Below are positions 1 through 39,231 of a DNA stretch of 39,231 nucleotides, in pieces. The DNA lies in assembly GCA_017608705.1 (NCBI GenBank), contig JAFCFJ010000012.1, positions 1 through 39,231 of the forward strand, written 5' to 3'. Position 1 is the stretch's first letter, and the number at the start of each line of letters is the position of its first letter. Both the position numbers and the translations under genes were made by a program. The notes under the pieces are model-generated. The model was not told the origin of the DNA. It made no database searches and worked only from the letters and a program-made list of their open reading frames with translations. The DNA comes from Candidatus Pacearchaeota archaeon. Lineage in GTDB: Archaea > Nanobdellota > Nanobdellia > Pacearchaeales > GW2011-AR1.

Positions 1-774
1 TTCCCAGTAGCTCTTGTCATTTACTTTGCTTGCATCATAGATATTTGCTATGTTGCCACATGAATCAACGAAGTAAACTTCATCCTTACCTTCCACGCAG
101 GTGGTTTGTGTTGTGGGCTTGCAAGTAGTATTGAGCGATTCAGCGGTACAAAGATAACCTTCATGAAACTTGCCACCATCTCTCAAACATTCTGCCAGTG
201 TAGTCATTACACAATCGCGTTCGTTTTCTCTCTCGAGAACACATGCCCCATAACTTTGATTTTTAGCCAGCAAAATACACTCGGGCTCTGTTTCTATGCT
301 CGGTCTGAAGTCGAGAGACAAACCATATGTTGCTGCTAATGCCTTACATCTTTGTTCTGTAACGAATGCTACCTCTGTACCGAGAACACAGCAGCCAAGC
401 TTACATTGGAGCAAGCCAGTGCAAGAGCCATCGCTTGTTTCTTGCCATGTGCCACCGCTTGCTTCACACTTGAATTTTGGAACGTTTGCCATGCAAATAC
501 CTTCTCTAGTGTCGTAGCAACAGCCAAGCTTACATTCGCTATAATCATTTCGCTCGCCCTGAAAACATGCTGTCTTGCACATCTCGTTGCATTCATTCAT
601 AGCATATTCTTGACATATGTTTCCTTCCCTATCTTCTTTACATGTCCATCTTGGTTCTCTTGCCTTTGCTAGGCTTGGTACTGAGAGAAAGTAAGCAAAT
701 GAGAATAAGGCAACGATGAGAAGACAAATCTCACTACTTGCCATGCTTTTTGTGAATAGTCGCTTGCCAGACAT
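1..774 (-). CDS. Secreted/membrane Cys-rich surface protein, partial (runs off the left edge; not in the ORF track)
   Basis: Reverse-strand reading from ATG at 774 stays open to base 1: MSGKRLFTKSMASSEICLLIVALFSFAYFLSVPSLAKAREPRWTCKEDREGNICQEY...CKLGCCYDTREGICMANVPKFKCEASGGTWQETSDGSCTGLLQCKLGCCVLG..., with a signal-like hydrophobic N-terminus and repeated CKLGCC motifs. Confidence 0.8.
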   Translation of the reverse strand, partial: MSGKRLFTKSMASSEICLLIVALFSFAYFLSVPSLAKAREPRWTCKEDREGNICQEYAMNECNEMCKTACFQGERNDYSECKLGCCYDTREGICMANVPKFKCEASGGTWQETSDGSCTGLLQCKLGCCVLGTEVAFVTEQRCKALAATYGLSLDFRPSIETEPECILLAKNQSYGACVLERENERDCVMTTLAECLRDGGKFHEGYLCTAESLNTTCKPTTQTTCVEGKDEVYFVDSCGNIANIYDASKVNDKSYWE

Positions 775-775
775 T

Positions 776-1567
776 TTAAAGTGGTGCGGGCACACAAGAT
801 TTTATTGCAATATACATTTCTTGCCCACTCTGCACATCTCTTATAGTGTATATCTTGGTTTCATCTCCAAGTTTTTTTCTCTCTATTTTTATTTTATTAT
901 GGTGTAGTACTGTATAGCCCAGGTCCTCAAAATGACACCATTTCGCTTCAGAGTTAACAATTTCCTGCGCAATAGCAGCCAGATCATAAATTGGAGATTT
1001 TATTCTTATGCTAAAATCTGAAAATCTTTGCGAGCTTTCTTCTTTTCTTATGATAGTGTCTCTCTTTATTATGAACTCCGCTGTTCTTGGTTTCAGCCAC
1101 ACGTAGAATTCAAGGGTTCCGAGGCTAACTTCATAGCTTTTTGCCTCAAATTCCTTTCTGGCAAGACTGAAACAATTTTCTATCTCTGCTTGCAGGTAAT
1201 CTCTGAGCTCTTCTTCTATATGCTCTATCAGTAAGGGCTCTTGATTTATGCATGCTTCATAATAATTTCTTGTATAGCAGAGATAAGCAACAGGAATATT
1301 ATTGTAAAGCTTATATGCTCTTGGATTTATGTAGCCTCCCTGTTTCATTACCAACTCTATGGCCTCATCTATATATGGCCTAATACAACTTACAAGGGTT
1401 GTTTTGAAATCATCTGCATGGGTAACTTGTGGTTTTGGTTGTGGTTTTCTTATCATAAATAGCAATGCAATAACGCTAACCACAATAAGCAACGCTAGGA
1501 TGATGAAAATTGTTGCTTGTGCTTTTTTCCATATTTTATCTCTAGTTTGTATCATTTCTTCATCCAT
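776..1567 (-). CDS. Hypothetical single-pass membrane protein
   Basis: 263 aa ORF with an N-terminal TM segment (ATIFIILALLIVVSVIALLFMI); overlaps the upstream HTH ORF. Confidence 0.7.
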   Translation of the reverse strand: MDEEMIQTRDKIWKKAQATIFIILALLIVVSVIALLFMIRKPQPKPQVTHADDFKTTLVSCIRPYIDEAIELVMKQGGYINPRAYKLYNNIPVAYLCYTRNYYEACINQEPLLIEHIEEELRDYLQAEIENCFSLARKEFEAKSYEVSLGTLEFYVWLKPRTAEFIIKRDTIIRKEESSQRFSDFSIRIKSPIYDLAAIAQEIVNSEAKWCHFEDLGYTVLHHNKIKIERKKLGDETKIYTIRDVQSGQEMYIAIKSCVPAPL

Positions 1568-1743
1568 ATGGTAATCTTGCCTTTTTTTATTCTCTCCACC
1601 TTCTTTTCTAAGGCGAGCTCAAGCAAATAACGTTCGGCAGTGTTCCATGAAATATTAAGAAAGCGCGAAATCTCAGCTGATGTTGTGATCTTATGCTTTT
1701 TGAGAAATTCCATAATCATATGTTTTATGTTATGTTTTGTCAT
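1552..1743 (-). CDS. Small winged-HTH DNA-binding protein
   Basis: 63 aa; MEFLKKHKITTSAEISRFLNISWNTAERYLLELALEKKVERIKKGKITIW resembles a wHTH domain. Confidence 0.65.
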   Translation of the reverse strand: MTKHNIKHMIMEFLKKHKITTSAEISRFLNISWNTAERYLLELALEKKVERIKKGKITIWMKK

Positions 1744-1866
1744 ATTATCTAACCTAAATTTTATAATATGTTAAATAATATGATTAAATATAAATATAGT
1801 TTAAATATTTTTCTGCAAGGCAGTAACAATCTAAGACAGTGTTGAGAAAGTGCAGGGCTGAAATTA

Positions 1867-2592
1867 TTATTCTTCCTCAACACGCGGAGCGAGAATAAAG
1901 GCCATTTCTATTTCACTGGTCTTGAACTCAAGCTTCATAGGATAGTCGGTTGAAAACTCGACTGTTGCTTTTTCGCTGAACTTTGAAGCTTTAATAAACT
2001 TTTCGAGATATTCTATGCTGTATTTCGCTCTTGCTTCCTTTCCTTCTATTTTGGCCTCATCACTAGAAAATTCTGCCCTTGTTGAGTTAAGACTTCCTTT
2101 GGCCTCTATTATGAATTTCCCATCTTTCACTTCAAATACACATGAATCAGCTACCACAGCACAGTCATTAATTATGTCAACGAGGTCCTGGCTATTAAGC
2201 TCTACTTTACAGCCAAACTCTAGGCTCGGCATAGCTTTTTCCTCCGCTTCTATGTTTATGAGGGAAAGCGCGAACTCGCGCCTTATTTTATCCTGGATTA
2301 TTACTTTGAGCATATTCTCTTCTGTTTGCAGAACTATCGGTGTGCTTGAGCCAGCCCTTTTCAACACAGCTTTAAAACTTTCAAGGTTTAAGCCAATTAC
2401 CTCCTCATCTGCTTCGAATTCTGTGAAGGTTTCACGCGGCAGCCTGAAAGAAACAAGTGCTACGTTAGCAGGATCAATTGCCACTATGCTAAGGCCGTTT
2501 TTGTCTACACGCAGTCTCACCTCTATAACAAGCTCCGAGATGATCGCTATGGCCTCAGCAAGCAGTTTTGGTTTTTCTATACGTAGCAACAT
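1867..2592 (-). CDS. pcn: DNA polymerase sliding clamp (PCNA)
   Basis: 241 aa; PCNA-like sequence including VRLRVDKNGLSIVAIDPANVALVSFRLP and C-terminal MAFILAPRVEEE. Confidence 0.93.
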   Translation of the reverse strand: MLLRIEKPKLLAEAIAIISELVIEVRLRVDKNGLSIVAIDPANVALVSFRLPRETFTEFEADEEVIGLNLESFKAVLKRAGSSTPIVLQTEENMLKVIIQDKIRREFALSLINIEAEEKAMPSLEFGCKVELNSQDLVDIINDCAVVADSCVFEVKDGKFIIEAKGSLNSTRAEFSSDEAKIEGKEARAKYSIEYLEKFIKASKFSEKATVEFSTDYPMKLEFKTSEIEMAFILAPRVEEE

Positions 2593-2679
2593 TTTCTTAA
2601 TACAGAGCCACAGGTTCTTTTTAAACTTTATCTCACCCCCCCAGCAAATCTATTTAAACTTTTATTCTTTTTTCCTTAC

Positions 2680-3984
2680 ATGGTTGAAAAAGAAAAGTGT
2701 GAAAAACTTAACAAGCTGGCGCTTGCTTACTACACAAGGCAGGATGTTCGCAAGGCCATATTTGAGTTTTCAAAGCAGCGCGAAGTTGTGCCTCGTTATC
2801 TCGAGGGCTTCGGCAAGCGCCCCGACATGCTTCATTATGAGGGTGATGTGATACAGTTTGTGAAAAAAGGCGCTACCTCCTTTCATTGCTCAGAAGAACT
2901 TTGGCGAGACCCTCTCGCTTTGAACACAGAGCTTAGCCGTGAGCAACTTGATGAAATGCGTGAGGGCTGGGACTTGCTTATAGACATAGATAGCAAATAT
3001 CTGGATTATAGTAAGATTGCTGCTCAGCTAATCATAGAAGCGTTGAAATTTCATGGCATAGAAAATTTTGGCATAAAATTTTCTGGTTCAAAAGGTTTCC
3101 ATATCATTGTACCATGGCAGGCATTTCCTGAGCGAGTTCATGATAAGGAAACGAGAAAGATGTTTCCAGAATGGCCTCGTGCAATATGTGCTTATTTGAA
3201 TGAGATAATAAGGCAAGACCTCGTGGAGCAGATAACAGAACTAATTTCAGAAGAGAGAAAAAGCTATGTTAAGGATTTTGATGCTGCCAAACAGGTAATG
3301 CCAGATATACAACTTGTTTCCTCACGACATCTATTCCGTTCGCCATATTCACTCCACGAAAAAACAATGCTTGCAAGTACTGTGCTTAGAGAACAGGAAC
3401 TCAAGAGGTTTGAACCACGCGATGCAGATCCGCTTGGCGTTACCGTGCGAGATTTCTTGCCAAACGCGGACAAGGATGAAGCAAAGGAATTGTTAGTGCA
3501 GGCACTTGACTGGCAAAAATCCAAACAGCAGGAAACGAGGTTATCGCGTCCTACTGCAATGCCAAAGATAGAAGCAAAACAGCTCACGCCGGAAGTTTAC
3601 CCGCCATGTATAAGAAAAATCCTTTCTGGCTTAGAAGATGGAAGAAAGCGTGCACTATTTATCCTATTGAATTTTTTTCGTATGCTTGACTTAGGTGAAG
3701 ATGAGATTATCGAGAGGGTGGAAGAATGGAATAAGCGAAATAAACAGCCGCTGAAGCAAGGTTATGTAAATTCGCAGCTGAAGTGGCATTTCAAACAGAA
3801 GAAACTTATGCCTCCTAATTGCGATAAAAGTATTTATAAAGATATATTGGTGTGTGAGCCAGATGAACTTTGCAAGCTGATTAAAAATCCGCTGAACTAC
3901 ACCACAAAGAAATTAAGATTTTCGATGCGCGCAAGGAAAGCTAAGAAAAGTAAAAATGAAGATAAAAATAAAGAGCAAAGATAA
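2680..3984 (+). CDS. priS: DNA primase: PriS catalytic core with PriL-like Fe-S C-terminal domain
   Basis: 434 aa; DIDSKYLDYSK, SGSKGFHIIVPW, SSRHLFRSPYSLHEK; C-terminus YPPCIRKIL...PPNCDKSIYKDILVCEPDELCK has four Cys as in PriL-CTD. Confidence 0.88.
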   Translation: MVEKEKCEKLNKLALAYYTRQDVRKAIFEFSKQREVVPRYLEGFGKRPDMLHYEGDVIQFVKKGATSFHCSEELWRDPLALNTELSREQLDEMREGWDLLIDIDSKYLDYSKIAAQLIIEALKFHGIENFGIKFSGSKGFHIIVPWQAFPERVHDKETRKMFPEWPRAICAYLNEIIRQDLVEQITELISEERKSYVKDFDAAKQVMPDIQLVSSRHLFRSPYSLHEKTMLASTVLREQELKRFEPRDADPLGVTVRDFLPNADKDEAKELLVQALDWQKSKQQETRLSRPTAMPKIEAKQLTPEVYPPCIRKILSGLEDGRKRALFILLNFFRMLDLGEDEIIERVEEWNKRNKQPLKQGYVNSQLKWHFKQKKLMPPNCDKSIYKDILVCEPDELCKLIKNPLNYTTKKLRFSMRARKAKKSKNEDKNKEQR

Positions 3985-4327
3985 GGAGATTATAGCAGAG
4001 CTCTATGATAACAAAACAGCTAAGGCTATAGCAAGCATCTTGCCATTGAAAGCCAGAGCAAGAAGATGGGGCGACGAAATATATTTCCCTGTTCCAATTG
4101 AAATTGAAGCAGAGAATCCGAAGGCAATTGTTAAGAAAGGTGAACTCGGATTCTGGCTTGAAGGAAAGTGTTTTTGCATCTTTTTTGGTAAAACACCTAT
4201 ATCTGAATCTGACGAAGCGATCAGACCAGCATCAGAGGTTAATGTTTTTGGCAAGATAGTCAGCGGTATGGAACTCTTGCGTTCAGTCGAAGAAGGTGAT
4301 GAGATCCATATAGAGATTGTGCAGTAA
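3956..4327 (+). CDS. Cyclophilin-like (TM1367-type) protein
   Basis: 123 aa; LPLKARARRWGDEIYFPVPIEIEAENP...GKTPISESDEAIRPASEVNVFGKI. Confidence 0.7.
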   Translation: MKIKIKSKDKEIIAELYDNKTAKAIASILPLKARARRWGDEIYFPVPIEIEAENPKAIVKKGELGFWLEGKCFCIFFGKTPISESDEAIRPASEVNVFGKIVSGMELLRSVEEGDEIHIEIVQ

Positions 4328-4328
4328 A

Positions 4329-5156
4329 ATGGAAACACAAAAGAACGAAAGAAAGACAGATTTTGTGAATGTACGCGATATCGCAGATTTTCTTTACTGT
4401 CCTCGCAAGGTTTTTTTGAGACGTGTTATGGGCAAGCGCGAAACAAGGAATAAGGCGATGGTAAAAGGTATGATAAGGCATAAGATCTATGATGAGTTCA
4501 ACAAGAGAGAACGTTTTCTTGTTATGGGTATAGACAGACCACTTGACCGTGATGCCCTTTACTCCCTTTACGAAAATATTCTTTTTGTTATCTCATCTGA
4601 GGTTTTCGAACAAAATAAGCATCTTGTTTCTGGCTATGGAATTTCTCGTGAGCTTTTTTGGCAAGAGTTTTTGGAGCGTGCTCGTGAAGATATTGTTGTT
4701 AGGGTTAATGCTCTTTTAAGGCTAATAGAACAAAACATATTTGCGGAGGAGCTTTGGCAAAAGCTTGAGCCAAAGTATTATTCCGAGTATGTCCTAAGAG
4801 ATGAAAAGCTTATGCTGAAGGGAAGAGTCGACAGACTTCTTTTGTCATCTAATCATGTTGTGCCTATAGAAATCAAGAGCTGTAATGTTCTCGAACCATA
4901 CTTCACTGATAAGGTCCAGCTTGCAGCATATGCGATGCTCGCAGAAAGCATGCTCGGAAAGAGGGCGCCAATAGGAAAGCTGAAATATGGCAACCGAATG
5001 TATACGGTTATCATCACAGATAAGCTCAAGAATAAGGTGTTGGAAGTGCTTGGAAAAATAAGAGACATGGAGAAGACAAGAGAGGAACCACCAATTAGCT
5101 CTAATTTCAGAAGATGTGAGAAATGCGGTCTGCGCACTTTTTGTTTTGGCTCATGA
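4329..5156 (+). CDS. Cas4-like / RecB-family Fe-S exonuclease
   Basis: VRDIADFLYCPRKVFLRRV; LMLKGRVDRLLL...IEIKSC; QLAAYAMLAE; C-terminal RRCEKCGLRTFC. The ATG at 4329 is preferred over the track's TTG at 4317. Confidence 0.82.
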   Translation: METQKNERKTDFVNVRDIADFLYCPRKVFLRRVMGKRETRNKAMVKGMIRHKIYDEFNKRERFLVMGIDRPLDRDALYSLYENILFVISSEVFEQNKHLVSGYGISRELFWQEFLERAREDIVVRVNALLRLIEQNIFAEELWQKLEPKYYSEYVLRDEKLMLKGRVDRLLLSSNHVVPIEIKSCNVLEPYFTDKVQLAAYAMLAESMLGKRAPIGKLKYGNRMYTVIITDKLKNKVLEVLGKIRDMEKTREEPPISSNFRRCEKCGLRTFCFGS

Positions 5157-5200
5157 AGATGTTCCGAAATACTTTTAAATTGGAATTACCTCTGGTGGTC

Positions 5201-6994
5201 ATGAAAAAAGGATTATTTTTTAGCCTGGCTTTTGTCTTAGTCATCATCCTTACCTCTTTTTTTGTATTAGCACAGGAAGATAGCAATGTGGATAGGGCCT
5301 ATTCTTGTCTTAAATCAAAGGTAGAGAATAATTGTGCAAAGCTTAGTCATGAGGAAATTGTTTTTTCCCTCTTAGCCTTGGCCTACGATTCAGATGTGCA
5401 GAATGAATGCAAGGATGCGCTTGAGAAAAAAGCAGATGCTGATAATTGCTGGCCCTCTGGCGCATGTACTGTTAAGTCTACAGCGCAGGCTATAATAGCA
5501 CTCAACTATGTAGGAGAGGACACAAGCGAGAGCGAGGAATGGTTGTTGAAGAATACAGGTGCAAGCGATTTGATTTGGTATCTTCAAATAGACACAAGTG
5601 GCGCGGCCAGCTGTTCCATAAAATATGACGACACAAGTGTTATGGTAACAATAGGCGAGGACAAGAAGATAAGCGGCAATACAGGAAGTTGTTTAAGCTT
5701 AGCATATGGTGATTACTGGCTTCAAATAGCAAGCAAATGTTTCGATAAAAATTTCACTATTTCTTGTGATAGCGATTTTTCTACAAATCTTCTTTATAAG
5801 AAAAAAGATAGCAACGTGATATATGTTTCAAGCGAAACAAAATCTGCTCCAGCAGACGGCAAGACAGAGCATAAAGTGAAGGCACTATGCTTCAAGAAAG
5901 GCACTTCTTGCGATTATGAAGCTACACTCTGGGCTACACTTGCGCTAGCAAAGACCGGGCATGACATATCGGCATTTGTTCCATATCTAACTGCTTATGC
6001 TAAGGAGAACGAGAAACTTATGTCCTATGCATTTCTCTACATTCTCACAGGTTATGAAGAATATCTCAACGAGCTCGTGTTGATGCAAAAACAGAATAAG
6101 TATTGGATGGAATCTGATAATAAGTATTATGATACTGCCCTTGCTCTGCTGGCATTACAGAGCACTTCTGTCCAGGAGGCAGCTAGTGCTAAAGAATGGC
6201 TGTTGAGCGTTCAGACAGATGAGGGATGTTGGCACAATAACAATATTCGCGATACTGGATTTTTGCTTTATGCTGGCTGGCCAAAAGAGCCGAGCATTGG
6301 TGGGGCAGGTGGAAAGATAGAATATTGTAATGATTATGGATATTATTGTGCGGCAAGGCAAGAATGTACTGATATTGGTGGCGAAATCTTGGAAAATTAT
6401 TTCTGCGATGGCATGGAGGTGTGCTGTAGCAAACAACCACCTGAGCAAACATGTGAGGAGAAAGGTGGGATAATTTGCAGTGAAGGTATGGAATGTACCG
6501 GTGCCTTAGTTGAGGCCAGCGATACGACAGAATGCTGTATGGGAAGTTGTGTTGTCCAAGAGAAGCCAGTAACAGAGAGTGAATGTGAGATTAGGGGCTA
6601 TACATGTAGATTTGGGTGCTTGGCTGATGAAATAGAACAAGCATATGAGTGTGATGGCGATAAGGTATGCTGTGCTCCCACACCAAGAGAAAAAAAGAGC
6701 TACTGGTGGATATGGTTGCTTATTATCCTCATAATTCTTACAGCATTGGCGATAGTATTCAGAAATAAGCTCCAGATATGGTTCTTCAAGATGAGAAAGG
6801 GTAAAGGTCTTGGCAGAGGAAAACCAGGACCAAAGCCACCAACGACACCAACAGTGCCTGCAGTCAGACCCAAGATCCCAATGCAAAGAACTCCTGTAAC
6901 GCCTCGCTTGCCACGACAACCCATGCCACGCAGAACAAGAACTGATAAAGAGCTCGAGGAAACGTTAAAGAAGCTAAGAGAAATAAGCAAGTAG
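5201..6994 (+). CDS. Surface protein: alpha/alpha-toroid (terpenoid-cyclase/TED-like) ectodomain, Cys-rich modules, C-terminal TM
   Basis: Signal peptide at MKKGLFFSLAFVLVIILTSFFVLAQ; helical repeats (YYDTALALLALQSTSVQEAASAKEWLLSVQTDEGCW); three Cys-rich modules; TM WIWLLIILIILTALAIVF and a basic tail. Confidence 0.7.
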   Translation: MKKGLFFSLAFVLVIILTSFFVLAQEDSNVDRAYSCLKSKVENNCAKLSHEEIVFSLLALAYDSDVQNECKDALEKKADADNCWPSGACTVKSTAQAIIALNYVGEDTSESEEWLLKNTGASDLIWYLQIDTSGAASCSIKYDDTSVMVTIGEDKKISGNTGSCLSLAYGDYWLQIASKCFDKNFTISCDSDFSTNLLYKKKDSNVIYVSSETKSAPADGKTEHKVKALCFKKGTSCDYEATLWATLALAKTGHDISAFVPYLTAYAKENEKLMSYAFLYILTGYEEYLNELVLMQKQNKYWMESDNKYYDTALALLALQSTSVQEAASAKEWLLSVQTDEGCWHNNNIRDTGFLLYAGWPKEPSIGGAGGKIEYCNDYGYYCAARQECTDIGGEILENYFCDGMEVCCSKQPPEQTCEEKGGIICSEGMECTGALVEASDTTECCMGSCVVQEKPVTESECEIRGYTCRFGCLADEIEQAYECDGDKVCCAPTPREKKSYWWIWLLIILIILTALAIVFRNKLQIWFFKMRKGKGLGRGKPGPKPPTTPTVPAVRPKIPMQRTPVTPRLPRQPMPRRTRTDKELEETLKKLREISK

Positions 6995-6997
6995 CAA

Positions 6998-8218
6998 ATG
7001 AAACTGCCACATTACTTTTTTGCTTTTGTTATGCTTTTGATTATTGCCCAAACTGTTGTAGCGCAGCCACAAATAATCCTCAAAAAGAATGTGTTTTTTC
7101 CTGGCGAAACATTACAGGCAGAAATTCATGGCGTGTTCATTGATGGCCTGGACAAGGCTAACATAGCTTTATACAGAGAGAGGCAGATCCCTGTAATTTA
7201 TGATCTTGGGAAAGTAGGAAAAAAATATCTTCTCTACATGGTCCTGCCAGAAAAACCTGGAAACTATTCCATAAGAATTAGTGGCGTAAAATATGAAACT
7301 GCGGACGGCATTAGTGATGAACCGCTCAGCGCAAATTTTAGCGTGCAGGAGAGCAATTTTTCCACATTTTCTGTGAGGCCCGGCTTTATTTTTACGTCTG
7401 GAACATTTACCATATTTATCAAGAGTCTTAAGGACAGCATTACTGTAGACATAGAGATGAACGGGACAGAAGAGAAAATAGAATTGTTGCCGAGAGAAGA
7501 AAAAAAGGTTGCACTTTCCTTGCCGTCGAATTTTTCTGTTACTTCTCTCACTGTATCGTCAGGAGAAATAAGCTACGAAATTCCTGTATTCGTGTATAAG
7601 GAGCAATCCATGAATGAAACACAGCACTTAGCAGAAAAGCCAAGAATAATGTTCATTCCTTCTGTTGTGAATGCTACAATCCTTAAGGGGCAAGAATGGT
7701 CTTATCAGGTATATCTATGGAATTACGGTAATGAAACTCTCAGCAATGTGAGTATAAATGCTGATTATGCTATAGACGTGTTTCCAGCCAACACAGCATT
7801 GGATGCAGGGGAGAAAAAAATTATCACGGTAAGATTGAGGGCAGAAAAGGATTTAGCTTTCAACATCATCGCTTTTGTCCCTGGATTTGAAAATTTTTCA
7901 GCCAAACTTTATGTAAAAATAAATGTTACAACGAACGATTCTGATGTGATGTTGCCAGAGCCTATTATTCCACCACTTACATGCAGGGAAAGGAATGGTA
8001 CTATTTGTGATACTAATGAAATATGTCAAGGCGAAGAAATTGCAACAATAGACGGAAACTGTTGTCTTGGCAAGTGTATTGAGCAAAGAGAGAACAAGAA
8101 AAAAAGGCTTGTTGGTATCTTTTTGCTGATTGTTTTGCTTATCCTTGTAGCTGTTATAGGAAAACTTTCAAAGAAAAATCCACGAGCAGGATTAAAACAA
8201 AAAGCCACAAAGAAATGA
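6998..8218 (+). CDS. Secreted membrane-anchored protein with a Cys-rich module
   Basis: 406 aa; signal peptide, beta-rich repeats, CRERNGTICDTNEICQGEEIATIDGNCCLGKCIEQ, C-terminal TM. Confidence 0.7.
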   Translation: MKLPHYFFAFVMLLIIAQTVVAQPQIILKKNVFFPGETLQAEIHGVFIDGLDKANIALYRERQIPVIYDLGKVGKKYLLYMVLPEKPGNYSIRISGVKYETADGISDEPLSANFSVQESNFSTFSVRPGFIFTSGTFTIFIKSLKDSITVDIEMNGTEEKIELLPREEKKVALSLPSNFSVTSLTVSSGEISYEIPVFVYKEQSMNETQHLAEKPRIMFIPSVVNATILKGQEWSYQVYLWNYGNETLSNVSINADYAIDVFPANTALDAGEKKIITVRLRAEKDLAFNIIAFVPGFENFSAKLYVKINVTTNDSDVMLPEPIIPPLTCRERNGTICDTNEICQGEEIATIDGNCCLGKCIEQRENKKKRLVGIFLLIVLLILVAVIGKLSKKNPRAGLKQKATKK

Positions 8219-8221
8219 CTG

Positions 8222-8716
8222 CTATTTCTTTTTCCTGCCTCTTTTTTTCTTGCTCTCGTTTCCTTTTTTACTTTTATTATTTTCTTTTTTCTTCTTTCCT
8301 TCCTTCTCTTTCTCTGCTTTCTGCTTTATGCTTGAAATAAGCAATCGCAGTTTTCTGTTTTCAAAGTAGAGTGTTTTGGCTATTTCATCATACTTGTGCA
8401 GTCTTGCAATTATCTCATTAAGAAAATCTGTCAGTTCAAAATTTTTCAACATGGTTTCTTGTGGATCTATTACCTCTATATGTGACGGCATATACTTAAA
8501 GATCACATTTGCGAGCTCTTGTATCGTATCGACCTGTGCCTCTATCTCAGCAAAAGTTGTGAAAAGCCCGCCTTCTCGAGATTTTGGTTCGTGTATTTTC
8601 TTATCCAAAACCTTTACTCCTTTTTCTTCCTCTAATTTTTCGACAACCTTGTTCAGCTGTTCGACTATGAAATTTGCAGGCCTTCCAAGAATCTCTATTA
8701 TGAATGAAACATGCAT
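8222..8716 (-). CDS. Conserved-looking hypothetical protein with Lys-rich tail
   Basis: 164 aa ORF; ordered N-terminal part, low-complexity KKK/EKE C-terminus. Confidence 0.6.
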   Translation of the reverse strand: MHVSFIIEILGRPANFIVEQLNKVVEKLEEEKGVKVLDKKIHEPKSREGGLFTTFAEIEAQVDTIQELANVIFKYMPSHIEVIDPQETMLKNFELTDFLNEIIARLHKYDEIAKTLYFENRKLRLLISSIKQKAEKEKEGKKKKENNKSKKGNESKKKRGRKKK

Positions 8717-8717
8717 C

Positions 8718-9131
8718 TTATATCTTCCTTTTTGCCATCATCACAAGGACGAAAAGCAAAAAGGCAACAAACCAGTGGATTGCATGCCTTTTAATCTTTT
8801 CGCTTCCGGCTTCATATACAACATTTTCCTTTTTACTTGGCTTACTTTGGCCAAGTTTTATCACATTGCTTGTTTTTACAATTCTCTTTTTGTTTCGTTT
8901 TCTCTCTTCCGAGTCATTACCTTTTCCTTTCTCTTCATTGTCCCTTCTTGTGGGCTCGATTTCATGTTTATTTTTTTCATTGATCTCTTTCTTTTCTTCT
9001 TCTAGGTTTTCATCTATTTTTATGCTTTCTTCACCTGTTTTTCCTGACTTTTCGCTGGCCTCAACAACTATACTATAATTTTCTTCCGCAAGGATTTTTG
9101 TTGTACCTGTTTTTCTTATTTTTAATATCAA
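8718..9131 (-). CDS. C-terminal part of a membrane-anchored protein (probable frameshifted gene)
   Basis: Starts at a TTG overlapping the stop of the upstream ORF; charged stalk then C-terminal TM HWFVAFLLFVLVMMAKRKI. Confidence 0.55.
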   Translation of the reverse strand: MILKIRKTGTTKILAEENYSIVVEASEKSGKTGEESIKIDENLEEEKKEINEKNKHEIEPTRRDNEEKGKGNDSEERKRNKKRIVKTSNVIKLGQSKPSKKENVVYEAGSEKIKRHAIHWFVAFLLFVLVMMAKRKI

Positions 9132-9475
9132 AATTGCATTCCGATATAATTTTCTACTTTTAGCTTAATCGAGGTATCATTTCTTTCGGGAACTTTTATA
9201 GCATTTTTAACATAGTAGAAGGTTGAGCGCCATTTTCCTTCGCTGAATACTCTGCCAATTCTCTCGCCGTTGGTTCCGAGAACTTCTGTTTTTATGTCAT
9301 AGCTTCCATCTTCTACATCATTAAGCATTACATGAACAGTAAAATTCTCACCCACACGAACAAACACAGGTGAGTTGAATTTTACCGAGACAGCGCGAGC
9401 TGTATTCATGCATAGAAGAAAAAAGGCAATAGCTATCATGACCACATACCAGCTATTTCCTCGCCACATGGACAT
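9128..9475 (-). CDS. N-terminal part of a secreted protein (probable frameshifted gene)
   Basis: 115 aa with signal peptide (WYVVMIAIAFFLLCMNTARAVSV) and beta-sandwich-like sequence, ending abruptly in GMQF*. Confidence 0.55.
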   Translation of the reverse strand: MSMWRGNSWYVVMIAIAFFLLCMNTARAVSVKFNSPVFVRVGENFTVHVMLNDVEDGSYDIKTEVLGTNGERIGRVFSEGKWRSTFYYVKNAIKVPERNDTSIKLKVENYIGMQF

Positions 9476-10497
9476 CTTCCTTCAATAAGATTATTTTCAA
9501 TGATTTCGAAGCCAATACGTTTAATTATAGGCTTGCCACATCTTGGGCAATAGGTTGTGCTTCCTTCCTCATCTGGTATATTTCCGGTATAGACATAGTG
9601 GAAGCCATGGTCGAGTGCCATTTTTCTTGCTTTTTTCAGTGTTGCTATGCTAGTAGGCGGTAAGTGGTTCAGTTTGTAATATGGGTAGAAGGCTGTGAAA
9701 TGCAAAGGAACGTCATGGCCAAGATTTTCTTTTACCCATTCTATAAGCTTGCTTATTTGCTCATCACTATCGTTGAGCGTCGGAATTAGCAAATTTGTTA
9801 CCTCTACCCATACACCTTGTTGTTTGAGTAACTTCAATGTCTCCAGGATAGGGGCAAGTCTCGCGTGACAAATCTCCTCGTAAAATTCTGGCGATAAGCT
9901 TTTGAGGTCTATGTTCGCGCCATCTATATATTTGCATAACTCTTTGAGCGGTTCCTTGTTAATGAAACCATTGCTTACAATTATGTTCTTTATGTTTTCT
10001 TTCTTGGCGATTTTCGCTATATCTAGCATATACTCATAGAATATTGTTGGCTCTGTGTAGGTATAAGCTATTATCTTCGCGTTATTGAGCTTGGCATCAA
10101 GCACAACTTGTTCAGGTGTCATGTTCATGTGCGGAACATCATCAACATAGGCCTGGCTTATCTCAGCATTTTGGCAATGCTTGCATGCAAGATTGCAGCC
10201 GGTTGTGGCTATGCTAAAAGCTGCTTCGCCAGGCAAGAAATGGTAGAGGGGTTTTTTCTCTATAGGATCTATCGCTATACTACACGGCTTACCATAAACA
10301 ACGCTAACGAGTTTGCCGTTTTGGTTTTGCCTTGCTTTGCATTTTCCATATTCCCCTAGCTTGAGCACGCAGAAATGGGGGCATAGCTGACATTGCACAA
10401 CGCCTTTGTCAAGCTTTCTATAAAACATTGCCTCTTTTTCTTGCATACTCCAGAGAAGGGAAGCTATATTTTTATTTGTTTCTGCACGCATAAACAA
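9436..10497 (-). CDS. amrS: AmmeMemoRadiSam system radical SAM enzyme
   Basis: VQCQLCPHFCVLKLGEYGKCKARQN; TTGCNLACKHCQNAEISQ (CxxxCxxC); PLHFTAFYPYYKL; C-terminal CPRCGKPII. Confidence 0.85.
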   Translation of the reverse strand: MFMRAETNKNIASLLWSMQEKEAMFYRKLDKGVVQCQLCPHFCVLKLGEYGKCKARQNQNGKLVSVVYGKPCSIAIDPIEKKPLYHFLPGEAAFSIATTGCNLACKHCQNAEISQAYVDDVPHMNMTPEQVVLDAKLNNAKIIAYTYTEPTIFYEYMLDIAKIAKKENIKNIIVSNGFINKEPLKELCKYIDGANIDLKSLSPEFYEEICHARLAPILETLKLLKQQGVWVEVTNLLIPTLNDSDEQISKLIEWVKENLGHDVPLHFTAFYPYYKLNHLPPTSIATLKKARKMALDHGFHYVYTGNIPDEEGSTTYCPRCGKPIIKRIGFEIIENNLIEGRCPCGEEIAGMWS

Positions 10498-10528
10498 AGG
10501 TTAAGAAAAAAGATGAAATCAGGAAACC

Positions 10529-10915
10529 TTATGTGAAAAGCTCACCGAATCTCTTTCCTTTTTCTCTCGCTCTTTCAATAGATATGGCAAGACCTTTCCC
10601 TGTTTTTTCCAAATATTTCGGCTCAATGAAAAACCAACCTTCTCTATTGAACCTTATCGCGATCAGAGGTTTGAGACCAAAGATCTCGCTGAACACAAGA
10701 AATTGCTCTATTTGTTTTGCATCCAGATAGCGTTTTTTGTTTTTGCTTGTTTTACACTCTATAGCATATTTCTTTCTACCCCTTCCGACAATCAAATCGC
10801 AAGGACTTTCTTCTGCTAAGCCACTCCCTGCTACCCTCACAGCACGCCATCCATTCTCATAGAAAAATTTCAATAGCTCGCGCTCAGCATTGATACCTTT
10901 TCTTCGGTTCGTCAT
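10529..10915 (-). CDS. hjc: Archaeal Holliday junction resolvase Hjc
   Basis: 128 aa; KGINAERELLKFFYENGWRAVRVAGSG...PCDLIVGRGRKKYAIECKTSK. Confidence 0.85.
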   Translation of the reverse strand: MTNRRKGINAERELLKFFYENGWRAVRVAGSGLAEESPCDLIVGRGRKKYAIECKTSKNKKRYLDAKQIEQFLVFSEIFGLKPLIAIRFNREGWFFIEPKYLEKTGKGLAISIERAREKGKRFGELFT

Positions 10916-10931
10916 CCTGAAAAAAGCAAAT

Positions 10932-11083
10932 TAGAGGTCTCTTGCCTGCAATGTTCGCCTGCCATTAGCTTTGGCTCTCTCTGCAGCCTCAAGCAAAAGT
11001 TGCTCAACTTTCTTGTTCAATGCTTCGGCAACATCGCTTGCCACATTCAAATCCTTTACGACCTCTTTTATTTTGCTTTTCAC
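10932..11083 (-). CDS. Small histone-fold (DUF1931/NF-Y-like) protein; frame continuity and start uncertain
   Basis: Reverse-strand reading LIVKSKIKEVVKDLNVASDVAEALNKKVEQLLLEAAERAKANGRRTLQARDL*; too short for the track. By coordinates the span is 152 nt, so a 1-nt shift near 10980 may interrupt it; only a GTG start is visible. Confidence 0.55.
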
Positions 11084-11151
11084 GATAAGGTTAGGAACAA
11101 GAGAGGATTTTTAAAGCTTTTTACAAACTACACATTGCAGTAACAAGTGCA

Positions 11152-12684
11152 TTACTTTTTATCCCGACTTTTTTTTATTTTGTTTTCTTCTATTGCCTTC
11201 TCACCCTCTTCCTTCGGCCTCATGAATGGGAAGAGCAACACATCACGGATGCTTGCAGAATTCGTAAGCAACATTACAAGTCTGTCAATGCCAATGCCGA
11301 GGCCTCCTGCTGGTGGCATACCATACTCCATAGCTTCAACAAAATCTTTATCGTAAGGATGTGCTTCCTCGTCGCCTTTTCTCAGCATCCTTGCCTGCTC
11401 CTCGAAAAGTTTTCTTTGTTTTACCGGATCATTGAGTTCTGAATAGGCATTACCAAGCTCCATTCCTGCAACGAAAGGTTCGAACCTTTCTATCAGCCTT
11501 GTTTTGCCTTTTTGCCCTCGTTTTTCTTTACAGAGGGGTGTTGTTTCCGCAGGATAGTCCATGATGATGGTTGGCTTTATCAGCTTTGGCTCGACAAGCT
11601 CTTCGAAGATAGCGGAGATAAGCCACCCTCTTGAGTCATGCTTCGCTTCTATCCCTTTCTCCTTCATGAATTTTTTCAGCTCTTTGTCATCCATAGCCTC
11701 CACGTCAATGCCTACATATTTCTTTATTGCATCCCTCATGGTCAGTTTTTCCCATTTGCTCAAGTCAAGCTTTTGCCCTTGGTATTCTATCTTTGTTGTT
11801 CCGAGCACCTTTTTAGCCACATACTCTACAAGCTCTGTAAATAGCTGCATCATATCTTCATAGGTAGCATAGGCTTGATAGATTTCTATCTGCAAAAATT
11901 CTGGGTTATGTAGCCTGTCAATACCTTCATTACGGAAATCCTTACTGAACTCATAAACACGTTCAAGGCCTGCAATCAACAGTCTTTTGAGATATAGCTC
12001 ATTACTTATTCTCAAATAAAGCTTCATGTCAAGTGCATTAAGATGGGTAACAAAAGGCCTTGCTGCAGCTCCGCCATAGACACTTTGCAGTATCGGTGTC
12101 TCAACCTCAAGAAAGCCACGTGCGTTAAGAAATTCACGAATAGCATCAATAATCTTTGTCCGTTTGATAAAAACATCTTTTACTTCAGGATTCATGATTA
12201 GGTCGAGATATCGTTTCCTGTAACGTTCTTCTTTGTCTTGCAAGCCATGCCATTTTTCTGGCAACGGCCTTATGGCCTTTGCGAGTATCTCAACTTTTTT
12301 TGCAAGAACAGAGAGTTCGCCACGTTTCGTCCTTATGACCTCACCTCTTACCCCGATTATATCACCTGTATCGATATATCTCTTGAAAAACTCTAACATG
12401 TTGTTAGGTGTTTCGCCTTTTTGAAGCACAACCTGGATCTTACCGCTGGCATCCTGCAACACAGCAAAAATTATCTTACCGATATCTCTCACAACCATAA
12501 TTCTTCCTGCAATACTCGCTTCATAGCCACTTTTTTCTTCAGGCTTTAACTTAGAAAACTTAGCATGCAGTTCTGCTGCTTTATCTTTTTGTTCGAATTC
12601 GCAAGCGTAGGGCTCTATGCCCTGCTTTCTTAACTCCTCTATTTTTTTCAGCCTTTCTTTGATGATTTGTTCTTCTCTGCCCAT
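11152..12684 (-). CDS. lysS: Lysyl-tRNA synthetase, class II
   Basis: 510 aa; N-terminal OB fold, YRKRYLDLIMNPEVKDVFIKRTKI, FLEVETPIL, RISNELYLKRLL, FRNEGIDRLHNPEF, GLGIGIDRLVMLLTNSASIRDVLLFPFMRP. Confidence 0.95.
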   Translation of the reverse strand: MGREEQIIKERLKKIEELRKQGIEPYACEFEQKDKAAELHAKFSKLKPEEKSGYEASIAGRIMVVRDIGKIIFAVLQDASGKIQVVLQKGETPNNMLEFFKRYIDTGDIIGVRGEVIRTKRGELSVLAKKVEILAKAIRPLPEKWHGLQDKEERYRKRYLDLIMNPEVKDVFIKRTKIIDAIREFLNARGFLEVETPILQSVYGGAAARPFVTHLNALDMKLYLRISNELYLKRLLIAGLERVYEFSKDFRNEGIDRLHNPEFLQIEIYQAYATYEDMMQLFTELVEYVAKKVLGTTKIEYQGQKLDLSKWEKLTMRDAIKKYVGIDVEAMDDKELKKFMKEKGIEAKHDSRGWLISAIFEELVEPKLIKPTIIMDYPAETTPLCKEKRGQKGKTRLIERFEPFVAGMELGNAYSELNDPVKQRKLFEEQARMLRKGDEEAHPYDKDFVEAMEYGMPPAGGLGIGIDRLVMLLTNSASIRDVLLFPFMRPKEEGEKAIEENKIKKSRDKK

Positions 12685-12718
12685 ACTGAAACCTTGGCGT
12701 AATAGTTTAAATATTTAT

Positions 12719-12994
12719 TCATATCCTCAAAATTTTGAACTCCTGAAACCCTTGAAAATGTTCTTCTTTTGTCTCAACTTTGTCTACTTTTGCAAACTTT
12801 GGTCCTTGTTTGCATAAATCTATCATTTTTTCCACAGCTTCGCTATTGCCTTCTAGCCATGCTTCAACCCTACCATCCGGCAAATTTCGCACATAACCTT
12901 TTATGCCAAGCCTATCTGCATTCTCTTTCACAAAGCTTCTGAAAAATACTCCTTGTACAGTTCCGCTTATGAAAACACGAACTGAGCGTTTCAT
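12719..12994 (-). CDS. acyP: Acylphosphatase
   Basis: 91 aa; VRVFISGTVQGVFFRSFVKENADRLGIKGYVRNLPDGRVEAWLEG. Confidence 0.92.
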   Translation of the reverse strand: MKRSVRVFISGTVQGVFFRSFVKENADRLGIKGYVRNLPDGRVEAWLEGNSEAVEKMIDLCKQGPKFAKVDKVETKEEHFQGFQEFKILRI

Positions 12995-13107
12995 TTTTTC
13001 ACGAGCTTTGTTATAAGCACTTGGTGTTTTATTCTCTTACCTAGATAGGTTTTCAGAAGCATTAATATTCTTTCCTCATAGCTTTTGAAATTGATTTCAG
13101 TCAGCAT
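12991..13107 (-). CDS. Candidate 38-aa ORF coupled between the TrmY-like gene and acyP
   Basis: MLTEINFKSYEERILMLLKTYLGKRIKHQVLITKLVKK*; starts inside the end of the upstream gene and ends ATGA-overlapping the acyP start; below the track length limit. Confidence 0.4.
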   Translation of the reverse strand: MLTEINFKSYEERILMLLKTYLGKRIKHQVLITKLVKK

Positions 13108-13582
13108 TTTCATAAGCTTGCTCTTCACGTCTGTCAAGCTCGTTATTCACGATAGCAACAACATGAGATGCAAAATAGATCTTTTTTCCTATTGAAATCT
13201 TTTTCGCTATCTTTTTTATTCTTTTCATCTCCTTCATCGGCAATCCTTCGTGGTCCCCGAGTAAAAACACAGCGTTCCTATCAATTGTTGCCTTTCTTAT
13301 ATCCTCACCACTTCTATCCAAAATATAAATTGTCTTGCCTTGCTGAACAAGTTCATCAATCAAACTTAGCAAACTTTTTTTCTCTATGGAGCAGCCAGGG
13401 AATACCTCCCGCTTTTCTCCTTTTTTATATTTGTAAAGCATACGCTTTATCAATCCTGCTACTGACAAGAAAAATGCTGCTATGACAACATGACATGCTA
13501 TATCAAGCCTGCCAGCTTTCATCAAATCTTTGAAATTGCCTGTGGTCCATGCCTTACCTGAAAAATATATGAATTCCCGCAT
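13097..13582 (-). CDS. trmY: TrmY-like SPOUT tRNA (pseudouridine54-N1)-methyltransferase, apparently internally shortened
   Basis: MREFIYFSGKAWTTGNFKDLMKAGRLDIACHVVIAAFFLS and GKTIYILDRSGEDIRK...VFLLGDHEGLP match TrmY ends. Confidence 0.65.
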   Translation of the reverse strand: MREFIYFSGKAWTTGNFKDLMKAGRLDIACHVVIAAFFLSVAGLIKRMLYKYKKGEKREVFPGCSIEKKSLLSLIDELVQQGKTIYILDRSGEDIRKATIDRNAVFLLGDHEGLPMKEMKRIKKIAKKISIGKKIYFASHVVAIVNNELDRREEQAYENAD

Positions 13583-13630
13583 GCTTTTTTCAGCATATGA
13601 TATTTTAATTATTTTTCTGACCTCTACGAG

Positions 13631-14047
13631 CTACAGAACTCTTGTCAAACAATTCTTGGCCATGTTAGAATTAAGCTCATTCGCATATGTATAATATACT
13701 ACTATCTCATTTCCATATTTCTTTCTTAATTCATCAAGCGACTGCGATATCGGATATGGAAGCCCATTCACAATATCATTCGCATAGAAACCATCGTGAT
13801 GAAGCACTATAAAATACTGATAGTTTCGTGACGTGATGATACCCACCACACGGGCTTCTATTCCACATCTATCGATTATGCTTACAATCTCTGCATTTAT
13901 CTTTTCGAACTCAGCCACGCGCTCATTTCCATACTTCTGCCTGAATTCTCTTATTTTTTCATCTCTTCCTCTGATGATAATGCTTCTTATCTTACTTACA
14001 AGATCTTCATCATCCATTTTATTTCCTGTGCAGGTCGGTAAGCACAA
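13631..14047 (-). CDS. Hypothetical protein
   Basis: 138 aa ORF overlapping the end of cbf5 (likely start at MDDEDLVSK). Confidence 0.55.
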   Translation of the reverse strand: MCLPTCTGNKMDDEDLVSKIRSIIIRGRDEKIREFRQKYGNERVAEFEKINAEIVSIIDRCGIEARVVGIITSRNYQYFIVLHHDGFYANDIVNGLPYPISQSLDELRKKYGNEIVVYYTYANELNSNMAKNCLTRVL

Positions 14048-14921
14048 ACTCTGGCCTTGCTACAACACGGCCTTCTTGCGTGACTCTTGCAACCTCTACA
14101 AATTTGTTTTTGGCAAACACTGCCACGTAGCTGTCCTTTTTTAATCTTTCTGCATCGCTTTTGTTACGCAGGAAATTGATGAAAAGCGGCAATCCTTTCT
14201 TAAGCCTTGGCATGCTCCATTCCCATACCTCCAGTACTGGTAAAATCCTTGCGATTATTTCTGCAGGCATGATGATCTCTCTTAGCTTGCTCTCATCTCC
14301 GAGTTTTTGCCATGCCTCAACAGCCTTGTCGAATTCATACAAATCAACTGCTGTATCCTCACTGAATATGCCTGCTTTTATTCGCCTTAGCTCTAGCATA
14401 TGCGCTCCTCCAATTCTCTCACCGAGATCATGCACGAGTTTCCTTATGTATGTACCGGCTTCAACCTCGGCTATGAACAGCACATCCTTGCCTTTCCTCT
14501 CCAAGATTTCAAATTTATACACGTGTCTCTCCCGCTCTTCGCGCTTAACACGGCTCCTTACTGGCGGCAATTGCTTTATTTTTCCAACGAAATTTTGCAT
14601 TTCAGACCTAAGCTTTTTATCACTCACCTCGCCGTGCAGACGCATTATTCCAACATAGCACTTGTCTTTCTTTATGAAATAACCGGTTAGCCTGCAAGCC
14701 CTGTTTAATGCTATAGGCAAAACACCTGTAACCTTTGGATCGAGTGTTCCGAAATGGCTTGTTTTTCTCAATCCCAATTTTTTCTTTACATATTCTGTTA
14801 CAGCGAAACTTGTAGGGCCAGAAGGTTTGTCTATATTTATTATGCCAAATTCGAGCAGATCTTCGATCTTTTTTTCTTCCCTCAGCTTTTCAATATCTAT
14901 TGTGGTAGACATCTTTCTCAT
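14019..14921 (-). CDS. cbf5: tRNA/rRNA pseudouridine synthase Cbf5 (TruB family, PUA domain)
   Basis: GIINIDKPSGPTSFAVTEYVKKKLG; HFGTLDPKVTGVLPIALNRA; GTYIRKLVHDLGERIGGAHMLELRRIKAG; PUA-like C-terminus. Confidence 0.93.
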   Translation of the reverse strand: MRKMSTTIDIEKLREEKKIEDLLEFGIINIDKPSGPTSFAVTEYVKKKLGLRKTSHFGTLDPKVTGVLPIALNRACRLTGYFIKKDKCYVGIMRLHGEVSDKKLRSEMQNFVGKIKQLPPVRSRVKREERERHVYKFEILERKGKDVLFIAEVEAGTYIRKLVHDLGERIGGAHMLELRRIKAGIFSEDTAVDLYEFDKAVEAWQKLGDESKLREIIMPAEIIARILPVLEVWEWSMPRLKKGLPLFINFLRNKSDAERLKKDSYVAVFAKNKFVEVARVTQEGRVVARPEFVLTDLHRK

Positions 14922-14958
14922 ATGTGCTATGGCTGTTACGAAGGAAGATTATAAAAAA

Positions 14959-15519
14959 TTAGTGTCGAGAAAGAGCTTTTCTCACAGGCTGTTTTCCTTT
15001 TTGTGCTGCTTTCTCTGCTTTTTCTATTTGCTTGCCTCCTTTCGCCTCTTGCTTGGCTATTTTTTCTTCGAGCTCCTCAACAGCTTTTTCTTTTTCCTCT
15101 ACCTCCCGCGCTTCTTTCTTGTCTTTCTCTATTTCTTCTTTAGTTTTTTCCTTTTCCTCTGCTTTTTCTTCCTTTGCTGCCTTTGCTTTGGCTTCATGTC
15201 TTCTCTTTTCCCTCTCTCTCGCATATTTTATCTTCTCTGGCATTTCTGCAAGTTCTACATAGACAGTTCCATCAGCATATTTTCTTGCTTTCACTTTTAT
15301 TTTTGCTGGCGGTTTTCTCGCGCCGCGAAACCATATTTCGTTGTTTAGCCATTTATCTATTTTCACTTTCGTCACGTCCCTGTTTTCAACTTTCATATGC
15401 CTTGCTATGAATTCCTTCAGCGCTTTCACAGCTTTTTTTGCACGCTTATATCTTGGCACGACTAGCCATGCTCTTCTTAGCCCTACAGTATATTCGCGCT
15501 CAAGAACAACTTCTGCCAT
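14959..15519 (-). CDS. rpl31e: Ribosomal protein L31e with long charged C-terminal extension
   Basis: VLEREYTVGLRRAWLVVPRYKRAKKAVKALKEFIARHMKVE...VKIDKWLNNEIWFRGARKPPAKIKVKA, then a K/E/A-rich tail. Confidence 0.88.
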   Translation of the reverse strand: MAEVVLEREYTVGLRRAWLVVPRYKRAKKAVKALKEFIARHMKVENRDVTKVKIDKWLNNEIWFRGARKPPAKIKVKARKYADGTVYVELAEMPEKIKYAREREKRRHEAKAKAAKEEKAEEKEKTKEEIEKDKKEAREVEEKEKAVEELEEKIAKQEAKGGKQIEKAEKAAQKGKQPVRKALSRH

Positions 15520-15526
15520 CTTACCC

Positions 15527-15730
15527 TCAGCCGAGATAGTCCTTCCTTATTTTTCTTGGCTTTATCTTGAGCTTGCGTGAACGCCAGTGCCTTCTTCTAT
15601 GCGTAATTGCCGAAGGATGTACTCTCTTGCCAATACCAAACTTGCGCAGGACAGCCCAGACAGGGGCCCACTTAACATGCCTGCCATGCTTTGCCAGCTT
15701 TACCTTCTTTGCAGTTCTGTTTTTTGGCAT
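15527..15730 (-). CDS. rpl39e: Ribosomal protein L39e
   Basis: 67 aa basic; KKVKLAKHGRHVKWAPVWAVLRK...RRRHWRSRKLKI. Confidence 0.8.
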   Translation of the reverse strand: MPKNRTAKKVKLAKHGRHVKWAPVWAVLRKFGIGKRVHPSAITHRRRHWRSRKLKIKPRKIRKDYLG

Positions 15731-15731
15731 T

Positions 15732-16019
15732 TTATTCTAACCTTTTCAATATTTGTTTGAATTCTTCATCGCTTATATTTTCTTTCAGTCCTGCTTTGAC
15801 AGCATGAGCGATTAGCGCTATGGCTTTTATTGCTTTTTCTGGATGTGTAAGTTTCAGCGCGCCGTAACGCTGTATAGCTTCTCTTGACATTTTTGTTTTT
15901 GCTATCCTTTCAAGCTCCTGTATTTCTGCCTGTAACTTTTCCTGTTCTTCTATTTCTTTGTATATATCTTCATTATCGGTGATGCCTGCTATATTGTTAT
16001 TATTGAAGTCTTGATTCAT
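15732..16019 (-). CDS. DNA-binding PDCD5 family protein
   Basis: EKLQAEIQELERIAKTKMSREAIQRYGALKLTHPEKAIKAIALIAHAVKAG. Confidence 0.85.
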   Translation of the reverse strand: MNQDFNNNNIAGITDNEDIYKEIEEQEKLQAEIQELERIAKTKMSREAIQRYGALKLTHPEKAIKAIALIAHAVKAGLKENISDEEFKQILKRLE

Positions 16020-16435
16020 TTTACTTTTTCAGCAATGCTCTCAAGAAATTGCTTGCCTTTTTCCGTTAGCTTCCTGCCCTTCTTTGTTCCTTCTGCCTTC
16101 TCCACGAAGCCAGCCTTCTCTGCCTGCTGTAATATGACTCTTATGATCTTACCGCTTGCCTTCCTGAATTCTTCTGGTTTTGCTCCACGGTTTTTCCTTC
16201 CTCCATATCTCGTGCGCAGTCTTTCAACACCAACTATTTTTCTTATATAGATCTGCCTCAAGATGCTCGCTGCCCTCTTGTACCACCAGTCGCTTTCTGT
16301 TGGCGGTCTTTCCTTAGCTGGTGATGTTTTCACAAATTTTGCCCATTCAGGCATCTCAAATTCCTTTATCTTTTTCAGCTCAGCAGCCAAGCTATCTATG
16401 AACTTTCCAGCATCAACCTCGATCGGCGTTACCAT
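16016..16435 (-). CDS. rps19e: Ribosomal protein S19e
   Basis: PEWAKFVKTSPAKERPPTESDWWYKRAASILRQIYIRKIVGVERLRTRYGGRKNRG. Confidence 0.94.
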   Translation of the reverse strand: MVTPIEVDAGKFIDSLAAELKKIKEFEMPEWAKFVKTSPAKERPPTESDWWYKRAASILRQIYIRKIVGVERLRTRYGGRKNRGAKPEEFRKASGKIIRVILQQAEKAGFVEKAEGTKKGRKLTEKGKQFLESIAEKVK

Positions 16436-16500
16436 CTTAGGAGCATAGGAACGTTCAATTAAGGCAAAATTTGCCTTTTAAACTTTTTGTTCCTGTAGGG

Positions 16501-16755
16501 TTATGCTTTTATTTTCTTTGGTGGCTTTCTCCACTTCTTTATGAAAATTGTGAAGCCAACTATACGATAAGTAAAATTTTTTCCAAGCTTGCTTACAAGC
16601 TTATCAGCTATTTCTCGCAGCTCTTGCCTATCTCTCGTTGCACTTTTCAATACAGTGACCTTGACATTTTCTCTTGTGTTAAACGCCTTTCTCAAACTTT
16701 CTATAAAATTTTCCGTCATGCCTTTCTTGCCTAGTTGCATTGTTGCACTTGCCAT
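16501..16755 (-). CDS. CRM-domain (YhbY-like) RNA-binding protein
   Basis: MQLGKKGMTENFIESLRKAFNTRENVKVTVL...IADKLVSKLGKNFTYRIVGFTIFIKKWR. Confidence 0.75.
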   Translation of the reverse strand: MASATMQLGKKGMTENFIESLRKAFNTRENVKVTVLKSATRDRQELREIADKLVSKLGKNFTYRIVGFTIFIKKWRKPPKKIKA

Positions 16756-17339
16756 TTTCCTACTGTGGGTGGCAGAACTTGCATTAGCTCATCTTTCTTT
16801 ATTTTTATTCCTTTCTCTTTCAAGGTCTTCTCTATCTTTTCTACCACAGCCTCCTTTTTCCTTTTTCCTGGATAAAGCACGCAGTAGATATCAAGCCCGG
16901 AACGGGTTGCTGTTTCTAGAGGTACTGCCCTCAGCGTGTTTTTTTGTTTAACCAAAGCGAGAATCATTCTCACGGTCTTGCTCTCAATTTTGCCCACAAC
17001 GCCAAATGTACCTTCTTTCATTTCTTTACGCTTCACTACTTGCCTACTGCTGAAAATATCAACTCTTGCTTTTGTCTTCCCTTGTTTCCACGCCTTGCTG
17101 AAACACGCGGTAAAAACCGCACTCTCATGTATATCTTCTGGCCTTAGATCTCGTGGCTCAGCAATTATCACCGCGAACGGACTACCGGGCTTGCTTGTAT
17201 GCATCATTATTCTTTCTTTTCCTCCTCGCAGTATTCTTATAACAAGCTCCTCGTTCTGCTTAGCATTCTTACCTCCAACAACAAGCTTGCCACTACTTGT
17301 ATAGAACCACCTGAATCTCTTATAGCCTGGAAATCGCAT
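16731..17339 (-). CDS. Stand-alone NFACT-R (DUF814) domain protein
   Basis: FRWFYTSSGKLVVGGKNAKQNEELVIR...MMHTSKPGSPFAVI...ESAVFTACFSKAWKQGK. Confidence 0.82.
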   Translation of the reverse strand: MRFPGYKRFRWFYTSSGKLVVGGKNAKQNEELVIRILRGGKERIMMHTSKPGSPFAVIIAEPRDLRPEDIHESAVFTACFSKAWKQGKTKARVDIFSSRQVVKRKEMKEGTFGVVGKIESKTVRMILALVKQKNTLRAVPLETATRSGLDIYCVLYPGKRKKEAVVEKIEKTLKEKGIKIKKDELMQVLPPTVGKWQVQQCN

Positions 17340-17375
17340 AAAGAAATAACGAAAAAAGGTTTTAATATTTTCCTC

Positions 17376-17810
17376 TTAGTAATTTTGTGCCAATCTGCGC
17401 TCTATGTCTTCTGGGCTAACTATCTGGCCTAACTTGTATTGTATTCCTTCTGCACCGTCAATTTCAAGATAGATTTTTTCAGCATTATTTCCAATTTCTC
17501 TGTAGCTTTGAAGAAGAGGTTCAAGTTTGTTTTTCACTTCTCTTTCATAAATTGCATAAATCACTGGATCAAGTTCTTCTGGATCGCCAAAATTTTCTTC
17601 AAGCCATTCCTTTACATTACAGATTTTCTCGAGCAAACCTGCTTTCTTTTTGGCTTCTTCCCTGTTTAGTTTTATCAACTCGATCTTGACTTTACATTCT
17701 CTCCATATAATTCCTTCATTTACAAGCTGGGGCCAATTACGCCAGCTAGCACATTCTTCTATTATGCTATTAACGTAGAATACTGTTCCGTCTTTGCTTT
17801 GCATTTCCAT
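17376..17810 (-). CDS. Hypothetical protein
   Basis: 144 aa ORF, no recognised family. Confidence 0.5.
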   Translation of the reverse strand: MEMQSKDGTVFYVNSIIEECASWRNWPQLVNEGIIWRECKVKIELIKLNREEAKKKAGLLEKICNVKEWLEENFGDPEELDPVIYAIYEREVKNKLEPLLQSYREIGNNAEKIYLEIDGAEGIQYKLGQIVSPEDIERRLAQNY

Positions 17811-17869
17811 TGAAATATCTTCTTGATGGAATTTAAAAATTTTACTAGTTTACGATACTTATTTTAATT

Positions 17870-19099
17870 TTATTTTTTGAAGAAATCTAATGCTTGCCTC
17901 AGCTCTTCATGTTTTTTGGCATAGCTCTCGAGTTTCTCACCTTGCATTACTGCTTCAATTGCTTGTCTTGCAGCTCTCGCTCCTGCAAACGTGCCTTGTG
18001 GATGCGCATGAATGCCTCCACCCATTTGGATTATGACGTCAGGACCAAAAAAATCCACGAGATGCGGAACATCAAGAGGGGATAAGCCACCAGAAGCAAT
18101 TGGCATTGTCGGTTTCAGCCCGATATCTTCTTTTAGGGCTTCCACGTTCTTTTTTACCTCTTCCTTGCCTTCATGCATCTTGCCAAAGACAGCACCTACA
18201 TGTAATTGGTCTACACCAGCAAGCCTTGCCAGCTTAGCAATCACTTTCATGCTTATCCCTTGATTCTTGTTTCTTGTCAGCGCGGCATGCATTGCTCTAT
18301 GTCCATGAATTATAAGTCTTGTATTCTTGCGCAGGCTTTGTAAAGCAGAGAAGCCACAAGTTATTATGTCAATCATACAGTATCCGTTACCAAGCTTTTC
18401 TACCTTTTCTGCTCTTTCTAGCATCTCAAGTGTTTCAGCTGTCACATTGACAACATACGCCTTCTTCTCTCCAGTTTCGCGTTCAGCTTTTTCTTTAGCT
18501 TTCATTGTGATCCTTAACCTTTTCTCGAACTCGTTGAACTTTTGGCTGGCAAGATTTTCATCATCCTTGACGATATCACAACCACCAAGCCAAGCCTCAA
18601 GAGCTACACGAGCATGATCTTTGGGCTTTAGTCCGAGTTTTGGTTTTATTATGGTGCCTATGAGTGGCCTCTTTTTCACACGCATAACCTTACGTATCCC
18701 CTCTATACCATAATGTGGTCCTTCAAAGCTTTTTACAAATTTTCTTGGCATTGTTATATCCTCAAGCCTCAAACTTTGCAATTCTTTCATGCCAAAAATA
18801 TTGCCTGCCACACTGCTCAACAGGTTAGGAATATTTCCTGGCTCGAATAACTCAATAGGATAAGCTATCTTCGTGATATAGTGTTTACCTTCTTTTCTCA
18901 GAAAGAAAACCTTTGCTGCTAGCTTTTTCACATAACTTTTCTCTGTTTTTACTTCTTGCCACGTGCCTATGCTTGATTCTGCGGCAAGAGCTCCGGCAGC
19001 ACGCTTTGGGTTTTTTGCTTTGAACCTCAATACCGTTATGAGTTCTTGCTTTCGCGGTGAATAGCCAAGACACACATAGTCTTCGTATTTCATTTTCAC
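17870..19099 (-). CDS. rbcL: Ribulose-1,5-bisphosphate carboxylase large subunit, archaeal form III-like
   Basis: GTIIKPKLGL, GGCDIVKDDENL, HGHRAMHAALTR, GAVFGKMHEG (loop 6), SGGLSP, QMGGGIHAHPQGTFAGA: catalytic motifs intact. Confidence 0.95.
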   Translation of the reverse strand: MKMKYEDYVCLGYSPRKQELITVLRFKAKNPKRAAGALAAESSIGTWQEVKTEKSYVKKLAAKVFFLRKEGKHYITKIAYPIELFEPGNIPNLLSSVAGNIFGMKELQSLRLEDITMPRKFVKSFEGPHYGIEGIRKVMRVKKRPLIGTIIKPKLGLKPKDHARVALEAWLGGCDIVKDDENLASQKFNEFEKRLRITMKAKEKAERETGEKKAYVVNVTAETLEMLERAEKVEKLGNGYCMIDIITCGFSALQSLRKNTRLIIHGHRAMHAALTRNKNQGISMKVIAKLARLAGVDQLHVGAVFGKMHEGKEEVKKNVEALKEDIGLKPTMPIASGGLSPLDVPHLVDFFGPDVIIQMGGGIHAHPQGTFAGARAARQAIEAVMQGEKLESYAKKHEELRQALDFFKK

Positions 19100-19151
19100 C
19101 TCTTTTTTCGTTCAGGCCAGGCAAACTGTTTTTATAAATCTATTCCAAATC

Positions 19152-19292
19152 CTATCTCAGACAGGCAGGCAAATCACCATGCTCTCTATGATATGCAATA
19201 CATTCACAGCACTTGCCCTTGCGAGGACAGCCTGGCCAGTCGCATGGACATCGTGCAAGGTTTTCCTCCTTATTTGGACATTCTCCAGCCAT
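19152..19292 (-). CDS. Small Cys-rich protein, DUF6485-like
   Basis: MAGECPNKEENLARCPCDWPGCPRKGKCCECIAYHREHGDLPACLR; Met at 19292 fits better than the track start at 19334. Confidence 0.7.
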   Translation of the reverse strand: MAGECPNKEENLARCPCDWPGCPRKGKCCECIAYHREHGDLPACLR

Positions 19293-19803
19293 TTTCTTGT
19301 CTTGGCCCCTCCATGACATATCTTTCATTACCAAGTTTTTGTTTGAATATAAATTTTATCCTTTCTTCTTCTATTTTTATTCTTTTCCTTATCTTTTCTC
19401 TTGCCATCGTGACCACGAGTTCATTTGCTCTTGTTTCCAAGCTTTGCCCTCTTCTTACCCTTGCTTCTTTTCTCCCTGCCAGCACATAAATGTCCTCGTC
19501 AAGTAGATTTATTATTTTGGTTTTATTTTCGTGCCTGTAGAAAACAAGAAGTTCTGATTTGCTATAGTTATAGAAATTTCTGCTTACATTTTCAATCACA
19601 TCAAAGATATCTTGCTCGCTGTAAAGCGCGTATTGGGTTGCTTGTTCCAGCTCAAGCATGAAATTTCTTGATATCCAGTTTATCCCCTTTTCTTTACTGG
19701 TCTTATGCCAAACACTAACACCTGCCAAGCTGAACAGACCTGTCACTATTATGAGTGCTGCCATGATATAAAACTGACCTCTTTTTTCCATTTTAGATAG
19801 CAT
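19270..19803 (-). CDS. Pilin/flagellin-like membrane protein
   Basis: 177 aa; MEKRGQFYIMAALIIVTGLFSLAGVSVW N-terminal TM typical of archaeal pseudopilin-like proteins. Confidence 0.55.
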   Translation of the reverse strand: MLSKMEKRGQFYIMAALIIVTGLFSLAGVSVWHKTSKEKGINWISRNFMLELEQATQYALYSEQDIFDVIENVSRNFYNYSKSELLVFYRHENKTKIINLLDEDIYVLAGRKEARVRRGQSLETRANELVVTMAREKIRKRIKIEEERIKFIFKQKLGNERYVMEGPRQENGWRMSK

Positions 19804-19999
19804 TAGCTAAGCCTATTTTTCGCCAAAAATTGCGGCGGAAAAAATTTGGGCGAAAGCTTCCCAAATATGCTGGGTTTTTAAATTTTACGTTTGTGTTTTC
19901 CTATACGGATGAATCTAAATCTTGGAGTTTATCTTATTTATTTTACTTTAAAGTAGTGATACGAAAGATTTATAAAATAGAATTCTTGTTTTTTTATTC

Positions 20000-20332
20000 A
20001 TGAGAAAATATCATAGAGTTTCAGGTCCGGTACTTGGCGCTTTTTTTGTATCATTATTTGGTGTGGGTGCAGCAGTATTATCAGTATATTGTGTATGGCA
20101 AATGATGAAAAGACAGATAGTAGAAACTAAATTAGAAAAAATAAGAGCCGAAAGAGGTTATGTACTTATAGAAGAAGACTTGAATGGAAATGGTGTGCCC
20201 GAACAATTCTATGAGATTTGTGGGAAAAAGGCATTTTTATCAGTTGATGGAAAAACTCTGGAAGAGATCGTGGAGCCTTCTTATGTAAGTACTGGGCAGG
20301 ACATCTATTATACTGACTATACTCTAAAGTAG
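20000..20332 (+). CDS. Small membrane protein, tandem paralog 1
   Basis: 110 aa; N-terminal TM; RGYVLIEEDLNGNGVPEQFYEICGKKAFLSVDGKTLEEI shared with the next ORF. Confidence 0.7.
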   Translation: MRKYHRVSGPVLGAFFVSLFGVGAAVLSVYCVWQMMKRQIVETKLEKIRAERGYVLIEEDLNGNGVPEQFYEICGKKAFLSVDGKTLEEIVEPSYVSTGQDIYYTDYTLK

Positions 20333-20378
20333 TAATAAACAAAAGATTTATAAAGTCTCAATTTTTCTTCGTCTTCAT

Positions 20379-20747
20379 ATGGAAATAAATGATCTTTTTA
20401 GACGGGCATACAATATAGTAATATCATCCTTTATTATTGCCGCGATTATTAATGTAGGGGTGATTTTATATCATCTCCCAAGAGGGGTAAGGGAGGAAAA
20501 GGAGTTAAAAAAAATAATGGCTGAAAAAGGTTATACGATTCAGAAAGTAGATCTAAATGGGAATGGTGTGGCTGAGGAATTCTATGAGATTGGTGGGAAA
20601 AAGTGTTTCGTAGCAGTTGACGGGCGAAACCTTGAAGAGCTTCTGATTAGCGAGCTTTTGAAAAGAGAATCTTCTACCGCGAATTTTAAATTAGGGATAA
20701 AGTTGCCAGGATATGAGCTCGAAGCTACAACGATGATGAAATATTAG
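20379..20747 (+). CDS. Small membrane protein, tandem paralog 2
   Basis: 122 aa; N-terminal TM; KGYTIQKVDLNGNGVAEEFYEIGGKKCFVAVDGRNLEEL. Confidence 0.7.
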   Translation: MEINDLFRRAYNIVISSFIIAAIINVGVILYHLPRGVREEKELKKIMAEKGYTIQKVDLNGNGVAEEFYEIGGKKCFVAVDGRNLEELLISELLKRESSTANFKLGIKLPGYELEATTMMKY

Positions 20748-20819
20748 GATATTGGACTTTACATTAGCCAAAAAATATTTCTTGATTTTTATTTGACCCA
20801 AGAAATATAGAGAATTTAC

Positions 20820-21242
20820 TTACTTTATTTTCTCAAGTAAGATTGCTGGACAAACCCGCGTTACACCTCTCAGCCTTTTTAGTTTTTTGACAAAATTTCT
20901 TAGCTTGGCAGAATTTTCAAACCAGCATTCAGCAATCAACATGTGGTCACCGCTCGATGCATGCAATGAACGCACATATTGCATTTTTTTCATCTTGTCA
21001 AGCACATCCATATAGCTTTCTGGTTTCGTGTCTATGCCGATAAGCGCCACAACTTCAAAACCAATCTTTTTTGCATCGACCTCAATGGTGTATCGCTTTA
21101 TTATACCCTCTCTTTCCATCTTACTTACACGTTTTCTCACAGCAGTTTCGCTTATGCCAAGCGCTTTCGCGATTTTAACAAATGGTATACGGGAATTTTT
21201 CATCAGCATGGCAAGAATTTTCATGTTCGAATTTCGAACCAT
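20820..21242 (-). CDS. Lrp/AsnC-family transcriptional regulator
   Basis: MKILAMLMKNSRIPFVKIAKALGISETAVRKRVSKMEREGIIKRYTIEVDAKKIG plus RAM-like domain; start may be the internal Met at 21224. Confidence 0.88.
   Translation of the reverse strand: MVRNSNMKILAMLMKNSRIPFVKIAKALGISETAVRKRVSKMEREGIIKRYTIEVDAKKIGFEVVALIGIDTKPESYMDVLDKMKKMQYVRSLHASSGDHMLIAECWFENSAKLRNFVKKLKRLRGVTRVCPAILLEKIK
21225..21239. promoter_or_regulatory. Perfect palindrome GTTCGAA-T-TTCGAAC at the Lrp gene start; candidate operator
   Basis: Seven-bp arms with one-base spacer next to TATA-like TTTATAAA at 21247-21254 and 21264-21271. Confidence 0.5.
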
Positions 21243-21295
21243 AATCTTTATAAATTCGGACTATTTATAAATCTTGCTACCATGAAGCTTGAAAA

Positions 21296-21886
21296 ATGGA
21301 AGAAACAATAAAAAATCTGGCCAAGGCCTTTGTTGGAGAAAGTCAAGCAAGAAACCGCTACACTTTTTACGCAAAGATAGCAAAGCAGGAAGGCTACGAG
21401 CAGATAGCGTCGATATTTTTGGAAACTGCTGAACAAGAGAAAGAGCATGCCAGTTGGCTTTTCAGACTTATCAACGAGCTCAAGAAGAAAAGCAACAAGT
21501 CTAAAGAGTTTGACGAGCTCTCTGTGCAAGCGACAGTGCCAACAACCCTTGGAACTACCGCTGAAAACTTGAGGGCTGCGATAGCTGGAGAGAACTATGA
21601 GCATACAAAGATGTATCCGGAATTTGCAGACATAGCAGAGAAGGAAGGTTTGCATGAGATAGCGGAAAGGCTAAGGGCAATAGCAAAGGCAGAGAAGCAT
21701 CACGAGGAGCGCTACAAAAAATTACTGCAGGAGGTTGAGGCAGGAACAGTTTTCAAGAAAGAGACAGAGGTTTATTGGGTTTGCAGAGAATGTGGTTATG
21801 TGCACTATGGCAAGGAACCACCGACTGTATGTCCATCATGCGGTCATCCACGAGCATTTTATCAGATTAAGTGTGAGAAATATTGA
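21296..21886 (+). CDS. rbr: Rubrerythrin
   Basis: [46 protein letters not shown]-terminal rubredoxin-like [29 protein letters not shown]. Confidence 0.94.
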
Positions 21887-21910
21887 TTTTTTCCTTTTTG
21901 TTTTTTCAAT

Positions 21911-22546
21911 ATGGGTATGAAAAAATTGCTTAGCGAGCTCACCAGGCTGAAAAACTCTCCTGTCTCCCATTTTGTAGCTAAGAGGCTCAAAGAATTTGCG
22001 AGAATGAAAAATGCGAGCAACGAGAAGCTATTCCAAGAGTTGTGTTTTTGTATTCTTACAGCTAATTTCAGTGCTGAACGTGCGATGTTTATACAGAAAA
22101 AACTTGCTAACGGTTTCCTGGCATTGCCACAAGAGCAACTCACAATCAAGCTGAGAGAACTCGGCCACAGATTTCCTGATGCAAGAGCCAATTATATAGT
22201 GAGAGCAAGAAAATACAGCAAAATGCTTAAGCCCAGGATCTTTTCTTTTCCTTCAGGCAGGTTGGCAAGAGAATGGCTTGTAAAGAACGTTGCTGGCATT
22301 GGCTACAAAGAGGCAAGTCATTTTTTGCGCAATATTGGCTTTGAAGATGTTGCAATAATAGATTTCCACATCATCGATTTACTTTTTGCTCATGGTCTTG
22401 TAGCCGACCGCATTAGGTCATTAGGTAAAAAGCGCTACCTCGAAATAGAAAAACTACTGACAGGCATAGCAAAACGTGCAGGCATGAATTTAGCAGAACT
22501 TGATTTATATCTTTGGTATTTGGAGACAGGAAAAGTACTGAAATAA
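21911..22546 (+). CDS. ogg: N-glycosylase/DNA lyase (Ogg2-like)
   Basis: LCFCILTANFSAERAMFIQKKL; GIGYKEASHFLRNIGFEDVAIIDFHIIDLL; LDLYLWYLETGKVLK. Confidence 0.85.
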   Translation: MGMKKLLSELTRLKNSPVSHFVAKRLKEFARMKNASNEKLFQELCFCILTANFSAERAMFIQKKLANGFLALPQEQLTIKLRELGHRFPDARANYIVRARKYSKMLKPRIFSFPSGRLAREWLVKNVAGIGYKEASHFLRNIGFEDVAIIDFHIIDLLFAHGLVADRIRSLGKKRYLEIEKLLTGIAKRAGMNLAELDLYLWYLETGKVLK

Positions 22547-22605
22547 GGCGTTAAGAAAAATTTTAAAAATTATTTCTTGGCTTTTGTTTTTCTGACAATT
22601 GCGAG

Positions 22606-23529
22606 ATGAAAATGGAAAACACAGCTAAGCATGACGGGAAGGGAAAAAATAAGGGAAAGAAAAATAAAAGAAGTAAGAAATTTGTTGAGCTTTACAAGCG
22701 CAGAGTTTTCCGCACGATAGAAAAATACAAGCTGATGCGCGACGACGACGTAATTTTTATTGGCCTGAGTGGTGGAAAGGATAGCGGTGCAGCTGCTTAT
22801 ATGCTTGCTGAATATAAACAAGAACATAATGTTGATTGCAAGCTGTATGCTTTCCACATAAATTTCAATCTTCCGTTCTCAGAGAAGGTAGAGAATGCAG
22901 TGAAAAAGCAAGCAGAAATTCTTGACTTGCCTTTAATAAGCATTAATGTGGCAGACTATGGAATTGATATGGCAAAAGTAGCCAAACTCCCACGGCCTAT
23001 ATGTAGTTCATGTGGTGTGATAAAACGCTACTTGATGAACAAGATACCACGGGAAAAACAGGCCACGAAGCTCGCAACCGGACATCATGGTGATGACTTC
23101 CTCGTGTTCTTTTTCAAAAACCTGCTTGGCCAGAATTTTTCCTGGAGCTCTAAATTTACTCCGCTGTTGCAAACAGAAGGCAAAAGTCTTGCAAGAATAA
23201 GACCGCTGTTTTTTGTTACAGGAAAAGAAAATAAAGAGTTTTGTCAGGCAGTGGATTTTCCATACATTGAAGAAAACATATGTCCTTATGCATCTCTAAA
23301 ATATGCCATCGATACATCCCGCGCGAGATGGTATGAAATTATAGATTATATTGAGGGGAAGCAACCAAATTTCAAGATTCAGGCATTGAGAAGCATAGCA
23401 AAGCTAGCTAGGTTGCTTACAACCAATGATGAAAAGAAAAAAAGTTGCACGAGATGTGGTGAGCCAACAAATGCGGAAGTTTGTGCATTTTGCAGACTTG
23501 TAGAAGCGCAGAAAAATATCAAGATTTAA
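22606..23529 (+). CDS. TtcA/TtuA/Ncs6-family tRNA thiolation protein
   Basis: IFIGLSGGKDSGAAAYML PP-loop; ICSSCGVIKRYLMN; LATGHHGDDF; C-terminal CTRCGEPTNAEVCAFC. Confidence 0.85.
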   Translation: MKMENTAKHDGKGKNKGKKNKRSKKFVELYKRRVFRTIEKYKLMRDDDVIFIGLSGGKDSGAAAYMLAEYKQEHNVDCKLYAFHINFNLPFSEKVENAVKKQAEILDLPLISINVADYGIDMAKVAKLPRPICSSCGVIKRYLMNKIPREKQATKLATGHHGDDFLVFFFKNLLGQNFSWSSKFTPLLQTEGKSLARIRPLFFVTGKENKEFCQAVDFPYIEENICPYASLKYAIDTSRARWYEIIDYIEGKQPNFKIQALRSIAKLARLLTTNDEKKKSCTRCGEPTNAEVCAFCRLVEAQKNIKI

Positions 23530-24077
23530 GAGCAAGTTTAGCCATTATTTCATTGAAAACTTCGTTCTCTGTTTTACTTCCATCCACGACAATAAGCCTG
23601 TCATGATAATACTTGAGTAAAGACTTCGTGGCCTTATAAAATTGTTCAAGCCTGATTTTTATCTTTTCTGGCTCATCATCTTCGCGCCTTACCAGCTTAA
23701 TATTACAATAATCGCATAGCATATCACGCTTTGGTTTGCGGTTCAATCCATAAATAGCGTGACATTTCGGACACTGCAGTCTCGTGGCAAGCCTTTTTAT
23801 GATAACAGCATCTGGCACATCGAGATAGATTACTTTATCTATTTTTGCTATGTTGTCAAGTAATTTTGCTTGGCTGAGCGTGCGTGGATAGCCATCAAGT
23901 ACAAAATTATCTTTAGGCAGTGTTTTTTTCAGTATAGCATTAACAATATCATCCGGCACAAGCAAGCCTTGCTTTACATATTCTTGTAGAAATATGCACA
24001 AGCCCAAGTTTCCTGGCGAGATTTTTGCTTTGCGTTCCTTTGCCAGAGCCTTGGGGGCCAAGAATAGCAAGTTTCAT
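23519..24077 (-). pseudogene. adk: Adenylate kinase, disrupted by internal deletion and frameshift
   Basis: ATG at 24077 reads [42 protein letters not shown] (stop at 23949); the other frame continues as [40 protein letters not shown]...CPKCHAIYGL. Confidence 0.8.
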
Positions 24078-24083
24078 TTCTGC

Positions 24084-25451
24084 TTAGTTTTTTATTTTCT
24101 TCACCCGAGGTCCTTCAGGCGTGTCATCAACCCAATAACCTTTTGCTTTTATTTCTTCACGTAATCTATCAGCAGTTTCCCAATCTTTCCTTGCTCTTGC
24201 TTCCTCTCTTTCTTGCACAAGCTTTATTATTTCAGCAGGAATTTCTTCTTTTGCTACAGATTCTACGTCAAGGCCAAGTACCTTGTCGAAATCCAATAGC
24301 AATGAGAATTTTTCACCCTTGCTAAGGTTTTCATCGCGCAGCATTTTCCACATTACTGCTAATGCTCTCGGTAAATCCATATCATCATTGATCGCTTCAA
24401 GAAATTGTTTCTTCCATTTCTCAACAATTCTGCTCCTTATCTTAGCCCTATCATTCTTCAGCTCAGCAGCTATATTGTACAGCCTCTCTAATGTATTGCT
24501 TGCAGCCTTTAGCTTTTCATAGCTAAACTTCAGCTGGCTTCTGTAATGTGCGCTAAGGTAAAGATACCGCAATGCTATAGGATTGTAGCCTTTTTCTAGA
24601 ATGTCATGTAATGTGATTATGTTGCCAAGACTCTTACTCATTTTTCCTTCAGGCATAACTAGATGTTCGCAGTGCAACCAATAACGTACGAATTTCTTGC
24701 CGGTAGCTGCCTCGCTCTGGGCTATCTCATTAGTGTGATGTGGAAATACAAGATCTATGCCTCCGGTATGAATATCAAAAGTTTCACCAAGATATTTCAT
24801 GCTCATTGCGCTACACTCTATATGCCAGCCAGGCCTGCCTTTACCAAGTTCTGTTTCCCAAAACACACCACCATCTTCTGCATCGTAAAATTTCCATAAG
24901 GCAAAATCCTGTATGTCTTCTTTGCCGTATTCATCAGCTCTTATTCTCGACCGCATTTTTTTCTTGTCAAGCTTAAGTCCAGCAAGTTTGCCATAATCTT
25001 TGAACTTGCTTACATCATAATATATTCCATCATCACTTTTGTATGCATAACCCTTTTCCATCAGTTTTTTTATTAATTCTACCATTTCTTTGATATGTTC
25101 TGTAGCTCTTGGCATAACATCTGGCATTATCACATTAAGGCTCTTTAGGTTTTCAAGAAATGCTTGCTCATATTTCCTTGTTAGCTCTTGCCTGCTTATT
25201 CCAAGCTTCTGCGATTTTTTTATGATCTTGTCATCAACATCTGTTATGTTCATAACATGCTTGACCTTATAGCCATTGTAGGACAAGATACGCTTTAGTA
25301 CATCCGCAAACACGAAAGAGCGTAAGTTACCTATATGTGCATAATCGTAAACAGTCGGACCACAGCTATAAATCCCAACGAAATCTTTTCTCAGCGGCTC
25401 AAAAATTTCTTTCTTTTTGCTGAATGTATTGTAGAACTTTAGTTCAACCAT
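24084..25451 (-). CDS. cysS: Cysteinyl-tRNA synthetase
   Basis: 455 aa; [76 protein letters not shown]. Confidence 0.96.
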
Positions 25452-25503
25452 TTTTCAATGAGAAAGGAAGAATTAATAAATTTTCTGTTTTGCCTCTCGT
25501 ATG

Positions 25504-26052
25504 TTAGCACATTGCTCTTTGCAAAAGTCCAGAACGAGAAATTTTGAAGTCAAGTGTTTGTGTTGAAATTGTGCTTCCTTCTCTCTTTATTTTTATTGTA
25601 AACCAAATGTTTTCCTCGGGAGCATCATCTGGAATGGAAACCCTTATTATCTTTTTTGGCGTCTCATCTCCCGGGGCCACTGTTCCGCTCCACTCATCTT
25701 GTATTATCCATCTTCTTAATTCAGATTTCGTTAATCCTGTGCCACCCCAATCTTCGAGTATTATGGAATACTTGGCTTCTCGTTTTGCTTTTATTCCACA
25801 GTAAACTATGTTCATTTTTCCTGGCTCCATTTTTATCGGCTCTCCGGCAGAACCTATACACTGGACCTCTCCTCCTGTCGAACCAAATAATCTATCTATT
25901 TCAGCTGTAACTTTGTCGTTGATATCGCCTGTCAAGCCAATTGCACTACACATAATCTTCCTTACGAAAACCATACCAAGACTAAGTAATGTTACGGCAA
26001 TAACTATAACAACAATCGTGCCTATGCTCAATTCAAGTGCTGCTTTCTTTTT
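25504..26052 (-). CDS. Pilin/flagellin-like membrane protein
   Basis: Likely start at MKKKAALELSIGTIVVIVIAVTLLSLGMVF (26052). Confidence 0.55.
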   Translation of the reverse strand, partial: KKKAALELSIGTIVVIVIAVTLLSLGMVFVRKIMCSAIGLTGDINDKVTAEIDRLFGSTGGEVQCIGSAGEPIKMEPGKMNIVYCGIKAKREAKYSIILEDWGGTGLTKSELRRWIIQDEWSGTVAPGDETPKKIIRVSIPDDAPEENIWFTIKIKREGSTISTQTLDFKISRSGLLQRAMC

Positions 26053-26243
26053 CATTGCAACAGCCGTACAAGCGGTTTTATTCCAAATATTACGAAGAGG
26101 ATAAGCCATAACCATTTGTATAAAATTAGCTGTGGGAACAAAGCAGAGATAAATAGGCCAAGCGAAATCATGCTAAGTTTGCATAGACTCAGATCACAAA
26201 GTGAGAGATTTTTCAAGTTGTTCCTGATTTTCCCCAGACACAT
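26052..26243 (-). CDS. Small two-TM membrane protein
   Basis: 63 aa; LSLCDLSLCKLSMISLGLFISALFPQLILYKWLWLILFVIFGIKPLVRLL. Confidence 0.55.
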   Translation of the reverse strand: MCLGKIRNNLKNLSLCDLSLCKLSMISLGLFISALFPQLILYKWLWLILFVIFGIKPLVRLLQ

Positions 26244-26305
26244 TTTACCTCTTTTTCAAAGTCCTATATATTTTTTGCTTTAAAAAGTTTGTTATTATGA
26301 GAGCA

Positions 26306-26380
26306 TGGTGGGAGCGCCGGGACTCGAACCCGGGACACCGTGGTCTTCAGCCACGTGCTCTCCCCCTGAGCTACGCTCCC
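26306..26380 (-). tRNA. tRNA-Phe(GAA), CCA encoded
   Basis: GGGAGCG TA GCTC AGGGGGA GAGC A CGTGG CTGAAGA CCACG GTGTC CCGGG TTCGAGT CCCGG CGCTCCC A CCA: full cloverleaf. Confidence 0.95.
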
Positions 26381-26481
26381 ATAACGCACGCACGGCTAAG
26401 AGATTTTTAAATCTTTTCAAGAAAACAATATTAACTTACAGCTAACTCACAAGAAAAACCGGCAAGGATTGAGAGGGTCTC

Positions 26482-26494
26482 CAAAAAGAAAAAA
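26482..26494 (-). terminator. Poly-T tract after the RNase P RNA (TTTTTTCTTTTT)
   Basis: Minus-strand T-rich run directly 3' of the P1 closing strand. Confidence 0.45.
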
Positions 26495-26756
26495 CGCGAG
26501 CAGGGATTAGGCCGCCTTCTGTCGTTCTTCCTTTCGGAAAAGAACGTGCCGACATTCGTCTATGCCTCGGAAAGAGTTGCACCAGCCAGGATGGCCGTTT
26601 CATCAAATCTCCTGCTTCATTGCTTCCCGCAAGGTTCATTGCTAGGCAGGAGCTGTGTCGTTTCTGTTCCAGAGCCCTCCCTCGGCAATTCCGGGGGTGG
26701 GCGGACCTTCCTCACTCTCCCTAACGGAGAGCGAGAGTCGGCTCCCCTGCTCGCTT
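26494..26756 (-). ncRNA. rnpB: RNase P RNA, archaeal
   Basis: P1 strands GCGAGCAGGG (26745-26754) and CCCTGCTCGC (26496-26505); GAGGAAGGTCCGCCC, CAGAAACGACACAG, GATGAAACGGCC, GGCATAGACGAATG, ACAGAAGGCGGCCTA conserved-region-like motifs. Confidence 0.88.
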
Positions 26757-26768
26757 GAGCATGACATC

Positions 26769-29546
<2,778 letters not shown>

Positions 29547-29574
29547 ATCAGCTGAATCAATGATTATGATCCAG

Positions 29575-29648
29575 GAACCCGGGACCTCTGCCTTGCTTGG
29601 TTAATATACATGCAAGGGCAGCGCTCTAAGCCACTGAGCTACGGGCCC
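29575..29648 (-). pseudogene. tRNA-Ala(TGC)-like element, 3'-truncated with insert in anticodon loop
   Basis: GGGCCCG TA GCTC AGTGGCTTA GAGC G CTGCC CTTGCA[TGTATATTAACCAAGCA]A GGCAG AGGTC CCGGG TTC, then no CCCGG or CGGGCCC to close the T stem and acceptor. Confidence 0.75.
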
Positions 29649-29746
29649 TATTCCTGCTCTATTGTCTTACTTTTTATATTTTTCTCTTTTCACTCATGGG
29701 CCACCACAGCATTTCTCGTCGTTAATGTCACGAAATTGTAATCTTA

Positions 29747-31156
<1,410 letters not shown>

Positions 31157-31293
31157 AGCACGGCTCCCTCCTAGAACATAGAGCATACTGTAATCACTGG
31201 GCTAGCTGCCCTTGCATGTACATCATACCTTAATGAAGCATGATTTAAGGTACTCATTCTGGTCAGCGACATCATTACTATCGTGGAGCTGGC

Positions 31294-31307
31294 TTTATAA
31301 ATCTTTC
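31294..31307 (-). promoter_or_regulatory. rRNA operon BRE/TATA promoter
   Basis: Minus strand GCGAAAGATTTATAAAGCC about 140 nt upstream of 16S. Confidence 0.6.
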
Positions 31308-31353
31308 GCTACTTTTTCATAGGAAATGGAAGAAATTTCCGTCGGAAAATTAG

Positions 31354-31968
31354 CTAAGAAACAAAATCTTCCAACTTTATTTCAACGTCCATGTTCTTTG
31401 CTTTTGCATATTCTCTCGCCAGTAAGTAAAGAACGAAACCAAGGCTTCTTGAGCTTTTGTTGTTACAAGGTACAACCATATCGAAATGTGTTGTATAGTT
31501 GTTTGTATGGCAGAATGCCATTATCTTCTTTTTCGTGATTAGTGCATCATGAATTGCATTCTTATCAAGCCAAGGATCACATACAATGACAAGTTCCGGC
31601 TCGATAAATTCTGGCAATGCAGGATTTGTTATGATGCCTGCAGGATACTTCTTTGTAAAAGCCTTTATTCCTGTTACCTCGGAAAACTTCTCGACGGGTT
31701 TCCATCCCGCCTCTCGTTTACAAACAATTATCACATCTTCAGGTTCAAATTGGGAGAGAAAATCTACCGCCTCCTTTAGCTTTTTGTCTATTTTCGTCGT
31801 ATCGAGGATGGCTATGCCATCAGCACGCCTTTTGTAAACATATGGTTTCATGTCTGGCATAATGACACGTGTGCCAAGACTCACACCATACTTCAAATAG
31901 TCTGTGAGCGGTGCCATAATTCCTTCTAGCTTTTTTTCTGCCACCGCTGTTGCTTTTTCTTTTGCCAT
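31354..31968 (-). CDS. rps2: Ribosomal protein S2
   Basis: YLKYGVSLGTRVIMPDMKPYVYKRRADGIAILDTTKIDKKLKEAVDFL...LVIVCDPWLDKNAIHDALITKKKIMAFCHTNN; start likely at MAKEKATAV. Confidence 0.94.
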   Translation of the reverse strand: MAKEKATAVAEKKLEGIMAPLTDYLKYGVSLGTRVIMPDMKPYVYKRRADGIAILDTTKIDKKLKEAVDFLSQFEPEDVIIVCKREAGWKPVEKFSEVTGIKAFTKKYPAGIITNPALPEFIEPELVIVCDPWLDKNAIHDALITKKKIMAFCHTNNYTTHFDMVVPCNNKSSRSLGFVLYLLAREYAKAKNMDVEIKLEDFVS

Positions 31969-32021
31969 TTTCTTATGACGAAGCGAGAAATATAGCTTTA
32001 TAAATCTTGCTGAAAATATCA

Positions 32022-33197
32022 CTATACACCCGCTTTCTTTTCAATTTCTATCAATCTTTTCAGCTTTACTTCCCTCTCTTTTCCTGCGACGCCAAACTTC
32101 ACGAAGTCAGCATGCCAGCCTATCGCTAAATCTGCAATACCTGTTTCGAGTGTTTCTCCGCTACGATGTGAAACAATAACTGCTATTCCATGTCTCTTTG
32201 CAAGCTCCACAACTTCTTCACTAGCAATAAGCGAGCCTATCTGATTTGGCTTAACTATTATTCCACTTATCGCCTTTTTCTTTATAGCTTTTTTCAGCCT
32301 TTCTGTATTTGTGACAGTAAGGTCATCGCCAACAACTAATATTTTCTTGAGTTTCTTTCGCAAAATAGCAAAGCCATCGAAATCTTCCTCGTGGAGCGGA
32401 TCTTCAAGGTAGAGAAGAGAAAACTTTTTCGCGAGCCTTGCAACAAAATTTATCTGTTCTTGTTTCCTCAATTTTACATTTTCATATACATACTTTTTGC
32501 TTCTTTTATCATAGAAGGTGGAGGCAGCAATGTCAATTCCAATGTCGACGTTCTCGCCGTATCTTTCCTTTACTTTTTCTCTAACAAGGTTTGCTATTTC
32601 TAATACTTGTTCATTGTTCAGCGTTGTTTCCCATGCATTTTCATCATTTTTCTTGCCCTTAAATCTAGGATCATACTTTTTCAATAAGCTTCGTGCAATA
32701 GAATATACTTTTTTGTTAATCAAAACCGCTTTCCCCATGTGTCGCGTTCTCGGCGAGAAAAGAAACTCCTGAAATTCAGGTTTTCTTGCAGAGCTATGCA
32801 TTCCGCCACCAATGACATTACCGAGCATTCTCACTGGTTTGAACCTTCTTGTGAATAACTGCCATAACTCACATCCTTGCTTTTTTGCCAGTGCCTTGAG
32901 TAATGCAAGCTGTAAGGCAAGCATGCTATTAGCCCCAATCTTACCTCGCAGTTTCTTTTCAACATAGATTATATCGAGCCTATGCTTTATATCCAGAACT
33001 CGCACATCTAGTGCATTAATAATCCTGACATCATGCTCAACATTTTCAACAAAAGCATTAGCTTCGTGTATTCCACGGCTTTTGCCAAAGGGTGCGCTTG
33101 CATTTACAACACCTTTTTCTGTTTTGACAATAACCTCTATAGTTTCTTCTCCACGAGAATTTTTCAGCTTTTTTGCATACACGCTCCTTACCAGCAT
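32022..33197 (-). CDS. eno: Enolase, divergent archaeal type
   Basis: VRSVYAKKLKNSRGEETIEV; YLEDPLHEEDFDGF; VVGDDLTVTN; IIVKPNQIGSL; IVSHRSGETLETGIADLAIG; likely start at MLVRSVYAKKL. Confidence 0.85.
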   Translation of the reverse strand: MLVRSVYAKKLKNSRGEETIEVIVKTEKGVVNASAPFGKSRGIHEANAFVENVEHDVRIINALDVRVLDIKHRLDIIYVEKKLRGKIGANSMLALQLALLKALAKKQGCELWQLFTRRFKPVRMLGNVIGGGMHSSARKPEFQEFLFSPRTRHMGKAVLINKKVYSIARSLLKKYDPRFKGKKNDENAWETTLNNEQVLEIANLVREKVKERYGENVDIGIDIAASTFYDKRSKKYVYENVKLRKQEQINFVARLAKKFSLLYLEDPLHEEDFDGFAILRKKLKKILVVGDDLTVTNTERLKKAIKKKAISGIIVKPNQIGSLIASEEVVELAKRHGIAVIVSHRSGETLETGIADLAIGWHADFVKFGVAGKEREVKLKRLIEIEKKAGV

Positions 33198-33254
33198 CAG
33201 AAAACTAAGCAGAAGTATTATAAAAACTTTTATACAATAACTACTCACACCTTG

Positions 33255-33638
33255 CTATATTTCTATCCCCTCCTCCTCGCTCTCGGTCGTTTCCTCTTCA
33301 GTCTCGTCCTCCGGCTTAGCCAGCTCCATGATCTCTCCCTCTTCCGCGATTTCTTGCGTTTCTCTCTCTTCCAATTCTATCTTTTTCTTCTCTTCTTCCT
33401 CAGTTTCCTCTTTTTCAGCAACAAGTTTTTCTTCTCTTTTCTTTGGCAGCGGTCGCCTTACTGTAATTGGCAACACTCCTGCCTGGAATTCCTTCTCGGC
33501 GATTTTTATCACGTCATAGTTTAGCTTTTCCAGTTCTTCCTTATCAAGCTTGAGCAAAATTGGCGCACCCATTGCTAACTGCAAGGCTCTTGCCCCAATA
33601 ATCCTTGCCACCTCATATTTTGTGAATTCCTCATTCAT
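33255..33638 (-). CDS. rpoK: RNA polymerase subunit K (Rpb6) with acidic C-terminal extension
   Basis: [27 protein letters not shown]...PITVRRPLP, then an E-rich tail. Confidence 0.88.
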
Positions 33639-34407
33639 TTTATCTCTTTCTCAACAAGCCTCAAGAGTTCTTTACATTTCTTTTGCGCATTTTCAAGCAT
33701 ATAAAAAATTTCCTCTTCTTCTAATGCTGCCTCATTTCCTTTTTGTAGAGCATTTATCCTTTCCCCTTTCTTTGTGAAAGACACAGCAATGCTAAGCCTT
33801 GCCACACTCGCCTCCTCTTCCTCACGTATCGGGTCAACAACAATTTTGTCGTTTATCTTATGAAATGTTACTGTTATAGGCATGCTTTCTGTAAGCGGTA
33901 ATTTCTTATTTGTGAATTCTCCATATATTACTCTTTCTTTTTTCTCGTCATATTTTGGCATTCGTGCAACCTTCAATGCTGTCACAGCAGCTAGACAACA
34001 AGCATCTATCAAGTTTCCATCATCATTTATGGAATATATGTCAAGGTAGATAATCCAAACCTTTTCACCTTTCTTTATGCATAATTTCTTGAAATCTATA
34101 TATCCGCTTTCGCGAATGCCCCTGTCAACAATTCGTGCGAGTTCTATAGCATCTATTTTTGGCGGACCAGGTTCAAATTCTTCTGAGCTAAGAGGTAAAA
34201 GCTCTACTGTCGTGATGAGCACGCCCTCATCCTCACTGTCTGGATAGGGCTCGCCAACATCATTACTCTTGCAGATCCTTCAGCATTTTTTGACACATTT
34301 GTCTCTATCTCTATCTTTCTATAGTCAAGCAGTCCGCGCCCATCAAATCGCTTTTCGCGCTTCAAATATTCTTCTATTCTTTTTTTCGTGAGGTTTGGTG
34401 TTTCCAT
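33635..34407 (-). pseudogene. rrp42: Exosome subunit Rrp42, split by internal deletion/frameshift
   Basis: 34407-34204 gives KRFDGRGLLDYRKIEIETNVSKNAEGSARVMM, then frameshifts; the other frame gives GEPYPDSEDEGVLITTVELLPLSSEEFEPGPP...DAIELARIVDRGIRES. Confidence 0.82.
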
Positions 34408-34408
34408 T

Positions 34409-35104
34409 TTACTCCTTAACTTTTTTCAGAGCCTTAATTTGCTCTTGATAGACTTTTTTTGCAGCTTTTTTTCCAAGCGCTATAGCTTTCTTGAGTTCCT
34501 CTGGCGATATCTTGCCGTCGAGCTGCAACAAGCTAATTTTCCCGCTCTCGCTGAGAAAAGCCATAGGAATATCAGTAGCGCCTTCACCTTCCTCATAGCT
34601 TTCTTCTTCCTTGCAGACATCAACAACAAGTTGCTTGTCTATCTTTCCCACTGAAACAGAAGAGACAAGCTCTTTCATAGGAACGCCAGCATGTGCAAGC
34701 GCGAGCGCGGCAGCATTTATCCCGGCACATCTCGTTGAAGCATCGGCTTGCGTTATGATTATGAAAACATCTATCACCGCGTTGGGGAAATTTTCGAGCA
34801 TAACAACAGGGGCAAGTGCCCATTCTGTTACCTTGCTTATCTCATAGCTTCTTCTTGTTGGGCCTGGCTTTTTTCTCTCAGCCACAGAAAAACTCGCTAA
34901 ATCATAATAGCAGCGAAGCAATGCCTTTTGTGGATCTTGTAAGTGTTGCGGATGGAGTTGTCTTGGTCCATATACAGCAGCTATCGCAGTTGTGCTTCCG
35001 AAACTAAACCTTGCTGAGCCAAAGGCACGTGGGACTACGCCAACTTCTGCCTTTATCTCCCGCATCTCATCGAATGCTCTACCATCTACTCTTTTGTATA
35101 CCAT
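34409..35104 (-). CDS. rrp41: Exosome subunit Rrp41
   Basis: RVDGRAFDEMREIKAEVGVVPRAFGSARFSFGSTTAIAAVYGPR; ITQADASTRCAGINAAALALAHAGVPM. Confidence 0.95.
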   Translation of the reverse strand: MVYKRVDGRAFDEMREIKAEVGVVPRAFGSARFSFGSTTAIAAVYGPRQLHPQHLQDPQKALLRCYYDLASFSVAERKKPGPTRRSYEISKVTEWALAPVVMLENFPNAVIDVFIIITQADASTRCAGINAAALALAHAGVPMKELVSSVSVGKIDKQLVVDVCKEEESYEEGEGATDIPMAFLSESGKISLLQLDGKISPEELKKAIALGKKAAKKVYQEQIKALKKVKE

Positions 35105-35105
35105 T

Positions 35106-35771
35106 TTAACCTTTATTCAGAAATTCTTGTACCATTTCTGTAAGTCCTTCGATAAACGATTTTTCTGTAACGAGTCGTATGGCTTTCGCAGCAAGAAGCT
35201 CACTCTCTATACTTTTACCTTTTATCCATACCACACCGTTTTGGCCTACAATTATATTACATTCTGTCTCATTCTTTATGAGGTTAACCATGCTTCCTCC
35301 TTTGCCAATAACTCTCGGAACTTTGCTTGGATTGATGATTATTATCAAACCATCTTTGATTTTCCCAAGGCCACGGCCCTTTACAGTCACATCTATACCG
35401 CGATGCTTCACAAGCGCAACTTTTGCTATTATCATGTCACCTATATCAAAGTATTCTGTCAGGTCTGTTTTATCTATAAAAAATGGGCACTCGCTTATTG
35501 GAAGAAAAGCAAGATAAGGTGCATTGATGTCGAGGAGCCAGCCATTGAATGTGATATCTATAACCTTACCTATTATAGTGTTCCCTTTTCTTGGCATATA
35601 AACTCCTGAAAGCGGAATGACGCGAACAAGCTTTTCGTTTATATCTGCCAGTCCAAACCTTGTTGCTATGATCGCATTTCCTTCTTTTCTTGTTCCTTCT
35701 CCTGGAAGATAACCTGGCTCGGTAGTTATCGTTTCTCCGGGCACCACGATCTTTCTTTTTTCCTCACTCAT
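35106..35771 (-). CDS. rrp4: Exosome subunit Rrp4 (S1/KH)
   Basis: IVVPGETITTEPGYLPGEGTRKEGNAIIATRFGLADI...IGKVIDITFNGWLLDINAPYLAFLP; KH VPRVIGKGGSMVNLIK; start at MSEEKRKI. Confidence 0.93.
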   Translation of the reverse strand: MSEEKRKIVVPGETITTEPGYLPGEGTRKEGNAIIATRFGLADINEKLVRVIPLSGVYMPRKGNTIIGKVIDITFNGWLLDINAPYLAFLPISECPFFIDKTDLTEYFDIGDMIIAKVALVKHRGIDVTVKGRGLGKIKDGLIIIINPSKVPRVIGKGGSMVNLIKNETECNIIVGQNGVVWIKGKSIESELLAAKAIRLVTEKSFIEGLTEMVQEFLNKG

Positions 35772-36444
35772 TTTCTTTAACCTCCTTCGTAACAGCTGTT
35801 CCATCTGTTAGCTTGTTTAACTTATCATAGAACTCCGACTGCAATCCTGTAGGAACAGCAACTACACATTTTAGGCTGCCATCATCGAGCCATTCCTCAT
35901 TCTCTTTGTATTGTTGCAACACACCATACACTTTGCCAACATACATCGGCGGGATAATTATTTCAAGCTTTTTTATTTCAAGTTTTATTGGCAATACTTT
36001 GCTTAATTGTTCTATTATTTTTGGTATCTGTTCTTCAATAGGTCTATTTTCTATATTTACCCCTGCCTCTTCAATAGCCCTTTTTATTCTCTCTGGTGTA
36101 TGTGGGGTTCCAGTTCTTGGATCAGTCGCATGTCTGGCAAGAAAATCTACAACTTGTTTTATTTTTTCTTCTCTTTCTTTTTCTCTGTATTCAGCCGGCA
36201 ACAAAATTTCGCCTTCTTTTACTATTCTTTCAGCTATGGCATACAAATCTGTAGTGCCAAAAGCTTCTTTCATATCCTGCTCGCTCGCATGCATTCCTTT
36301 TTTTGAATCAGTAAATATGGCGTCTATAGCGAGTGTCTCGTGAATACTGCCTTGACCTTCTTTTAACTTAAGTGCGCTATCTAAGTCGACAACAATTTCA
36401 AAATTCTTTCCTCTAACCTTAAGTCTAGCTACTGTGTTGACCAT
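35764..36444 (-). CDS. sdo1: SBDS/Sdo1 ribosome maturation protein
   Basis: VARLKVRGKNFEIVVDLDSALKLKEG; AFGTTDLYAIAERIVKEGEILLPAEYREKEREEKIKQVVDFLARHATDPRTGTPHTPERI. Confidence 0.95.
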   Translation of the reverse strand: MVNTVARLKVRGKNFEIVVDLDSALKLKEGQGSIHETLAIDAIFTDSKKGMHASEQDMKEAFGTTDLYAIAERIVKEGEILLPAEYREKEREEKIKQVVDFLARHATDPRTGTPHTPERIKRAIEEAGVNIENRPIEEQIPKIIEQLSKVLPIKLEIKKLEIIIPPMYVGKVYGVLQQYKENEEWLDDGSLKCVVAVPTGLQSEFYDKLNKLTDGTAVTKEVKENE

Positions 36445-36445
36445 T

Positions 36446-37168
36446 TTATTTCATGTAACGCTTGAGTTCTTCTCCACTAAGTCTCTTTATTTTTTCTCCC
36501 TCCTTAATCCATGCTACATCAAATCTTCTTATGTCAAAATTTTTGCCAAGAATTTCTTTGAAAATTTTTATCGAGAGTTTTATTCCTTCCTCTATTGTGA
36601 TGTCATCCTTATATTTTTCCCTCAGCTTTTCTTTTATTTTCTCGTCGTTTTCACCTATTGCAGTAGCTTTATAGGCGAAATAGTTTCCTATAACATCAGT
36701 TACATATAGAGATTTCTTTTTGTTTTCTACTCCTGCTATCATTATTGATACGCCAAACGGCCTGGCTCCTCCATATTGGGTAAACATCTGCTTCGTTGAC
36801 GCGATTTCTTTTATTACTGCCTCTACGTCTATTGGTGTGTCATATACAACACGGTGCTGTTGCGCTACTAATTGTGCTCTCTCTATAAGTACGCGGGCAT
36901 CACTTAAGATTCCTGCAGCTGTCGCGATGATGTGTTCATCAATTTCATATATCTTGCTAGCCGATTCAGGAACAAGAAGCTTATCCTTTATCCTTTTGTC
37001 AGCTACTATGAGCACACCATCTTTGCAAACCATGCCTATGCTTGCTGAACCAAGCTTTACAGTTTTCTCTGCATATTCTACTTGCAAGAGATATCCCTCT
37101 GGCGAAAACATTGTTGCTGTCCGGTCATAACCCATTATCTGGTGTTGCATATCTATTGGCATTTCCAT
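36446..37168 (-). CDS. psmA: Proteasome subunit alpha
   Basis: GYDRTATMFSPEGYLLQVEYAEKTVKLGSASIGMVCKDGVLIVADKR; RPFGVSIMIAGVE. Confidence 0.96.
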   Translation of the reverse strand: MEMPIDMQHQIMGYDRTATMFSPEGYLLQVEYAEKTVKLGSASIGMVCKDGVLIVADKRIKDKLLVPESASKIYEIDEHIIATAAGILSDARVLIERAQLVAQQHRVVYDTPIDVEAVIKEIASTKQMFTQYGGARPFGVSIMIAGVENKKKSLYVTDVIGNYFAYKATAIGENDEKIKEKLREKYKDDITIEEGIKLSIKIFKEILGKNFDIRRFDVAWIKEGEKIKRLSGEELKRYMK

Positions 37169-37270
37169 CTCAGAACCGGAATTAATCCGACAATATTATT
37201 TTTTCTATTTCCGCATATATCACAAGCGAGGTTTATTTTTAAATCTTTGCCTTTGTTTCAGAAGTAAGAA

Positions 37271-37558
37271 TTAGCGAGTGATGACTTCTTTTATTTTTTT
37301 TAGGGTTCCGCTTTTGAGTTTTACTTTCATATCTTTACCGCTGAGCAGCAGGGCCGTAACAACGTCATCCACGTATTTCCTATTTACGGCAAGAACAATA
37401 TTTTTGTCTTTTTTTTCTACAACAAGTGGAGAGGCCTTTGCATAGCCTAACTCTCCTAAGAATTTCAATATAACATCTTCTAGAGTTTTACTGGTTTCTC
37501 TTGTTTCTATCAGCAAATAACGTTTCTTTTCACGCTGGCTCGGTAATAGCTTTTTCAT
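37271..37558 (-). CDS. rnp2: RNase P protein component 2 (Pop5)
   Basis: MKKLLPSQREKKRYLLIET...FLGELGYAKASPLVV...SGTLKKIKEVI; position after psmA in the exosome superoperon. Confidence 0.8.
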   Translation of the reverse strand: MKKLLPSQREKKRYLLIETRETSKTLEDVILKFLGELGYAKASPLVVEKKDKNIVLAVNRKYVDDVVTALLLSGKDMKVKLKSGTLKKIKEVITR

Positions 37559-39231
37559 TCTTTAACCTTTATTCTTATATTTTCTGATTTTTTAACCCTT
37601 TTCTTTTTGCTCTGTTTCAATGCGGTAATTACTAAGAAGGCTATGATGATAACAAGGATCACAATAAAATTATTTAGAAGTAACCTCACAATTTTTAAGC
37701 TTGCATTCTCTTCTGTGTTTTCACCTTTTTCCGTGATATTTTCAGTTTTATTTACAGCCTCTTCCTCAGCTTTTTCTTGCTTTTCTTGTTCGTGAATTAG
37801 CCGGATTTTTATTACTGCCTTACCATTCTCTATGTTTTCCAGCTTTATCCATAAGTCATAGAAATTATCGTTATCAAGTTTCACCTTAATCTCATCTCCG
37901 ATGTAGAGTGTATAATCACTTGGTGTGGAGTTTATTGTCAGCACAACAAGCGTGGCAAGCACAGTTTTGGCATAAATACTATGGTTTTCTCCAGAGAATT
38001 CAAATAATACCTTTTCTCCTTGTTTCATTCTTATCTCAGCCACTTCCTGGAGGTTTGTTTTGCTTAGCCATATTATGCTTTCCCGGGTTTCATTTTGTTC
38101 GCTTTCATTGCTCCTACTACTGGCTGTGCTTGCGCTTCCACCGCTACTACCGCCGCCATTGATGGGCTGATAATTCACTGTAAGTAACCATGTGGCGCTT
38201 GTATTGCAATTCCTTGCTTTATCACAACACTGCACGCTCCAGTTATGCTGTCCATTGCCAAGACTGACAGTCGTGGTGTATGTGCCAGAACTTTCTCCAA
38301 TGCTAATGTTGTCTTTTAATTCATGATCTACGAATATTGAGCAATAGTTAAGCAAGAAATTGTCACTTGCATTAAATCTGAATGTTACGCTGTTGCTTTG
38401 TTGCCATGTGCTTGCGTTTTCTGGCGACACAAGAGTAGCGTTTGGACTGGTAATATCATAGGTAAGCGTGAAGTTTTTAGAAGCGAAGCTTGAGCTGCTT
38501 TCATTATTATAGCTCAGGCAGTTCCATACATATGCATACTCTGGAAGATTGAGAGAAGAGAAATTTATTGTGAAATTTGTTATCTTCTCAGTTCCGCTTA
38601 TATCTTGGGTTATGTTGTAAGCAAGTCCTGTACTATTCCATAACATCAACGTTACATTTGTTAGGTTTGTGCCAGGCTTTGTCTTGCTCTGGCATGTTAT
38701 ATTGATTGTTTCATTTGTGAAACTGTTGTTTGCCGGCGCCACCAGCCAAGTAGCTACTTCTGCTATTGTTAGGCTGAAATTGACGCTGGTGCCTTTATTA
38801 CCTGCTATGTCATAAGCTATGCACTGCCATTTATAATCCCCTGCGCTCATCTCAGTAACATTGAAGCTTGTTTCATTTGTAAATCCGCTTATATTTTTGC
38901 TTTTGCTGTAGTAAAGCGTTGAAGAATTCCAGAGTCTAAGTGTAATATTTTTCAGGCCAACCTCATCGCTTGCATTGCATGTAAAGGTTACATTGCTTAA
39001 CAGCCCATATATGCTTTGGTTCTCTGGTTCAACAAGCCAAACCTGCGGTGCTGTTTCATCGAGAGAAACAAGGGCTGAGAATATATCTATGCGCGAGAAA
39101 TTAAGCCCGCTGTCGGGGTCATATATGGTCTTGCCGTTTTCCTTCAATGCTTGCTCTGCCTGTTGCGGTTCAATGCTTGCATTTTTCTGCAACCTATAAA
39201 ATTGGTGCAGGAGAGCAAAGGCACCAGCAAC
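37555..39231 (-). CDS. Large surface protein with repeated Ig-like domains and C-terminal TM, partial
   Basis: Repeats WLVEPENQSIYGLLSNVTFTCNASD.., WLVAPANNSFTNETINITC.., LVSPENASTWQQSNSVTFRFNASD..; the frame stays open to base 39231 (VAGAFALLHQFYRLQKNAS...). Confidence 0.75.
   Translation of the reverse strand, partial: VAGAFALLHQFYRLQKNASIEPQQAEQALKENGKTIYDPDSGLNFSRIDIFSALVSLDETAPQVWLVEPENQSIYGLLSNVTFTCNASDEVGLKNITLRLWNSSTLYYSKSKNISGFTNETSFNVTEMSAGDYKWQCIAYDIAGNKGTSVNFSLTIAEVATWLVAPANNSFTNETINITCQSKTKPGTNLTNVTLMLWNSTGLAYNITQDISGTEKITNFTINFSSLNLPEYAYVWNCLSYNNESSSSFASKNFTLTYDITSPNATLVSPENASTWQQSNSVTFRFNASDNFLLNYCSIFVDHELKDNISIGESSGTYTTTVSLGNGQHNWSVQCCDKARNCNTSATWLLTVNYQPINGGGSSGGSASTASSRSNESEQNETRESIIWLSKTNLQEVAEIRMKQGEKVLFEFSGENHSIYAKTVLATLVVLTINSTPSDYTLYIGDEIKVKLDNDNFYDLWIKLENIENGKAVIKIRLIHEQEKQEKAEEEAVNKTENITEKGENTEENASLKIVRLLLNNFIVILVIIIAFLVITALKQSKKKRVKKSENIRIKVKE

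Follow-up and report, generated by a model that had tools for sequence, protein, structure and literature searches.

In the window, i.e. the whole stretch of 39,231 nucleotides that was analysed, the gene encoding the archaeal RNase P RNA (rnpB) directly follows the 23S rRNA gene on the same strand, and comparison with related genomes makes it very probable that rnpB is the 3' cistron of the rRNA operon after deletion of its own promoter, with a processed 5' end and a 3' end located in a T-tract. RNase P RNA, a ribozyme responsible for tRNA trimming, and rRNA are among the oldest cellular RNAs and are normally made as separate transcripts. The genome under study is represented by one metagenome-assembled genome (35 contigs, 86% complete, apparently from a single metagenome assembly) that is the sole genome of its genus. 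The features of the gene region are compiled in Table 1.

Table 1. Features of the 16S-23S-rnpB-tRNA-Phe region, in the order of transcription
Feature	Positions in the window	Strand	Evidence
BRE/TATA box of the rRNA operon, AGATTTATAAA, presumed promoter of 16S-23S-rnpB	31294..31304	-	10.1 bits, rnpB promoter matrix of the relatives
16S rRNA	29748..31150	-	Rfam RF01959, 1251 bits
tRNA-Ala(TGC) remnant in the 16S-23S spacer; canonical 37/38 intron; lacks 3' part of the T-arm and 3' acceptor strand	29575..29648	-	Sequence; Rfam tRNA model with 25.6 bits, under the cut-off
5' strand of the 23S processing stem plus 23S helix 1	29520..29546	-	Cofold, 27 contiguous pairs with 26769-26795
23S rRNA	26784..29531	-	Rfam RF02540, 2186 bits
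3' strand of the 23S processing stem; site of the rnpB TATA box in relatives	26769..26795	-	Cofold; promoter matrix
14-nt junction GATGTCATGCTCAA between stem and P1	26755..26768	-	Sequence; cofold
rnpB, archaeal RNase P RNA	26496..26754	-	Rfam RF00373, 133.4 bits; P1 by MFE fold
T-tract TTTTTTCTTTTT (T6CT5) directly after P1, probable archaeal intrinsic terminator	26483..26494	-	Sequence
BRE/TATA box of tRNA-Phe, AGATTTAAAAA, separate promoter after the T-tract	26404..26414	-	11.5 bits; box 34 nt before the tRNA
tRNA-Phe(GAA), conserved downstream neighbour of rnpB	26306..26380	-	ARAGORN

The identification of rnpB is based on an Rfam search of the window, in which the archaeal RNase P RNA model RF00373 was matched from end to end (model positions 1-288 of 288) with an E-value of 2e-37. 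As the score lies far above the gathering threshold of 84 bits, the match is not due to chance, and the RNase P RNA gene assumed at this site in the original prediction was confirmed. The proposed interval, 26494-26790, covers rnpB and extends beyond it into the 3' strand of the 23S processing stem and the terminal bases of the 23S rRNA. The Rfam alignment revealed the conserved core of the RNA, comprising CR-I (GAGGAAGGUCC), ACAGAAACGACAC, AGACGAAUG, CR-V (ACAGAAGGCGGCCUA) and a closing P1 helix, which is formed by 10 bp (GCGAGCAGGG/CCCTGCTCGC) in the MFE fold. A single rnpB copy was found in the 35 contigs of the 601-kb, 86% complete assembly. Judged by its sequence, the gene appears intact, with putative catalysis in concert with RNase P proteins; a model search for p30 alone yielded a p30-like ORF as the only RNase P protein candidate, with 24.4 to 28.1 bits and hence below the cut-off of 35 bits. 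The 3' side of the gene likewise corresponds to the earlier description of a T-tract followed by tRNA-Phe, and T-rich sequences are also present after P1 in most relatives.

To compare the genetic context of rnpB, the RNase P and 23S models were run against 181 genomes of the same family. Full-length 23S and rnpB genes were detected in 69 of these genomes and on one contig in 52 of the 69. In 44 of these 52 genomes, rnpB has the orientation of 23S and lies downstream of it, the other eight showing an inverted or upstream position; the distance between both genes in the 44 genomes is at most 1 kb in 10, at most 3 kb in 31 and at most 10 kb in 40 cases (the genome of the window is included in these counts). 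By our estimate, a gene placed at random in a genome of about 0.8 Mb would have a chance of well below 1% of lying downstream on the same strand within 3 kb. Of 31 relatives examined, 22 have a tRNA-Phe gene downstream of rnpB, in 18 cases on the same strand, and, as judged by eye, a gene for a short putative secreted or membrane protein resembling that at 25504-26115 of the window follows tRNA-Phe in several relatives. Since rnpB is usually followed by tRNA-Phe, the gene order 23S-rnpB-tRNA-Phe has been inherited in the family, and the linkage is old. Outside the family, linkage was seen in G055 (488 nt), G034 (about 0.4 kb) and a few other genomes. On contigs G372:C6 and G419:C20 of two relatives, rnpB resides 1-2 kb downstream of 23S on the opposite strand, apparently as a consequence of local inversions.

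This synteny comparison modifies the view that rnpB inside an rRNA operon is a non-standard arrangement: as the family has inherited the linkage as such, what is novel is the direct abutment of the two genes together with the loss of the promoter. The gap between 23S and rnpB is shortest in the genome of the window (29 nt), followed by 67 nt in G436 and 134 nt in G468, and extends to more than 30 kb. The inherited linkage, this range of gap lengths and the spacer upstream of 23S, which is likewise unusually short in this genome, speak for the reading that the co-transcription is real but neutral, having arisen when genome compaction affected genes that were already neighbours by inheritance, and that it is devoid of regulatory significance; none of the observations speaks directly against neutrality. 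Such an explanation, to which we assign a slightly better than even chance, is compatible with rnpB being a cistron of the rRNA operon and competes with adaptive interpretations of the fusion.

Moreover, tight 23S-rnpB pairs were sought by an exact-pattern scan of GTDB r220 contigs, in which the sarcin-ricin motif of 23S had to precede CR-I of RNase P RNA by 231-291 nt. At the typical distance between P1 and CR-I, the scan covers gaps of up to roughly 30 nt, so that the 67-nt gap of G436 would be missed; the sarcin-ricin and CR-I motifs are present in 15 of 15 and 29 of 32 loci checked, respectively. Among 371 genomes of the phylum, only the window itself was matched, and no match was obtained in viral contigs. 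The scan also returned 12 stretches from GTDB r220, nine of which were run through Rfam and contained no 23S-rnpB pair (bacterial RNase P without 23S in two, 23S without RNase P in two and neither in the rest), while the remaining three belong to the same Slackia record as one of the stretches checked with Rfam.

To characterize the promoter region of rnpB, an 11-nt matrix was built from the sequences of the relatives at positions -45 to -16 before P1 and applied with leave-one-out scoring. A strong BRE/TATA element (AAGTTTAAATA, AACTTTAAAAA or similar), mostly starting at -32, precedes rnpB in 24 of 27 testable relatives, all 24 reaching at least 6.9 bits; the median of the relatives is near 11, a value attained by only 0.3% of random 30-mers from the genome of the window. 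No box was found in G368, G399 and G449; in the first two cases the Rfam match seems not to start at P1, because the same-genus relatives G488 and G234 possess the box. Based on this spacing and on the usual archaeal distance between TATA box and transcription start, initiation in the relatives would take place at or beside P1, so that their RNase P RNA would require little or no 5' processing. The BRE/TATA element is retained in G436 despite the gap of 67 nt. At the equivalent position of the window, the sequence is that of the 23S processing stem (CTCAGCTGAGGAGGTTGCCTCTACCTGTCT), which scores -8.5 bits and contains no TATA box. We are confident of this absence and of the layout of the region.

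A promoter specific for rnpB was also searched for within the 429 nt upstream of the gene, including the 3' end of 23S, and the best match to the matrix was a weak one of 6.1 bits at -320, inside 23S. One might argue that this match, or a promoter of a type missed by a TATA matrix trained on relatives, drives rnpB from within 23S and that read-through from the rRNA genes is merely supplementary, as archaeal promoters can be weak or divergent. We consider this improbable, given that the weak match is too distant for the 5' end at P1, that nearly all relatives with a well-called gene have a strong box at a fixed distance and that the same matrix detects strong boxes in front of the rRNA operon and tRNA-Phe of this very genome (10.1 and 11.5 bits), which indicates that it works here. 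With the private promoter gone, rnpB most likely forms the terminal segment of the rRNA transcript, and we are fairly confident that the co-transcription postulated in the original prediction takes place. The gene displays the properties of an rRNA operon cistron, namely the same orientation as 23S, a junction sequence free of any terminator between the two genes and, according to the matrix, the absence of its own promoter.

The cofold of the 23S flanks confirmed a processing stem of 27 contiguous base pairs, and P1, expected some 15 nt behind its 3' strand, begins 14 nt after it, corresponding to 29 nt after the 23S end defined by the Rfam model. At the stem base, the first seven nucleotides of the junction are predicted to be divided between a bulge of 3 nt (GAU, 26768-26766) and a helix of 4 bp (UGAU/GUCA). 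In a canonical bulge-helix-bulge motif, a 4-bp helix lies between two bulges of 3 nt, one on each strand, whereas at this stem base the bulge of the 3' strand and the 4-bp helix are predicted and the second bulge is non-canonical. In the MFE fold of the joined precursor, the processing stem and P1 are both formed side by side. A possible competing hairpin (UGCUC-AAGC-GAGCA), in which the junction would pair with the 5' strand of P1, was rejected, as folds of rnpB with its leader favour P1. The 5S rRNA gene is located on a separate contig. An assembly artefact, in which metagenomic sequence of the rRNA operon was collapsed or joined chimerically and the gap thereby shortened, is likewise improbable. 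In its favour, the fragmented, apparently single assembly and the truncation of the nearby tRNA-Ala and of two other tRNA genes could be adduced; against it, the 27-bp pairing shows the 3' flank of 23S to be genuine up to 14 nt from P1, and the gene order agrees with that of the relatives.

In the mechanism proposed for the 3' cistron, the private promoter of rnpB would have been removed by deletion, leaving a transcription unit composed of 16S, the degenerate tRNA-Ala, 23S and rnpB that would be expressed from the promoter upstream of 16S. One transcript would run through 23S into rnpB and terminate in the T-tract, thereby defining the 3' end of the RNase P RNA, and tRNA-Phe would be transcribed separately from its own promoter. 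As no rnpB promoter is present, the 5' end would have to come from processing, presumably by cleavage of the precursor at the foot of the 23S stem or close to it and subsequent trimming of at most about 14 nt; a cut at the GAU bulge would leave about 11-14 nt ahead of P1. It may reasonably be assumed that rnpB is released by cleavage of the 23S stem, and the output of RNase P RNA would thereby be tied to rRNA synthesis. The stronger claim that pre-rRNA processing is the sole source of an RNase P RNA devoid of its own promoter, with the 5' end of the ribozyme created by the same cleavage that liberates 23S and with tRNA-processing capacity coupled to rRNA synthesis at the level of the transcript, is rated as rather likely. 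We are not confident about the selective reason for the fusion or the identity of the cutting enzyme. The living relatives provide a graded series, ranging from rnpB genes located kilobases past 23S with a promoter, via genes at 67 to 134 nt with a promoter, to the fused and promoterless state, which shows a route for the loss of a private promoter and for the transfer of 5' end formation to rRNA processing. The coupling between the supply of ribosomes and that of tRNA-processing activity thus becomes testable.

Additional observations concern the tRNA genes and the genomic background. The 16S-23S spacers of the relatives contain an intact tRNA-Ala(TGC), and in a relative of the same order (L046, G033) the spacer tRNA-Ala carries an apparent T-loop intron. 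Besides the tRNA-Ala remnant, the genes for tRNA-Arg(TCT) and tRNA-Ser(GCT) (L138, G000:C26:27384-27460, and L142, G000:C9:15749-15819) have a normal 5' part and lack the 3' acceptor strand. Within the 86% complete assembly, each of these isoacceptors is apparently represented by its truncated gene alone, and a search for the missing 3' fragment (CGGGCCC, TCCCGGC) that covered almost all of the assembly yielded no clear candidate. The truncations may be due to split tRNAs, to 3' editing, to pseudogenes or to a missing part of the genome. ARAGORN also reported a tRNA-Phe(AAA) with a 51-nt intron and a doubtful anticodon at G000:C28:12853-12995 (complement), which is probably another intron-bearing tRNA. 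The window, part of an archaeal genome of 0.6 Mb, encodes a RuBisCO large chain of 409 aa (17870-19099, minus strand) that is probably of form III. A DPANN archaeon is suggested by the matches to archaeal rRNA models and by the gene content (a RuBisCO of form III-like size and a small genome of 0.6 Mb with 40% GC). The GC content of 16S, 23S and rnpB (58-60%) is far above that of the genome (40%) and that of 23S in seven relatives checked (42-48%), which suggests a thermophilic member of the family.

Compared with its counterparts in the family, the RNase P RNA of the window belongs to the same RNA family and has 23S upstream, tRNA-Phe downstream and a T-rich 3' end, but a TATA box about 32 nt before P1 precedes the genes of the relatives, whereas the gene of the window lacks a promoter and its 5' end would come from processing. 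According to two reports, archaeal pre-rRNA matures by splicing endonuclease cleavage at bulge-helix-bulge motifs and RtcB ligation (PMC7714728, PMC12918454). The window shares the long stem around 23S with this system, and the genome contains an RtcB-like ORF (C29:14321-15751, by motif only); a crude motif search for a splicing endonuclease (EndA) detected none in the genome, which is 86% complete. The stem base, at which only a relaxed bulge-helix is seen, may represent a less strict version of the motif at which the splicing endonuclease acts on archaeal pre-rRNA, and the 3' piece would be a functional ribozyme and not a discarded trailer. A full-text literature search, with subscription papers mostly outside its reach, revealed no precedent for rnpB or RNase P RNA within an archaeal rRNA operon. 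The nearest precedent in the literature covered comes from Methanothermus fervidus, in which the gene of the 7S (SRP) RNA is closely linked to an rRNA operon (Haas et al. 1990, cited in PMC3035299). In this case another universal structural RNA gene lies near an archaeal rRNA operon, with the difference that it encodes the 7S RNA and not rnpB and that its arrangement is described in PMC3035299 solely as close linkage.
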